DNA from: Microbacterium sp.
GTDB lineage: Bacteria > Actinomycetota > Actinomycetes > Actinomycetales > Microbacteriaceae
Assembly (NCBI RefSeq): GCF_026393345.1
Contig: NZ_JAPLAI010000035.1
Span: 1-64,000 of the forward strand
Reading direction: 5' to 3'
Length of the DNA stretch: 64,000 nucleotides
Numbering within the stretch: the stretch's first letter is position 1; every line of letters begins with the position of its first letter. The translations under genes were made by a program, and so were the position numbers. Under the pieces are notes generated by a model that saw only the letters and a program-made list of their open reading frames with translations, ran no database searches and was not told where the DNA came from. Below, piece after piece: positions 1 to 64,000 of the stretch.

Positions 1-24
1 GTCAACGACCCGCTGGCCGACTGA
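1..24 (+). CDS. C-terminal tail of a CDS that begins before the window (…VNDPLAD*)
   Basis: GTC AAC GAC CCG CTG GCC GAC TGA is open in frame 1 from the window edge to a stop; too short to identify. Confidence 0.4.
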   Translation, partial: VNDPLAD

Positions 25-105
25 GCATCGTCGCGGTCATCGCGCGAGCGGGAAGTCCGTCCCAATACGCCCGACTCCCAGCCACTCGGCGGTCCCCCAC
101 TACGG

Positions 106-957
106 CTATAGCGCGAGTTCCAACTCCGCAACATGCCAGTCGGCGGCGTACGCGTCGGCGAACGCATCCCCCTGATAGGTCTCGTTCCCGGCGAGGCCCT
201 CGTCGTAGAGGGTGTGCCAGAAGTCGGCCACGGCCTTGCCGTTCTCGTCGTCGAAGGTGGCCTTGCCGTCTTCGACGAGCTGGGTGCCGCCGCTCTGCGC
301 GGCATACAGCGGATAGAAGTCGAACCAGGGCTGGAAGAACTCGCTGGTGGGGGCCGGGTTGATCGCGTAGGGGGCGACGCCGGCTTCGCTGAGAGTGCGC
401 GCGGTGGCGAGGAACTCGTCGTAGGTCGACAGCGACGGGTTCTCCGGGTCGAGGCCGGCCTGCGCGAAGAGCGTCTTGTTGTAGAAGATCATCACCGGGT
501 TCGATTTCCAGGGCAGCTGGTAGAAGTCGCCGTCCTCCGACCGGTACTGCTCGGCGAGGTCGCCGCTGCGTTCGGTGATGTAGTCATCGCCGTCCTCGAA
601 GTCGGACAGGTCGACGAGACCGCCCTGCTTCTGGAACTGCGGCACCGCCGCCGGCGAGGTGTTGAACACCAGGCACGGGGCGTTCCCCGCGGCGATCGCG
701 GCGCCGATCGTCTCCTCGCTGGAGGCACCGGCGGGGATCTCCTGCGCCGTGATCTTCTCGTCCGGATGGTCGGCGTTCCATGCGTCGACCATCTGGGAGC
801 CCCAGGCGATCTCGGCGTCGTTGTTGGAGTACCAGATCGTGATCTCGCCGTGGGCGTCGAGATCGGCGGATCCGCCGGACCCGCCCCCGGAACAGGAGGT
901 GAGCGCCAGCACACCGGCGGCGGCGAGGGCGGGAAGGGCGAGTATGCGTCGTTGCAT
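106..957 (-). pseudogene. ABC sugar-transporter substrate-binding lipoprotein, C-terminally truncated (283 aa)
   Basis: Lipobox LTSC, 'EITIWYSNNDAEIAWG...' and 'GDFYQLPWKSNPVMIFYNKTLFAQAGLDPE' typical of family 1 SBPs; family members are normally about 400+ aa; ends abruptly after 'GDAFADAYAADWHVAELELAL'. Confidence 0.7.
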
Positions 958-973
958 GGGTGTTCTCCTTGGA

Positions 974-2014
974 TCAGCCGCGGTCAGCGGCTCGGGGGGA
1001 TGCGGGTCCGGTGGACTCGCGGATGCTCAGCGTGGGCTGAGGAAGATCGATGTGGGTGACCTCGCCGCCGTCGAGCCGGGCGAGGAGGGCGCGGGCGGCG
1101 AGCGTGCCCCACTGCCGGCTGTCGGTCGCGACGCTGGTGAGGGCGGGGTTCAGGTGACGGCCGAGCTCGGTGTCGTCGTACCCGGTCAGCGAGAGGTCCG
1201 TCGGCACGCGCAGGCCCCGGCGCGTCGCGACGCCCATGCCGGCGATGGCCATCTGGTCATTGGCGTAGACGATGCCGGTGGGACGGTCGGCGGTCTCGAT
1301 CAGCTCTGCGGTCGCACGGGCACCGTCCGCGGCCGTGAAGTCCGTCGTGATCACCCGCGCGCGCACCCCGGCCGAGCTCGCGGCCTGCTCGAACGCCTCG
1401 CGGCGGCGGCGGGCGTGCAGCATCCCGTCGGGACCCGCGATGTGCGCAATGTCCCGGTGGCCGAGGGAGACCAGGTGGTCGACGGCGAGCCGGATGCCGA
1501 CGCCGTCGTCGACCGCGACGGAGGAGAACGGGCTGGGGGCATCCGGCACCCCCAGGGTGACGGCTTCCAGTCCCAGCTCCGCGAGCAGGGGGAGACGGTC
1601 ATCGTCGCGGCGGAGGTCGGCGAGCAGGGCACCGTCGATCCGGTTGTCGGCGACGAGGCGTCGATAGGCCGCCGCCTCATCGCCGCCGGGTGAGGCGACC
1701 GCGAGGACGAGCACCTGCCCGGTGACGGCGAACTCGTCTTCAATGCCCGCGATGAAGGACGGAAAGAAAGGGTCGGCGGCGATCACGTCGGCGCTGCGAC
1801 CGAGGACCAGCCCGCAGGCGTAGGAGCGGCCGGTGCTGAGCGCGCGACCCCGCAGGTCGGGCGTCCACCCGAGGGCGTCGGCGGCGGCGAGGATCCGCTC
1901 GCGCGACTCTGCCGACACCCCGGCCCGCCCGTTGAGCGCGAACGACACCAGCCCCTTGCTGACGCCGGCCTCACGGGCGACGTCGGAGATCGTGACGCGA
2001 GCGCGTGGCGGCAT
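974..2014 (-). CDS. LacI family transcriptional regulator
   Basis: N-terminal 'RVTISDVAREAGVSKGLVSFALNGRAGVSAESRERILAAADALGW' HTH plus periplasmic-binding-like sensor domain. Confidence 0.95.
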   Translation of the reverse strand: MPPRARVTISDVAREAGVSKGLVSFALNGRAGVSAESRERILAAADALGWTPDLRGRALSTGRSYACGLVLGRSADVIAADPFFPSFIAGIEDEFAVTGQVLVLAVASPGGDEAAAYRRLVADNRIDGALLADLRRDDDRLPLLAELGLEAVTLGVPDAPSPFSSVAVDDGVGIRLAVDHLVSLGHRDIAHIAGPDGMLHARRRREAFEQAASSAGVRARVITTDFTAADGARATAELIETADRPTGIVYANDQMAIAGMGVATRRGLRVPTDLSLTGYDDTELGRHLNPALTSVATDSRQWGTLAARALLARLDGGEVTHIDLPQPTLSIRESTGPASPRAADRG

Positions 2015-2048
2015 GTCGACTCCTACGTATGGGCGGCGTCCGTGCCGT

Positions 2049-2082
2049 CCTAAACCGGTTCAGGCAACCTAAACCGGTTCAG
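2049..2082. promoter_or_regulatory. Tandem LacI-type operators: two exact copies of CCTAAACCGGTTCAG (2049-2063 and 2068-2082)
   Basis: 15-bp direct repeat, each centred on the palindrome AACCGGTT, 19 bp apart, about 35 bp upstream of the LacI gene start. Confidence 0.75.
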
Positions 2083-2187
2083 ACGCATTCGTCAAGCCCT
2101 TGTTCCCCGACACGCGACCCGGCGCAAGGGCTCGGACCACCGGATGCGGCGGGGCTAGCGTGGCAGCAACGACCCGGAAGGCGGACC

Positions 2188-3612
2188 ATGACCGAACACG
2201 AGTACGACCTCATCGTCATCGGCGCGGGACCCGTCGGGGAGAACGTGGCCGACCGGGCCGTGCAGGGGGGCCTGCGGACCGTCATCGTCGAGAGCGAGCT
2301 CGTCGGCGGCGAGTGCTCCTACTGGGCGTGCATGCCGTCGAAGGGGCTGCTGCGCGCGGGTGCGGTGCTCCGCGCGGCGCGCGACGTGGACGGCGCGCGG
2401 CAGGCGGTCACCGGCGGCGTGGACGTCGCCGGTGTGCTCCGCCGTCGCGATACCCTCACCCACGACTGGAACGACGCGTCACAGGTGGAATGGCTCGAGG
2501 GCGCGGGGATCGAGCTGATCCGCGGCCACGGGCGGCTGAGCGGCCCGAAGCGCGTGGAGGTGACCGCGAGCGATGGCACCGTCACCACCCTCATGGCGAG
2601 GCATGCGGTGGCCGTCTGCACCGGGAGCGCGGCGCTCCTTCCCGACACCCCGGGGCTCGCGGCCATCGAGCCGTGGACGAGCCGCGAGGCCACGAGTGTG
2701 CAGCAGGTCCCGGCCTCGCTCGCGGTCATCGGCGGCGGTGTCGTGGCGAGCGAGATGGCGACGGCGTTCCTCGATCTCGGCACCGAGGTCACCGTGATCG
2801 CCCGCAGCGGCCTCCTCGGCGGACAGGAACCGTTCGCCGGCGAGCGGGTCGCCGCATCCCTGACCGAACGCGGCGCGCGCGTGTTCACCGGCACCGGTGT
2901 CACCGCCGCGCGGCGTACCGACGACGGCGCAGAGCTCGAGCTGTCGGACGGCACCACCGTGACCGCCGAGCGGGTGCTCGTCGCCACCGGCCGCATCCCC
3001 CGCACCACCGACCTCGGGCTCGACACCGTGGGCCTGGCGGCCGGCGACTGGCTGGAGGTCGACGACACCCTGCTCGTCCGCGGAACCGACTGGCTGTACG
3101 CGGTCGGCGACGTGAACCACCGGGCGCTCCTCACGCATCAGGGCAAGTACCAGGCGCGGGCCGCGGGCGACGTGATCGCCGCCCGCGCCGCGGGCACGGC
3201 GGTCGACGACACCCCCTGGGGGATGCACGTCGCCACCGCCGACCACGCCGCGGTTCCCCAGGTGACGTTCACCGATCCGGAGGTCGCGTCGGTGGGACTC
3301 ACCGAGGCGGCCGCCGAGAAGGCCGGCCGCCGCATCCGGGTGATCGACTACGACCTCGGCTGGGTGGCGGGCTCGTCCACCCACGCCGACCACTACGCCG
3401 GCGCCGCGCGGGCGGTCGTCGACGAAGAACGCGGGGTGCTCATCGGCGTGACCTTCGTGGGCCCGGATGTGGCGGAGATGCTGCACGCGGCGACCATCGC
3501 GATCGTCGGCGAGGTGCCGCTGACCCGCCTCTGGCATGCGGTCCCCGCGTACCCGACGATCAGCGAGGTGTGGCTGCGGTTCCTGGAGGAGTACGGGCGC
3601 CCGCCAGCCTGA
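2188..3612 (+). CDS. Pyridine nucleotide-disulfide oxidoreductase (NAD(P)/FAD-dependent)
   Basis: 'YDLIVIGAGPVGENVADRA', redox motif 'GGECSYWACMPSK', 'LYAVGDVNHRALLTHQGKYQAR', C-terminal dimerisation domain; ATG 2188 preferred over the longer ORF. Confidence 0.93.
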   Translation: MTEHEYDLIVIGAGPVGENVADRAVQGGLRTVIVESELVGGECSYWACMPSKGLLRAGAVLRAARDVDGARQAVTGGVDVAGVLRRRDTLTHDWNDASQVEWLEGAGIELIRGHGRLSGPKRVEVTASDGTVTTLMARHAVAVCTGSAALLPDTPGLAAIEPWTSREATSVQQVPASLAVIGGGVVASEMATAFLDLGTEVTVIARSGLLGGQEPFAGERVAASLTERGARVFTGTGVTAARRTDDGAELELSDGTTVTAERVLVATGRIPRTTDLGLDTVGLAAGDWLEVDDTLLVRGTDWLYAVGDVNHRALLTHQGKYQARAAGDVIAARAAGTAVDDTPWGMHVATADHAAVPQVTFTDPEVASVGLTEAAAEKAGRRIRVIDYDLGWVAGSSTHADHYAGAARAVVDEERGVLIGVTFVGPDVAEMLHAATIAIVGEVPLTRLWHAVPAYPTISEVWLRFLEEYGRPPA

Positions 3613-3630
3613 CGGGCGCCCCGCGCGACT

Positions 3631-5235
3631 TCAGTGGTAGAAGTGGCGGTCGCCGGTGAAGTACATCGTCACGCCGGCCTCGCGGGCGGCCGCGATGACC
3701 TCGTCGTCGCGCACCGATCCCCCGGGCTGGATGATCGCGGAGACCCCGGCATCCAGCAGCACCTGGGGTCCGTCGGCGAACGGGAAGAACGCGTCGGATG
3801 CGGCGACCGATCCGGCCGCGCGATCCCCGGCGCGCTCCACCGCCAGGCGGCACGAGTCGACCCGGTTCACCTGGCCCATACCGATCCCCACCGTGGCGGA
3901 GTTCTTGGCGAGGACGATGGCGTTCGACTTCACGGCGCGGCAGGTCTTCCACGCGAACGAGAGGTTCGAGAGTTGCTCGTCGGACGGGCGTTCGCCGGCG
4001 ACGAGCTGCCAGGTGTCCACGAGCGATTCGATCTCGTTGGGGAACCGGTCGGCGTCCTGCAGCAGCAGGCCACCCGAGACGAGGCGCACGTCCATGGGCT
4101 CCTGCTGCCAGTCGGTCGGTAGCTGCAGCACGCGCAGGTTCTTCTTCAGCCGGAAGACCTCCAGCGCCTCCGGCTCGAAGTCGGGGGCGACGATGACCTC
4201 GGTGAAGATGTCGCGGAGGTTCTCCGCCATCTTCAGGGTCACGGTCCGGTTCGCCGCGATCACGCCGCCGAACGCCGACACCGGGTCGCATTCGTGCGCA
4301 CGCAGGTGCGCGCTGGCAATCGGATCGAGCGCGTTCGGGGCACCGACGGCGATCCCGCACGGGTTGGCGTGCTTGATGATCGCCACGGCCGGCTTCACCA
4401 GGTCGAACGCCGCACGCAGCGCGGCATCCGCATCCACGTAGTTGTTGTACGACATCTCCTTGCCCTGCAGTTGCGTGGCCTGGGCGATGCCGTGCCCGCC
4501 GGAGCGGGTGTAGATGGCGGCGCGCTGGTGCGAGTTCTCGCCGTAGCGGAGCGTGGCGAGACGCTCCGCGTTGATCGTGAGATGCGCGGGGAGGTCCTCT
4601 TCCACGAGGGTGCCCTCGGCGAACCAGGTGGCGACCGCGCGGTCGTACTGGGCGGTGTGCGCGAAGGCGCGAGCGGCGAGTTCCTTGCGCTGCGTCAGGG
4701 TGGTGCCGTCGGCGCCGAGCGCGTCGATGATCGCCGGGTAGCTCTCCGGCGAAACGACGATCGCGACGTTGGCGTAGTTCTTCGCCGAGGCGCGCACCAT
4801 CGCGGGACCGCCGATGTCGATCTGCTCGACCACCGCGTCGCCCTCGGCGCCGGAGGCGACGGTCTCGACGAACGGGTACAGGTTCACGATCACGAGCTCG
4901 AACGGCTGGATCGACAGTTCGGCGAGCTGACGCTCGTGGTCCTCGAGCCGCAGGTCGGCGAGGAGGCCCGCGTGCACGCTCGGATGCAGCGTCTTCACCC
5001 GGCCGTCGAGCGACTCCGGGAAACCGGTGACCGTGGCGACATCGGTGACGGCGTGACCGGCCGCACGAATGGTCGCCGCGGTCGAGCCGGTCGAAACGAT
5101 CTCGACGCCGGCGCCTGCCAGCGCCTCGGCGAGACGCAACAGGTCGGTCTTATCGCTCACGGAGACCAGCGCGCGCCGGATCGGCACGACGTCGCGGTCG
5201 CGGTACAGGGACGGATCGTGGCTGGGCCCGGCCAT
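3631..5235 (-). CDS. purH: Bifunctional phosphoribosylaminoimidazolecarboxamide formyltransferase/IMP cyclohydrolase
   Basis: '[34 protein letters not shown]', '[14 protein letters not shown]', '[12 protein letters not shown]', '[35 protein letters not shown]'. Confidence 0.98.
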
Positions 5236-5261
5236 GGGGACCTCCTCGGATGGGGTGCGGA

Positions 5262-5855
5262 TCAGGATGCGGCGGCTGCCGTCAGGTCGAGCTCACCGGT
5301 CGCGATTCGTCGCACGACGTCGATGAGCAGACGACGTTCGACCGGCTTGATGCGATCGTGCAGGCGCGTTTCGTCGTCGCCGGGCTCGATCGGGACGCGT
5401 TCCTGCGCAAGCAGCGGACCGGAGTCGACGCCGTCGTCGACGACGATGACGCTGGCACCGGTCTGCGGTACCCCGGCGGCGAGCGCGTCGCGCACCGCAT
5501 GGGCACCGGGGAATTCGGGCAGGTACGCGGGGTGGGTGTTCACGAGGTGAGGCGACCATGCGGCGACCACGGCGGGAGGCACGAGCCGCATGAGTCCGCT
5601 GAGCACCACGAGGTCGGGCTGCCAGACGGCGAGTTGCGCGTTCAGTTCATCGCCCCACGCCTCGCGCTCGGCGGCCCCCCGCCACGGCACGACGAAACTC
5701 GGGATACCGAACTCCTCGGCGTGGGCGAGACCGGACGCCTCGCGATCCGACCCGACGACGATCACCCGCGCGGGGTATCCGGGGTCCGCGGCGGCCTCCA
5801 GCAGAGCCCGCAGATTGGAGCCGGCGCCGGAGATCAGAACGGCGACCGTAAGCAC
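5262..5855 (-). CDS. purN: Phosphoribosylglycinamide formyltransferase
   Basis: '[18 protein letters not shown]', '[43 protein letters not shown]'; adjacent to purH. Confidence 0.97.
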
Positions 5856-5859
5856 CCGG

Positions 5860-7089
5860 TCAGTCTAGCTGCGACCGGCCCACCGCATCCGTCCCTGTGC
5901 GGGACCGGGGCGCGAGCAGCAGGATGCCGGCGCCCAGGGCAACCTCGATCCCCACCGCGAGCGCGACAGCCCCCGGGGCGGGACCGACCTCGGCGAGCCG
6001 ACCGGGGCCGAGGGAGCCGGAACCGAGGATGCACAGCAGCGCGACGATGCCGGCGGCCGCGGCCGCGATGCCGAGGGTGAGGGTGACCTGCACGCCGGCG
6101 GACTCGGCCTGGCGGGGTAGCCGCGAGCGGACGATCCAGCCGGCGAGCGCACCGGCGGCGACCGGGAGCAGCACGAGCACGTACAGCCACGGCGACGTCG
6201 ATTCCGGGAGGGCGCCGAGCAGCGGGATGCCGGGCACCACGCCGAGCTGCGTCCCGGCGGCGGAGACCGCGGTGCCGGTACCGAGGGCGAAGCCGGGGCC
6301 GGCGACGAACGCGACCGCCCAGATGACGAGGACCGGCAGGTAGAGCAGTTGTGTGATCCCGAGGAGGACGACGCCCGCGAAGTCGAGGTTCGCTGCCTGC
6401 GAGAGGGCGACGATCTGCCCGCCGCGGAGCACTACGGCGAGCGTGGCGACGAGCGCGCCGGCAGCGACCACCCCGGTGACGGCGACCGCGGCGCCGCGCG
6501 CCAGCAGACCGGGCACCTCGGGCCACGCCCCGCGGGCACGGTCCAGCCTCCGGGCGAGCGCGTCGAGGGGGCCGTCGTCGCCGTCGCTCCACGCCGTCGT
6601 CACGGCGCCGGCGAGCAGGCCTACCGCGTAGAACAGCGCCGGAAACAGTACCGCCTGCCACAGATGCACGGCGGCGATCCCGCTCCGGCCGGTGACACCC
6701 ACGGCCACCGCGAGAAGGGCGAACACGAGGGCGCCGGAGACGACGCCCGACACCCAGGCGCCGGCGCGCGCTGCGCGCACACCGGAGCGCGACGCGAACA
6801 ACGCCGTGAACGCGCCGAACGCCAGCGGGGCGAGCGAGACGACGAACTGCGCCAGCGACGGGTCGATGCCGGTGGCGGCGAGGTACGCATCGGGGAGCGT
6901 CAGATGCAGCGGCACCGCATGGCCGAGCTGCCAGACCGCGGCGGCGGTCGGCCACAGTCCCGACCAGTCATCAGCTCCGAAGGCAACGAACCAGAGCACC
7001 ATGAGCGGCGCGAACGCGGCGGCGACACCGACGGCCGCGGCGACGAGTGCGTCGAGCGCGGAGAGGAGGAGGACGAGGACGCGTTGCAT
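5860..7089 (-). CDS. DUF6350/PerM-like multi-pass membrane protein
   Basis: About ten hydrophobic segments; position next to purNH is typical for this actinobacterial family. Confidence 0.75.
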
Positions 7090-7139
7090 GCCCCATCGAC
7101 CCTACCCACGCTCACGGCGCCCCCTGGACGGCGCGCGGG

Positions 7140-8705
7140 TCAGCGGGCGCTCCGCCAGGTGCCCTGGGTCGGCAGCGTGCCGTCGAAGAGCTGCTCGAGG
7201 TTGACCAGGGTGAAGCCGCGGTCGGCGAGGCCGTCGTAGACCGTGCCGACGGTGCGCACAGTGTTCGGCTGGATGTCGTGCTGCAGCACGATCGATCCCG
7301 GTCTCGGCCGGTCGACGGCGCGGCGGACGAGCTCGTCGTCGGCGGAACCCTGCCAGTCGAACGTGTCGACGTCCCACAGGATCGCCGCCATCCCCGCCGC
7401 GGACAGCACCTGGGGGGTGGAGTCACCGTACGGCGGACGGAACACGGTGGGCGCCTGCCCGGTCGCGAGTCCGATCGCCGAGGTCGTGTCGCCCACCTGC
7501 TTCGCAACCTCCGCGCGGGTCAGCTCCGACAGATGGGGGTGGCTCCAGGTGTGATTCTCCACGAGGTTCCCCTCGGCGAGGGCCCGGGTCATCACGGCGG
7601 CATAGCCCGCGGCCTTCTGCCCCATGGCGAAGAAGGTGACGGATGCGTGGTGCGCCGCGGCCGCGTCGAGGATCGCGGGGGTGCCGTCGCTCGGGCCGTC
7701 GTCGTAGGTCATCGCCACGCACGGCAGCAGGTCGCAGTCGACGGTCTCGAAGCCGGCCGCGACCGGAGCGGGTGCCTGGAAGGGGGCGGATGCGGATGCC
7801 ACCAGCTGCGCGCCGAACTCGGTGAGCAGCGGCGCCGACACCGCGGGCGGCACCGCGATCGTCATCGGCTCGTTCGTCGCGGGGATGCCCAGCTGCTCGA
7901 GCTCCGGCGCCGTGAACCCCGCGGGGAGGGTGACCCGGAGCGACCCGTCGGCGGCCGGCACGGTCTCCGCGAGTGCCGCCGTGACCAGAGCGAGCTCTTC
8001 GGGGCTTGGCGGCCGGACGGCGACGAGGCTCAGCGCGCCCGCCGAGCGGCGGATCGCCTCAACGGTGTCGTCCCACAGCGTCGCGGATGCCGCATCCGTC
8101 CACAGCTGGGTCGCCGTCACCGTCCGCCCGGAGGCAGTGTCGGCGTAGAGCAAAGTCTGCGTGTCGGCGCCGACGGCCTCGGGCGTGCCCGTGACCACCC
8201 GGATCCGCTCGCCGACGACAGTGCCCGCCGCCGACACGATGTCGCAGGCGACGGCAGTGCCGGTGCCGGCGGCCGGTCCGATCGCGGGGTCGGCGAGGAT
8301 CTCACTCGCCGGTCGCAGGGTCGAGCCGCGCACGCAGGAGCGGGCGCCGAGCCCGGCACCCTGCGGGAACACCGCCGGCGCGTATGCGACGCCGATCGCC
8401 GCACCGCGCGCGGCGACCGCGTCACGGACGATCCGGGCGGTCGCCTCACCGAGCGCGGAGTCGCCGGGCAGCCGCATCCATCGCGCCTGGACCCCGACGG
8501 TGTCGTTGCGGATCCGCTCGCCCACGAGGTTCGTGGCGACCGTGGCATTGAGGGGTTCGGGCGCGGGGACGACCGTCACGGGCGCGTCCTCCCAGGCCGG
8601 CGGCGTCCAGCCGGGATCGAGCTCGGGCGCGCAGCCGGTGAGCAGGGCGAGGCCCACGATCGCCCCGGCGACGACGTGCAGCCTGCGGGTGCCGGGGGAC
8701 GTCAC
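7140..8705 (-). CDS. Polysaccharide deacetylase (NodB) family lipoprotein
   Basis: Lipobox LLTGC; NodB motifs 'AMTYDDGPSDGTPAIL', 'VENHTWSHPHLSELT', 'FRPPYGDSTPQVL', 'WDVDTFDWQ'. Confidence 0.92.
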   Translation of the reverse strand: MTSPGTRRLHVVAGAIVGLALLTGCAPELDPGWTPPAWEDAPVTVVPAPEPLNATVATNLVGERIRNDTVGVQARWMRLPGDSALGEATARIVRDAVAARGAAIGVAYAPAVFPQGAGLGARSCVRGSTLRPASEILADPAIGPAAGTGTAVACDIVSAAGTVVGERIRVVTGTPEAVGADTQTLLYADTASGRTVTATQLWTDAASATLWDDTVEAIRRSAGALSLVAVRPPSPEELALVTAALAETVPAADGSLRVTLPAGFTAPELEQLGIPATNEPMTIAVPPAVSAPLLTEFGAQLVASASAPFQAPAPVAAGFETVDCDLLPCVAMTYDDGPSDGTPAILDAAAAHHASVTFFAMGQKAAGYAAVMTRALAEGNLVENHTWSHPHLSELTRAEVAKQVGDTTSAIGLATGQAPTVFRPPYGDSTPQVLSAAGMAAILWDVDTFDWQGSADDELVRRAVDRPRPGSIVLQHDIQPNTVRTVGTVYDGLADRGFTLVNLEQLFDGTLPTQGTWRSAR

Positions 8706-9262
8706 GGCACGACCGGCGGCAGCGCGGTGCCGTTGATGAGCTGCGCGAGCACGCGTGTGTACGGCCGTACATCGCCGTCCTCCGCGTGCGCGGTGAAGAC
8801 GACGGCGGGGGACGAGCCGGCGTCACCGACGGCCACGGTGAGGGTATCCCCGATCGTCCGCAGATGCACCGCTTCCAGACCGCTGCCGAGCGTCTCGGTG
8901 GCACGGACGCCCCTCGGCTCCCGCGCCGCCAGCGCCGCATCCGGAGTGAGCCGTTCCAGGCTGATCGTCACGGCGAGTCCGCCGTCGGGGCTGAGGAGCA
9001 CCACCGCGGTGTCGTCGAACGGCGGGTGCTGCACCGCCCATCCTGCCGGAACCGTAACCGCCGCCTCCCCCACCGCGACGACCTGGTCGCGGGTGGCGAC
9101 GTCGGTCGTCAGGTTCGCCGCGACCCGCGGGATCACGGTGAACCATGCCACCGCTGCGATGACGGCGATCACCGCCACCGCCACCGCGGTGATCGCCAGC
9201 GCCGTGCGCCACCGGGTCTTCGCCCGCGTGACGGAAATGACCGTCTGTCCCACGTGTCCCAC
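8702..9262 (-). CDS. Hypothetical single-pass membrane protein, translationally coupled to the deacetylase
   Basis: N-terminal TM segment 'ALAITAVAVAVIAVIAAVAWFTVI'; 4-nt overlap with the downstream deacetylase gene. Confidence 0.75.
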   Translation of the reverse strand: MGHVGQTVISVTRAKTRWRTALAITAVAVAVIAVIAAVAWFTVIPRVAANLTTDVATRDQVVAVGEAAVTVPAGWAVQHPPFDDTAVVLLSPDGGLAVTISLERLTPDAALAAREPRGVRATETLGSGLEAVHLRTIGDTLTVAVGDAGSSPAVVFTAHAEDGDVRPYTRVLAQLINGTALPPVVP

Positions 9263-9403
9263 TCCCCCGGGCCTCGCCCCCTCGCAGGACCCGTCGGGAG
9301 TCTAGGCGCGCCTCGGCCTGTCGCCGCTGACCGCGGGCCGGAGATAACCCGCGTGTCGGGGCGCCCTCGGGAGCAGGTACCGTTTTCTGAGGGGAGGAGA
9401 ACC

Positions 9404-10840
9404 ATGCACCCTGATACATCCGTCCGACCGGGCGCCATCGACCGCTTCTTCGAGATCAGCCGCCGCGGGTCCACCGTCGGGGCGGAGGTCCGGGGAGGCC
9501 TGGTGACCTTCGTCGCGATGGCCTACATCGTGGTGCTGAACCCGATCATCCTCTCCGGCACCGCAGACATCGCCGGGGGCGAACTCGGGTTCGGCCAGGT
9601 CGCCGCGACGACCGCCCTGACCGCGGGCGTCATGACGATCCTCTTCGGCCTGGTCACCCGCCTCCCGTTCGCGTTCGCGGCGGGGCTCGGCATCAACTCG
9701 TTCCTCGCGGTCAGCGTGATCGGCGAGGTCACCTGGCCCGAGGCGATGGGCCTCGTCGTCGTCAACGGCCTGCTGATCGTGCTGCTGGCGGCGACGGGCC
9801 TGCGCCGCCTCATCTTCGATGCCGTGCCGATGGCACTGAAGACCGCGATCTCGGTCGGGATCGGCCTGTTCATCGCGTTCATCGGCTTCGTCGACGGCGG
9901 GTTCGTCACCTCCACCGGGTCTTCCTCCCCGCCGGTCGGGCTCGGCGTGGCCGGCTCCATCGCAACCGTCCCGACGCTGCTGTTCACCCTCACGCTGCTG
10001 CTCATCGCCGTCCTCATGGCGCTCCGGGTCCGCGGCGGCATCCTGATCGGCCTGGTGGTCGGGACGATCGCCGCGATCGTGGTCGAGGCGATCTGGCGCC
10101 TGGGCGCCCAGGCCGGTGACGACGGGAACCCGCAGGGATGGAGCCTCACGGTGCCCGCGTTGCCGAGCCAGTGGATCAGCATCCCCGATCTGAGCCTCGT
10201 CGGGCAGGTGAGCTTCGGTTCGTTCGAGCGGATCGGCGTGCTCGCGGCGACCATGCTCGTCTTCACGCTGCTGTTCACGAACTTCTTCGACGCGATGGGC
10301 ACCATGACCGGGCTCTCCCGTGAGGCGGATCTCGCGGATGCGGAGGGCAACTTCCCGCGGCTGCGCTCGGCGCTGATCGTCGAGGGGGTCGGCGCGGTCG
10401 TCGGTGGCGCCACCTCCTCCTCCTCCAACACCGTGTTCGTGGAGTCCGGGGCGGGCATCGGCGAGGGCGCGCGCACGGGTCTCGCAAACGTCGTCACGGG
10501 CGTGCTGTTCCTCGCGGCGATGTTCCTGTCGCCGCTGACCACCATCGTCCCCACCGAGATCGCCGCGGCGGCCCTGGTGATCGTGGGCGCGCTGATGATG
10601 GCACAGATCCGTCACATCGATCTGACCGACCTGCCGACCCTCATCCCGGTGTTCCTCACGATCACCGTGATGCCGATGACCTACTCGATCGCCAATGGCA
10701 TCGGCGCGGGGTTCATCAGCTGGGTGCTGGTGCGGGCCTTCACCGGCGACATCCGCAAGATCAGCCCGCTGCTGTGGATCGTCGCGGCCGGTTTTGTGGT
10801 GTTCTTCGCCCGCGGCCCGCTGGAGCTGCTCTTCAGCTGA
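9404..10840 (+). CDS. NCS2 family (AzgA-like) nucleobase permease
   Basis: 'FFEISRRGSTVGAEVRGGLVTFVAMAYIVVLNPIIL', 'LFTNFFDAMGTMTGLSREADL', 'SSSNTVFVESGAGIGEGARTGLANVVTG'; GGAGGAG RBS before ATG 9404. Confidence 0.95.
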   Translation: MHPDTSVRPGAIDRFFEISRRGSTVGAEVRGGLVTFVAMAYIVVLNPIILSGTADIAGGELGFGQVAATTALTAGVMTILFGLVTRLPFAFAAGLGINSFLAVSVIGEVTWPEAMGLVVVNGLLIVLLAATGLRRLIFDAVPMALKTAISVGIGLFIAFIGFVDGGFVTSTGSSSPPVGLGVAGSIATVPTLLFTLTLLLIAVLMALRVRGGILIGLVVGTIAAIVVEAIWRLGAQAGDDGNPQGWSLTVPALPSQWISIPDLSLVGQVSFGSFERIGVLAATMLVFTLLFTNFFDAMGTMTGLSREADLADAEGNFPRLRSALIVEGVGAVVGGATSSSSNTVFVESGAGIGEGARTGLANVVTGVLFLAAMFLSPLTTIVPTEIAAAALVIVGALMMAQIRHIDLTDLPTLIPVFLTITVMPMTYSIANGIGAGFISWVLVRAFTGDIRKISPLLWIVAAGFVVFFARGPLELLFS

Positions 10841-10855
10841 GCCGGCAGCGGCGGG

Positions 10856-11296
10856 TCAGGCGTCCTGCGGCTCCAGCAGGAAGACGGCGATCTGCCGGTC
10901 GGTGCGGGTCTGGTAGTCCGCGTAGGACGGCCAGACGGCGACGGCACGGTCCCACCACAGCGTGCGCTCCTCGCCGCTCAGCTCACGGGCGGTGTAGTCG
11001 CGCCTGACGTCGCGGTCTTGCAGCTCGACCTGCGGGTGGCGGCGGATGTTGGCGCCCCAGGCGGGTTCGTCCGGCGACCCGCCCTTGGAGGCCAGCACGG
11101 CGTAGCGGCCGTCGTGCTCGACGCGCATCAGCGCGGTCTTCCGCAGCGCCCCGGTCTTGGCGCCGACCGTGGTCAGCACGATGATCGGCACCCCGTGGAA
11201 CGTGTTCGCCTCGGTCCCGCCCGACGCCTCGAAAGCATCGGCCTGGGTGCGGGCCCATTCGGCGGTGGACGGCAGATACTCCCCTGACAGCGGCAT
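10856..11296 (-). CDS. Deazaflavin (F420)-dependent nitroreductase (DDN) family protein
   Basis: '[59 protein letters not shown]'. Confidence 0.9.
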
Positions 11297-11322
11297 CCCG
11301 CCACGCTACCGCGCCGGGGACG

Positions 11323-11370
11323 ACGACGGCGGATGCCGGAGCTCACGAGGAGCCCGGCATCCGCCGTCGT
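11323..11370. terminator. 17-bp perfect-stem hairpin downstream of sucCD
   Basis: ACGACGGCGGATGCCGG (11323-11339) pairs with CCGGCATCCGCCGTCGT (11354-11370); lies between the sucD stop and the next gene; no clear U-tract. Confidence 0.7.
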
Positions 11371-11379
11371 GGGGGTGCG

Positions 11380-12294
<915 letters not shown>

Positions 12295-12317
12295 TTACCG
12301 AATCCGGATGCGGCGAG

Positions 12318-15120
<2,803 letters not shown>

Positions 15121-15214
15121 GGCGGCAGTCAAGCGGTGACCGCCCACCCCCGCCCGGGGCTTGACAGCTCGGCGGCATCGGAGCAGCCCGGCGGATGAGT
15201 AGGCTGCTGTCGTC

Positions 15215-15883
15215 ATGAGCGAGACACCGTCCCCGTCCGCCGCGCGCACCGGCATCGTCGCCGCGGCGCTCGATCTGTTCGCCCGCCAGGGGTTCGAGGC
15301 GACGACAGTCGACCAGATCGCGCAGGCCGCGGGCATCTCCCGGTCGACCTTCTTCCGCCAGTCCGGCGGCAAAGACGACGTCGTCTTCGCCGATCACGAG
15401 CTGCTGCTCGAGCAGCTGCGCGAGTTTCTCGACGCCCCGCATCCGAACCCGTGGGAGGCGGTGTGCGAGGCGTCGCTGCAGGTGTTCCGGCACTTCGCCG
15501 CCGACCCCGAGCTGGCCCGCCGCCGTTACGCCGTGGTGCGCCAGGTACCGGCGCTCCGTGAACGCGAGATCGTCACCGTGTTCCGCTACGAGCGCCTGTT
15601 CGACGAGTATCTGCGTCGCGCGCTGCCGGGTCTGGATCCGCTGGATGCGGTCGGATTCGCCGCCCTCGTCACCGCCGTGCACAACCACGTGCTGCGCCAG
15701 CTCCTGCGCAGCCCCAAGCGCGTACCGGTGTCGGTCCTGCGCAAGGCTCTCGACCAGGTGAGGGACCGGTTCGGCGTGGGCACCGCCTCTGCGCCCGCGG
15801 CGGACGACATCGTCGTCGCCGTGTTCCCCCGCCGCATGCCGCCCGCCGAGATCGCCCGGCGGCTCCAGGACGAGCTCGACTGA
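15215..15883 (+). CDS. TetR/AcrR family transcriptional regulator
   Basis: 'GIVAAALDLFARQGFEATTVDQIAQAAGISRSTFFRQSGGKDDVVF'. Confidence 0.94.
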   Translation: MSETPSPSAARTGIVAAALDLFARQGFEATTVDQIAQAAGISRSTFFRQSGGKDDVVFADHELLLEQLREFLDAPHPNPWEAVCEASLQVFRHFAADPELARRRYAVVRQVPALREREIVTVFRYERLFDEYLRRALPGLDPLDAVGFAALVTAVHNHVLRQLLRSPKRVPVSVLRKALDQVRDRFGVGTASAPAADDIVVAVFPRRMPPAEIARRLQDELD

Positions 15884-15989
15884 GCCTTCACCCCCGCTGG
15901 GACGCGGTGTCACAAGTGGCGGCACCGGATGCCGCGGAGATACCCTGAGCACGGCGCACGGTTGCGCCGATCCCCGACACAGGAGCGAC

Positions 15990-17222
15990 ATGAGCGACGA
16001 GGCGACGTATCCCGGTGAGCGCGTGAAGGCGTATGACGTCACGACGCGCCGCGACACGGACTACTACGCCGTCTTCGCCGACATCCCGGATGCGGACCGC
16101 GCCGTGTGGGAGCGCGCCAAGGGCTACGTCGACGAGGTCGGCGACCGGATGGTCGCGGCCTGGGATGCGGCCGAATACCCGCTGGATCTCGCCACGCGCC
16201 TCGGCGAACTGGATCTGCTCAACGACGGCATCGACCACCCCGACCTCACCCTGTTTTCGCCGCTGGCCGCGGGCCTGGTGAACATGGAGGTCTCCCGCGG
16301 CGATGGCTCGCTCGGGACCGTTATCGCGGTGCAGGGGGGCCTGGCACTTCGCACCCTCGCGCTGTTCGGTAGCCCGGAGCAGCAGGCACAGTGGCTGCGG
16401 CCGCTGGCTCGCGCCGAGGTGCTCGGTTCCTTCGCCCTCACCGAACCCGACCACGGCTCCGACTCGGTGTCGCTCGAGACCGTCGCCCGCCGCGAGGGCG
16501 ACGAGTGGGTGATCCGCGGCACCAAGAAGTGGATCGGCAACGGCGCCTCCGGTGGCATCACCTTCGTGTGGGCCCGGGTCGACGACCCGGATGCCCCGGA
16601 GCACGGCGCCGTGCGGTGCTTCCTGGTCGAGCAGTCCACCCCGGGGTACACCGGCACGGTCATCACCGGGAAGGCGTCGCTGCGCGGCATCTTCCAGGCG
16701 CACATCGTGTTCGACGACGTGCGTGTGCCCGCGGATGCGGTCCTCCCGGGGACCCGCAGTTTCAAGGACGCGTCGACCGTGCTTTACTCCACCCGATCCG
16801 GCGTGGCGTGGTCAGCGCTCGGGCACGCGACCGCCTGCTACGAGGCGTCGCTGGCGTATTCCCAGCAGCGCATACAGTTCGGCAAGCCGCTCGCGCGGTT
16901 CCAGATGGTGCAGGAGCGCCTGACCCAGATGCTCGAGGAGCTGACGGCGATGCAGCTGTACTGCCGTTGGATGGCCGATCTGGAATCGGCGGGTGCGCTG
17001 AAGCCCACACAGGCATCACTCGCGAAGTATCACAACACCCGCGCCGCCCGCCGGATCGCGGCGGCCGCGCGGGATCTCCTCGGCGGCAACGGCATCCTGC
17101 TCGAGAACCGGGTCATGCAGCACATGGCCGACATCGAGGCGATCCACACCTACGAGGGCACGGAGAGCGTGCAGGCCCTGCTCATCGGCCGGGACATCAC
17201 CGGCATGAGCGCCTTCGCCTGA
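15990..17222 (+). CDS. Acyl-CoA dehydrogenase family protein
   Basis: 'GSFALTEPDHGSDSVSLETVARREGDEWVIRGTKKWIGNG', 'RDLLGGNGILLENRVMQHMADIEAIHTYEGTESVQALLIGRDITG'. Confidence 0.95.
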   Translation: MSDEATYPGERVKAYDVTTRRDTDYYAVFADIPDADRAVWERAKGYVDEVGDRMVAAWDAAEYPLDLATRLGELDLLNDGIDHPDLTLFSPLAAGLVNMEVSRGDGSLGTVIAVQGGLALRTLALFGSPEQQAQWLRPLARAEVLGSFALTEPDHGSDSVSLETVARREGDEWVIRGTKKWIGNGASGGITFVWARVDDPDAPEHGAVRCFLVEQSTPGYTGTVITGKASLRGIFQAHIVFDDVRVPADAVLPGTRSFKDASTVLYSTRSGVAWSALGHATACYEASLAYSQQRIQFGKPLARFQMVQERLTQMLEELTAMQLYCRWMADLESAGALKPTQASLAKYHNTRAARRIAAAARDLLGGNGILLENRVMQHMADIEAIHTYEGTESVQALLIGRDITGMSAFA

Positions 17223-17313
17223 GCCCGCGCAGGCGGTGCGCGATGCGGCTACCCCGGGGCCACCGCATCCGCAACCCTGGCCCGGTGTGCCCGCGCGGCA
17301 GTACGGTCGCAGC

Positions 17314-18465
17314 ATGGGATTGTTCCGCCGCGGGCCACAGCAGATCGAGCTGACCACCAAAGACGTCGAGCTCACGGCCAAACGGGCGCCGTGGAGCCTG
17401 TGGTCCGATACGTTCGGACAGCTCGCCATCCGCGCCGTGCAGCTGATCGTCGTCGTCGCGGTGGCCGGGGCGATCATCTTCGCGATCCAGTCGCTCACGC
17501 TCGTGACCATCCCGCTCGTGATCGCGCTGATCCTCGCCTCCGCGTTCGCCCCTGTCATGCGCTGGATGCGGCGGCACGGGGTGCCGTCGGTTGTCGCGAC
17601 GCTGCTCACTCTGCTCGCCGTCGTGGTGCTGCTGGGCGCTGCCTCGTGGCTCATCGTGTGGGCGGTCGAGAATCAGTGGGACGACCTTTACGCGCAGGCG
17701 GAGGACGGCGTCACGGAACTGCTCGCCTGGCTGCAATCGCTCGGTTTCTCCCCTGACCAGAAGCAGATCGACGAGTGGATCGCGTCCGCGCAGGAGTTCG
17801 TGACCAGTTCGCAGTTCGGTTCCGGGGCGCTGGCCGGAGTCAGCGCGGTGGCGAACTTCGTGACCGGGTTCGTGCTGCTCGTGACGATCCTCTTCTTCTT
17901 CCTCAAGGACGGTCCGCAGATGTGGGAGTTCCTGCTGCGCCCGTTCCGCGGCTCCCACTACCGCCGTGGCCGGCGGATCGGCGACAAGACGGTCACGGTG
18001 CTCGGCTCCTACGTCCGCGGCACCGCGACCGTCGCATTCGTCGACGCGGTCGGTATCCTCATCGGTCTGCTCATCCTGCAGGTGCCGCTCGCCATCCCGC
18101 TGGCCGTCCTGGTGTTCGTGCTCGCGTTCATCCCCATCGTCGGTGCGACCCTCGCCGGCATCCTGGCGGCCCTGGTCGCCCTCGTCGCCAACGGCTGGGT
18201 CAATGCCCTGTTCGTCGTCGGCGTCGTAGTGCTCGTGAATCAGCTGGAGGGCAACTTCCTGCAGCCCGTCCTCATGGGCCGGTCGATGAAGCTGCACCCG
18301 TTCGTCATCCTCGTCGCGTTGACGGTGGGGACGGTTCTCGGCGGCATCATCGGTGCGATCCTGGCGGTGCCGATCACGGCGGCCGCGTGGGGTGTGGTGC
18401 AGGTGTGGGACGGTACCGACACCCCCGCCCGCTGGGCACGCCAGAAGCGCCCCGAGCACGTCTAG
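17314..18465 (+). CDS. AI-2E family transporter
   Basis: Multi-pass protein with 'LALIPIVGATLAGI'-type motif ('AFIPIVGATLAGILAALVAL') and 'VLVNQLEGNFLQPVLMGRSMKLHPFVILVAL'. Confidence 0.92.
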   Translation: MGLFRRGPQQIELTTKDVELTAKRAPWSLWSDTFGQLAIRAVQLIVVVAVAGAIIFAIQSLTLVTIPLVIALILASAFAPVMRWMRRHGVPSVVATLLTLLAVVVLLGAASWLIVWAVENQWDDLYAQAEDGVTELLAWLQSLGFSPDQKQIDEWIASAQEFVTSSQFGSGALAGVSAVANFVTGFVLLVTILFFFLKDGPQMWEFLLRPFRGSHYRRGRRIGDKTVTVLGSYVRGTATVAFVDAVGILIGLLILQVPLAIPLAVLVFVLAFIPIVGATLAGILAALVALVANGWVNALFVVGVVVLVNQLEGNFLQPVLMGRSMKLHPFVILVALTVGTVLGGIIGAILAVPITAAAWGVVQVWDGTDTPARWARQKRPEHV

Positions 18466-18473
18466 GAGCGCAG

Positions 18474-19505
18474 ATGCGTTACGAGATCCCCGCGCCGATG
18501 CTGGCGAAGTCCGTACCCGCCGTACCGACCGAAGCCGGTTACCTGTACGAGCCGAAGTGGGACGGTTTCCGGGTGCTGGCCGCGTGGGACGGCGACAGCG
18601 TGGAGCTCGGCTCGCGCGGCGCGAAGCCGTTGACCCGCTACTTTCCGGAACTCGTCGCGGCGCTCCCGGAGGTCCTCCCCGGCCCGTGCCTCATCGACGG
18701 TGAGATCGTCGTGGCCCGCGGCGAGCCGGGGGCGGAGCGCCTGGATTGGGAGGCGCTGAGTTCCCGCATCCACCCCGCCGCATCTCGGGTCGCGCTCCTC
18801 GCGGCCGAGACGCCGGCGATGCTCATCGCCTTCGACCTGCTCGCCGAGGGCGACGACCTGCTGCAGGACGTGCCGTTCGGCGAGCGCCGGGCCCGGCTGG
18901 AACGGCTTCTGGCAGGCGTGCCGCATCCGGTGCACCTGACCCGCACGACGGCGGACGCAACTCTCGCCGAGCGGTGGCTCGCGGAGTTCGAGGGGGCGGG
19001 ACTCGACGGCGTCGTCACGAAGCGGACGGATGCGGTCTACTCCCCCGGCGCGCGCACGATGCTGAAGATCAAGCACGTGCGCACGGCCGATGTGGTGCTG
19101 CTCGGCTATCGGGTTCACAAGAGCGGGCAGGGGGTCGGCTCGCTGCTGCTGGGCCTCTACGACGCGCAGGGTGTGCTGCGGAATGTGGGCGGGGTGTCGG
19201 CGTTCAGCAACGCCCGGCGGCTGTCGCTCGTGGAGGAGCTCGACCCGTGGGTGGAACGGGATGCGGCGGGGGTGGCGGTGACCGGTGAGACCGACCGGTC
19301 GCGCTTCTCGGGCTCGAAGGACGTGTCGTTCGTCCGGCTGCGGCCGGAGCGGGTGCTCGAGGTGCGGTACGACCAGCTCGAGGGCAGCCGGTTCCGCCAC
19401 ACCGTCCAGTTCGAGCGGTGGCGGCCCGACCGCGAGCCGCAGTCCTGCACCTTCGCGCAGCTGGAGCAGCCGGTCGCGTACGACCTGGGCGACGTGTTGG
19501 GCTGA
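18474..19505 (+). CDS. ATP-dependent DNA ligase (LigC-like)
   Basis: Ligase motif 'YEPKWDGFRVLA', 'LIDGEIVVA', 'EGVVTKR'-type 'LDGVVTKRTDAVYSPGARTMLKIKHVRTADVVLLG'. Confidence 0.93.
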   Translation: MRYEIPAPMLAKSVPAVPTEAGYLYEPKWDGFRVLAAWDGDSVELGSRGAKPLTRYFPELVAALPEVLPGPCLIDGEIVVARGEPGAERLDWEALSSRIHPAASRVALLAAETPAMLIAFDLLAEGDDLLQDVPFGERRARLERLLAGVPHPVHLTRTTADATLAERWLAEFEGAGLDGVVTKRTDAVYSPGARTMLKIKHVRTADVVLLGYRVHKSGQGVGSLLLGLYDAQGVLRNVGGVSAFSNARRLSLVEELDPWVERDAAGVAVTGETDRSRFSGSKDVSFVRLRPERVLEVRYDQLEGSRFRHTVQFERWRPDREPQSCTFAQLEQPVAYDLGDVLG

Positions 19506-19516
19506 GGCGGGCGGGG

Positions 19517-20536
19517 TCAGTCGTGCCGGCCCCGGCTTGGCTGCACCCGCGGCGGTTCGCCGGGCATCTTCGGGAATTCCGGTGGGAACGGCATCTCACC
19601 GAGGCCGTTCGAAAGGTCCCGTTCCCACCACTCCAGCAGGGTGCCGATGCGACCCGGTTCGGCGCCGAAGGTCTCCCACGGGTCGCCGACCGCATCCAGT
19701 CGTTCCGGGATCGACCGCACCGTGAAGGCGGTGGGGTCGACCTCGGGCAGTTCATCCCAGGTGATCGGTGTCGACACGGTCGCGGTCGGGAGGGCGCGCG
19801 GGCTGTAGGCGCCGGCCATGGTGCGGTCACGGTTCGTCTGGTTGAAGTCGACGAAGATGCGCTCGCCCCGCTCCTCCTTCCACCACGCGGTGGTGACCTT
19901 GTCGGGCAGGCGCCGCTCGAGTTCACGGCCCGCGGCGATAGCCGCGTGGCGGACGTCGAGGAACTCGTGCGTCGGCTCGATCGGGCAGAACAGATGGATG
20001 CCGCGGTTGCCGCTCGTCTTGATCCACGAGGTGAGGCCGGCCTCGGCGAGCACGTCGCGCATCACCGGTGCGACCGCGGCGGCCTCGGCGAACGCGGTGC
20101 CGGGCTGCGGGTCGAGGTCGATGCGCAGTTCCACCGGGTTGTCGGTGTCGGCGGTGCGGGAGGCCCAGGGGTGGAACACGATCGTGTTCATCTGCACCGC
20201 CCAGACCGCGGAGCCCGGCTCGGTGAGGACGAGTTGCGGATGCCGCCGCCCACTGTTGTAGGTGACCGTCACCGCCTCGACGAAGTCCGGGGCGCCCTTC
20301 GGCGGGTTCTTGGAGAAGAAGCTCTCACCGCCGACGCCGTCGGGGAACCGCTCGAGTGACACCGGTCGGTCGCCGTTGGCGCGCAGGAACGGCTCGGACA
20401 CGGCGATCATGTACTCGGCCAGCTCGCGCTTGGTGATCCCGAGTTCGGGCCACAGCACCCGGCTCGGACTCGACAGGCCGATCTCGCGATCGCCGTGTGG
20501 GCCGGGGACGGTGAGGGTGATGCGCTCGGACGCCAT
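19517..20536 (-). CDS. LigD-type NHEJ polymerase/primase domain protein
   Basis: 'SRVLWPELGITKRELAEYMIAVSEPFLRANGDRPVSLERFPDGVGGESFFSKNPPKGAPDFV', 'RIDLDPQPGTAF', 'TSGNRGIHLFCPIEP'. Confidence 0.94.
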   Translation of the reverse strand: MASERITLTVPGPHGDREIGLSSPSRVLWPELGITKRELAEYMIAVSEPFLRANGDRPVSLERFPDGVGGESFFSKNPPKGAPDFVEAVTVTYNSGRRHPQLVLTEPGSAVWAVQMNTIVFHPWASRTADTDNPVELRIDLDPQPGTAFAEAAAVAPVMRDVLAEAGLTSWIKTSGNRGIHLFCPIEPTHEFLDVRHAAIAAGRELERRLPDKVTTAWWKEERGERIFVDFNQTNRDRTMAGAYSPRALPTATVSTPITWDELPEVDPTAFTVRSIPERLDAVGDPWETFGAEPGRIGTLLEWWERDLSNGLGEMPFPPEFPKMPGEPPRVQPSRGRHD

Positions 20537-20602
20537 GGCCTCACCCTAGGGTCGGCGCCGCCGCATCCTCCACCCCTTGCGCTGAGGGCAGGCGCCGCGA
20601 GC

Positions 20603-21592
20603 TCAGGCGAGGGCGATGAGCGGGGCGAGGTCCTCGCGGGAGAGCCGCATCCACGGGCCACGCGGGTTGACGATCAGGCCGAGGAGTCCCTCGTCCCCCG
20701 CGAGCGCCTTGGCGAGCTGGTCGGGACCGATGCGGACCGACTGGTCACCGCGGCCGAGGACGTGCAGTTCGAGCGGGTGCGAGAAGACCTCGAGCATCCG
20801 GTCGCCCTCGGGGGTGCGGACCTCGGAGACCCCGATCTTTCCGTCCTCGTTACGGCGCGCGGCCACCCACACCGGCGAGGTGGTGAGTGCCTGCACGAGC
20901 GCGGTGATCGCCGCATCCGACCGCTCCCCCACGAGCGCGGACTTCACGGCCTGCGTCTCGTCGAGGTCGGTAAGCGCCTTCTCGAGCAGGGCGCGCGGGA
21001 GCACGGCCGCCGCCGGTCCCGACGCATGGTCGAGCGCCAGGCCGCCGAAATCGCCGTCGACGACGTGTCGCAGCACCTGCAGGACGGGCAGCGCGACGGC
21101 CGAGGTCGCCGCGTCGCCGTCGGCGCGGACCGCGGCCTGGATCGCTTCGCCGCCGGAAAAGGCGAGCACGTACTTCTTGTCGGCGATCGTCGCGACAGCC
21201 ATCGGCAGCCCCTGGTTCGCGGCGAGGAGCTCCCGCGCATCACCGCGTACCCGCACATACACGCGGCCCTGCAGCAACTGCCGGGCGACGTTGAGGATCT
21301 CGGCCGGTTCCGGCTTCGGGGGCAGCACGCCCAGCGCATCGGCGAGCAGCGTGTTCTCGGGCAGCCCGGGAACCTGCCGACGCGGCGTCGGCGTGGCCGC
21401 GGGAGACGGCGACGGGGTCGGTGCCGGCTCCTCCGCCAGGGATGCGGGCTTGTCGGGCGAGCCGTAGGTGGTCACCGAGATGGCGACGTCGGGAACACTC
21501 TCCGCGGGGGCTTCCGGCCCCGGAGACTCCTCGACCGGCGCCTCGACGGCGGGCTCGGCGGACTTCTTCGGGCGACGCGAGAACAAAGCCAT
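20603..21592 (-). CDS. SseB-like N-terminal-domain protein
   Basis: 'LLAANQGLPMAVATIADKKYVLAFSGGEAIQAAVRADGDA...ALPVLQVLRHVVDGDFGGLALDHASGPAAAVLPRALLEKAL'. Confidence 0.65.
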   Translation of the reverse strand: MALFSRRPKKSAEPAVEAPVEESPGPEAPAESVPDVAISVTTYGSPDKPASLAEEPAPTPSPSPAATPTPRRQVPGLPENTLLADALGVLPPKPEPAEILNVARQLLQGRVYVRVRGDARELLAANQGLPMAVATIADKKYVLAFSGGEAIQAAVRADGDAATSAVALPVLQVLRHVVDGDFGGLALDHASGPAAAVLPRALLEKALTDLDETQAVKSALVGERSDAAITALVQALTTSPVWVAARRNEDGKIGVSEVRTPEGDRMLEVFSHPLELHVLGRGDQSVRIGPDQLAKALAGDEGLLGLIVNPRGPWMRLSREDLAPLIALA

Positions 21593-21643
21593 CGGTCCAG
21601 CCTACGCGGGACCCCGCGCACCGAAAGTCGAGTCGGCGTCGCG

Positions 21644-24100
21644 CTACAGCTTCTCGATCGGGGCGATCTTGATGAGGAGCTTCTTCGCTCCGGCGGAGTC
21701 GAAGCGCACGTGCGCGACCCGCTTGGCACCCTCGCCGGTCACCGCATCCACGCGGCCCTCGCCGAAGTCCTCGTGCCGGATGCGGTCGCCCACGGTGAGC
21801 TCCATCTCGCTGTTGTCGCGCACCTTGGCGGGGATCCGGTTCGGGAACCGGTCGAGCGAGGTGGACTTCGGCTTCAGTGCGGGGATCTCCTCGCGACGCC
21901 CGCCCCAGCCACCGCCGCTGCCACCACTACCGCTGCCGCCGCGCCGGGCGTTCAGAGCACGCGACTGCGTCCCGCCGCGCGAGTTCACATCGCCCGGCGA
22001 CTGCCGCCAGTCGATGAGCTCGGCCGGGATCTCCTGCAGGAAGCGGCTCGGCATGGCGACCGTGACCTCGCCGAACTGAGCACGGGTCATCGCGAGCGAC
22101 AGGTAGAGGCGCTTGCGCGCGCGGGTCACGCCGACGTAGAACAACCGCCGCTCCTCGGAGGGGCCGCCCGGTTCGTTCGCCGAGATGCGGTGCGGGATGA
22201 GGTCTTCCTCCACGCCGGTGAGGAACACGGCGTCGAACTCCAAGCCCTTTGCGGTGTGCATCGTCATGAGCGACACCGAGCCGGATGCGTCGTCGAGGTC
22301 GTCCGCATCCGCGACCAGGGTGACCTCGGTGAGGAAGTCGATGATCGTGCCCTCGGGGTTGTTCCGCGCGAACTCGCGGGTGACCGCGATGAGCTCGTCG
22401 AGGTTTTCGAGGCGTGCTTCGTCTTGCGGGTCGCGGCTCGCACGGAGGGCGTCCATGTAGCCGGTCTTCTGCAGCAGCAGGCTGAGCCCCTCGGCGACGG
22501 CGGTGGGCGGCGCGAGTTCGCCGGAGGCGGGGAGCATCAGCGCGGTCGCCTCGACCAGCACCGCGTCGAGCTGCGCGATCGCGGCCTGGATCTTCGGGCC
22601 GACCCCGAGCGCAGCGGGGTTCGCGAGCGCATCACGGAAGGTGATGGCGTTGTCTTCGGCGTAGCGGGCGATCGCCGTCTCGGTCACGTCGCCGATGCCG
22701 CGGCGGGGCCGGTTCAGGATGCGGCGCACGGCCATCTCGTCGGCGGGGTTCGCGACCGCGACGAGGTAGGCGAGGGCGTCCTTGATCTCGGCGCGCTCGT
22801 AGAACTTCGTGCCGCCCATGATCTTGTACGGCAGCGCGGAGCGGATGAAGATCTCTTCCAGCGCACGGGACTGCGAGTTGGTGCGGTAGAACACGGCGAT
22901 GTCGGAGTAGGCCATGCCGGCCCGGTGCAGTGCGTCGATCTCGTCGGCGACGAACTGCGCCTCATCGTGCTGCGAATAGCCGGTGAAGCCGATGATGGGG
23001 TCGCCCGCGCCGACATCGGTCCACAGCTTCTTGTCCTTGCGGTCGAAGTTGTTGCTGATGACCGCATTCGCGGCGGAGAGGATGTTCTGCGTCGACCGGT
23101 AGTTCTGCTCGAGCAGCACCACCTTCGCGCCGGGGAAGTCGCGCTCGAACTCGCTGATGTTGCGGATGTCGGCGCCGCGGAAGGCGTAGATCGACTGGTC
23201 CGAGTCGCCGACGACGGTGAGGGACGCGCCCTCGAGCTCGGGCGCGGCGTCGGCCTCGAAGATCATCATGCCGCCGGACGAGAACCCCTCGCCGCCGCTG
23301 CCGGTCACCGGCCGGGTGAGCTCGTGGATGAGGGCGTACTGGGCATGGTTGGTGTCCTGGTACTCGTCCACGAGAATGTGGCGGAAGCGGCGCCGATACA
23401 CGTCGGCGATGTGCGGGAACGCGCGGAACAGGTAGACGGTCTGCGCGATGAGGTCGTCGAAGTCGAAGGCGTTCGATTTCTGCAGGTTCCGCTGGTAGTC
23501 GCCGAAGATCTGCACGAAGATGCGCTCGGCGGGGTCGCTCATATTCGCGGAGCGGGCGTAGGTCTCGGCGTCGCTGAGTTCGTTCTTGAGCTTGGAGATG
23601 CGACCCTGCACGGCCGCGGGGGTGAGGCCGTACGCATCCCCCTCGTGTTCCTTCACGAGCCGCTTGATGAGCGCGCGCGAGTCGCCCGAGTCGTAGATCG
23701 TGAACGCCGAGGTGAAGCCGAACTGCTGCGCCTCGCGGCGGAGGATGCGCACGCACGCGGAGTGGAACGTCGAGATCCACATACCGCGGGCACTGTCGCC
23801 GACCAGCTGCGTGACGCGTTCGCGCATCTCGCCGGCGGCTTTGTTCGTGAATGTGATCGAGAGGATCTGGCTCGGCCACGCCTCGCGACTGCGCAGCAGC
23901 GACGCGATGCGGTGCGTCAGCACGCGGGTCTTGCCGGATCCGGCGCCAGCGACGATGAGAAGCGCGGGGCCACGGTAGACCACCGCCTCACGCTGGGGCG
24001 GGTTCAGACCTGCGAGGAGGTCGTCGTCGGGACGCGCGTCTGCGGGGACGACAACGGGAACGGATGCCGCGGCGCGCGCGGCCGGGGAGGCCTCGGTCAT
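21644..24100 (-). CDS. pcrA: ATP-dependent DNA helicase UvrD/PcrA
   Basis: 'LNPPQREAVVYRGPALLIVAGAGSGKTRVLTHRIA', 'DEYQDTNHAQY', 'VGDSDQSIYAFRGADIRNI', 'LMTMHTAKGLEFDAVFLTG'. Confidence 0.98.
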   Translation of the reverse strand: MTEASPAARAAASVPVVVPADARPDDDLLAGLNPPQREAVVYRGPALLIVAGAGSGKTRVLTHRIASLLRSREAWPSQILSITFTNKAAGEMRERVTQLVGDSARGMWISTFHSACVRILRREAQQFGFTSAFTIYDSGDSRALIKRLVKEHEGDAYGLTPAAVQGRISKLKNELSDAETYARSANMSDPAERIFVQIFGDYQRNLQKSNAFDFDDLIAQTVYLFRAFPHIADVYRRRFRHILVDEYQDTNHAQYALIHELTRPVTGSGGEGFSSGGMMIFEADAAPELEGASLTVVGDSDQSIYAFRGADIRNISEFERDFPGAKVVLLEQNYRSTQNILSAANAVISNNFDRKDKKLWTDVGAGDPIIGFTGYSQHDEAQFVADEIDALHRAGMAYSDIAVFYRTNSQSRALEEIFIRSALPYKIMGGTKFYERAEIKDALAYLVAVANPADEMAVRRILNRPRRGIGDVTETAIARYAEDNAITFRDALANPAALGVGPKIQAAIAQLDAVLVEATALMLPASGELAPPTAVAEGLSLLLQKTGYMDALRASRDPQDEARLENLDELIAVTREFARNNPEGTIIDFLTEVTLVADADDLDDASGSVSLMTMHTAKGLEFDAVFLTGVEEDLIPHRISANEPGGPSEERRLFYVGVTRARKRLYLSLAMTRAQFGEVTVAMPSRFLQEIPAELIDWRQSPGDVNSRGGTQSRALNARRGGSGSGGSGGGWGGRREEIPALKPKSTSLDRFPNRIPAKVRDNSEMELTVGDRIRHEDFGEGRVDAVTGEGAKRVAHVRFDSAGAKKLLIKIAPIEKL

Positions 24101-24155
24101 GTCTCATCAAGTCTAGGTCGGGCCGCCGACACGGGCGACGGCCCCTGCGGCGTCG

Positions 24156-25586
24156 TCAGAAGGGTGCCCGATCGTCCGCGCCATTTCGCGCCGGGACGAA
24201 GTGCACCGTCGGGACGGGTGGGGTGTCGATGTAGATGCGGCCGAGCGGTGAGGTCCATTCGAGGATGCCGCCGCCGAGTTGCCTGACCCGCCAGGGAGTG
24301 AACTGTTTCATCGTGTGGTGGCGGTCGCAGAGGGATGCTTCGTTGTCGATGTGGGTGGGGCCGCCGAGGTGGTGGTCGACGGTGTGGTCGACGTCGCATC
24401 TGATCGCAGGCAGCCGACACCCCGGCCAGCGACAATGTCGGTCGCGGGCTTTGATGAACAGCCGTTGCGAGGCGCACGCGAGCCGCGCATCGCTGTGGAG
24501 CACGGTGCCGGTGATCGGGTCGGTGATCACCCGGATCCAGTGCCGTCCTGCGGCTGCGGTGCTGTCTGCGAGCCGACGGGCGGTGTCGGCGTCGATGGGG
24601 GAGCGCCCGACGAGGTCGACGGGAGCGTCGTCGGCTCCGAGGAGGGTGGTTGCGGCGACGACGACCTGGACCGTCGCGCGGATCGCGCCGAGGGTTCCCG
24701 GGCCGTCATCGGTGCGGGTGGGGTCGGCGGTGACGGCGGAGGTCAGCAGCATGTCGGCGAAGATGTCGAACTGCATCTGCGGGATCGTCCGCCCATCCGA
24801 CGCCAGTAGCGCATCCTCGACGCTCGCTCCTTCGTCCGAACCCGCAGCCACACCTTCTGCGACGGAACTGGCCGCGGCGATGCCGAACGAGGCGCCCGCA
24901 TTCGCGGCCTTCGTCCTCGCCTTCGCTTGCGCGCGGGCGTCTGCCAGAGCGCGGGCCTGCTGATGGGTGCGGTCGACGATCGCCTCGATGAGTAGGGTCG
25001 GTCCGATCACCGTCAGACCCGACATGCCGTCGGAGAGCGCGTAGGCGCGCAGGCTCCGCTGTTCGCGTGCCTCCGCGTGACGCTCCGTCAGGGTGCGCGG
25101 GTGCAGCCGCTCTGCGAGCAGGGCGAGCTCATCGCGCAGTCTGCTCGCGGACTCGTCTTCGGCTCGAGCGGCCGCGCGACGATCGAATTCTTCGCGCGCA
25201 GCGGGTGGCAGGGGCGTGCCGAGGTCGCTGATCAGATGGACATGCGCTCTCGTGATCGTCCCCTGCTCGTACGCGGCGAGGGTGGCCGGGAACCCCGACA
25301 CGATCTGCGCGGCGTCGCCGATCTGCCGCTGGACCGAGCGATCGGAGAGGCGCGATGCCGCCGCAATCTCGGAGGCGATGGCGCGGAGTGCCATATCGCG
25401 CGCCTTCACTCGGCCGGGTTGTCCCACCGTCTCGGTCTCGGCCAGCTGGAACGCATCCGCAAGCAGCCGCCGTCGCTTGGCGTCAGTGGCCGCCGCTACT
25501 ACGTCGAGCGACTGCACCCCCTGCACGATCTCGGCGAGGCGGTTGATCCCCGCGTCGCTGAGATTCGTGAAAACCTGCTCCCGCAT
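24156..25586 (-). CDS. HNH endonuclease signature protein with DUF222 (13E12-repeat family)
   Basis: C-terminal 'RHCRWPGCRLPAIRCDVDHTVDHHLGGPTHIDNEASLCDRHHTMKQFTPW'; start set at 'MREQVFTNLSDAGINRLAEI' (25586). Confidence 0.93.
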   Translation of the reverse strand: MREQVFTNLSDAGINRLAEIVQGVQSLDVVAAATDAKRRRLLADAFQLAETETVGQPGRVKARDMALRAIASEIAAASRLSDRSVQRQIGDAAQIVSGFPATLAAYEQGTITRAHVHLISDLGTPLPPAAREEFDRRAAARAEDESASRLRDELALLAERLHPRTLTERHAEAREQRSLRAYALSDGMSGLTVIGPTLLIEAIVDRTHQQARALADARAQAKARTKAANAGASFGIAAASSVAEGVAAGSDEGASVEDALLASDGRTIPQMQFDIFADMLLTSAVTADPTRTDDGPGTLGAIRATVQVVVAATTLLGADDAPVDLVGRSPIDADTARRLADSTAAAGRHWIRVITDPITGTVLHSDARLACASQRLFIKARDRHCRWPGCRLPAIRCDVDHTVDHHLGGPTHIDNEASLCDRHHTMKQFTPWRVRQLGGGILEWTSPLGRIYIDTPPVPTVHFVPARNGADDRAPF

Positions 25587-25798
25587 CGCTGCCCCTTGTC
25601 GTCGTCGACAGCACGTGCGTGCTGCTCGATCGCCGGGGCACTCGGCGGATATTGGGTGATCAGAAGGTGTCTTCCGACCTGAGAACAGTCTCCCACCACC
25701 CTCCGACATTGCGATTCGTCGGCGGGCGCGACCCTGGCGGGGCGGCGCAAAGTCCGCGACGAGCGCTGAAAAAGGCGGTGCGATCGCTGAAGGTGGGC

Positions 25799-26728
25799 CT
25801 AGAGCCGGAGCGACCGACGGTGGACGAGGACCATCACGCCACCGATGATCGCGAGGACGGCGCCGATCGCGACGACCACCCAGGCGAGGGCATCGAGCGG
25901 CGGAGTCTGACCCGGCAGGAGTGCGAGAAGCGCGTGCGGGAGCAGCCCGAGTCCGTCGTCCCAGAGTGCGATGACACGTGACGGGCCGGCGGCGGCGACA
26001 ACGGCGGCCGGGACGAGCAGCCCGACGCCGATCGCAGCGAGCAGGCCCCCGAGGGCATAAAACGTGCCGCCCTGCACCTGCAGCGCCCAGCCGGCGGCAA
26101 CGAAGGCCCAGACGAACAGGGCGAACGCGACCGCGACGAACGCGATCCGCAGCACCGGGTTGCTCCAGAACTCGTGAGAGAAGCCGTCCGCGCCCGTGAC
26201 CGACAGCGCCACCAGCGTGAGGGTGCAGCGGACGACCACGACGCCACCGACTGCCGCGATGACGGGCCACGGCGAGCGGTGCCCGACGACGAGCCGCAGC
26301 ACCAGCGCGAACACGGTCCACCCGCCGATGACGAGGATGAGGTGAACGAAAGTGGTGGCGGAACTCTGCAGGATGCGGGTGGCCACGAGCAGAGCGACGG
26401 GCACGAGGAAGATGAGCCAGCGGTCGAGCGGCAGCAGTCCTAGCGTCGACTCGCGCGCGCGCCACGGGGTGGTGGCCGACAGCCAGGTCGCGCGGGCGGC
26501 CGCGGCGCCGGGACGACCGACGAGGCGGGTGTGCGCCGAAACGGCACCGATCGCGATCCACATCGCCGCGAGCAGCAGCAGGATGCGGGCCAGCCATTCG
26601 GTCGGCAGTGCCGGTTCGGTCAGCGGCCGGACGGGCTGCGGCAGGAGGCCGCCGATCACGCCACCGATGACCATCAGGACGGCGACGACGATGACCGCGA
26701 ACACACCACGCCGCTGCGTCATTGTCAT
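25799..26728 (-). CDS. Hypothetical multi-pass membrane protein
   Basis: Start at 'MTMTQRRGVFAVIVVAVLMVIGGVIGGLL'; multiple TM stretches. Confidence 0.8.
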   Translation of the reverse strand: MTMTQRRGVFAVIVVAVLMVIGGVIGGLLPQPVRPLTEPALPTEWLARILLLLAAMWIAIGAVSAHTRLVGRPGAAAARATWLSATTPWRARESTLGLLPLDRWLIFLVPVALLVATRILQSSATTFVHLILVIGGWTVFALVLRLVVGHRSPWPVIAAVGGVVVVRCTLTLVALSVTGADGFSHEFWSNPVLRIAFVAVAFALFVWAFVAAGWALQVQGGTFYALGGLLAAIGVGLLVPAAVVAAAGPSRVIALWDDGLGLLPHALLALLPGQTPPLDALAWVVVAIGAVLAIIGGVMVLVHRRSLRL

Positions 26729-26886
26729 CCGTTCAGCGTAGTGCGCCCGTATCCGCCGGAAGACCCAGCGGGGGCGTCCGCAGACACCGGTTCGGTAACA
26801 GCGTCGCGCTGTCATCCGGCGTCACGTGCGGTCACGGTTCGTCAGAACGTGGCGGGTGTCGGAGCGGCTGCCTACGGTGGACACAT

Positions 26887-26959
26887 CGCGGCGATCCGGG
26901 TGGTCCCGGGCACCGGTTCATACCCGGTCGTGTTGCGGGTTCGACTCCCGCCGTCGCGT
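26887..26959 (+). tRNA. tRNA-like gene, anticodon CAU (Met or Ile2 type), atypical short D-arm
   Basis: Acceptor CGCGGCG/CGTCGCG (7 bp, one G-U); D-arm CCGG-GTGGTC-CCGG; anticodon arm ACCGG-TTCATAC-CCGGT (CAT at 26919-26921, U33 present); variable loop CGTGTT; T-arm GCGGG-TTCGACT-CCCGC; 73 nt, no encoded CCA. Confidence 0.65.
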
Positions 26960-27012
26960 CTACCGGCCGCACGCTCGCCGCCCACAGGGAGACACCGCCC
27001 TAGGCTGAACGG

Positions 27013-27546
27013 GTGGATGCGGCTGAACCGCGACTGCCGTTCGATCCGGCGTCGCTTTCCGTGCGGGAGCTTCTGGCCTCCTCCGTCGCCGTGCTCACGG
27101 AGCTCACACGGCGCGGACTCGTTCGTACTCGAAACTCTCCACTAGGCGATCTCGCCGAGTCGCTCGCGGTCCGCGCCTACGGCGGCGAGCTCGCCCCGAA
27201 CTCCGAGAAGAGCTACGACCTCACCGCAACGGATGGTCGCCGCATCCAGGTCAAGGCACGGCTCGTCGACCCGCTCGACAAGCGGTCGCAGAATTTCTCG
27301 GCCTTCCGGTCATGGGACTTCGAGACGGCACTGTTCGTCCTGTTCGACGCGCACACGTACGAGATCGTCTGGGCTCGTGAACTCACCTGCGACGAAGCAC
27401 GGTCGATCGGTCGCCATGTCGAGCACACGAATTCGTCCGCGATTCTGGTGCGAGGGGTCGCCGCCGCGGGCATCGATGTCACCGCCCGTCTGACCGACGC
27501 ATTCGACCGCATCGACGAGCCCGCCGAGGCGTCCACGCCGTTGTGA
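27013..27546 (+). CDS. DUF6998-like small protein with PD-(D/E)XK nuclease-like core
   Basis: 'GDLAESLAVRAYGGELAPNSEKSYDLTATDGRRIQVKARLV' matches the E...D...QxK pattern of restriction-endonuclease-like folds; GTG start. Confidence 0.7.
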   Translation: MDAAEPRLPFDPASLSVRELLASSVAVLTELTRRGLVRTRNSPLGDLAESLAVRAYGGELAPNSEKSYDLTATDGRRIQVKARLVDPLDKRSQNFSAFRSWDFETALFVLFDAHTYEIVWARELTCDEARSIGRHVEHTNSSAILVRGVAAAGIDVTARLTDAFDRIDEPAEASTPL

Positions 27547-27562
27547 CACGTCCGGTCGCACC

Positions 27563-28228
27563 TCACACCGCGGGCCCCACCACCACCAGCCCGCTCTCGT
27601 AGGCGTAGATCACGCACTGCGCGCGGTCGTGGGCACCGAGCTTCGCCATGATCCGCTTCAGGTGGGTCTTCGCGGTGTGGGCGGAGATGAACAGTTCTGC
27701 CGCGATCTCGTCGTTCGACAGGCCCCGCGCGACGAGCACGAGGATCTCCTGCTCGCGCGCGGTGAGGTTCGAGGGATCGACGATCGCCGCGCGCGCCGGC
27801 GCGGCCTGCAGGTACCGGCCGATCAGCGCACGGGTCGCCACCGGGGAGAGCAACGCATCGCCCGCGTGAACGGCACGGACGGCGCGACCGATCTCCTCGG
27901 GTTCCGCGCCCTTGCCGATGAAGCCGCTGGCGCCGGCGCGGAGCGCGGCGACCACGTACTCGTCGTCTTCGAAGGTCGTGAGCACGAGCACCCGGGTGTC
28001 GGCGAGCGCCGGGTCGGCGCAGATGGCCGCGGTGGCATCAATGCCGTCCAGGACCGGCATCCGGATGTCCATCACGATGACGTCGGGGCGGAGCTCCCCC
28101 GCAAGGTCACGGGCCTCGGCCCCGTTCTCGGCCTCGCCGACGACATCGATGTCCGGTTCCCCGCGCAGCAGCTGCGCGACGGCCCGGCGGATGAGGGGCT
28201 GATCGTCGGCGATCACGACGCGGATCAC
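27563..28228 (-). CDS. LuxR/NarL-type response regulator
   Basis: Receiver 'IRVVIADDQPLIRRAVAQLL...DVIVMDIRMPVLDGIDA' plus 'LTAREQEILVLVARGLSNDEIAAELFISAHTAKTHLKRIMAKLGAHDRAQ'. Confidence 0.96.
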   Translation of the reverse strand: MIRVVIADDQPLIRRAVAQLLRGEPDIDVVGEAENGAEARDLAGELRPDVIVMDIRMPVLDGIDATAAICADPALADTRVLVLTTFEDDEYVVAALRAGASGFIGKGAEPEEIGRAVRAVHAGDALLSPVATRALIGRYLQAAPARAAIVDPSNLTAREQEILVLVARGLSNDEIAAELFISAHTAKTHLKRIMAKLGAHDRAQCVIYAYESGLVVVGPAV

Positions 28229-29403
28229 GTGGCCGCCCCCGAGATCGGCAGCAGGGCGTCGACGCGGAACGTCCCGCCCTCGCGGGAGGCCTGCAGTGTC
28301 CCGCCGACGGCGGCGACCCGCTCCCGCATCCCGAGGATCCCACGCCCGGGTGTCGCATCGGTCACCGGGACCGTCGCGGCCGGATTGCTGACCACGATGC
28401 GCAGGCCCGCCGCATCCCGCTCGATGAGGACATGCGCGCGGGAGTCCGACCCGTGCTTCTGCGCGTTCGTGAGCGCCTCCTGGATCACGCGGTATGCCGT
28501 GACGTCGACGGCGGCGGGAAGCGCGGAGACATCGGCGTCCACGCGAGAGGTCACTCGCAACCCGGAAGCCTCGAAGTCGTCGGTGAGCGCCGCCACCCGG
28601 GTGAGGCTCGGGACGGGTGCCCGCGCCGCGCCGTCATCCTCGGCGCGAAGGCTCGACATCAGGTCCCCGATCTCACTCAGCACCCGCCGCGCCGCGGTGC
28701 GGACGGTCGCGAGCGCCTCCCGGGCGGTGTCGGGGTCGTCCTCCAGTGCGCGGCTCGCGACACCCGCGTTCAGGCTCACGACGGAGATCTGGTGCGCGAC
28801 CGCGTCGTGGAGGTCCCGCGCGATGCGCAGCCGATCCTCGGCGACGCGACGGGATGCTTCGGCCTCCCGCGCCTGCTCCGCATCCAGGGCGCGCTGCGTG
28901 AGCCCGGCGATGAACGCCCGGCGCGACCGCACCGCATCCCCCGCCGCCCCGAAGAAACCGACCGTCAGCACGATCAGCGCGGTCAGCGGATACAGCGTGC
29001 TCCACTCCTGCACGAGCCCGAACGGCAGCATGACGACGATGACGCTGGGCACGGTGAGAAGGACGGTGCGCCGCGGGTATCGGGATGCGATGGTGAAGAC
29101 GGCGATCCCGGTCGGCAGGGCGGAGAACGGCGTCAGCACGAGCGAGAACGCCGCCGCGCCAAAGCACGCCACACACGCGACCAGGACGACCCACGGCAAC
29201 CGTCGCCGCAGGAACATCAGCCCGGCCGGCAGCACCGCGATCGCAGAGCCCCAGACCGGCGGTTCGACGCCGGCTCGTGCCAGCGGCCCGAGCGTCGTCG
29301 CGAGCACGACGATCGAGGCGAGCAGGTCCCGCGCCCACCCGGGTGGGCGCCCACGCGGCGGTCCCGCCACCGGGGCGGCGGAGGGCGACGGTGCGCTGTG
29401 CAT
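28225..29403 (-). CDS. Sensor histidine kinase (HisKA_3 type)
   Basis: 'RIARDLHDAVAHQISVVSLNAGVAS', 'VIQEALTNAQKHGSDSRAHVLIE', 'GRGILGMRERVAAVGGTL'; start ATG 29403; 4-nt overlap with the regulator. Confidence 0.94.
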   Translation of the reverse strand: MHSAPSPSAAPVAGPPRGRPPGWARDLLASIVVLATTLGPLARAGVEPPVWGSAIAVLPAGLMFLRRRLPWVVLVACVACFGAAAFSLVLTPFSALPTGIAVFTIASRYPRRTVLLTVPSVIVVMLPFGLVQEWSTLYPLTALIVLTVGFFGAAGDAVRSRRAFIAGLTQRALDAEQAREAEASRRVAEDRLRIARDLHDAVAHQISVVSLNAGVASRALEDDPDTAREALATVRTAARRVLSEIGDLMSSLRAEDDGAARAPVPSLTRVAALTDDFEASGLRVTSRVDADVSALPAAVDVTAYRVIQEALTNAQKHGSDSRAHVLIERDAAGLRIVVSNPAATVPVTDATPGRGILGMRERVAAVGGTLQASREGGTFRVDALLPISGAAT

Positions 29404-29556
29404 GCCCCCAGTATCGACCGCACGCTCCGCCGGATGCGGGTCTCCGGCGCCGAATACCCCAGCCGGGGTAGCGGATTGCCCTGCCAGGGCGACGCGGACC
29501 CCTGCCCGCCAGGCGGAGGCTCGACCTACCGCCGAAAGCCCTTGAGGAGGCACACC

Positions 29557-30273
29557 ATGCCCGCATCCGTCGTGACCCGCGACCGCAACACCTCCGTCCT
29601 GTCGGTCCGGGGGCTTCACCGCACCTACGGCCGCGGCCCGAACGCGTTCGAGGCACTCCGCGGGATCGACCTCGACATCCGACTCGGCGAGAGCGTCGCG
29701 ATCGTCGGCAAGAGCGGCTCGGGAAAGTCGACACTGATGCATCTGCTGGCACTGCTCGACCGGCCGAGCGAGGGCACCGTGGTGCTCGACGGCCGGGATG
29801 TGCGCGAGATGTCGGGCCGCGAGCTCAACCGGGCGCGAAACAAGACGTTCGGTTTCGTGTTCCAGCAGTTCTTCCTCACCCCGAGCCAGACGACGGTGGA
29901 GAACGTGATGCTGCCGCTGAAGATCGCCGGGGTGGGCCGGCGTACCCGCCGCGAGCGGGCCCTCCGCACGCTCGACCAGCTCGAGCTCGGCGACAAATCC
30001 AAGAACCGTGCGGTGGACCTCTCCGGCGGGCAGAAGCAGCGCGCGGTGATCGCGCGGGCACTCGTCAACGACCCGCGGATCATTTTCGCCGATGAGCCGA
30101 CCGGCAACCTCGACAGCGTCACCGGCGGCGTCGTGGAAGACATCCTGTTCGACCTGAATCGCAACCTCGGGATCACGCTCGTGATCGTCACGCACGACGA
30201 GGATCTGGCCGCACGCTGCGACCGCCGCATCCACATCCGCGATGGCCGCGTCGACGGGGAGGACGCCCGATGA
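29557..30273 (+). CDS. ABC transporter ATP-binding protein (LolD/MacB type)
   Basis: 'VAIVGKSGSGKSTLMHLLALLDRPSEG', 'LSGGQKQRAVIARALVNDPRIIFADEPTGNLDS'. Confidence 0.96.
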   Translation: MPASVVTRDRNTSVLSVRGLHRTYGRGPNAFEALRGIDLDIRLGESVAIVGKSGSGKSTLMHLLALLDRPSEGTVVLDGRDVREMSGRELNRARNKTFGFVFQQFFLTPSQTTVENVMLPLKIAGVGRRTRRERALRTLDQLELGDKSKNRAVDLSGGQKQRAVIARALVNDPRIIFADEPTGNLDSVTGGVVEDILFDLNRNLGITLVIVTHDEDLAARCDRRIHIRDGRVDGEDAR

Positions 30274-31571
30274 ACGCCGCAGACCTCGTCGCCACCGGCG
30301 TCTCGAACACACTGCGGGCGCGCGCTCGGACAACCCTGACGGTCCTCGCGATCTTCGTCGGCGCGTTCACCCTCACCCTCACGAGCGGACTCGGCACCGG
30401 CATCAACCGCTACATCGACGACACCGTCTCCGCCCTCGGCGCGAGCGATGTGATCACGGTCACGAAGGTCAGCGATGTCGACGCCGGCGCCACCGCATCC
30501 GGCCCACGCGAATACGACCCGGATGCCGTCGTCACCGGCCAGGGTCTGGCCCGCAACGCCGTCACCCTCATGACGGCATCCGACCTCGATGACATCGGTG
30601 CAATCGACGGCGTCCTCGACGTTGCACCGGTCACCTCGGTGCAGCTCGACTACGTCCAGTACGCCGAGGGCGCACCCTATGTCGCGGGCCTCACCGCACT
30701 GGTGGCCGGCCAGACGGTGCAGCTCGCCGCCGGGACCGCGCCGGACGTGGATGCGGCCGAGCTCGAGGTCACGATCCCGGTGAGCTACGTCGAGCCGCTC
30801 GGCTTCGACGACGCGGACGAGGCGATCGGCGAGACCCTCGACCTCACACTGACGGATGCGGCGTTCACCGCGCACACGGTTCCCGCGGTCATCGTGGCGG
30901 TCGCCGAGGAAGGGCTCACCGGCCCGGGAGGCTCGAGCCTCATCGCGAACACCGCCCTGCAGGATGAGCTCGCGACGCTGCAGAGTGCGGGACTACCGGC
31001 CGACCAGCTCGACCGATGGTCGTCGGCCACCGCGTGGTTCGACCCGGGCCTCACGACAACGCAGATCGACAACCTGAAGGCGCGCCTCGCCGACGCCGGA
31101 TACACCGGCACGACGACCGCCGATCAGCTCGGCGCCTTCACCACGGTCATCGACACCATCGTGCTCGTCCTCAACGTCTTCGCCGCGATCGCCCTGCTCG
31201 CCGCGGGATTCGGGATCGTGAACACCCTGCTCATGTCGGTGCAGGAACGCACCCGCGAGATCGGCCTGATGAAGGCACTCGGCATGAGCAGTGCCCGGGT
31301 GTTCACCCTCTTCAGCATCGAAGCCGTGTTCATCGGGTTCCTCGGCAGCGCCATCGGCGTCGCGGCGGCGATGGTCGTCGGGACCGCTGCCAGCAGCATC
31401 CTCGCCGGTGCGCTGCTCTCCGCCCTGCCGGGACTCACGATCATCGCCTTCGACCCGGTGACGATCGCGCTCACGATCCTGCTCATCATGTTCGTCGCAT
31501 TCCTCGCCGGCACTCTGCCCGCAGCCCGCGCCGCCGGGAAGGACCCGGTCGAGGCGCTCCGTTACGAGTAA
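30270..31571 (+). CDS. ABC transporter permease (MacB/FtsX type)
   Basis: 'LRARARTTLTVLAIFVGAFTLTLTSGLG', 'FGIVNTLLMSVQERTREIGLMKALGMSSARVFTLFSIEAVFIGFLGSAIG'. Confidence 0.94.
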   Translation: MNAADLVATGVSNTLRARARTTLTVLAIFVGAFTLTLTSGLGTGINRYIDDTVSALGASDVITVTKVSDVDAGATASGPREYDPDAVVTGQGLARNAVTLMTASDLDDIGAIDGVLDVAPVTSVQLDYVQYAEGAPYVAGLTALVAGQTVQLAAGTAPDVDAAELEVTIPVSYVEPLGFDDADEAIGETLDLTLTDAAFTAHTVPAVIVAVAEEGLTGPGGSSLIANTALQDELATLQSAGLPADQLDRWSSATAWFDPGLTTTQIDNLKARLADAGYTGTTTADQLGAFTTVIDTIVLVLNVFAAIALLAAGFGIVNTLLMSVQERTREIGLMKALGMSSARVFTLFSIEAVFIGFLGSAIGVAAAMVVGTAASSILAGALLSALPGLTIIAFDPVTIALTILLIMFVAFLAGTLPAARAAGKDPVEALRYE

Positions 31572-31607
31572 GCCGCTCCACCCCATCGGAAATCACAGGA
31601 GGAAGAC

Positions 31608-32048
31608 ATGACCGTATCGACTCTCGGCTACCCGGCCCGCGTCGGCATCCCGCTCAGCGCGCTCATCGTCGCCGTCATCGGGAGCGCCGTGAACGCATTG
31701 ATCGCGTGGGGCGGCGTGTCGCTCGGGGCGGCAGCCACCGGCGGACTGCTGCCCGCGGCCTACATCCCGGCCACCGTTGTCGCCGCGATCGGCGGCGCGA
31801 TCGGCTGGCACCTGATCAACCGGTACGCGCGCGATCCGCGACGGGTGATGCGGTGGCTCGTTCCCGCGTTCCTGGTGCTGTCGTTCATCCCCGACGTCAT
31901 CGTGGGTCTCAGTCTCGGCTGGCTTGTCACGGTGACGCTGATGGCGATGCACGTGGCCACGATCACGGTCGGGGTGACCACGTACTCCCGGCTCATGCCG
32001 CTCCACCCCGCCGGTGTTCCGGCACCGCCGGAAGGCTCACCGGCCTGA
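31608..32048 (+). CDS. DUF6069-like membrane protein
   Basis: Four TM segments, DUF6069-like spacing; follows the ABC permease. Confidence 0.65.
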   Translation: MTVSTLGYPARVGIPLSALIVAVIGSAVNALIAWGGVSLGAAATGGLLPAAYIPATVVAAIGGAIGWHLINRYARDPRRVMRWLVPAFLVLSFIPDVIVGLSLGWLVTVTLMAMHVATITVGVTTYSRLMPLHPAGVPAPPEGSPA

Positions 32049-32056
32049 TCGGCGGG

Positions 32057-32326
32057 TCAGTCCATCGCGAGCGCGGCGGCGCGGAGTATCTGGTCCATCG
32101 TCGGCACACCGCTCGCCCGGACGACCTCGCGCCCCTCACCGTTCCGGACGATGACGGTCGGGGTGGCGGCGATGTCGAGCTCCTCGGCCAGGTCCGGCTC
32201 GAAGGCGACATCATGCTCGGTGAGGCGGCTTTCGGGGATCACTCCCGCGGCCGTTTCGAGCAGCATCCGGGTCTGTGCGCATGCGCCGCAGAACGAGGAT
32301 GAGAACAGCTCGAAGTGGACACTCAC
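32057..32326 (-). CDS. Thioredoxin/glutaredoxin-like protein
   Basis: 'VSVHFELFSSSFCGACAQTRMLLETA...ATPTVIVRNGEGREVVRASG'; CxxC active site; GTG start. Confidence 0.85.
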   Translation of the reverse strand: MSVHFELFSSSFCGACAQTRMLLETAAGVIPESRLTEHDVAFEPDLAEELDIAATPTVIVRNGEGREVVRASGVPTMDQILRAAALAMD

Positions 32327-32348
32327 CCGGGTCACGCTACGCCCATGG

Positions 32349-33008
32349 TCAGGCCGCGGTCTGGGTGTGCCGCAGCGCCGCGAGCTCACGGCCGGACCGG
32401 ACCGCCGCGGCCTCGGCGCCGGCCTTGATCTCGGCCGCCATATCGGTGAAGGCGTCGAGCGCCGGGTTGACCCCGACGAGGGTGAACTCACGCTGGACGA
32501 CGCGCAGGTCGAGGCCCCAGACGTCTTCGAGTACCCGGCGAAGCCACGACGTGGAGTGGTCCCAGCCCTCCTTCGGGGTTCCGGGGCTGTAGTTGCCGCC
32601 GAGGACCGTGACGAGCGTGGCCGGCTTGCCACGGAGGGCGGTGCCCTCGGGGTTGATGCGGGGGTCGGTATAGGCGAGGTCGAACCAGGCCTTGAAGTGC
32701 TGGGACACCCCGAAGTTGTAGAGCGGGACGGTGAACAGCAGCGCGTCCGCGGTCACGAGCTCGTCGGCCAGGGTCGTGGCGAGGGCGATCGCGTCCCGCT
32801 GCGCCTCGGAGCGGTCGGCCTCGGGGGTGAAACCGCCGGTTACGGCGTTCGGCCACGCGGTGGCGGGGATCGGGTCGGCGGCGAGGTCGCGCCGGACAAC
32901 GGTCGAATCCGGATGTGCGGCGACCCATTGTTCTTCGACGAGGTCCCCCAGCGCTCGGCTCGAGGACGTGGCGGGAAGGATGCTGGCATCCAGGCGGAAC
33001 AGCGTCAC
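32349..33008 (-). CDS. FMN-dependent NADH-azoreductase/NAD(P)H oxidoreductase
   Basis: 'LFRLDASILPATSSSRALGDLVEEQWVAAHP', 'LFTVPLYNFGVSQHFKAWFDLAYTDPRINPEG', 'VTVLGGNYSPGTPKEGWDHSTSWLRRVL'. Confidence 0.9.
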   Translation of the reverse strand: MTLFRLDASILPATSSSRALGDLVEEQWVAAHPDSTVVRRDLAADPIPATAWPNAVTGGFTPEADRSEAQRDAIALATTLADELVTADALLFTVPLYNFGVSQHFKAWFDLAYTDPRINPEGTALRGKPATLVTVLGGNYSPGTPKEGWDHSTSWLRRVLEDVWGLDLRVVQREFTLVGVNPALDAFTDMAAEIKAGAEAAAVRSGRELAALRHTQTAA

Positions 33009-33032
33009 GATGACTCCAATCGCATTTTGACT

Positions 33033-33057
33033 AGTCGCTCTGCTTTTCAAAGCGACT
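33033..33057. promoter_or_regulatory. Candidate HxlR operator (inverted repeat AGTCGCT-N11-AGCGACT) in the divergent azoR/HxlR intergenic region
   Basis: 7-bp perfect inverted repeat between divergent regulator and oxidoreductase genes. Confidence 0.5.
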
Positions 33058-33087
33058 TTGGTGACACTAGCACGATAGACTCCCGCC

Positions 33088-33429
33088 ATGGACGTGAACG
33101 AGGAGGGGCGGCACCAGTGCGACGCCACGGTGACCCTCGCGTTCTCGATCCTCGGCAAGCGGTGGAACGGCATGATCATCGACTCCCTCGGCGCAGGCCC
33201 GATGTCGTTCGTCGCGCTGCGCCGCGCCGTCACGGGGATCAGCGATGCCGTGCTCTCCGACCGGCTCGCCGAACTCGCCGACGCGACGCTTCTGACGCGC
33301 AGCGTCGACCCCGGCCCCCCGGTCGCCGTGACCTATGAGCTCACCCCGGGCGGCGAGCAGCTCATCCCCGTGCTCCGACAACTCGGTCAGTGGGCCGAGG
33401 CGAACCTCGTGGTGGGCCCGAAGGCCTGA
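33088..33429 (+). CDS. HxlR family winged-helix regulator
   Basis: 'CDATVTLAFSILGKRWNGMIIDSLGAGPMSFVALRRAVTGISDAVLSDRLAELADATLLTR'. Confidence 0.94.
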   Translation: MDVNEEGRHQCDATVTLAFSILGKRWNGMIIDSLGAGPMSFVALRRAVTGISDAVLSDRLAELADATLLTRSVDPGPPVAVTYELTPGGEQLIPVLRQLGQWAEANLVVGPKA

Positions 33430-33516
33430 CCCCACCGCAGGCCGCTGCTGCGGTCCGTCCTCGGCGACGGTAGCGTGGCGCGCGCGGGCACCGCGTCCGC
33501 AGGCGGTCGAGACGTG

Positions 33517-34107
33517 ATGCCGGAAGATCGAATCGAACTGTGGTGGCTGCCGGTCGGCGCGGGCGGTCATGTGGTGATCCACACGAGTGCGTGGTGGGAA
33601 CACCTGCAGGCGCGGCGCGAGCGACGATCCCCGCAGCCGCTGTACCACGCGGCGCTCGAGGTGTTCCAGGGCGGGCACCGGCACCTCATCGAGATGACGC
33701 CGGCGTGGAGCGCGCCGGTGCACGAGCGGGGGGTCGTGGCCACCGGGCCGGTGGGGGCTCGATGGCTCGGGTTCAGCCGCTTCTTCCGCTACGAGGTGCG
33801 CTGCTGGGCGGACGGCATCCTGCCCGACCGGGAGTGGGCGGTGGCGTCGCCCGCGACGTTCCCGCTGGCGTCCGGGACGGCCGAGGCACTGATCGCGCGC
33901 GTCGGCCGGATCCCGGCGTACACCTGGGGGCGAGACGCACTCGGATGCGGGGACATGTGGAATTCGAACTCCCTCGCGTCGTGGCTGCTGCTCACGGCCG
34001 GCATCGATGCCGAACGCGTCGTGCCTCCGTCCGGGGGCCGGGCTCCGGGGTGGCGGGCCGGGCTCGTGGCCGGGCGTGAGGAGCGGGATCGGACGGCGGC
34101 GACCTGA
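33517..34107 (+). CDS. Conserved-looking hypothetical protein (possible papain-like fold)
   Basis: Intact ORF with ATG at 33517; motif 'GCGDMWNSNSLASWLLLTAGI'; family not confidently identified. Confidence 0.6.
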   Translation: MPEDRIELWWLPVGAGGHVVIHTSAWWEHLQARRERRSPQPLYHAALEVFQGGHRHLIEMTPAWSAPVHERGVVATGPVGARWLGFSRFFRYEVRCWADGILPDREWAVASPATFPLASGTAEALIARVGRIPAYTWGRDALGCGDMWNSNSLASWLLLTAGIDAERVVPPSGGRAPGWRAGLVAGREERDRTAAT

Positions 34108-34114
34108 CCGTCGT

Positions 34115-34516
34115 TCAGCGACGTCGCAGCGCCAGCACCGGGATCACCCGGTCAGTCTTCTCCTCATAGGCCTTGAAGCCGGGGCTCGCGGTCGTGAACC
34201 GCGCCCAGGCGGCGTCGCGCTCCTCGCCCTCGAGGCGGGTGGCGCGCACCGGCACCACACCCTCCGGTGTCTCGATGTCGACGTCCGGGTGGGCGAGCAG
34301 ATTGTGGAACCAGGCGGGATTGTCCGGGGCGCCGGCCTTGGATGCGGCGATGAGCCAGGTGTCCGTATCCTCGCGGATGGCCATCACCGGGGTGAGGCGT
34401 TCGACACCGCTGCGGGCACCGATGTGATGCAACAGCACCAGCTTGTCGCCGAATCTGTCGACCGTACCGCCGTTCGCACGGAACTGTTCGATGATCTGCT
34501 GGTTCCAGTCGCTCAC
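34115..34516 (-). CDS. Deazaflavin (F420)-dependent nitroreductase (DDN) family protein
   Basis: 'VSDWNQQIIEQFRANGGTVDRFGDKLVLLHHIGARSGVERLTPVMAIREDTDTWLIAASKAGAPDNPAWFHNLLAHPDVDIETPEG'. Confidence 0.93.
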   Translation of the reverse strand: MSDWNQQIIEQFRANGGTVDRFGDKLVLLHHIGARSGVERLTPVMAIREDTDTWLIAASKAGAPDNPAWFHNLLAHPDVDIETPEGVVPVRATRLEGEERDAAWARFTTASPGFKAYEEKTDRVIPVLALRRR

Positions 34517-34641
34517 GCGTCGCTCCTCCGTAGACCCGGCCGCGGCGTGGAAGCCTGTGGCGGGCACACCATGGGTAGCACTTCCCGTCACCGCACGGCA
34601 AGCCCGTCGCTCCGCGGTGGGCGGTGGGATGGACTGAGGAC

Positions 34642-35700
34642 ATGTCGTTGACTGCTGTGCCTCCGGCCGCCTGGTTTTCCGTGCCGTTCCGCGACCGCGG
34701 CCCGCTCAGTGCGCTCATCATGGCGGCGATCGACTCTCCCGAAGCCGCCTTCGACGCCATCCCGGAGGCGGCGGCCGAGGCCGCGTCGCGGACGCCCGAT
34801 GCGATCCACGACGGTGACCTGCAGCTGGCACTGTTCGTCCTCTACGGTCTCGCGTACGGATCGTTCGGCCCGCTCGGCGCCGACGTGGAGTGGCATCCCG
34901 ATCTGCTCCGCGCCCGCGCGATCCTCGAGGCGGTGTTCGAGCAGCACCTCCGCGACCGGGTCTCCCCGCCTGCACTCCCCTCGCAGGTGACGGCGGGCAC
35001 GATGGCATCGACCCTGTTCGATCTGACGGCGCCGACGCCCGGACCGAGCCTCGCCCGCTTCGTCGAGAAGAAGGCCACGCCCGAGCAGATCCGCGAGATG
35101 CTCATCCTCCGGAGCATCTACACGCTGCGGGAAGCCGACCCGCACTCCTGGGCCATCCCGCGGCTCACCGGTCGCGCGAAGGCGGCGCTGGTCGAGATCC
35201 AGTCCGACGAATACGGCGGCGGACGACCCGAGCGCATGCACGCCGTGCTCTACGCCGACGCGATGCGGGGCGCCGGACTCGATGACGGTTACGGCACCTA
35301 CCTGGACCGGGTCCCGGCCGTCATCCTGGCGCACCAGAACGTGATGTCGATGTTCGGCCTGAACCGGCGCCTGCTCGGCGCCGTGGTCGGGCACCTGGCG
35401 GCGTTCGAGATGACCTCGTCCCTTCCCAACCGGCGGTACGCCGACGGCCTCCGGCGGGCCGGTTTCGGGACGGATGTCACGGCGTACTTCGACGAGCACG
35501 TCGAGGCCGACGCCGTCCACGAGCAGATCGCCGGACGGGATCTCGCCGGCGGCCTGGCCGAGGATCAGCCCGCCCTCGCGGCGGACATCCTCTTCGGCGC
35601 CGCCGCGTGCCTGCTCATGGACGATCTCGTCGCCGAGCACGCGCTGCGGGCGTGGGAGTCGGGCGCGAGCGCGCTCCGGCCTGCCGCGGAGGCGTCATGA
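34642..35700 (+). CDS. Iron-containing redox enzyme family protein (heme-oxygenase-like diiron oxidase fold)
   Basis: 'LVEIQSDEYGGGRPERMHAVLYADAMRGAGLDDGYG' and 'HLAAFEMTSSLPNRRYADGLRRAGFGTDVTAYFDEHVEADAVHEQIA' carry the expected E/D/H ligand spacing. Confidence 0.9.
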   Translation: MSLTAVPPAAWFSVPFRDRGPLSALIMAAIDSPEAAFDAIPEAAAEAASRTPDAIHDGDLQLALFVLYGLAYGSFGPLGADVEWHPDLLRARAILEAVFEQHLRDRVSPPALPSQVTAGTMASTLFDLTAPTPGPSLARFVEKKATPEQIREMLILRSIYTLREADPHSWAIPRLTGRAKAALVEIQSDEYGGGRPERMHAVLYADAMRGAGLDDGYGTYLDRVPAVILAHQNVMSMFGLNRRLLGAVVGHLAAFEMTSSLPNRRYADGLRRAGFGTDVTAYFDEHVEADAVHEQIAGRDLAGGLAEDQPALAADILFGAAACLLMDDLVAEHALRAWESGASALRPAAEAS

Positions 35701-35942
35701 CCGGATCGCGCGAACGAGACCGAGAGGATGCGACCATGACGGATCCCGAGGTACAGCTCGTCGTGTGCCCCGACGGGCCGCTGCTCGTCCGCGGAGCGAT
35801 CGATCTCCGCGACGACGAGGGGAACCCGATCGTCTCCCGCCGCCGCACGGTCGCGCTGTGCCGCTGCGGGAACTCCGCGATCAAGCCATGGTGCGACGGC
35901 ACGCACAAGCTCCTGCGGCCGCACGGCGGCCCGGCGTCCTGA
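35697..35942 (+). CDS. CDGSH iron-sulfur domain protein
   Basis: 'VALCRCGNSAIKPWCDGTHK' (CxC-x10ish-CDGTH); ATGA overlap with the preceding stop. Confidence 0.93.
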   Translation: MTGSRERDREDATMTDPEVQLVVCPDGPLLVRGAIDLRDDEGNPIVSRRRTVALCRCGNSAIKPWCDGTHKLLRPHGGPAS

Positions 35943-35946
35943 CCCG

Positions 35947-36570
35947 CTACCCGGCCGGGTACGGGTTCGAGCGCAGCAACTCCGCGAGGGCTGCCGCGTT
36001 GCGCGCGAGCGTGCGGGTCGCCGAGGCCACCGCTTCGGGCGTCTCGTCGAGGTCCTTGTAGTCGACCGACTGCATGGCCTCGCCGTTCCAGTACGTACCG
36101 CCCTGCGCCGGGATCGTGTACCCCACGTCGTTGAGCCCCTGGAAGAGGTCGGCGGTGATCTTGTGGGCGCCGTCCTCGTTGCCGACGACAGCGGTGACCG
36201 CGACCTTGCCGAACAGGTGTGGCCGCCCTTCCGCATCCGTCTCCGACAGCTCCGCATCCAGGCGTTCCAGCACGCGCTGCGCGACGGAGGACATGTGTCC
36301 CATCCACGTCGGGGTGCCGATCACGAGGATGTCGGCGGCGAGCACCTGCTCACGAAGCGTCGGCCACGCGTCCCCCTCTCCCATATCGGCGTCGACGCCG
36401 GGCTTCACATCGTGGTCGACGACGCGCAGCTGCGAGCCGACAACGCCGTGCAGGGCGAGTTCGCCCAGCACCTGCGACAGCAGGAGCTCGGTGCTCGAGG
36501 GCTCATCGCCCGGCTTCAGGGTGCAGTTGAGGGCGACGGCGCGCAGCGGGGTCTGTTCGGGGGAATCCAT
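35947..36570 (-). CDS. Flavodoxin family/NAD(P)H-dependent oxidoreductase
   Basis: 'AVALNCTLKPG', 'ADILVIGTPTWMGHMSSVAQRVLERLDAEL'. Confidence 0.88.
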   Translation of the reverse strand: MDSPEQTPLRAVALNCTLKPGDEPSSTELLLSQVLGELALHGVVGSQLRVVDHDVKPGVDADMGEGDAWPTLREQVLAADILVIGTPTWMGHMSSVAQRVLERLDAELSETDAEGRPHLFGKVAVTAVVGNEDGAHKITADLFQGLNDVGYTIPAQGGTYWNGEAMQSVDYKDLDETPEAVASATRTLARNAAALAELLRSNPYPAG

Positions 36571-36628
36571 GCCGACACGCTAGACGTGGCATGCGGTGCC
36601 CCGGCCCGGGGTTGACAGGGCACCCGGA

Positions 36629-37711
36629 TCAGGCGACGCGGGTGCCCGGCGGCAGGGTGCGAGCCGGGGTCCGGGTGCGCGCCCAGGCCCCCCACATCAG
36701 CAAGGCCGCGACGATCAGCTGCACCGCGAGGCCGACGAACCAGCTCGGCGTCGTGCCCTCGATCCTTTCCTGGGTCGACGGGTACTCGACGGATCCGGTA
36801 TCGGTGCACCCGTCGGTGACGATCTCCGTCTTCGGCGGGATCTGCGCGAACCGCACGCTCGCGCGGATCTGCCCGAACAGATCCTCCGGCTCGCCCCGAC
36901 GGTCGAACGTCGCGGGGGTCGCGTCGGCGAGGACGACGAACGGATTGGCGGCGAGAATCCACCACACCTGGTCGAACCGGGGCATGTCGTAACGGGAGGT
37001 CTGCCACTCGCTGCACACGTACTCCGGCTCGGTCATGTCACCGCAGCTCGGGTCGCCGGTACCCGGACCGCAATCGTAGACAGTGGTGTCCTCCAGCCAC
37101 CGCGACTGCGACACCACCTCGGTGCGGACGGCCGAGCCACCGAGGAGGAAGGCGATGAGCGTGCCGATCACGAACGCCGCGACCACGAGATAGGTCGCGG
37201 CGACGGAGAAGAGCGGACGGGCGATGAGCGCCGACAGACCCACCCCGATCGCGGCGAACACGCCGATCTCGATCACCAGGATGAGCAGCGAGACTGCGAG
37301 GACCGGGACCGTCACCCCGCCACCCACCATGGCGATCACCATGAACGGCACCGCGACCACGACGAACGCGAGACCCGTGATCCACGCGGCGAGGAGCTTG
37401 CCGAACACGATGTCAGCGGTGGAGGCGAGGGTGACCTGGACGGGGGCGAGGGTCGCCGCATCCCGGTCGCCGTTGACGGCGTTACCGGACACGGTGGGCG
37501 ACACCAGCACGACGAGCAGCAGCACGACGTACACGATCGTGGAATAGATGGCGCCGCCCGGCTCCGGACTCCACGACCAGGCGAGGAACGAGAGCCCGGT
37601 CACCGCGATGAGGATGACGGCGAAGACACCGAGCAGCACGTACCAGGCGACCGACCGCACCCGCTGGGCGAGTTCGAGCTGGACGATGGCCCACAGTCGT
37701 GCCGCGTTCAC
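36629..37711 (-). CDS. ABC-2 type transporter permease
   Basis: 'VNAARLWAIVQLELAQRVRSVAWYVLLGVFAVILIAVTGLSFLAW' and multiple TM segments; GTGA overlap with the upstream ATPase gene. Confidence 0.85.
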   Translation of the reverse strand: MNAARLWAIVQLELAQRVRSVAWYVLLGVFAVILIAVTGLSFLAWSWSPEPGGAIYSTIVYVVLLLVVLVSPTVSGNAVNGDRDAATLAPVQVTLASTADIVFGKLLAAWITGLAFVVVAVPFMVIAMVGGGVTVPVLAVSLLILVIEIGVFAAIGVGLSALIARPLFSVAATYLVVAAFVIGTLIAFLLGGSAVRTEVVSQSRWLEDTTVYDCGPGTGDPSCGDMTEPEYVCSEWQTSRYDMPRFDQVWWILAANPFVVLADATPATFDRRGEPEDLFGQIRASVRFAQIPPKTEIVTDGCTDTGSVEYPSTQERIEGTTPSWFVGLAVQLIVAALLMWGAWARTRTPARTLPPGTRVA

Positions 37712-38622
37712 GAGGCGTCTCCGAGATCGAGGAACGCCTGTTCGAGCCTGCCGACCGCCGGCGCGAACTCGATGACCGGCACCCCTCCCGCCACGAGCGT
37801 GCCCAGCCCGTGTGCCGCGTCGGCGTCGGACGCGAACGGCACGGTGAGAGCGTCGCGGTCCGATCCCACGTCCTCGGGGGCGAGCCCGAGGAGCGCGGCC
37901 ACGCCGGCCGCGGTCGGACGCTCGCCGGTCGCCCGGACCCGCCACCGCCGCATCCGCGTGCCCACGCCCGGCTCGTCGACCGATCGGCCCGCGAGGACGA
38001 AGGCGGCATCATCGACGAGTTCGTCGAGTTCGCTCAGCACATGGCTGGAGATGAGCACGGTGCGGCCGGCCGCGGCGAAGGAGCGAAGCAGCTCACGCAG
38101 GTCGATCCGCGCCTGCGGGTCGAGACCGGATGCGGGTTCGTCCAGCAGCAGCACCTCCGGGTCGTGCACGAGTGCCCGGGCAAGTCCCAGGCGCTGCTTC
38201 TGCCCGCGGGACAGCACGCGCGCGGGCGCATCGGCAAGATCGGCGAGCCCGACGCGCGTCAGCAGTGAGGCGGCGCGGTCGCGAGCGGCAGCGCGGGTCA
38301 TGCCGTAGAGGCGCCCGGTGTACACCAGCGTCTCGCGAGCGGTCAGCGAGGCCCAGGCGCCGAGGGCGTCCGGCATCCAGCCGATGCGGGCGCGGGCGCC
38401 GGCGGGGTCGTCCACCGGGTCGATGCCCGCGACCCGGATGCTGCCCGCATCCGGTCGGAGGAGCGATGCCAGCATGAGCAGCAGCGTGGTCTTGCCGGCC
38501 CCGTTGGGTCCCACGAGACCGGTGATCCGGCCGGGGAGGGCGGTGAGGGTGATGCTGCGGACGGCCTCGACGCGGCCGAAGGACCGCCGTACGTCGATCG
38601 CTTCGATTCCTGCGGAGGTCAC
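37708..38622 (-). CDS. ABC transporter ATP-binding protein
   Basis: 'GLVGPNGAGKTTLLLMLASLLRPDAG', 'LSRGQKQRLGLARALVHDPEVLLLDEPASGLDPQARIDL'. Confidence 0.95.
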   Translation of the reverse strand: MTSAGIEAIDVRRSFGRVEAVRSITLTALPGRITGLVGPNGAGKTTLLLMLASLLRPDAGSIRVAGIDPVDDPAGARARIGWMPDALGAWASLTARETLVYTGRLYGMTRAAARDRAASLLTRVGLADLADAPARVLSRGQKQRLGLARALVHDPEVLLLDEPASGLDPQARIDLRELLRSFAAAGRTVLISSHVLSELDELVDDAAFVLAGRSVDEPGVGTRMRRWRVRATGERPTAAGVAALLGLAPEDVGSDRDALTVPFASDADAAHGLGTLVAGGVPVIEFAPAVGRLEQAFLDLGDAS

Positions 38623-38677
38623 GCGTCCACCGTATGGGCACGCCCGGGCCGATGGGAAGAGCCGAGGTCGGGGCGGC

Positions 38678-40405
38678 TCAGTGGCCGGCGCCGCCCGGAC
38701 GACGCTGCAGCCGGGTCTCCTCCTGGTCGAGCATCACCTGGGCCTCGGCGAGGATGCGGGAGGGGTACGTGCCCGCGGCCCGCAGCTCCAGCATCTTCTC
38801 GCGCTCGGCCGCGACGATCGCCAGCCGCAGCTCGCGGAAGATGCGGTGCGGGGTCTCGCTCTCCTCGCCGCCCCGGCCGGCGCGCTCCCACGCGGCCTCG
38901 GTGGCGAGGAATGAGGACTGTCGTGCGCGTTCGGCGACCTCGGGGTCGAGCTCGTCACCGCGATTGGTGACCTCGTCATGCAGGGCATCGAGGCCCGCGG
39001 CGCTGAGCGTCTCGAGCAGCTGCGCGAGTTCCTTGCGGTCCTCTTTGACGTCGATGCCCTGCACGCCGAGGATCTTGATGAGCCATGGCAGCGTGCCGCC
39101 CTGGAGCAGGATGCTGACGACGGCGACGGTGAACGCGATGAGGATGAGCTGCGGCCGGTAGGGCGTCTCGTCCGGCAGCGACTGCGCGGCGGCGAGCGTC
39201 ACCACCCCGCGCATGCCGGACCAGCCGAGGACCACGCCACCGCGCCAGTCGATGTGCTCCTGTCGCAGCGTCTCGAGGTCGGCCCGGCGCCGCTCGTAAT
39301 CGCGCTCCAGCCGGTTGCGGATCCGCGCTTCGCGCTTGGTCGAGACCGGATGCGTGCGGTAGTAGTACAGCGCGAGCAGGTTCCGGTAGGTCAGCTTCTC
39401 CGCCTGCCGGGACCGGCGTCCCAGGCCGTACACGAGCGGACCGATCCACAGGTACCGGATGAGGATGAGGGCGAGGGTCGCGAGCAGCCCGATGCCGATC
39501 GACTCGCCCGCGCCGAGCACGGTCGGGTCGACGTCGTCGATGAGGGTGCGGATCTCGAGCCCGATGAGGAGGAAGACACCGTTCTCCAGCAGGAACTGGA
39601 TCGTGCGCCAGTTGATGCGGTCGCTGATCCGGGACTGCGGCGAGAATTTCGCCGGCGCCGCATGACCCGTGTAGAGCCCGGCGACGACGACCGCCAGCAC
39701 CCCGGAACCGTGCAGCGCTTCGGCCGGCATGAAGGCGACGAACGGCACGGCCAGCGAGATCGCGGTGTCGAGCACGGGGTCGGAGAGCTTGGAGCGCACC
39801 CACACGGTGAGGTATCCCGCGATGAGACCGATGACGACCGCGATGGCGACCGCGTAGAGGAAGTCCGCGACGCCGGCCCAGGGCGACGCGAGCCCGCCCG
39901 CGGCGGCGGCGACCGCCGAGCGGAGGAGCACCAGGGCGGTGGCGTCGTTGACGAGCCCCTCCCCCTCAAGGAGGGTCAGCAGGCGTGGGGGTAGCCCCAG
40001 CCGGCGACCGATGGAGGTGGCGGCGACCGCATCCGGCGGGGCGATGATCGCGCCGAGCGCGACGGCCGCCGCGAAGTTGAGGTCGGGCAGCAGCGTGTAC
40101 AGCAGGATGCCCGTGGCGAAGGCCGTGACGATCACGAGGACGACCGAGAGGCTTGCGATCGGCGCAAGGTTCCGCCGGAAGTCGACGATGGGGACGCTGA
40201 TCGCGGCGGCGTACAGGATCGGCGGCAGGAGCCCGTCGAGGATGATCTCGTGATCGACCTCGATCTCGGGGACCCCCGGGAGGTACGACAGGCCGACGCC
40301 GACGACGACGAGGAGGAGAGGGGCGGCGATGCCGAGCTTCTTTGCGAAGGCGGCCACACCGACGATCACGGCCACAGCCACGATCCCGTATACGCCCAGT
40401 TCCAT
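38678..40405 (-). CDS. Na+/H+ antiporter (CPA1 family)
   Basis: 'GAIIAPPDAVAATSIGRRLGLPPRLLTLLEGEGLVNDATALVLLRSA', 'GWSGMRGVVTLAAAQSLP'; start ATG 40405. Confidence 0.94.
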   Translation of the reverse strand: MELGVYGIVAVAVIVGVAAFAKKLGIAAPLLLVVVGVGLSYLPGVPEIEVDHEIILDGLLPPILYAAAISVPIVDFRRNLAPIASLSVVLVIVTAFATGILLYTLLPDLNFAAAVALGAIIAPPDAVAATSIGRRLGLPPRLLTLLEGEGLVNDATALVLLRSAVAAAAGGLASPWAGVADFLYAVAIAVVIGLIAGYLTVWVRSKLSDPVLDTAISLAVPFVAFMPAEALHGSGVLAVVVAGLYTGHAAPAKFSPQSRISDRINWRTIQFLLENGVFLLIGLEIRTLIDDVDPTVLGAGESIGIGLLATLALILIRYLWIGPLVYGLGRRSRQAEKLTYRNLLALYYYRTHPVSTKREARIRNRLERDYERRRADLETLRQEHIDWRGGVVLGWSGMRGVVTLAAAQSLPDETPYRPQLILIAFTVAVVSILLQGGTLPWLIKILGVQGIDVKEDRKELAQLLETLSAAGLDALHDEVTNRGDELDPEVAERARQSSFLATEAAWERAGRGGEESETPHRIFRELRLAIVAAEREKMLELRAAGTYPSRILAEAQVMLDQEETRLQRRPGGAGH

Positions 40406-40491
40406 CGGGACCAGCTTATCCGGGGCTGCTGCGCCCCCGGACGGGCAGCCTGCGCGTGCGCCCGCGGGTGGGCGGGCCGGCAGGTCGCGGG

Positions 40492-41478
40492 TCAGCGGAA
40501 GAACGCCACCCCGAGGTCGGGATGGTCGACGAAGACCCCGTCGATGCCGGCGTCGCGGAGCACGGCCCACTCCGCCTGATAGTCGCCGAACCGCGACGGC
40601 TCGCTCCCCTCACGGAACTGCCGCACCAGGAACTTGTTCTCCGGTCGCGCGGTCCAGGCGAAGACCTCGAGACCGCGATCGTGCGCGTCGGCGACCACGC
40701 GTGACGGGCCGGTCACGCGGCCGAGTTTGTTCGGCTCGAGGATGACCTTCTTGTCCAGGCTGATCCCGTCGACGTGACCGACGAGGGCGTCGAGGCCCGC
40801 GGGCGACATCTCGTCCCGGTACGTGGGGGCGCCGGCACCCCGCGCCAGCAGGAGGTCGGCGGGCGATCCCTCGGCCTCCATCAGGTAGATGTACGCGGCG
40901 GGCAGCCCGCGTTCCTGAAGCGCCGCCAGCACGGTGGGCTCGAAGGACTCCACGATCAGCCGTTCCCCGTCGCCCCACCAGCCGGCCGCATGGAGGTCTC
41001 GTTCGATCAACGGCACGAGGTCGAGCCCGATCGCGGCGAAGTAGGCGGCGTGCTTGACCTCGAGCACCAGGCGCACCGGCCGGTCGGCCGCATCCAGCAG
41101 GGCCAGCAGGTCGAGCAGCCGGAGCATCGGCTCCTGATCGTCATACGCGGCGGAGTCGGGGCGCAGCTGCGGGATCCGCTCCCGGCACCGGAGCGTCGAC
41201 AGCTCCGCCCAGGTGAAGTCCTCGGTGAACCACCCCGTGAGCTCATGCCCGGCGAACGCCTTGGTGCGCTTGCGATCGGCGAACTCGGGGTGGTCGGCGA
41301 TGTTCGTCGTCGTGGAGATCTCGTTCTCGTGCCGGATGACGAGCACCCCATCGCGGGTGGCGACGATGTCGGGTTCGACCGCATCCACCCCCATGGCCAG
41401 GGCGAGCTCGTAGGAGGAGCGGGTGTGTTCGGGGCGGTATCCGGGAGCGCCGCGGTGCCCGACGACGAGGGGAGACAT
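40492..41478 (-). CDS. Glycerophosphodiester phosphodiesterase
   Basis: 'LVVGHRGAPGYRPEHTRSSYELALAMGVDAVEPDIVATRDGVLVIRHENEISTTTN'. Confidence 0.95.
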   Translation of the reverse strand: MSPLVVGHRGAPGYRPEHTRSSYELALAMGVDAVEPDIVATRDGVLVIRHENEISTTTNIADHPEFADRKRTKAFAGHELTGWFTEDFTWAELSTLRCRERIPQLRPDSAAYDDQEPMLRLLDLLALLDAADRPVRLVLEVKHAAYFAAIGLDLVPLIERDLHAAGWWGDGERLIVESFEPTVLAALQERGLPAAYIYLMEAEGSPADLLLARGAGAPTYRDEMSPAGLDALVGHVDGISLDKKVILEPNKLGRVTGPSRVVADAHDRGLEVFAWTARPENKFLVRQFREGSEPSRFGDYQAEWAVLRDAGIDGVFVDHPDLGVAFFR

Positions 41479-41639
41479 CGCTGCCACGCTACCCGAGCGG
41501 CGGCGGCGGATGCGGGGGTTGCGGCCGGCGCCACCGTCCCTCAAAGCCCACTCACAGCGATACACCGCGATCCCTTGCGGTCCCTCGGATAACCTGAAGG
41601 TGCAGCACCGTGCTGCCACCCGAGACCTGGAGCTGAGCG

Positions 41640-42524
41640 ATGGCCTCTTCCAATCCTGCATTCAACAATCCCGCCTTCCAAGAGCGACGCGGCGGAGGCG
41701 TGGGGCTGACCCCGCCCGCAGCCCACGCGCCCGTCGACGCCGCCGCACAGGCGACCCTCGAGGGGGCCTACGCCGCGCCGTCCGCCGGCGCCGTCGACAC
41801 CGGCCGGATGACGGTCGAGGACACCGTCCACAAGACCCTCGCCCTCTTCGGCATCCTGCTGGTCGGCGCCGTCGCCGGCTGGCTGTGGACGATGTCCCCC
41901 GTCACCGCCACCAACCCGGCGCCGTCGATGGCGCCGTGGCTGATCGGTGCACTCGGCGGCTTCGTGCTGTCGCTGGTCGTCATCTTCACCTCGCGCAAGA
42001 CCGTGCGTCCGGCGCTGATCTTCGCCTACGCGGCCTTCGAGGGACTCTTCGTCGGCGGCATCTCGGCCTACTTCGAATACATCTGGCCCGGCATCGTGCT
42101 GCAGGCCACGCTCGCGACCGTCGCGGTCGTCGGGGTGACCCTGGCGCTGTTCGCCAGCGGTAAGGTGCGCGCGTCGGCCAAGGCCACGAAGATCTTCATG
42201 ATCGCGATGTTCGGCTACCTCGCCTTCTCGCTGATCAACGTGGTGCTGATGATGTTCGGTGTGTTCAACGACCAGAACGGCGGCGCCTTCGGCATCTACA
42301 GCATGCAGGTCGCCGGCATCCCGCTGGGCCTCATCATCGGCGTCGTCGTCGTCATCATGGCGGCGTACTCCCTGGTGCTCGACTTCGACCAGATCCAGCA
42401 GGGCGTCCGCAACGGCGCCCCGCGGAAGTTCGGCTGGCTCGGCGGCTTCGGCATCATGGTGACCGTCGTGTGGCTGTACCTCGAGATCCTGCGGATGCTC
42501 GCCATCCTGCGCGGCAACAACTAG
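41640..42524 (+). CDS. Bax inhibitor-1/YccA family protein
   Basis: 'MASSNPAFNNPAFQ', TM-rich C-terminal region with 'DFDQIQQGVRNGAPRKFGWLGGFGIMVTVVWLYLEILRMLAIL'. Confidence 0.93.
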   Translation: MASSNPAFNNPAFQERRGGGVGLTPPAAHAPVDAAAQATLEGAYAAPSAGAVDTGRMTVEDTVHKTLALFGILLVGAVAGWLWTMSPVTATNPAPSMAPWLIGALGGFVLSLVVIFTSRKTVRPALIFAYAAFEGLFVGGISAYFEYIWPGIVLQATLATVAVVGVTLALFASGKVRASAKATKIFMIAMFGYLAFSLINVVLMMFGVFNDQNGGAFGIYSMQVAGIPLGLIIGVVVVIMAAYSLVLDFDQIQQGVRNGAPRKFGWLGGFGIMVTVVWLYLEILRMLAILRGNN

Positions 42525-42538
42525 TACTCGCTGAATCG

Positions 42539-42567
42539 AAGGGGCCGTCTCACCGAGGCGGCCCCTT
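42539..42567 (+). terminator. Rho-independent-like terminator after the YccA-family gene
   Basis: AAGGGGCCG-N11-CGGCCCCTT hairpin 15 bp after the stop codon. Confidence 0.8.
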
Positions 42568-42595
42568 CGTCGTTCCCGATGTCGGACGCCGCGGG

Positions 42596-44017
42596 TCAGA
42601 GGGCGGCGGTGACCGCGGCGCCCAGCGCACGCATCGACGCCGCCGCATCCTTCTTGGCCGCGGCGGCACGACCCTCCGCCGACAGCCGGTTACGACGGTC
42701 GCGGTCGGTGACCACCGCAGCGAGGGCGGCCGCGAGCGCGTCCACGTCGCCGGAGGGCACCAGCATCCCGCCGCCGTCGGCGAGCGTATCGCGCGGTCCG
42801 TAGGGCATGTCGTACGACACCACCGGCACGCCGTGGGCGAGCGCTTCGAGCACGACGAGGGGTTGCCCCTCCGACTCGCTCGTGAGCAGCAGCACGTCGG
42901 CGCCACGCCAGCCGTCCTCGGGGTCGTCGACGTGTCCGGCGAGGTCGAGGTCAACGCCGAGGCTCGTGGCGAGGGCGGCGATCGCGTCCCGTTCCGCGCC
43001 GGTGCCGAACACCACGAGCCGCGCCTCCGGCACGCGGGCGACGGCGTGCACGGCGTGGTCGACGCGCTTGCGCGGAATGAGCGAGTTCAGCATCACGACG
43101 CGACCGGGCTCGGGACTCGCATCCCTGGGCGCGGGGGCGGGATGCGGCACGACGAAGGACCGGATGCGGTCGTAGCCGCGCCGCACCACGTCGTCGCGCT
43201 GCGTGGGGGTGAGCCAGAGGACGCCCTCGAACCGCTCGGCGACCGCGAGCCACCGCTCCCACGCCGCGTCCATCGGCGCATCCCAGGTGAAGGGGGCACG
43301 CACGTGGCAGGCGTGGGTGGTGTGCAGGATCCGCACGTCGGGGCGGCCGCGACCGGGGCCGTCGTCGACGAGGACTTCGCCGATCTGCCGCGACTCGCAC
43401 AGCAGCACGACGGGGCGGTCGAGGCGAGCACGGGACTGTGCCGCGAGGTGGTCGACCCAGGCGCGGTAGAGCTCGCGGTAGCCGTGGAGCTCGCCCGCCA
43501 CGGCGCCGTCGCGGGCGAAGACCCGCACCGGCGCGTCGAGGAGGTGCCATTCGGAGCCTCCGACGCCCCAGGGGATCTCGAGCACCGGCGCACCGTCGGC
43601 GTCCGTGATGACCCGCGTCTGCGGTCGTAATTCACGCTGATCCGGGGTCTCGCCCGCCGTGGGAGCGGTCTCGGGCCGATGCAGCCTGAATTCCGACCCG
43701 CCACCAGGCGGATCGGCCACGTCCCGGACCGCGGCGAGCAGCCAGGACCGGTCGGCGCGGGCGTCGTCGAAGAGGTTCCGCAGGTGCTCGGGCGCACCGA
43801 GCATCCCACGGCGCACCCATTCCGCGCGGTGCGCGTCATGTACGGCGGTGTCGGCGACGTCGACGGTGAGGAGCAGCGGCCACTCCCCCGTCGCCTCGGC
43901 GATGTCTCGCGCGCGGCGCATGACCGACACCGCGAAGCCGCCGTCGAGGCCCGGGATGAGCCGGCTCGCCAGCAGCAGATACGACGCGTCGGGCAGCAGT
44001 GGGGCGCCCGCGGTCAC
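42596..44017 (-). CDS. Glycosyltransferase (GT4-like)
   Basis: 'VVMLNSLIPRKRVDHAVHAVARVPEARLVVFGTGAERDAIAALA...DVLLLTSESEGQPLVVLEALAHGVPVVSYDMPYGPRD'; GTG start. Confidence 0.9.
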   Translation of the reverse strand: MTAGAPLLPDASYLLLASRLIPGLDGGFAVSVMRRARDIAEATGEWPLLLTVDVADTAVHDAHRAEWVRRGMLGAPEHLRNLFDDARADRSWLLAAVRDVADPPGGGSEFRLHRPETAPTAGETPDQRELRPQTRVITDADGAPVLEIPWGVGGSEWHLLDAPVRVFARDGAVAGELHGYRELYRAWVDHLAAQSRARLDRPVVLLCESRQIGEVLVDDGPGRGRPDVRILHTTHACHVRAPFTWDAPMDAAWERWLAVAERFEGVLWLTPTQRDDVVRRGYDRIRSFVVPHPAPAPRDASPEPGRVVMLNSLIPRKRVDHAVHAVARVPEARLVVFGTGAERDAIAALATSLGVDLDLAGHVDDPEDGWRGADVLLLTSESEGQPLVVLEALAHGVPVVSYDMPYGPRDTLADGGGMLVPSGDVDALAAALAAVVTDRDRRNRLSAEGRAAAAKKDAAASMRALGAAVTAAL

Positions 44018-44295
44018 GACCGGGTCTCGATCCGGAACACCGGGAACCCCGGTGCGATCTCCCGCAGCCTCGCCTCGGACGAATCGGCAGAGACGCCCTC
44101 GAAGAAGCGGCCGACCTCCCATGCCCACACCGGGGTGGTGCGCATCTCGCCGCTGGCGCGACCGCGCACGGCGAGCACACGGCTGCCGGCGAGCGGCAGA
44201 CCGAGACGGGTGAGCGTTCCGACGACACGGTTGAAGACGGCATCCGTCTTCGTGGGACGGATGAACCGTCCCTCACCGTCTGCTTCGGGGCTCAC
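44014..44295 (-). pseudogene. Internally deleted F420/quinone-type nitroreductase family fragment (93 aa)
   Basis: 'GRFIRPTKTDAVFNRVVGTLTRLGLPLAGSRVLAVRGRASGEMRTTPV' is joined directly to 'WAWEVGRFFEGVSADSSEARLREIAPGFPVFRIETRS'; the central part expected for the family is missing. Confidence 0.65.
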
Positions 44296-45872
44296 TCCCA
44301 CTCGATCGTCCCCGGGGGCTTGGAGGTGACGTCGAGCACCACGCGGTTGATGTCGCGGACCTCGTTCGTGATCCGGTTGGAGATCTTCGACAGCACGTCG
44401 TAGGGCAGCCGGGTCCAGTCGGCCGTCATGGCGTCCTCGCTGGAGACGGGACGCAGCACGATGGGGTGACCGTAGGTGCGGCCGTCGCCCTGGACGCCGA
44501 CCGAGCGGACGTCGGCCAGCAGCACGACGGGGCACTGCCAGATCTCGCCGTCGAGGCCAGCCTTCGTGAGCTCGGCGCGAGCGATCGCGTCGGCGTCCCG
44601 CAGGATCTCGAGTCGATCGGCGGTGACCTCACCGACGATGCGGATGCCGAGGCCCGGGCCCGGGAACGGCTGGCGCGAGACGATCTCCTCGGGAAGCCCC
44701 AGCTCGCGGCCGATCGCTCGCACCTCGTCCTTGAAGAGGGTGCGCAGCGGCTCGACGAGCTCGAACTGCAGGTCCTCCGGGAGCCCGCCCACGTTGTGGT
44801 GGCTCTTGATGTTCGCGGTACCGGCGCCGCCGCCGGACTCCACCACATCCGGGTACAGGGTGCCCTGCACGAGGAACCGGATGGGGTCGCCCTCGGCGGC
44901 GGCCTCCGCAATGAGATCCGACTGCACCTTCTCGAACGCGCGGATGAACTCGCGGCCGATGATCTTGCGCTTCTGTTCCGGGTCGCTGACCCCCGCGAGG
45001 GCGTTCAGGAACGTCTCCCGGGCATCGACCGTGATGAGGCGCACACCGGTCGAGGCGACGTAGTCGTTCTCGACCTGCTCGCGCTCACCCTTGCGCAGCA
45101 GCCCGTGATCGATGAACACGGCGGTCAGCTGGTCGCCGACGGCCTCGTGCACGAGCGCGGTGGACACGGCGGAGTCGACGCCGCCGGAGAGCGCGGAGAT
45201 GACCCGGCCGGTGCCGATCTGAGCCCGGATTCGGTCGACCTGCTCCGCGATGACGTTGCCGCTGTTCCAGTCGGCGGGAAGACCCGCGGCCTTGTGCAGG
45301 AAGTTTTCGAGCACGCGCTGGCCGAAGTCGGAGTGCTTCACCTCGGGATGCCACTGCACGCCGTAGAGCTTGCGGGCATCGCTGCCGAACGCGGCGACCG
45401 GGGTCGCGGCGGTGCGGGCGAGCACCTCGAAGCCGGCCGGCGCGGTCTGCACCTGGTCGCCGTGACTCATCCACACGTTCTGCTCCGCGGGCTGGCCGGC
45501 CAGCAGCGTCCCCTCGGTGACGATGGTGGCGTCGGTGGCGCCGTATTCGCGCAGTCCGGTGTTGGCGACCTGGCCGCCGAGCGCCTGCGCCATCACCTGG
45601 AAGCCGTAGCAGATGCCGAGCGTCGGGACGCCGAGGTCGAACACGCCCTCGTCGATCGTCGGTGCCCCGGCCTCGTACACCGACGACGGACCGCCGGAGA
45701 GGATGAGACCCACCGGGTTCCGCGCCGCGATCTCGGTGGCGGTGGCGGTGTGCGGCACGATCTCGCTGTACACGCCCGCCTCGCGGACGCGCCGCGCGAT
45801 CAGCTGCGCGTACTGCGCGCCGAAGTCGACCACGAGGACGGGTCGCTGGGAGGTTTCGGTTTGCTCTGTCAC
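44292..45872 (-). CDS. guaA: GMP synthase (glutamine-hydrolysing)
   Basis: '[30 protein letters not shown]', 'LGICYGFQ', '[37 protein letters not shown]', '[15 protein letters not shown]'; GTG 45872. Confidence 0.98.
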
Positions 45873-45894
45873 CGGGTGCTCTCTGTGGGACGGG

Positions 45895-46371
45895 TCAGGA
45901 AAGGTCGGAGGTCTGCGGCTGCGCGGCCGCCACGGCGTCGGCCGCTTCACGCTCGGCGAGGTAGGCGCGCACCTTCTTGGCGGTGGCGACCTCGAGGAAG
46001 AAGGAGAGGAGCGGGATCACGCCGCCGAGGGCCAGCAGCAGGAAGCGGGGGAACTCCCAACGCATCAGGCTCCACACCCGGAAGCAGGAGAACAGGTACA
46101 CGACGTAGAACCAGCCGTGCGCGATGAGGATGAACATCGAGATGTTGAAGCCGTCACCGGTCGACTCGCCGAGGGCGGTGACCTCGGCCCACCACAGGAA
46201 CCCACCGGACCCGCCGGCGAACAGTTCGTGGTGGAAAGCGTATTTGACGAGCATCTCTGCGACCAGGAGCAGGAGCATCGTTCCCGTGACGACGGAGCAG
46301 ATCTGATAGAACCGCAACGCGCCGCGGATCGCCGGGAAGGTGGCGAGTTTGGGCTGCGGCATGGTCTCCAT
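45895..46371 (-). CDS. DUF3817 domain membrane protein
   Basis: '[36 protein letters not shown]...[49 protein letters not shown]'. Confidence 0.9.
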
Positions 46372-46414
46372 CCTACCGTGGGGGTGGCTGCGACTTCCCC
46401 GGGGAAGCAGCCCG

Positions 46415-47251
46415 TCAGGCCGCGGCGTCCTCGTCGAGTTCTTCGATCTCCTTCTCCAGCGCATCCTTCGCCAGCCGGTACCAGAGGTAGAACGCGAAGC
46501 CGGCGAACACTGCCCACTCCGCGGCGTAAAAGATGTTGAGCCAGTTGACGCCGGAGCCGGTCTGCGGCGCGGGCGACGAGATCTCGACGAGATCGCCGAC
46601 CGCCGCATCGCTGACGAGGTATGGCCGATACACGTCGAGCGCCTCGATGTCGTGCCAGCGGCCGAGCAGGGCCGCGGGCGACATGCGGGTGAGTTCCATC
46701 GGATGCTGCGCGTCCGGTGCGATCGGGCCCTCATCGGACACGAGCCGGCCGGTGAGGCGTACGACGGCATCCGGGTCGGCCGTGGCCTGTTCGTCCAGGG
46801 CGGCTGCGGCGTCCTGCGCCTCCGCCTCGGTCTTCGCCCAGCCGAGCGCGACGGCGACGGAGGTCGGTTCCGTCGTGTCGTCGCGGCGGAACTGCGCGGT
46901 CACCCAGTAGCCGAGCGCCCCATCGTTGTACCGCGCGGCGACGACGATGAAGTCGCCCGGGACGAACGTCCCGGTGACCTCGACGCGCTGGCCGACGAGC
47001 GGGTCGTTCAGGTACTCGCCGGGCTGGACGACCTCGTCGATGGGCAGCACCTGCTCGGTGGCACCCTCGACGACCTCGTCCGTCTGCACCGCGCGGCCCA
47101 GCTGCCACTGTCCGAGCCAGGCGAACACGCCAGCGACCACGAGGCACAGCGCGAGCATGGCGAGCCAGCGCGGTCGCAGCATGACCTCGCGCAGCGTCGG
47201 CGGGAAGACCTCGGGATCGGCCGCGGCAGGAGTGACGGGGTCGCTGGTCAC
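46415..47251 (-). CDS. SURF1 family protein (cytochrome oxidase biogenesis)
   Basis: 'LRPRWLAMLALCLVVAGVFAWLGQWQLGRA...GQRVEVTGTFVPGDFIVVAARYNDGALGYWVTAQFR...VALGWA'; C-terminal TM. Confidence 0.93.
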   Translation of the reverse strand: MTSDPVTPAAADPEVFPPTLREVMLRPRWLAMLALCLVVAGVFAWLGQWQLGRAVQTDEVVEGATEQVLPIDEVVQPGEYLNDPLVGQRVEVTGTFVPGDFIVVAARYNDGALGYWVTAQFRRDDTTEPTSVAVALGWAKTEAEAQDAAAALDEQATADPDAVVRLTGRLVSDEGPIAPDAQHPMELTRMSPAALLGRWHDIEALDVYRPYLVSDAAVGDLVEISSPAPQTGSGVNWLNIFYAAEWAVFAGFAFYLWYRLAKDALEKEIEELDEDAAA

Positions 47252-48369
47252 GAGCCGTACGGCGCGACGACGACCTCGACGCGCTGGAACTCCTTGAGGT
47301 CGGAGTAGCCGGTGGTCGCCATGGATTTGCGCAACGCCCCGATGAGGTTCGCGGTGCCGTCCGCGACGGGGGCCGGGCCGTAGAGGATCTCCTCGAGCGG
47401 CGCGACCTGTCCGATCTTCGCTCGGCGGCCGCGCGGCAGCTTCGGGTGATGGGCCTCGGGGCCCCAGTGGTATCCCTGACCGGGCGCATCGGTGGCACGG
47501 GCGAGCGCGACACCGAGCATCACCGCATCCGCACCCATGGCGAGCGCCTTGACGATGTCGCCCGAGGTTCCGACGCCTCCATCGGCGATGACGTGCACAT
47601 AGCGTCCGCCGGACTCGTCGAGGTAGTCGCGGCGGGCGCCGGCGACGTCGGCCAGCGCCGTGGCCATCGGGGCGTGGATGCCGAGGGTCGCCCGGGTGGT
47701 CGAGGTGGCGCCGCCGCCGAAGCCGACGAGCACGCCCGCAGCCCCGGTGCGCATGAGGTGGAGCGCGGCGGTGTACGTGGCCGCACCGCCGACGATGACG
47801 GGCACGTCGAGGTCGTAGATGAACTTCTTGAGGTTCAGCGGCTCGGCGACCGACGAGACGTGCTCGGCGGAGACCGTCGTGCCGCGGATGACGAATAGGT
47901 CGACGCCGGCGGCGACCACGGTCTCGTACAGTTCCTGCGTGCGCTGCGGCGTGAGCGAGCCCGCGACGGTGATACCCGCGGCACGGATCTCGGCGAGGCG
48001 GTCACGCACCAGTTCCGGCTTGATCGGCTCGGCGTAGAGCTCCTGCATCCGGCGGGTCGCGCCGTCGTCGGGCAGCGCCGCGATCTCGGCGAGGATCGGC
48101 TCCGGGTCCTCGTACCGGGTCCACAGGCCCTCGAGGTCGAGGACGCCGAGCCCACCGAGCTGGCCGAGCGTGATCGCGGTGTGCGGGGACACCACCGAGT
48201 CCATCGGCGCAGCGAGCACCGGGATGTCGAAGTGGAAGGCGTCGATCGACCATCCGGTCGAGACGTCTTCCGGATTGCGCGTGCGCCGCGACGGTACCAC
48301 TGCGATGTCGTCGAAGGTGTACGCACGGCGGGCCCGCTTGGCGCGGCCGATCTCGATGTCCATGCTCAC
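47248..48369 (-). CDS. guaB3: GuaB3 family IMP dehydrogenase-related protein
   Basis: 'IEIGRAKRARRAYTFDDIAVVPSRRTRNPEDVSTGWSIDAFHFDIPVLAAPMDSVVSP'; GuaB3-type end '...LKEFQRVEVVVAPYGS'. Confidence 0.95.
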   Translation of the reverse strand: MSMDIEIGRAKRARRAYTFDDIAVVPSRRTRNPEDVSTGWSIDAFHFDIPVLAAPMDSVVSPHTAITLGQLGGLGVLDLEGLWTRYEDPEPILAEIAALPDDGATRRMQELYAEPIKPELVRDRLAEIRAAGITVAGSLTPQRTQELYETVVAAGVDLFVIRGTTVSAEHVSSVAEPLNLKKFIYDLDVPVIVGGAATYTAALHLMRTGAAGVLVGFGGGATSTTRATLGIHAPMATALADVAGARRDYLDESGGRYVHVIADGGVGTSGDIVKALAMGADAVMLGVALARATDAPGQGYHWGPEAHHPKLPRGRRAKIGQVAPLEEILYGPAPVADGTANLIGALRKSMATTGYSDLKEFQRVEVVVAPYGS

Positions 48370-48400
48370 TGTCCCAGCCTACCCGGGGGCGCCACCGGGC

Positions 48401-49030
48401 TCACCACGGCTCGTCGACGCGGGGCGCCAGGCGCAGGACCGCGGCTTTCTCCGTCGGGAAGCAGGCGGTGAACAGCTCCGCGATCCGGGGGTCGGTGTCG
48501 TTGTCGTCGGCCAGGCGCAGGCCGATGACCGTGTTCAGCATCATCCCCTCGGCGAGGAAGGCGTGGGCGCGCTCCGGGGTGAACCCGTGCTCGCGGAGGT
48601 ACTGCCACACCCGGGCGTAGCCGTCGCGGGCGCGGGGCCCGATGACGGGATGGGCGCCGAGGAGGAACGCGTGCGACAGAGTCTGGTGGAGCCCGCGCAC
48701 CTGCAGCAGATCGATGTAGCTGCGGCCGATACGGTGCTCGAGGCGCTCATCCTCGCCCGCGTCGAGCGGCGCCTCGAGCGCGGTGTCGAAGGCGGCCAGC
48801 ATGCGGGCGAGCGCCTCCTCGATGGCCGCGAGGAACAGATTCTCCTTCGAGCCGAACAGTCGGACGACGTACGGCTGCGACACCTCGGCGGCACGGGCGA
48901 CATCGTCGGTGGTCGTGCCGACGTAGCCCTTCGCTCCGAACACGGAGAGGGCTGCGAGCACGATCTGCGCGCGTCGCTCCTCGGAGCTCAGCCGGGCCTT
49001 CGGAGTCGCTGTCGTGGTCACGCTTGACAT
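48401..49030 (-). CDS. TetR/AcrR family transcriptional regulator
   Basis: 'RRAQIVLAALSVFGAKGYVGTTTDDVARAAEVSQPYVVRLFGSKENLF'. Confidence 0.95.
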   Translation of the reverse strand: MSSVTTTATPKARLSSEERRAQIVLAALSVFGAKGYVGTTTDDVARAAEVSQPYVVRLFGSKENLFLAAIEEALARMLAAFDTALEAPLDAGEDERLEHRIGRSYIDLLQVRGLHQTLSHAFLLGAHPVIGPRARDGYARVWQYLREHGFTPERAHAFLAEGMMLNTVIGLRLADDNDTDPRIAELFTACFPTEKAAVLRLAPRVDEPW

Positions 49031-49081
49031 GTTATCAGTCGATTACTACAGTGTCGGGAGACTTAGTAATCATTCGATTAC
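49031..49081. promoter_or_regulatory. Two TetR-type operators: GTTATCAGTCGATTAC (49031-49046) and GTAATCATTCGATTAC (49066-49081)
   Basis: GTWATC-N4-GATTAC inverted repeats in the tetR/MFS divergent intergenic region, 35 bp apart. Confidence 0.75.
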
Positions 49082-49096
49082 AACGAAGGAGCATCG

Positions 49097-50548
49097 GTGT
49101 CCCTCTCCCCCACTACCCGCAGGCCGTTCGGCCTCGTGGTGGCCGCCGCATCCGTCCCGATGTTCATGGCGACCCTCGACAACCTCGTCATGACCAACGC
49201 CCTGCCCGTGCTGCACGCCGACCTCGGCGCATCCGTGGCCGAGCTGCAGTGGTTCGTCAACGCGTACACGCTGGCGTTCGCCTCGACGATCCTCATCGCC
49301 GCCGCTCTCGGCGACCGCTTCGGGCGCCGGACGGTGTTCCTCATCGGCATCGCCGTGTTCGGGCTCGGGTCCGTCCTCGCCGCCCTCAGCACCGACCCGA
49401 CGCAGCTGATCATCGCCCGCGCCGTGCAGGGCTTCGGGGGCGCCGGGGTCATGCCGCTGTCGCTCGCACTCATCTCCGGCCAGGTGGCGCCCGAGCGACG
49501 CCCCGTCGCCATCGGCCTGTGGGGCGGGATCTCCGGCCTCGGCGTCGCAGTGGGTCCGCTCGTCGGCGGCGCGGTCATGGAGGGCTGGAACTGGCAGGCC
49601 ATCTTCTGGATCAACGTGCCGGTCGCGATCCTCGCGATCCCGCTGGCCCTCTTCGCCCTGTCCAACGACCGGGGCGCCCGTGGCCGGATCGACGTGCTGG
49701 GCGCGGCACTCGCGGGGCTCGGCGTCCTCACCCTGGTGCACGCGATCGTCCGCGGTAACGACGACGGCTGGGGATCTGTCGGTGTCATCGCCGAGATCGC
49801 CGCGGGGGTGGTGCTCGTGGCCGCGTTCCTCGTCCGCCAGGCGCGCGGTCGCTCGCCGCTCATGCCGCTGCGCCTCTTCCGTGATCGCTCCTTCACGCTG
49901 ACCAACGTCGTGGGCTTCGCGTTCAGCTTCGGCACGTTCGGATCGATCTTCCTGCTCATCCAGTACATGCAGGTCGTGCAGGGATCGACGCCGCTCGAGG
50001 CCGCGCTGCAGACGACGCCGTGGACGATCGCGCCCATGTTCGTCGCCCCGCTCGCCGGACTCCTCGCCGGTCGCGTCGGGACCCGCGCACTCATGGTGAC
50101 GGGACTGCTGCTGCAGGGCGTCGCCCTCGGCTGGATCGCGGTGATCATGTCGGTGACGCTCGACTACGCCGCGCTCGTCGCGCCGTTCCTCATGGCGGGC
50201 GTCGGCATGGGTCTCGTGTTCGCGCCCTCCGCGACCGCGCTGCTCGCCACGCTCGGGATGATCGACCACGCGAAGGCATCCGGCGTCAACTCGACGCTGC
50301 GGGAGATCGGCATCGCCCTCGGCACCGCCGTCATGACCGCCGTGTTCCTCGGCGCCGGTGGCGAGCTGCTGCCGGACCGGTACGTGGATGCGGCCCGCCC
50401 CGCGGTCCTCGTGGGAGCAGCGGTGCTGATCGTCGCCGCAGTCGCTGCGCTGTGGCTGCCCGCGGGGCGATCACCCCGTGCGGCTACGACGCCTCCGGCT
50501 GCTGACGCCCGAGCCGACGCCGAGCCCGAGCCCGCAGCAACCGTGTGA
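49097..50548 (+). CDS. MFS (DHA2/EmrB-like) drug-efflux transporter
   Basis: 'PMFMATLDNLVMTNALPVLHADLGASVAELQWFVNAYTLAFAS...GDRFGRRTVFLIGIAVFGLGSVLAALS'; GTG start; divergent from tetR. Confidence 0.95.
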   Translation: MSLSPTTRRPFGLVVAAASVPMFMATLDNLVMTNALPVLHADLGASVAELQWFVNAYTLAFASTILIAAALGDRFGRRTVFLIGIAVFGLGSVLAALSTDPTQLIIARAVQGFGGAGVMPLSLALISGQVAPERRPVAIGLWGGISGLGVAVGPLVGGAVMEGWNWQAIFWINVPVAILAIPLALFALSNDRGARGRIDVLGAALAGLGVLTLVHAIVRGNDDGWGSVGVIAEIAAGVVLVAAFLVRQARGRSPLMPLRLFRDRSFTLTNVVGFAFSFGTFGSIFLLIQYMQVVQGSTPLEAALQTTPWTIAPMFVAPLAGLLAGRVGTRALMVTGLLLQGVALGWIAVIMSVTLDYAALVAPFLMAGVGMGLVFAPSATALLATLGMIDHAKASGVNSTLREIGIALGTAVMTAVFLGAGGELLPDRYVDAARPAVLVGAAVLIVAAVAALWLPAGRSPRAATTPPAADARADAEPEPAATV

Positions 50549-51134
50549 GCGGCCCGTTCAAGACGAACGCGACGAAGCCCCACGACCCCACCCAGGGCGA
50601 GGCGATCATGGCGAGCGCGGCGCAGATGATCGCGGCGAGCCCGTCCATCCCCTCGATCGAGCGCTCGCCCTGGTCGCCCTCGCGCATGAGGTGGCCGTTC
50701 CCGGACGCCGCCCATCGCCAGGACAGGTGCCCCGCGAGCGCCGCGAGGAAGAAGTTGATGGGCATCAGCATCCGTCCCGCGGAGAAGTCGGAGTACTCCG
50801 CGGTGAGGATGGTCGTGAACGGCATGAGCACGATGAACAGCAACCGCAGGTTGTTCAGCCACAGCAGGACGGCGTCGACCCGGACGATCTCGCGGAACTG
50901 CCGCAGGTGGATCACCCACAGGCCGCTCAGCAGCACGAAGCTCACCGCGAACGCGATGAGGTTGTCGCCGAGCGCCGCCAGCGCGTGCCACATCTCGGCG
51001 TCGGTCCGGATGCGGCCGATCCCGCTGGCCGTGAGATCGAGGACGAGCAGGGTCGCCGCGATCGCGAAGACGCCGTCGGTGTACGCCTCGGTGCGGGACA
51101 CACCCAGCGTCGCGTCGGGCTTCGGCGAGCGCAT
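50484..51134 (-). CDS. TMEM175 (DUF1211) family potassium-channel-like protein
   Basis: 'RTEAYTDGVFAIAATLLVLDL', 'FAVSFVLLSGLWVIHLRQFREIVRVDAVLLWLNNLRLLFIVLMPFTTILT'. Confidence 0.93.
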   Translation of the reverse strand: MRSPKPDATLGVSRTEAYTDGVFAIAATLLVLDLTASGIGRIRTDAEMWHALAALGDNLIAFAVSFVLLSGLWVIHLRQFREIVRVDAVLLWLNNLRLLFIVLMPFTTILTAEYSDFSAGRMLMPINFFLAALAGHLSWRWAASGNGHLMREGDQGERSIEGMDGLAAIICAALAMIASPWVGSWGFVAFVLNGPLTRLLRARARRRLGRQQPEAS

Positions 51135-51213
51135 CACACGCTCACTGTAGCGACGCGCGCCCCGCGTCCGCAGGGTCGGCGGCGAAGCCAGCGCGCTGCC
51201 GCGCACGGCAGCA

Positions 51214-51242
51214 GCGGCGGCGGCGGCGGCGGCGGCGGCGGC
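51214..51242. repeat. Trinucleotide (GCG/GGC) microsatellite, about 29 bp
   Basis: Uninterrupted GCGGCGG... tract beside the left inverted-repeat element. Confidence 0.95.
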
Positions 51243-51250
51243 ATGAAGTT

Positions 51251-51313
51251 CGCAGAATCGCTCGAACTTCGCAGCATCCACCCGAAATCCTGCGAACTTC
51301 GCGCGATTCTGCG
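51251..51313. repeat. 63-bp inverted-repeat element, copy 1 (23-bp arm, 17-nt loop, 23-bp arm)
   Basis: CGCAGAATCGCTCGAACTTCGCA - gcatccacccgaaatcc - TGCGAACTTCGCGCGATTCTGCG. Confidence 0.9.
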
Positions 51314-51341
51314 GAGATGATGCCGCACCGCCGAGCGTGCT

Positions 51342-52205
51342 TTACCGTGCGAGGTGGAGGCCGGCGGCAACGGCCCGGCGGATCACCGCCGCCACTGCGG
51401 GCCAGTCATGCACCACCTGGGCATAGCTGAAACGCAGCACCGTGTACCCCCGCAACCGGAGCTCGGCGTCATGGGCGATGTCTCTGGTGCGTTGGGCGCT
51501 GTCCGAGTGGAATTCGTAGCCGTCGATCTGGACCACGAGCCGATCACCGATCACGAGGTCAACGGGCCGGCCGGCGAGTGTGACCTGCTGGCGCACCTGC
51601 AGCCCCCAGCGCCGCAGCGGTACCACGACCAACGTCTCGAGGCCGGAGTCGGACAGACCGCCGACGGCCTGGGCGAGCTCGCGGGCCGCGCGCGTACCCC
51701 AGCGCACGGAGCGGAGGTACTCGGCAGCAAGCCGTTCGACCCTCGCGGCGGACTCCCACAGCACCAGGGCGGTGTCGAAGGGCTCACACACCGCGATGTG
51801 CGCGAGCGCATCCTCGATGCTCGCCAGGAGCGATCCGAGAGGTACCGGAGCCACCGGCTTCGTCCAGTGGAGCGCGCCGTCCCAGCCGGCGGGCGTCCGC
51901 GCCGAACCGGATCCGGGGGTCATATGCAGATGCACGGCCCCGAGCGCGGATGCGGGGATCCACCAGGCCCGCCGGCGCGCGAGCGTCGTGCACGAGACCC
52001 TGCCGCCCGCCCGGGCTGCGGCGACCAGGTCCGGCGCCGCCGCGGGGAGGGCGACCCAGGCGCGACGGATCATCTCGGCCGGACCGTCGCGCACGAAGGA
52101 CCGCAGCAGCGAGGTCCCGAATCCCGCCTGCCGTACCTCGTCCCGGTGGGCGATGGACCCGTGCGACACGAGCCAGTCGTAGAGTTCCGCTCCGCTGCGT
52201 TGCAT
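51342..52205 (-). CDS. AbiEi-like N-terminal wHTH plus DUF559 (Vsr-like nuclease fold) protein
   Basis: 'MQRSGAELYDWLVSHGSIAHRDEVRQAGFGTSLLRSFVRDGPAEMIRRAWVAL' and C-terminal 'RPVDLVIGDRLVVQIDGYEFHSDSAQRTRDIAHDAELRLRGYTVLRFSYAQVV'. Confidence 0.9.
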   Translation of the reverse strand: MQRSGAELYDWLVSHGSIAHRDEVRQAGFGTSLLRSFVRDGPAEMIRRAWVALPAAAPDLVAAARAGGRVSCTTLARRRAWWIPASALGAVHLHMTPGSGSARTPAGWDGALHWTKPVAPVPLGSLLASIEDALAHIAVCEPFDTALVLWESAARVERLAAEYLRSVRWGTRAARELAQAVGGLSDSGLETLVVVPLRRWGLQVRQQVTLAGRPVDLVIGDRLVVQIDGYEFHSDSAQRTRDIAHDAELRLRGYTVLRFSYAQVVHDWPAVAAVIRRAVAAGLHLAR

Positions 52206-52413
52206 TCCGGAATCGTGCTGCCATCGCCGACCGCTGCGAGCCGGCGACCATGAATCGGTGCGCAACGGCGCCCGACCGCATCCCTGGGGAGGAACGAACG
52301 CATCCGTCCGCCCCGATGCGTCACGCCCGAAGCTCTGAGCCGTCCGGCGCATGAACCGCGCGGACGCGGACACGAACCGCGGAATGCAACCGCGGGATGC
52401 GGGTCACAAACGT

Positions 52414-52476
52414 CGCAGAATCGCGCGAAGTTCGCAGAGATCAGCCCACATAGTGCGAAGTTCGCGCGATTCTGCG
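52414..52476. repeat. 63-bp inverted-repeat element, copy 2 (23-bp arm, 17-nt loop, 23-bp arm)
   Basis: CGCAGAATCGCGCGAAGTTCGCA - gagatcagcccacatag - TGCGAAGTTCGCGCGATTCTGCG; near-identical arms to copy 1. Confidence 0.9.
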
Positions 52477-52500
52477 AAGTTCAGGAACCGCCGCCCGGGC

Positions 52501-54072
<1,572 letters not shown>

Positions 54073-54222
54073 TTATCGTAATTCGTTGCGAAGCGGAATC
54101 ATTCCCGCCGAGGTGTCCCGGGAGTTGCGCGGTGGTAACACAGGGGCAACAATCGCTGGGTACCGTGCAGTGTCGCCGAACCCACCCGGATTTTTGGCGC
54201 TCGTCCCTAGTTGGAGGTGTCA

Positions 54223-55542
54223 GTGGCGATCACTCGGATATCGCACGCCGACAGGTTGCCGTCCCGCGCTCTTGCGTCTGTGCTCACCGGATTGTTCGCC
54301 ATCGCGCTGGTGTTCGGCATGGCCAGTCCCGCCGCGGCCGACACCGATGACGGCGAGGATTATCCCTTCGCCATCTCGGGGAACGTCCGCGCCGCCGGCG
54401 AGCCCATCGCGGGTGCGACCATCACCGTGACGGGTGAGGATTTCACCAACGAGACCGAGACCGAGAAGAACGGCAGCTTCCGGGTGGGCGTACCCACCAA
54501 GGAGGGCACCTGGACCATCGAGCTCGACAAGGACAGCCTCCCGAAGGACGTGACCGTCCCGGATGACTTCGTCTTCGAAGAGGAGGTGGAGTTCGGCGCG
54601 ACGAGCACGGTCACCCGGAACTTCACCCTCGGCGCCGCGGAGCGCACCACGACGAGCTTCTGGGATCAGTTGCTCTCGCGGTCGGTGAACGGCCTCAACT
54701 TCGGCCTCATGCTCGCCCTCGCCGCGATCGGCCTGTCGCTCGTGTTCGGTACGACCGGGCTCTCCAACTTCGCCCACGGCGAGATGGTGACCTTCGGGGC
54801 CCTCACCGCCCTGCTCTTCTCCGCCGGCCTCGGGCTGCCGATCTGGATCGCGATCCCCCTCGCGGTGATCCTGTCGGCCCTGTTCGGGCTCGGCATGGAT
54901 GCGGGCATCTGGCGCCCGCTCCGACGAAAAGGCATCGGCACGGTCCAGCTGATGATCGTCTCGATCGGTCTGTCGCTGGCCCTCCGGTACGTCTTCCAGA
55001 TGATCATCGGCGGCGGGACCCAGCAGCTCCCGGGCGGGTCGACCACCATCATCCCGGGGCTCGGCCCCATCCGGCTCACCGTCACCGATGTCGTGTCGAT
55101 GGCGATCTCGATCGTGGTGATCGCCGCCTTCGCCTGGTGGCTGATGCGCACCCGGATCGGTCGCGCCACCCGCGCGGTCTCCGACAACCCGTCGCTCGCC
55201 GCGGCCAGCGGAATCGACGTCGACGCGGTGGTCCGGGTCGTGTGGGTGGTCGCCGCAGCCCTCGCCGGGCTCTCCGGGGTGCTGTGGGCGTACTTCCGCC
55301 CCGGTATCAAGTGGGACATGGGTACCAGCGTCCTGCTGCTCATGTTCGCCGCGGTCACCCTGGGTGGCCTCGGCACCGCCTTCGGCGCCCTCGTCGGGTC
55401 GATCATCGTGGGCATGCTCGTCGAGGTGTCGACGCTCTGGATCCCCTCCGACCTCAAGTACGTCGGCGCGCTGGTCGTGCTGATCGTCATCCTCCTGTTC
55501 CGTCCGCAGGGCATCCTCGGACGCCGAGAGAGAATCGGATAG
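54223..55542 (+). CDS. livH: Branched-chain amino-acid-type ABC permease (LivH) with an N-terminal secreted carboxypeptidase-regulatory/CNA-B-like domain
   Basis: Signal-like 'VLTGLFAIALVFGMASPAAA', then 'ISGNVRAAGEPIAGATITVTGEDFTNETETEKNGSFRVGVPTKEGTWTIELD', then LivH 'GLNFGLMLALAAIGLSLVFGTTGLSNFAHGEMVTFGAL'; GTG 54223 (TTG 54211 possible). Confidence 0.88.
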   Translation: MAITRISHADRLPSRALASVLTGLFAIALVFGMASPAAADTDDGEDYPFAISGNVRAAGEPIAGATITVTGEDFTNETETEKNGSFRVGVPTKEGTWTIELDKDSLPKDVTVPDDFVFEEEVEFGATSTVTRNFTLGAAERTTTSFWDQLLSRSVNGLNFGLMLALAAIGLSLVFGTTGLSNFAHGEMVTFGALTALLFSAGLGLPIWIAIPLAVILSALFGLGMDAGIWRPLRRKGIGTVQLMIVSIGLSLALRYVFQMIIGGGTQQLPGGSTTIIPGLGPIRLTVTDVVSMAISIVVIAAFAWWLMRTRIGRATRAVSDNPSLAAASGIDVDAVVRVVWVVAAALAGLSGVLWAYFRPGIKWDMGTSVLLLMFAAVTLGGLGTAFGALVGSIIVGMLVEVSTLWIPSDLKYVGALVVLIVILLFRPQGILGRRERIG

Positions 55543-55546
55543 CCAC

Positions 55547-56527
55547 GTGAACATCGTTCAGATCCTCTCCAACACACTGGCGCAGATCCTCGCGCCGGCC
55601 ACGCTCGGCTACGTCCTCGCGGCGATCGGCCTGTCGGTGCACTTCGGCTTCGCGGGCCTGCTCAACATGGGTGTCGCGGGCTTCATGGCCATCGGCGCCT
55701 ACGGCTTCGCGATCTCGATCCTGACCTTCGGGCTGCCCTGGCCGTTGGCGGCACTGCTCGGCCTGGTGGCCGCGGTGATCTTCGCGCTGATCATGGGCAT
55801 CCCGACGCTGCGGCTGCGCGGCGACTACCTGGCGATCGTCACGATCGCCGCCGCCGAGGTGCTGCGCCTGCTGTTCCTCACCTCCGCGTTCCGCAACTAC
55901 ACCGGCTCGGCCGACGGCCTCTCCGGGTTCCAGGCCGGCTTCCGTGCCAGCAACCCGCTGCCGCCCGGGAAGTTCGGGTTCGGACCGTGGACCTACCAGT
56001 CCGACCAGTGGTGGGTCATCATCGTCGGCGCGATCACGATCGCCATCGCGGTCACCATCGTGTGGCTGCTGATGCGAAGCCCGTGGGGTCGCGTCATCCG
56101 CGGCATCCGCGAGGACGAGGATGCGGTGCGCTCCCTCGGCAAGAACGTCTTCGCCTTCAAGATGCAGGCGCTGATCTTCGGCGGCGTGCTCATCGCCGCC
56201 GGTGGCATCGTCACCGCGATGGGCACCAACGTGAACCCGAACGTGTACGTCACCTCGCAGACGTTCTACGTGTGGACGGCGCTCCTCCTCGGCGGGGCGG
56301 CGACCATCTTCGGCCCCGTGCTGGGCGCTGTACTGTTCTGGGTCGTCCGCGCCTTCCTGTCCAACCTCCTGCCGGCGCTCGTCAGCATCGGATGGTTGCC
56401 GTTCCTCACCACCGAGCAGAGCCAGATGCTCGTGTTCGTGCTCGTGGGTGTCGCCCTGATGCTCCTGGTGATCTTCCGCCCGCAGGGCATCCTCGGCAGC
56501 AAGAAGGAGTTGACCTTTGTCCGCTGA
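55547..56527 (+). CDS. livM: Branched-chain amino-acid-type ABC permease (LivM)
   Basis: 'LAAIGLSVHFGFAGLLNMGVAGFMAIGAYGFA', 'TLRLRGDYLAIVTIAAAEVLRLLF'. Confidence 0.93.
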   Translation: MNIVQILSNTLAQILAPATLGYVLAAIGLSVHFGFAGLLNMGVAGFMAIGAYGFAISILTFGLPWPLAALLGLVAAVIFALIMGIPTLRLRGDYLAIVTIAAAEVLRLLFLTSAFRNYTGSADGLSGFQAGFRASNPLPPGKFGFGPWTYQSDQWWVIIVGAITIAIAVTIVWLLMRSPWGRVIRGIREDEDAVRSLGKNVFAFKMQALIFGGVLIAAGGIVTAMGTNVNPNVYVTSQTFYVWTALLLGGAATIFGPVLGAVLFWVVRAFLSNLLPALVSIGWLPFLTTEQSQMLVFVLVGVALMLLVIFRPQGILGSKKELTFVR

Positions 56528-57509
56528 CGTCTCTCCCCCCACCCCACGCCCGAAGACCACCGGCCTGCACAAGGGCGAGATCCGCCCCGGTGTGGAGAAG
56601 GTGGACCCGGTCATCGTCGTCGACGGTGTGCGGCGCGTCTTCGGCGGCCTCACCGCCGTCGACGTCGAGCACCTGGAGATCCCCCGCAACGCCATCACGG
56701 CGCTCATCGGACCGAACGGTGCCGGCAAGACCACGCTGTTCAACCTGCTCACCGGGTTCGACAAGCCGAACGAGGGGTCCTGGTCGTTCGACGGCACCAA
56801 CCTCGCCGGCATCCCCGCGTACAAGGCCGCCCGGATGGGTCAGGTGCGCACGTTCCAGCTGACCAAGTCCCTGGGCCTGCTGACGGTGCTCGAGAACATG
56901 AAGCTCGGTGCGACCGGGCAGACCGGCGAGGGCTTCTGGGCCGGGGCGTTCCCGTTCCTCTGGCGCAAGCAGGAGACCCGCATCGAGGCGAAGGCGCGGG
57001 AGCTGCTCGCGCGCTTCAAGCTCGACACCAAGGAGAAGGACTTCGCGGCCTCCCTCTCCGGCGGTCAGCGGAAGCTCCTCGAGATGGCTCGCGCCCTGAT
57101 GAGCGACCCCACGCTGGTCATGCTCGACGAGCCGATGGCCGGGGTCAACCCGGCGCTGACGCAGTCGCTCCTCGACCACATCCTCGACCTCAAGGACCTC
57201 GGCATGACGGTCCTGTTCGTCGAGCACGACATGCACATGGTCCGCCACATCGCGGACTGGGTGATCGTGATGGCGGAGGGCAAAGTCGTCGCCGAGGGAC
57301 CGCCCGCATCCGTCATGCAGGACCCCGCCGTCATCGACGCGTACCTGGGTGCGCATCAGGACGTCGACCTCGGGGTGGTCACCGGCCGCCACCAGGGCAC
57401 CCTGACCGCCGAGGCCGAGGAGCTCGTCGCCACGGCGCGGGAGCTCGACGAGGCCATCGACGCGGATATCGCGGCCGAGGCCCACACCGACAGGGAGGCC
57501 GACAAATGA
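56517..57509 (+). CDS. livG: ABC transporter ATP-binding protein (LivG)
   Basis: 'VFGGLTAVDVEHLEIPRNAITALIGPNGAGKTTLFNLLTGFDKPNEG', 'LSGGQRKLLEMARALMSDPTLVMLDEPMAGVNPAL'; TTG start. Confidence 0.94.
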   Translation: MSADVSPPTPRPKTTGLHKGEIRPGVEKVDPVIVVDGVRRVFGGLTAVDVEHLEIPRNAITALIGPNGAGKTTLFNLLTGFDKPNEGSWSFDGTNLAGIPAYKAARMGQVRTFQLTKSLGLLTVLENMKLGATGQTGEGFWAGAFPFLWRKQETRIEAKARELLARFKLDTKEKDFAASLSGGQRKLLEMARALMSDPTLVMLDEPMAGVNPALTQSLLDHILDLKDLGMTVLFVEHDMHMVRHIADWVIVMAEGKVVAEGPPASVMQDPAVIDAYLGAHQDVDLGVVTGRHQGTLTAEAEELVATARELDEAIDADIAAEAHTDREADK

Positions 57510-58276
57510 GCGACACGGTCCAGTCCGCCGCATCCCCCGCCGCCACCGCGCCGGCCCCGCAGAACGTCGTCGAGGTGCGGAACATCACCGCCGGGTATCT
57601 GCCCGGCGTGAACATCCTCACCGACGCGAACCTCACGGCCGCCAAGGGTGAGCTGATCGGCATCATCGGCCCGAACGGTGCCGGCAAGTCGACGATGCTG
57701 AAGGCGATCTTCGGTCAGGTGAAGGTGCGGTCGGGCGAGGTCATCCTGAACGGCGAGGACATCACGGGCCTACGCGCCAACAAGCTCGTCGCCAAGGGCG
57801 TCGGGTTTGTGCCGCAGACGAACAACGTGTTCCCGAGCCTCACGATCGCCGAGAACCTGCAGATGGGCGCCTACCAGCGTCCGAAGTCGTACGCGGAGCG
57901 GGTCGATTTCATCACCTCGATCTTCCCCGACCTGGGCAAGCGCCTCGGTCAGCGGGCCGGTTCGCTTTCCGGCGGCGAGCGGCAGATGGTCGCCATGGGC
58001 CGCGCGCTCATGATGGACCCGCACGTGCTGCTGCTCGACGAGCCGAGCGCGGGCCTCTCCCCCTCACGGCAGGATGAGGCCTTCCTCCGCGTCTCGGAGA
58101 TCAACAAGGCGGGTGTGACCACGATCATGGTGGAGCAGAACGCCCGCCGCTGCCTGCAGATCTGCGACCGCGGCTACGTGCTCGACCAGGGTCACGACGC
58201 CTACACCGGCACGGGACGCGAGCTCCTGAACGACCCCAAGGTCATCGGTCTCTACCTCGGCACGCTCGGCACCTGA
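57506..58276 (+). CDS. livF: ABC transporter ATP-binding protein (LivF)
   Basis: 'ITAGYLPGVNILTDANLTAAKGELIGIIGPNGAGKSTMLKAIFG', 'LSGGERQMVAMGRALMMDPHVLLLDEPSAGLSP'. Confidence 0.94.
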   Translation: MSDTVQSAASPAATAPAPQNVVEVRNITAGYLPGVNILTDANLTAAKGELIGIIGPNGAGKSTMLKAIFGQVKVRSGEVILNGEDITGLRANKLVAKGVGFVPQTNNVFPSLTIAENLQMGAYQRPKSYAERVDFITSIFPDLGKRLGQRAGSLSGGERQMVAMGRALMMDPHVLLLDEPSAGLSPSRQDEAFLRVSEINKAGVTTIMVEQNARRCLQICDRGYVLDQGHDAYTGTGRELLNDPKVIGLYLGTLGT

Positions 58277-58287
58277 GAGGTGACGGG

Positions 58288-58323
58288 AAAGGGCCCCGCA
58301 GCGTGTGCTGTCGGGGCCCCTTT
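58288..58323 (+). terminator. Terminator hairpin after livF
   Basis: GGGCCCCG (58291-58298) / CGGGGCCC (58312-58319) followed by CTTT. Confidence 0.85.
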
Positions 58324-58457
58324 CGCGTGTCTGCATCCCTGGGGGTGCCGGATGCGGGGTAGCGCAGCCGCATCCGGGGATAACGTCCGTCCGCTCTCGG
58401 TTCCGCCCGAACCCGCCCCTACACGGGCGACGACCGCGGGAGGGAACCCTGCACACG

Positions 58458-58494
58458 CACGAACGCCCCGACAGGACCTGTCGGGGCGTTCGTG
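58458..58494. terminator. 37-bp near-perfect palindrome, probable bidirectional terminator
   Basis: CACGAACGCCCCGACAGG-A-CCTGTCGGGGCGTTCGTG: 18-bp perfect arms around a single base, between convergent livF and hydrolase genes. Confidence 0.8.
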
Positions 58495-58502
58495 TGGAAG
58501 CG

Positions 58503-60215
58503 TCAGTCCACCACGAAGGGAAGCAGCAGGCGCGAGGGATGCTGAGCATCCCGGTACACCTTGTGCGTCACCGCACGCCCCACCGGCAGGTGGAAGGCGT
58601 CGGGCGGCAGCAGCGCGTTGTGCTCGTCGGCCATCGGCTCGTTGTTCGACAGCTCCACCGTGAGCTTGTGCCCGGGCAGGAGCGTCGCCGCGAACGGATA
58701 GATCCGCAGCACGTACTCCTCGATCTTCCCGGGCTCCACCGGCACCGCGCGGGTGTGCGGGTGGTAAGGGTTGCCCTCGGTCGTGCGCTCGTCGAGCTCA
58801 CGGTGGGATGCCTTGAGGTAGGCCGTGGTCAGCAGCTGACGCTTGCCGCCCGGCGCCTCGTCCCAGAACCGGAGGATGAGGTTCGTGTCGGGCTGGTCGA
58901 TCTCCACGAACAGGTGCGCCGCACCGGTGCCCATGATCTCGACCGGCTCCTCGAACACGGGCGTGGACCAGCTGATGATCTCGACGGTGTCGGTGACGGT
59001 GAGCGGGGCCTGGTAGAAGCCATCGGGGGCCGAGTACTCCGGCCCCATGGGCTCCGGCTCGGTCGAGAGCTTCCGGCGCGTGCGCAGGTACAGCGGGCGG
59101 TGTTCGGTCCGCTTGGGCGGGAACTGGTCGCCGTGCACGTACTCCCGCGTGCCCTCGACGAACACGCTCACCGGCGGCTCGTCCATCACACCGTTCTCGA
59201 TGCCCTTGATCCAGTAGTCGTACCAGCGGAACATCTTGTCGTGCTCCTCGACCCAGGGGCGCGACTGCATGGGCGGGTAGGGGCCGATCGTCAGCTTCTT
59301 CGGGCCGCCGAGTGCCTCGTAGGCCTCGATCGTGCCGTCCATGGTCCAGCCGCGGCCCTGGTCGATCTGCAGCCAGACCGGCACCTCCACCTGCGGGGCG
59401 AGGGTGATGGGGTTCCGCTCCTCGTACCAGGGGCCGTCGAGCTCGTTCGTGATGATGTCGAACCATGCCTCGTGGTGCACCGGGTAATGCAGGGTGTGCA
59501 CCAGGTTCGGCCACGCCTGCACGTCGGGGTCGGCGAGGCGCTCCACCACGCGCGCTTTGAGCTCGTCGTCGGAGAGGGTCTCCAGCATCCGGCTCTTGAT
59601 GCGGTCGGTGAACGCCCAGCCGGAGTCGCCGCCGCGTCCCTCACGGGCGGCGCGCGGCATGAGCCACATGATGCCGCCGTGGTAGGTGGTCTCGTAGAAG
59701 TCGTAGTGCCCGCCGGAGATGAAGCAGGCCTTCAGGGACGGCGGACGCTCCGCCGCCGCGAGCAGCTGCATCGAGCCGAAGTAGGAGATGCCGATCATGC
59801 CGACTCGGCCATCGCACCACGGCTGCGCAGCAACCCACTCGATGAAGTCGTAGGCGTCCTCGCCGAGCGAGACGCCGCCGGCGTTGTAGTTGCCGATGTG
59901 CTCGCCCTCGCTGCCGCCGGAGCCGCGGAGGTCGCCGATGACGTGCACGTAGCCCTCGTCGACCACGCGGGCGATGTCCCCCGCCTCGATGCAGCCGTCC
60001 CACATGGGCGAGGGGCGCCGCTGCGGCGGCATCGTCAGCGCGAGCGCCTGCAGCTCCTTGCCGTAGGGGCTCAGGGCGACGAGGGCCGGGCGGGGCTCGT
60101 CGCCGATGCCGTACGCGTCGCCGACGAGGACGACGCCGTCGCGCATCGGGATGCGGAGGTCCTTGGACACGGTGATCTCACGCGTGCCGGCGGTAATGGT
60201 GGTGGTGTTCGTCAT
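58503..60215 (-). CDS. CocE/NonD-type alpha/beta hydrolase (X-Pro dipeptidyl-peptidase S15 family)
   Basis: 'LRIPMRDGVVLVGDAYG', 'VIGDLRGSGGSEGEH', 'RVGMIGISYFGSMQLLAAAERPPSLKA', C-terminal 'HKLTVELSNNEPMADEH...'. Confidence 0.92.
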   Translation of the reverse strand: MTNTTTITAGTREITVSKDLRIPMRDGVVLVGDAYGIGDEPRPALVALSPYGKELQALALTMPPQRRPSPMWDGCIEAGDIARVVDEGYVHVIGDLRGSGGSEGEHIGNYNAGGVSLGEDAYDFIEWVAAQPWCDGRVGMIGISYFGSMQLLAAAERPPSLKACFISGGHYDFYETTYHGGIMWLMPRAAREGRGGDSGWAFTDRIKSRMLETLSDDELKARVVERLADPDVQAWPNLVHTLHYPVHHEAWFDIITNELDGPWYEERNPITLAPQVEVPVWLQIDQGRGWTMDGTIEAYEALGGPKKLTIGPYPPMQSRPWVEEHDKMFRWYDYWIKGIENGVMDEPPVSVFVEGTREYVHGDQFPPKRTEHRPLYLRTRRKLSTEPEPMGPEYSAPDGFYQAPLTVTDTVEIISWSTPVFEEPVEIMGTGAAHLFVEIDQPDTNLILRFWDEAPGGKRQLLTTAYLKASHRELDERTTEGNPYHPHTRAVPVEPGKIEEYVLRIYPFAATLLPGHKLTVELSNNEPMADEHNALLPPDAFHLPVGRAVTHKVYRDAQHPSRLLLPFVVD

Positions 60216-61156
60216 CGGGTGCTCTCCTGCTCGGCCGCGGGGCCGACGTGGGTGACGTAGCCGTTCATCGTCGTGAAGAACGGCGCGGGTTCGAGGGTGG
60301 GGTCACCGGTGTAGCCGAGTTGCGCGGCCACCGGCTCGAAGGGCGAGGACGGTGCCTCGGATGCGGCAAGGCCCACCGCGAGGTGCGGCAGCACGGCCGC
60401 GCGGATCTGTGCTTCCCGCTCGAGGCTTCCCTCGATCGCGGCGCGCGCATCCACGGCGTCGAGCACTTCGGGGAAGGCGGTGCCGTCGGCGCGGCGATAC
60501 GGATGGCCGAGATACAGGCGCTCCGGGCGGATGACGTCCCGCAGGTATTCGAGGCTCGCGCGGTAGCGATCCGGGTCCTCGTAGCCGGGGAAGCCGCTCG
60601 CCGCACCGTAGGCCTGCACGGCGTCGCCGACGAAGACGTCGCGGGTCTCGTCGAGCACGTACGCGACGGCGCCCTCGGTGTGGCCCGGGATGGCGTGGAC
60701 GCTGAGCGGCACGCCGCCGAGGTCGAAGGTCTCGCCGCCGGAGACCGCGATGGTCGGTTCCATCTCGCCGCCGATCGCGGCGGCGAGCAGGGCACGTTCG
60801 TGCGCCTCACCCTCGGGGTCGGGCAGCCAGCGCCCGCGGCCGTCGCGCCACTCCTGCACGTGCGCCTCCCGGGAGCGGAGGAACGGCGCGTCGGCGCGGT
60901 GGATGACGACCTCGGCCTTGCGGCCGGTGAGTTCCCACAGACCGTAGGCGCCACCCAGGTGATCGATGTGACCGTGGGTCAGCAGGATCCAGCGGACGTC
61001 CTCGATGCGGCGTCCAAGCGATTCCAGCTGCGCCCGCATCGCCTCCGGCGATTCGGTCACGCCGGCATCGACGATCGCGGGCTCGGGCGCATCGATGAAG
61101 AAGCTGCGGAGGCTGAAGCGTCCCCACGGCGCGACGAGCGGATAGACGAGACTCAT
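60212..61156 (-). CDS. MBL-fold metallo-hydrolase
   Basis: 'WILLTHGHIDHLGGAYGLWE' (HxHxDH), 'AIPGHTEGAVAYVLDETRDVFVGDAV'. Confidence 0.94.
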   Translation of the reverse strand: MSLVYPLVAPWGRFSLRSFFIDAPEPAIVDAGVTESPEAMRAQLESLGRRIEDVRWILLTHGHIDHLGGAYGLWELTGRKAEVVIHRADAPFLRSREAHVQEWRDGRGRWLPDPEGEAHERALLAAAIGGEMEPTIAVSGGETFDLGGVPLSVHAIPGHTEGAVAYVLDETRDVFVGDAVQAYGAASGFPGYEDPDRYRASLEYLRDVIRPERLYLGHPYRRADGTAFPEVLDAVDARAAIEGSLEREAQIRAAVLPHLAVGLAASEAPSSPFEPVAAQLGYTGDPTLEPAPFFTTMNGYVTHVGPAAEQESTR

Positions 61157-62067
61157 CGGCCCAGGAACTCCGCGGTCTGCGTGAACGCGCGCCCGTACTC
61201 CGGCAGCCAGGAGAAGTGCTGCACGAACCCGTGGCCGGCGCCGAGGTAGCGCGTGAGCGTGACGGGCACGCCCGCCTCCTCGAGGCGGCGCGCGTACAGC
61301 TCACCCTCGTCACGCATCGGGTCGAACTCCCCGGTGAGGACGAGCGCCGGCGGCAGGCCGGTCAGATCCTCCCGCTTGACCGGGGAGACGCGCGGGTCCT
61401 GCGGGTCGGCGGTCTGCATGTAGAACGCGTTGAACGGGGCGATGCCCGCGGTCTCCAGCCCGTAGCCGACCGCGTTCTCGGTCATCGACGGGTAACGGCC
61501 GGGGTCGAGGTCCAGGTCTACCGATGGGTAGAACATCACCTGGTGGGTGACGGCGTCCACGCCCGCATCGTGCAGCGTGGCCGCGATCGCCGCGACCATG
61601 GTGCCGCCGGAGCTGTCGCCCGCCAGGGCGAGCGTGGAGCCGTCCCAGCCCGCATCCTCGCCCTGCGCGATGACCCACCCGACGACGGCCTGGCCGTCCT
61701 CCAGCGCCGCCGGGAACGCGTTCTCAGGGGCGAGCCGGTACCCGACCGAGATGACCCGGAGGCCGGTCGCGGTGGCGAGCTGGCGCGCGATGTGGTCGTG
61801 CGTGTTCAGGCTCCCGAGGAACCAGGCACCGCCGTGGAAATACACGATGACCCCGGAGGCGTCCGCATCCGTGTCCGCGTAGACCCGGATGGGCACGTCG
61901 CTGACGGCGGTGTGCGCCACGGTGTCGACGACCTCGCGCACCGGGTGCCGGTCCGCGAGCGGGGGAACCTGCGCCTCCTCCCCCGCGCGCATGGCGACGG
62001 GATCGAGCGGGCCATCCTCGTGCGGGAGGGTCGCGAGGATGCGGGCGATCTCTGGATGCAGCGGCAT
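61153..62067 (-). CDS. Alpha/beta hydrolase (HSL/GDXG family)
   Basis: 'VIVYFHGGAWFLGSLNTHD', 'LALAGDSSGGTMVAAIAAT', 'ALVLTGEFDPMRDEGELYARRLEEAGVPVTLTRYLGAGHGF'. Confidence 0.95.
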   Translation of the reverse strand: MPLHPEIARILATLPHEDGPLDPVAMRAGEEAQVPPLADRHPVREVVDTVAHTAVSDVPIRVYADTDADASGVIVYFHGGAWFLGSLNTHDHIARQLATATGLRVISVGYRLAPENAFPAALEDGQAVVGWVIAQGEDAGWDGSTLALAGDSSGGTMVAAIAATLHDAGVDAVTHQVMFYPSVDLDLDPGRYPSMTENAVGYGLETAGIAPFNAFYMQTADPQDPRVSPVKREDLTGLPPALVLTGEFDPMRDEGELYARRLEEAGVPVTLTRYLGAGHGFVQHFSWLPEYGRAFTQTAEFLGR

Positions 62068-62076
62068 GTCGGCCTT

Positions 62077-63033
62077 TCAGGACGCCGGAGGAGTGAAGAA
62101 GTCGGCCACGTTGTCGACGAAGATCGTGCGGATCATCGCGTCGTCGACACCGGCTTCGTGCAGGCTCGGGATCAGCACTTCGAACAGGTAGTTGATGGTG
62201 TGGCCCTTGACGCCCGGCCAGCCGAGCGGGCTGCAGTTGGCGTCCGCGGCGGCGAGCACCTGGTCGGCGTGACCCTCGTTCAGGACCCGCAGGAAGTGAT
62301 CCAGGCGCTCCTGGCGTGGGCGGCCCCAGAACGGCGGGTCGGGCAGTTCGAGGTCGTACCCGAACGTGTCGAAGCCGAGGCGTCCCCCGCCGGCGAGGAT
62401 GCCCTGCTCGTCGACCTTGCCCTGGCTCACGCCATCGTCGACGTGACCGAACAGCACGCGCGAGAGCGGGAGACCCTCGTCGGCGAAGATGTCGATCGCG
62501 GGCTGCGCGTCGACGGCGAGGTGGGTGAGGATCGGCGCTCCGGTGGCTTTCGAGGCGCGGGCCGCGGCACGGTAGATGGTCATGTCCAGGGGCAGCATCT
62601 TGAAGCCCCGGCTCACGCCGACCTTGATGATGCCGGCCTTCGCGCCGCTCTGGCCGATCCCCACCGTCAGCTCGTGGATGAACTGGTCGGCGAGGTATTC
62701 GACGCTCGCGTCGGCGAAGAACTTCAGCGCGGTGTCGCCGCCGACGAAGCCGGTCGAGGCGATGAGGTGCACGCCCGTCTTCTCGGAGATCGACTTGTAG
62801 TAGTCGAGGTCGCGGCCGTTGCAGATGTCGGTGGCGTCGACGAAGGTCTCGCCACCGTACTCGCGGAACTTCCGGAGCTTGGGGATGGTCTCCTCGTAGC
62901 GCTGCTCCGGGGTCTTCCACCATTTCGTGTCGAGCTCGCTGCCGGGCATGCCGTAGCCGATGTGCTCGTGGATGGAGGTGAAGCCGAGTTCTTCGACGGC
63001 GACGGGGCCGAGGACGGTGTTGACGCGGGTCAT
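62077..63033 (-). CDS. Phosphotriesterase/lactonase (amidohydrolase superfamily) family protein, ligands intact
   Basis: 'SIHEHIGYG' (HxH), 'AGIIKVG' (K), 'ILTHLAVD' (H), 'LFGHVDD' (H), 'LAAADANCS' (D). Confidence 0.92.
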   Translation of the reverse strand: MTRVNTVLGPVAVEELGFTSIHEHIGYGMPGSELDTKWWKTPEQRYEETIPKLRKFREYGGETFVDATDICNGRDLDYYKSISEKTGVHLIASTGFVGGDTALKFFADASVEYLADQFIHELTVGIGQSGAKAGIIKVGVSRGFKMLPLDMTIYRAAARASKATGAPILTHLAVDAQPAIDIFADEGLPLSRVLFGHVDDGVSQGKVDEQGILAGGGRLGFDTFGYDLELPDPPFWGRPRQERLDHFLRVLNEGHADQVLAAADANCSPLGWPGVKGHTINYLFEVLIPSLHEAGVDDAMIRTIFVDNVADFFTPPAS

Positions 63034-63034
63034 G

Positions 63035-64000
63035 TCAGTTCTCCTGTCCGGCGAGCACGGTCTGGGGGTTCGTGGCGAGGATCCGCGTGAGATCCTGCTC
63101 GCTCACCCCACGCTCCCGCAGCCGCGGGGCGAAGTCGGCGAGGACCGCGGTGAGAGCGGCGGGTGCCGGGGCGTGGCCGAACGCAGCGCCGGTGGACGAC
63201 GACGACAGCAGGATGCGGTCGGTCAAGCCCGCGTCGATGAGCGCGGCGACGAGGTCGGCCCGGGCGTCGTCGGCGAGGTGGCCGGATGCGGCATCCCACC
63301 CGACGTGGTCGATCGCCACGTACGCACCGCGCTCGGCGGCGGCGCGCGCGACGCCGTCCGCGTCGGCACGGTCGACGTCGGCGACGATGATGCGGGAGGC
63401 GGCGAGTCCCTCGCCGAGCGCGATCTCCAGTGCGGCGATCGGATCGGCGGTCGCACCGAACGACAGTGCGACGCCGGTGGTGGCGGCGGCACGCGCCGCG
63501 CCGCGCAGGAGGCTCTCATCGGTCGGCGTGGCGCCGGCGGCGGTGGCGTCGGTGACGATGAGGCCCGCGCCGCCCCGACGCTCGACCCGCGGCACGACCA
63601 TGCCTTCGGACACCTCGGCGGCGAAGAGGTCAGCGAACCGTTCGGCGGGCCACGGGGTCGGCGGGTTGGTCTGGGGCGTGAGGAAGTACCCGCCGAGGTT
63701 CTCCTCCGGACCCATCCCGGTCGAGGCCACGATGTGCACGCCCGTAGCCCGGGCGAGCTTCTCGTAGAGGCGCACGTCGCGCCCGTGGAACATACCCGTG
63801 CGGTCGACGACGGTGCCGCCGCCGGCGGCCTTGAACGCGTCCAGGTGCGCGCGCAGGCCCTCGAAGACCTCGGCGCGGTCGATCGTGATGTCGAAGGCGT
63901 ACTGGGCACCCGGGACGACCGAGAGCAGTGCTTCGTGGATTGCGACGACGCCGAGGTCGGCCGCATCCACGGGTCCGAGGACCGTGGTGACGGTGGTGCT
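63035..64000 (-). CDS. Phosphotriesterase-family paralogue with most metal ligands lost (putative pseudoenzyme); N-terminus beyond window
   Basis: Upstream codons read '…STTVTTVLGPVDAADLGVVAIHEALL' without a start; matches the neighbour in 'TVLGPV…', 'GRD…ATGVHIVASTG' and C-terminal layout but lacks catalytic motifs. Confidence 0.8.
   Translation of the reverse strand, partial: STTVTTVLGPVDAADLGVVAIHEALLSVVPGAQYAFDITIDRAEVFEGLRAHLDAFKAAGGGTVVDRTGMFHGRDVRLYEKLARATGVHIVASTGMGPEENLGGYFLTPQTNPPTPWPAERFADLFAAEVSEGMVVPRVERRGGAGLIVTDATAAGATPTDESLLRGAARAAATTGVALSFGATADPIAALEIALGEGLAASRIIVADVDRADADGVARAAAERGAYVAIDHVGWDAASGHLADDARADLVAALIDAGLTDRILLSSSSTGAAFGHAPAPAALTAVLADFAPRLRERGVSEQDLTRILATNPQTVLAGQEN

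Follow-up and report, generated by a model that had tools for sequence, protein, structure and literature searches.

The closest described arrangement is that of the REPIN-RAYT systems, or REPtrons, of Pseudomonas and E. coli (PMC3116915, PMC8266576). In these, a single-copy and vertically inherited gene is bordered by palindromes, and the elements are inverted pairs with a spacer, which are dispersed extragenically and also form clusters. The element type is specific to the gene lineage, and solo elements are found in lineages without the gene. All of these features recur in the system analysed here. Nucleases of the DUF559/MTES_1575 Vsr family, to which the same Pfam families belong as to the protein of this study, have been reported as Caulobacter VsrA, linked to cytosine methylation and mismatch repair (PMC12907096), and as the MTES_1575 REase (PMC3710099). 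In the literature searched, no prior description of palindromic elements with DUF559/MTES_1575 nucleases was found, which is not a proof of absence.

The DNA under study is a stretch of 64,000 nucleotides from Microbacterium sp. (the window). We consider it rather probable that the window contains one locus from a system in which a nuclease and arrays of ~77 bp co-evolve, similar to REPIN/RAYT but with an unrelated enzyme. Lineage-matched versions of gene and element across dozens of species point to a previously undescribed nuclease-plus-repeat system. The coordinates of the features are collected in Table 1.

Table 1. Features of the nuclease locus in the window.
Feature	Position	Strand	Remarks
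Nuclease gene (P0001), 287 aa	51342..52205	-	AbiEi-like part at the N-terminus, nuclease domain of MTES_1575/DUF559 (Vsr) type at the C-terminus
Vsr-type nuclease domain, residues 189-280	51366..51641	-	alignment of 35 homologues; PDB profile match
3'-side palindromic element, 77 bp	51244..51320	.	21 bp beyond nuclease stop
3'-side element arms	51251-51273, 51291-51313	-, +	17-nt centre
5'-side palindromic element, 77 bp	52407..52483	.	between guaB stop and nuclease promoter region
5'-side element arms	52414-52436, 52454-52476	-, +	17-nt centre
Putative competence-type promoter box TCCTCCCCA	52285..52293	-	ends 79 nt before ATG at 52205
guaB	52501-54003	-	promoter side of nuclease gene
TMEM175-like gene			other side of nuclease gene from guaB

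The sequence-only reading had described four 23-bp arms in two inverted pairs. Its coordinates and strands are right, all four arms match the degenerate core with 0 mismatches, and no such arms arose in 100 dinucleotide-preserving shuffles of the window. The gap of 17 nt between the arms of both window elements and the arm distances of 28 bp to the nuclease stop and 24 bp to the guaB stop were reproduced, and the similarity of the outer arms was re-measured as 30 nt at 93% (29 bp in the earlier figure). At ~77 bp, the element is longer than first described. Each arm comprises two tandem motif copies (consensus CGAASTTCGCAGAATCGCGCGAASTTCGCAGGATT) about 19 bp apart, and by inversion of the arms the element alignment gives four motif copies per element around a variable centre. 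Between the two elements lie one 287-aa minus-strand gene and a short upstream region. A short (GCGGCG)n tract (window 51206-51241) adjoins the 3'-side element. An Rfam search of the window returned no match.

The combination of AbiEi-like and Vsr-like parts that had been proposed for the protein was borne out by structure prediction. In a comparison of the AlphaFold model (pLDDT 92.5) by Foldseek, the N-terminal part resembled the AbiEi antitoxin 6y8q (E 2.3e-5) and the C-terminal fold resembled I-Bth0305I 3r3p (TM 0.79 by target length), the matches being assigned to the protein halves by aligned lengths and by the sequence-profile match. The sequence profile matches PDB 3hrl and 3r3p across the residues of the C-terminal domain (I-Bth0305I profile E 0.0012). 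Pfam gives PF18741 at 2.2e-10 and PF04480 at 1.8e-7, over the curated cut-off, and at E<=1 it reports the nuclease domain only and not the AbiEi-like part. D216, Q226, D228, R239, D242 and D246 show no variation among 35 aligned homologues, and H233 is nearly invariant. As modelled, the protein is homing-endonuclease-like, with an AbiEi-like part and a Vsr-type (I-Bth0305I-like) nuclease.

The draft genome (2.9 Mb, 88.9% complete) was searched for copies with a degenerate pattern and then with a covariance model. Twelve strong 77-bp copies scored 55-90 bits, the next match being at 32.5, and the density is about one element per 240 kb. All 12 are inverted doublets with the same arm spacing and differing centres. 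The dispersed copies are mostly intergenic and near gene 3' ends, as judged from mechanical ORF calls. The two window copies are the only ones of the 12 that bracket a nuclease gene, and the genome's eight other DUF559/MTES_1575 matches lie at a distance from every element copy or on different contigs. Taken alone, 12 dispersed copies with only two beside the nuclease looked like a refutation of the link between gene and repeat. Element clusters with a spacing of about 100-160 bp were observed in several species (L074 2989-3369, L075 2924-3298, L053 1501-1718, L124 3944-4289, L067 1266-1575).

Single-stranded, the window copies have a much stronger predicted fold than shuffled sequences (z -6 to -9). 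The expectation that the hairpin pairing is conserved as such was not upheld: paired cells across the 12 copies amount to 80.2%, below the 82.8% of shuffled controls, so that changes in the arms are not compensatory, and conservation of an RNA structure was rejected on this ground. Since changes in one arm are left uncompensated, the conserved feature is the DNA sequence array and not the hairpin fold. The arms are kept as sequence, which therefore favours a fixed array read as duplex DNA over recognition of a folded hairpin.

In a model search, the elements were present, patchily, in 34 of 59 Microbacterium genomes, partly drafts; the model (R1) was built on the variant of the window genome, under-counts other motif types and gives rough E-values. 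Homologues in five other species, 57-65% identical, each lie between two elements. These first five loci were picked via their elements, and the unbiased test is therefore a homologue scan by protein alone, which yielded 79 named loci. In a comparison of 5' and 3' flanks, 59 of the 79 exceeded the 95th percentile of mismatched-gene pairs. Under a stricter control within the same locus, 55 of 78 loci beat the maximum of 468 shifted windows. The shared flank segment at the 78 loci had a median score of 23.75, and shifted windows of these loci gave 11.0; roughly one locus in four fails the strictest bracketing test. At the guaB site, 20 loci have an element pair around the nuclease gene. Distant paralogues have other motifs on the same palindrome plan, among them the types TTCTGAAGGA, TTCTGCGGCC, TCGGTCAACC, CTCGGGAGGA and CAGGTCAACC; the arrays of M. 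aoyamense are of the TCGGTCAACC type. The site-C paralogue of M. oleivorans has its own, different element, of which the flanking pair is 99% identical and three more near-full-length copies are dispersed. In genomes G028 and G056 a close homologue is present and R1, which misses other motif types, detects no elements genome-wide, though the G028 gene is bracketed by a palindrome of its own. The REPtron-like layout first suggested for the window thus extends to close homologues bracketed by matching palindromes, with a palindrome sequence that co-varies with the gene lineage, and the link between gene and palindrome across Microbacterium homologues is real. The alternative that the sequence-only reading had allowed, repeats spread over the genome with no tie to DUF559 genes, holds in its first half, ten of the 12 copies being away from any such gene, and fails in its second, given the bracketing across loci.

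The same reading had regarded the unit as a candidate mobile cassette, and this part did not survive. Paralogues are confined to about six syntenic sites, with an orientation that does not change; neither an excess of target-site duplications nor a footprint of insertion was found, and a hopping cassette is ruled out by the synteny. The nuclease gene keeps to fixed sites through inheritance and does not hop. Insertion into pre-existing hairpins gave no convincing signal (mean inverted-repeat run in the flanks 4.4 against 4.1, p 0.04). The order of guaB and TMEM175 in relatives was followed by tblastn with the window proteins, and nine relatives have the two genes in direct succession, their tblastn ends 32-89 nt apart, and lack both the nuclease gene and the element. 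Among 22 relatives without the nuclease behind guaB, a solo element was present in two (G046 and G048) and none was detectable in 20; the element is therefore not the ordinary terminator of guaB, the other possibility raised at the outset. The dispersed copy behind yajQ is private to the window genome, being absent in 29 relatives; a search there for an exact empty site yielded no insertion ends, as the neighbouring gene varies too. G008 (L244 3225-3863) has a second type of nuclease at the guaB site, a 43% paralogue that lies behind guaB and is oppositely oriented.

The elements resemble one another more within a genome (0.71) than between genomes (0.55, permutation p<2e-4), and dispersed copies resemble the nuclease-flanking copies of their own genome at 0.66, against 0.54 otherwise. 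Across different species, 23 loci have a nuclease gene at the guaB site. For the 20 species in which both elements were placed there, the 5' and 3' elements of one locus agree better (0.68) than same-side elements of other species (0.50, p<5e-5). Similarity of elements follows that of nucleases (Mantel r=0.29; 0.28 when partial on guaB divergence, p=2e-4), where the species are related, the loci are not independent and the permutation tests in these comparisons correct for kinship only partly. At least 12 model matches were found in 11 of 18 genomes with a close nuclease homologue and in 2 of 40 without (Fisher 8e-6). Copies per genome number about 1-20, which is low for a REPIN family. G009 and G034 have many elements and no close homologue of the window nuclease, for which loss of the gene or use of the elements by another paralogue is possible. 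Nuclease copies with in-frame stops occur in G055 and G020, both element-rich genomes, and would fit decay of the gene after spread of the elements. A RAYT (Y1_Tnp, PF01797) is missing from the window genome and from 58 of the 59 genus genomes; the sole PF01797 match lies at G041:C15:20980-21342. G041 is without palindromic elements, and a RAYT as driver was rejected.

The promoter box of Table 1 supports by its distance the ATG start over an upstream GTG. The form CCTCC[AC]CA was found on the sense strand in 52 of 80 nuclease 5' flanks and on the other strand in 2, with 0.9 expected. Of 65 box-bearing nuclease loci, 48 have an in-frame start 77-80 nt beyond the box, against 2-10 for control spacings. 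In the window genome, the TCCTCCMCA box and its spacing also precede comF, a DUF4192 gene and other DUF559 genes, and the second SSB gene has the box with an apparent start that is nearer. For comEA, named by its position before comEC and by sequence, the box stands 78-79 nt before the start in 8 of 20 genomes, that of the window included. Besides the window, the box was noted at L307, L306, L302, L353 and other loci. These occurrences suggest that expression of the nuclease is probably coupled to competence and make the genes with the box a candidate regulon for actinobacterial competence. In a 2026 paper, the competence regulon of Micrococcus luteus was termed currently unknown (PMC12849477).

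The bracketing, dispersal, concerted evolution, co-occurrence, fixed gene sites and shared box computed here can be assembled into a system of two parts. One would be a host-fixed gene for an AbiEi-like/Vsr-type nuclease, and the other ~77-bp palindromic arrays, with two motifs per inverted arm, around the gene and scattered genome-wide. From these patterns we infer binding, cutting and mobilisation of arrays by the nuclease, and control of the nuclease by competence. The most likely binding target of the protein is the four-motif array in its duplex form, with a specificity that would drift between species. Nicking or cutting by the nuclease may drive copying or gene conversion of arrays, which could so spread to new intergenic sites and remain matched to the local nuclease, the expression of which is probably tied to competence via the TCCTCCMCA box. 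In its fullest form, the proposal is that of a convergent, non-RAYT class of selfish REPIN-like repeats, in which a competence-induced Vsr-type nuclease whose DNA specificity shifts rapidly copies or converts its own four-motif arrays around Microbacterium genomes, and a genome may hold several independent nuclease-array pairs; we put this forward tentatively, at somewhat less than even chance.

An alternative which we regard as unlikely, yet deserving of consideration, is that the protein is a host DNA-binding regulator or chromosome-organising nuclease, the arrays being selected operator or landmark sites that co-evolve with it as in a regulon, without mobility. Vertical inheritance at fixed sites, the conserved AbiEi-type DNA-binding fold, an array geometry that stays fixed while the centre diverges, arms conserved as sequence and not as base pairing, and the box common to nuclease and competence genes would all be expected of such a regulator. 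It accounts poorly for dispersed arrays that are mostly at gene 3' ends and not at promoters, for the existence of array clusters, and for the one array position tested (yajQ), which is not conserved between species; moreover, near-identical flanking pairs in a single species, such as that of M. oleivorans, need conversion or copying. Still less probable, in our judgement, is that the arrays are competence-linked marks of self and non-self, by which a nuclease acting at the time of uptake would steer or limit recombination of incoming DNA. The species-specific array sequence and the box with its spacing, common to nuclease genes, comEA and comF, are consistent with such marks, but the arrays at their density are far too sparse for an uptake sequence.

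We give hardly any credence to the hairpins being ordinary terminators or mRNA-end structures with a nuclease nearby by coincidence. The elements do stand just beyond stop codons and fold strongly, but a scan for intrinsic terminators found no T run after the G+C-rich hairpin, the bracketing is gene-specific at dozens of loci, the base changes are not compensatory, and the element is missing behind guaB in most relatives without the gene there. As a full explanation this is refuted; individual copies may act secondarily as terminators.

If the nuclease-array reading is true, REPIN-like repeat populations can be maintained by an enzyme unrelated to RAYTs. It would also suggest a role for a very common and uncharacterised actinobacterial nuclease family. 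Natural nuclease-array pairs of diverging sequence allow direct tests of DNA recognition, and the shared promoter box is an entry point to the control of competence in Actinomycetota.

A homing endonuclease cleaves the allele from which it is missing. The EDxHD/Vsr-like homing endonuclease I-Bth0305I shares the fold of its catalytic domain with the window protein; here, by contrast, the element itself is presumed to be the recognition sequence, and neither an intron nor an intein is present. The AbiEi antitoxin has a fold like the N-terminal part, which is here fused to a nuclease domain, with no AbiEii toxin gene in the cassette. Unlike a pair of IS elements or MITEs, the locus has no target-site duplications and the gene no mobility among multiple sites. 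In REPIN-RAYT, the enzyme is an HUH Y1 tyrosine transposase, whereas here it is a Vsr-type nuclease with an AbiEi-like N-terminus (PF18741/PF04480). The arrays differ as well, with four motif copies each, few copies per genome and no compensatory pairing, duplex DNA being likelier to be recognised than a single-stranded hairpin, and the element alignment holds no conserved GTAG/CGTC tag of the kind that lies beside the REPtron palindrome. Lacking both the HUH enzyme and the tag, the window system is not a REPIN-RAYT or REPtron despite the similar layout, dispersal, inheritance and co-evolution, and there is a fair chance that it represents a separate, convergent class.
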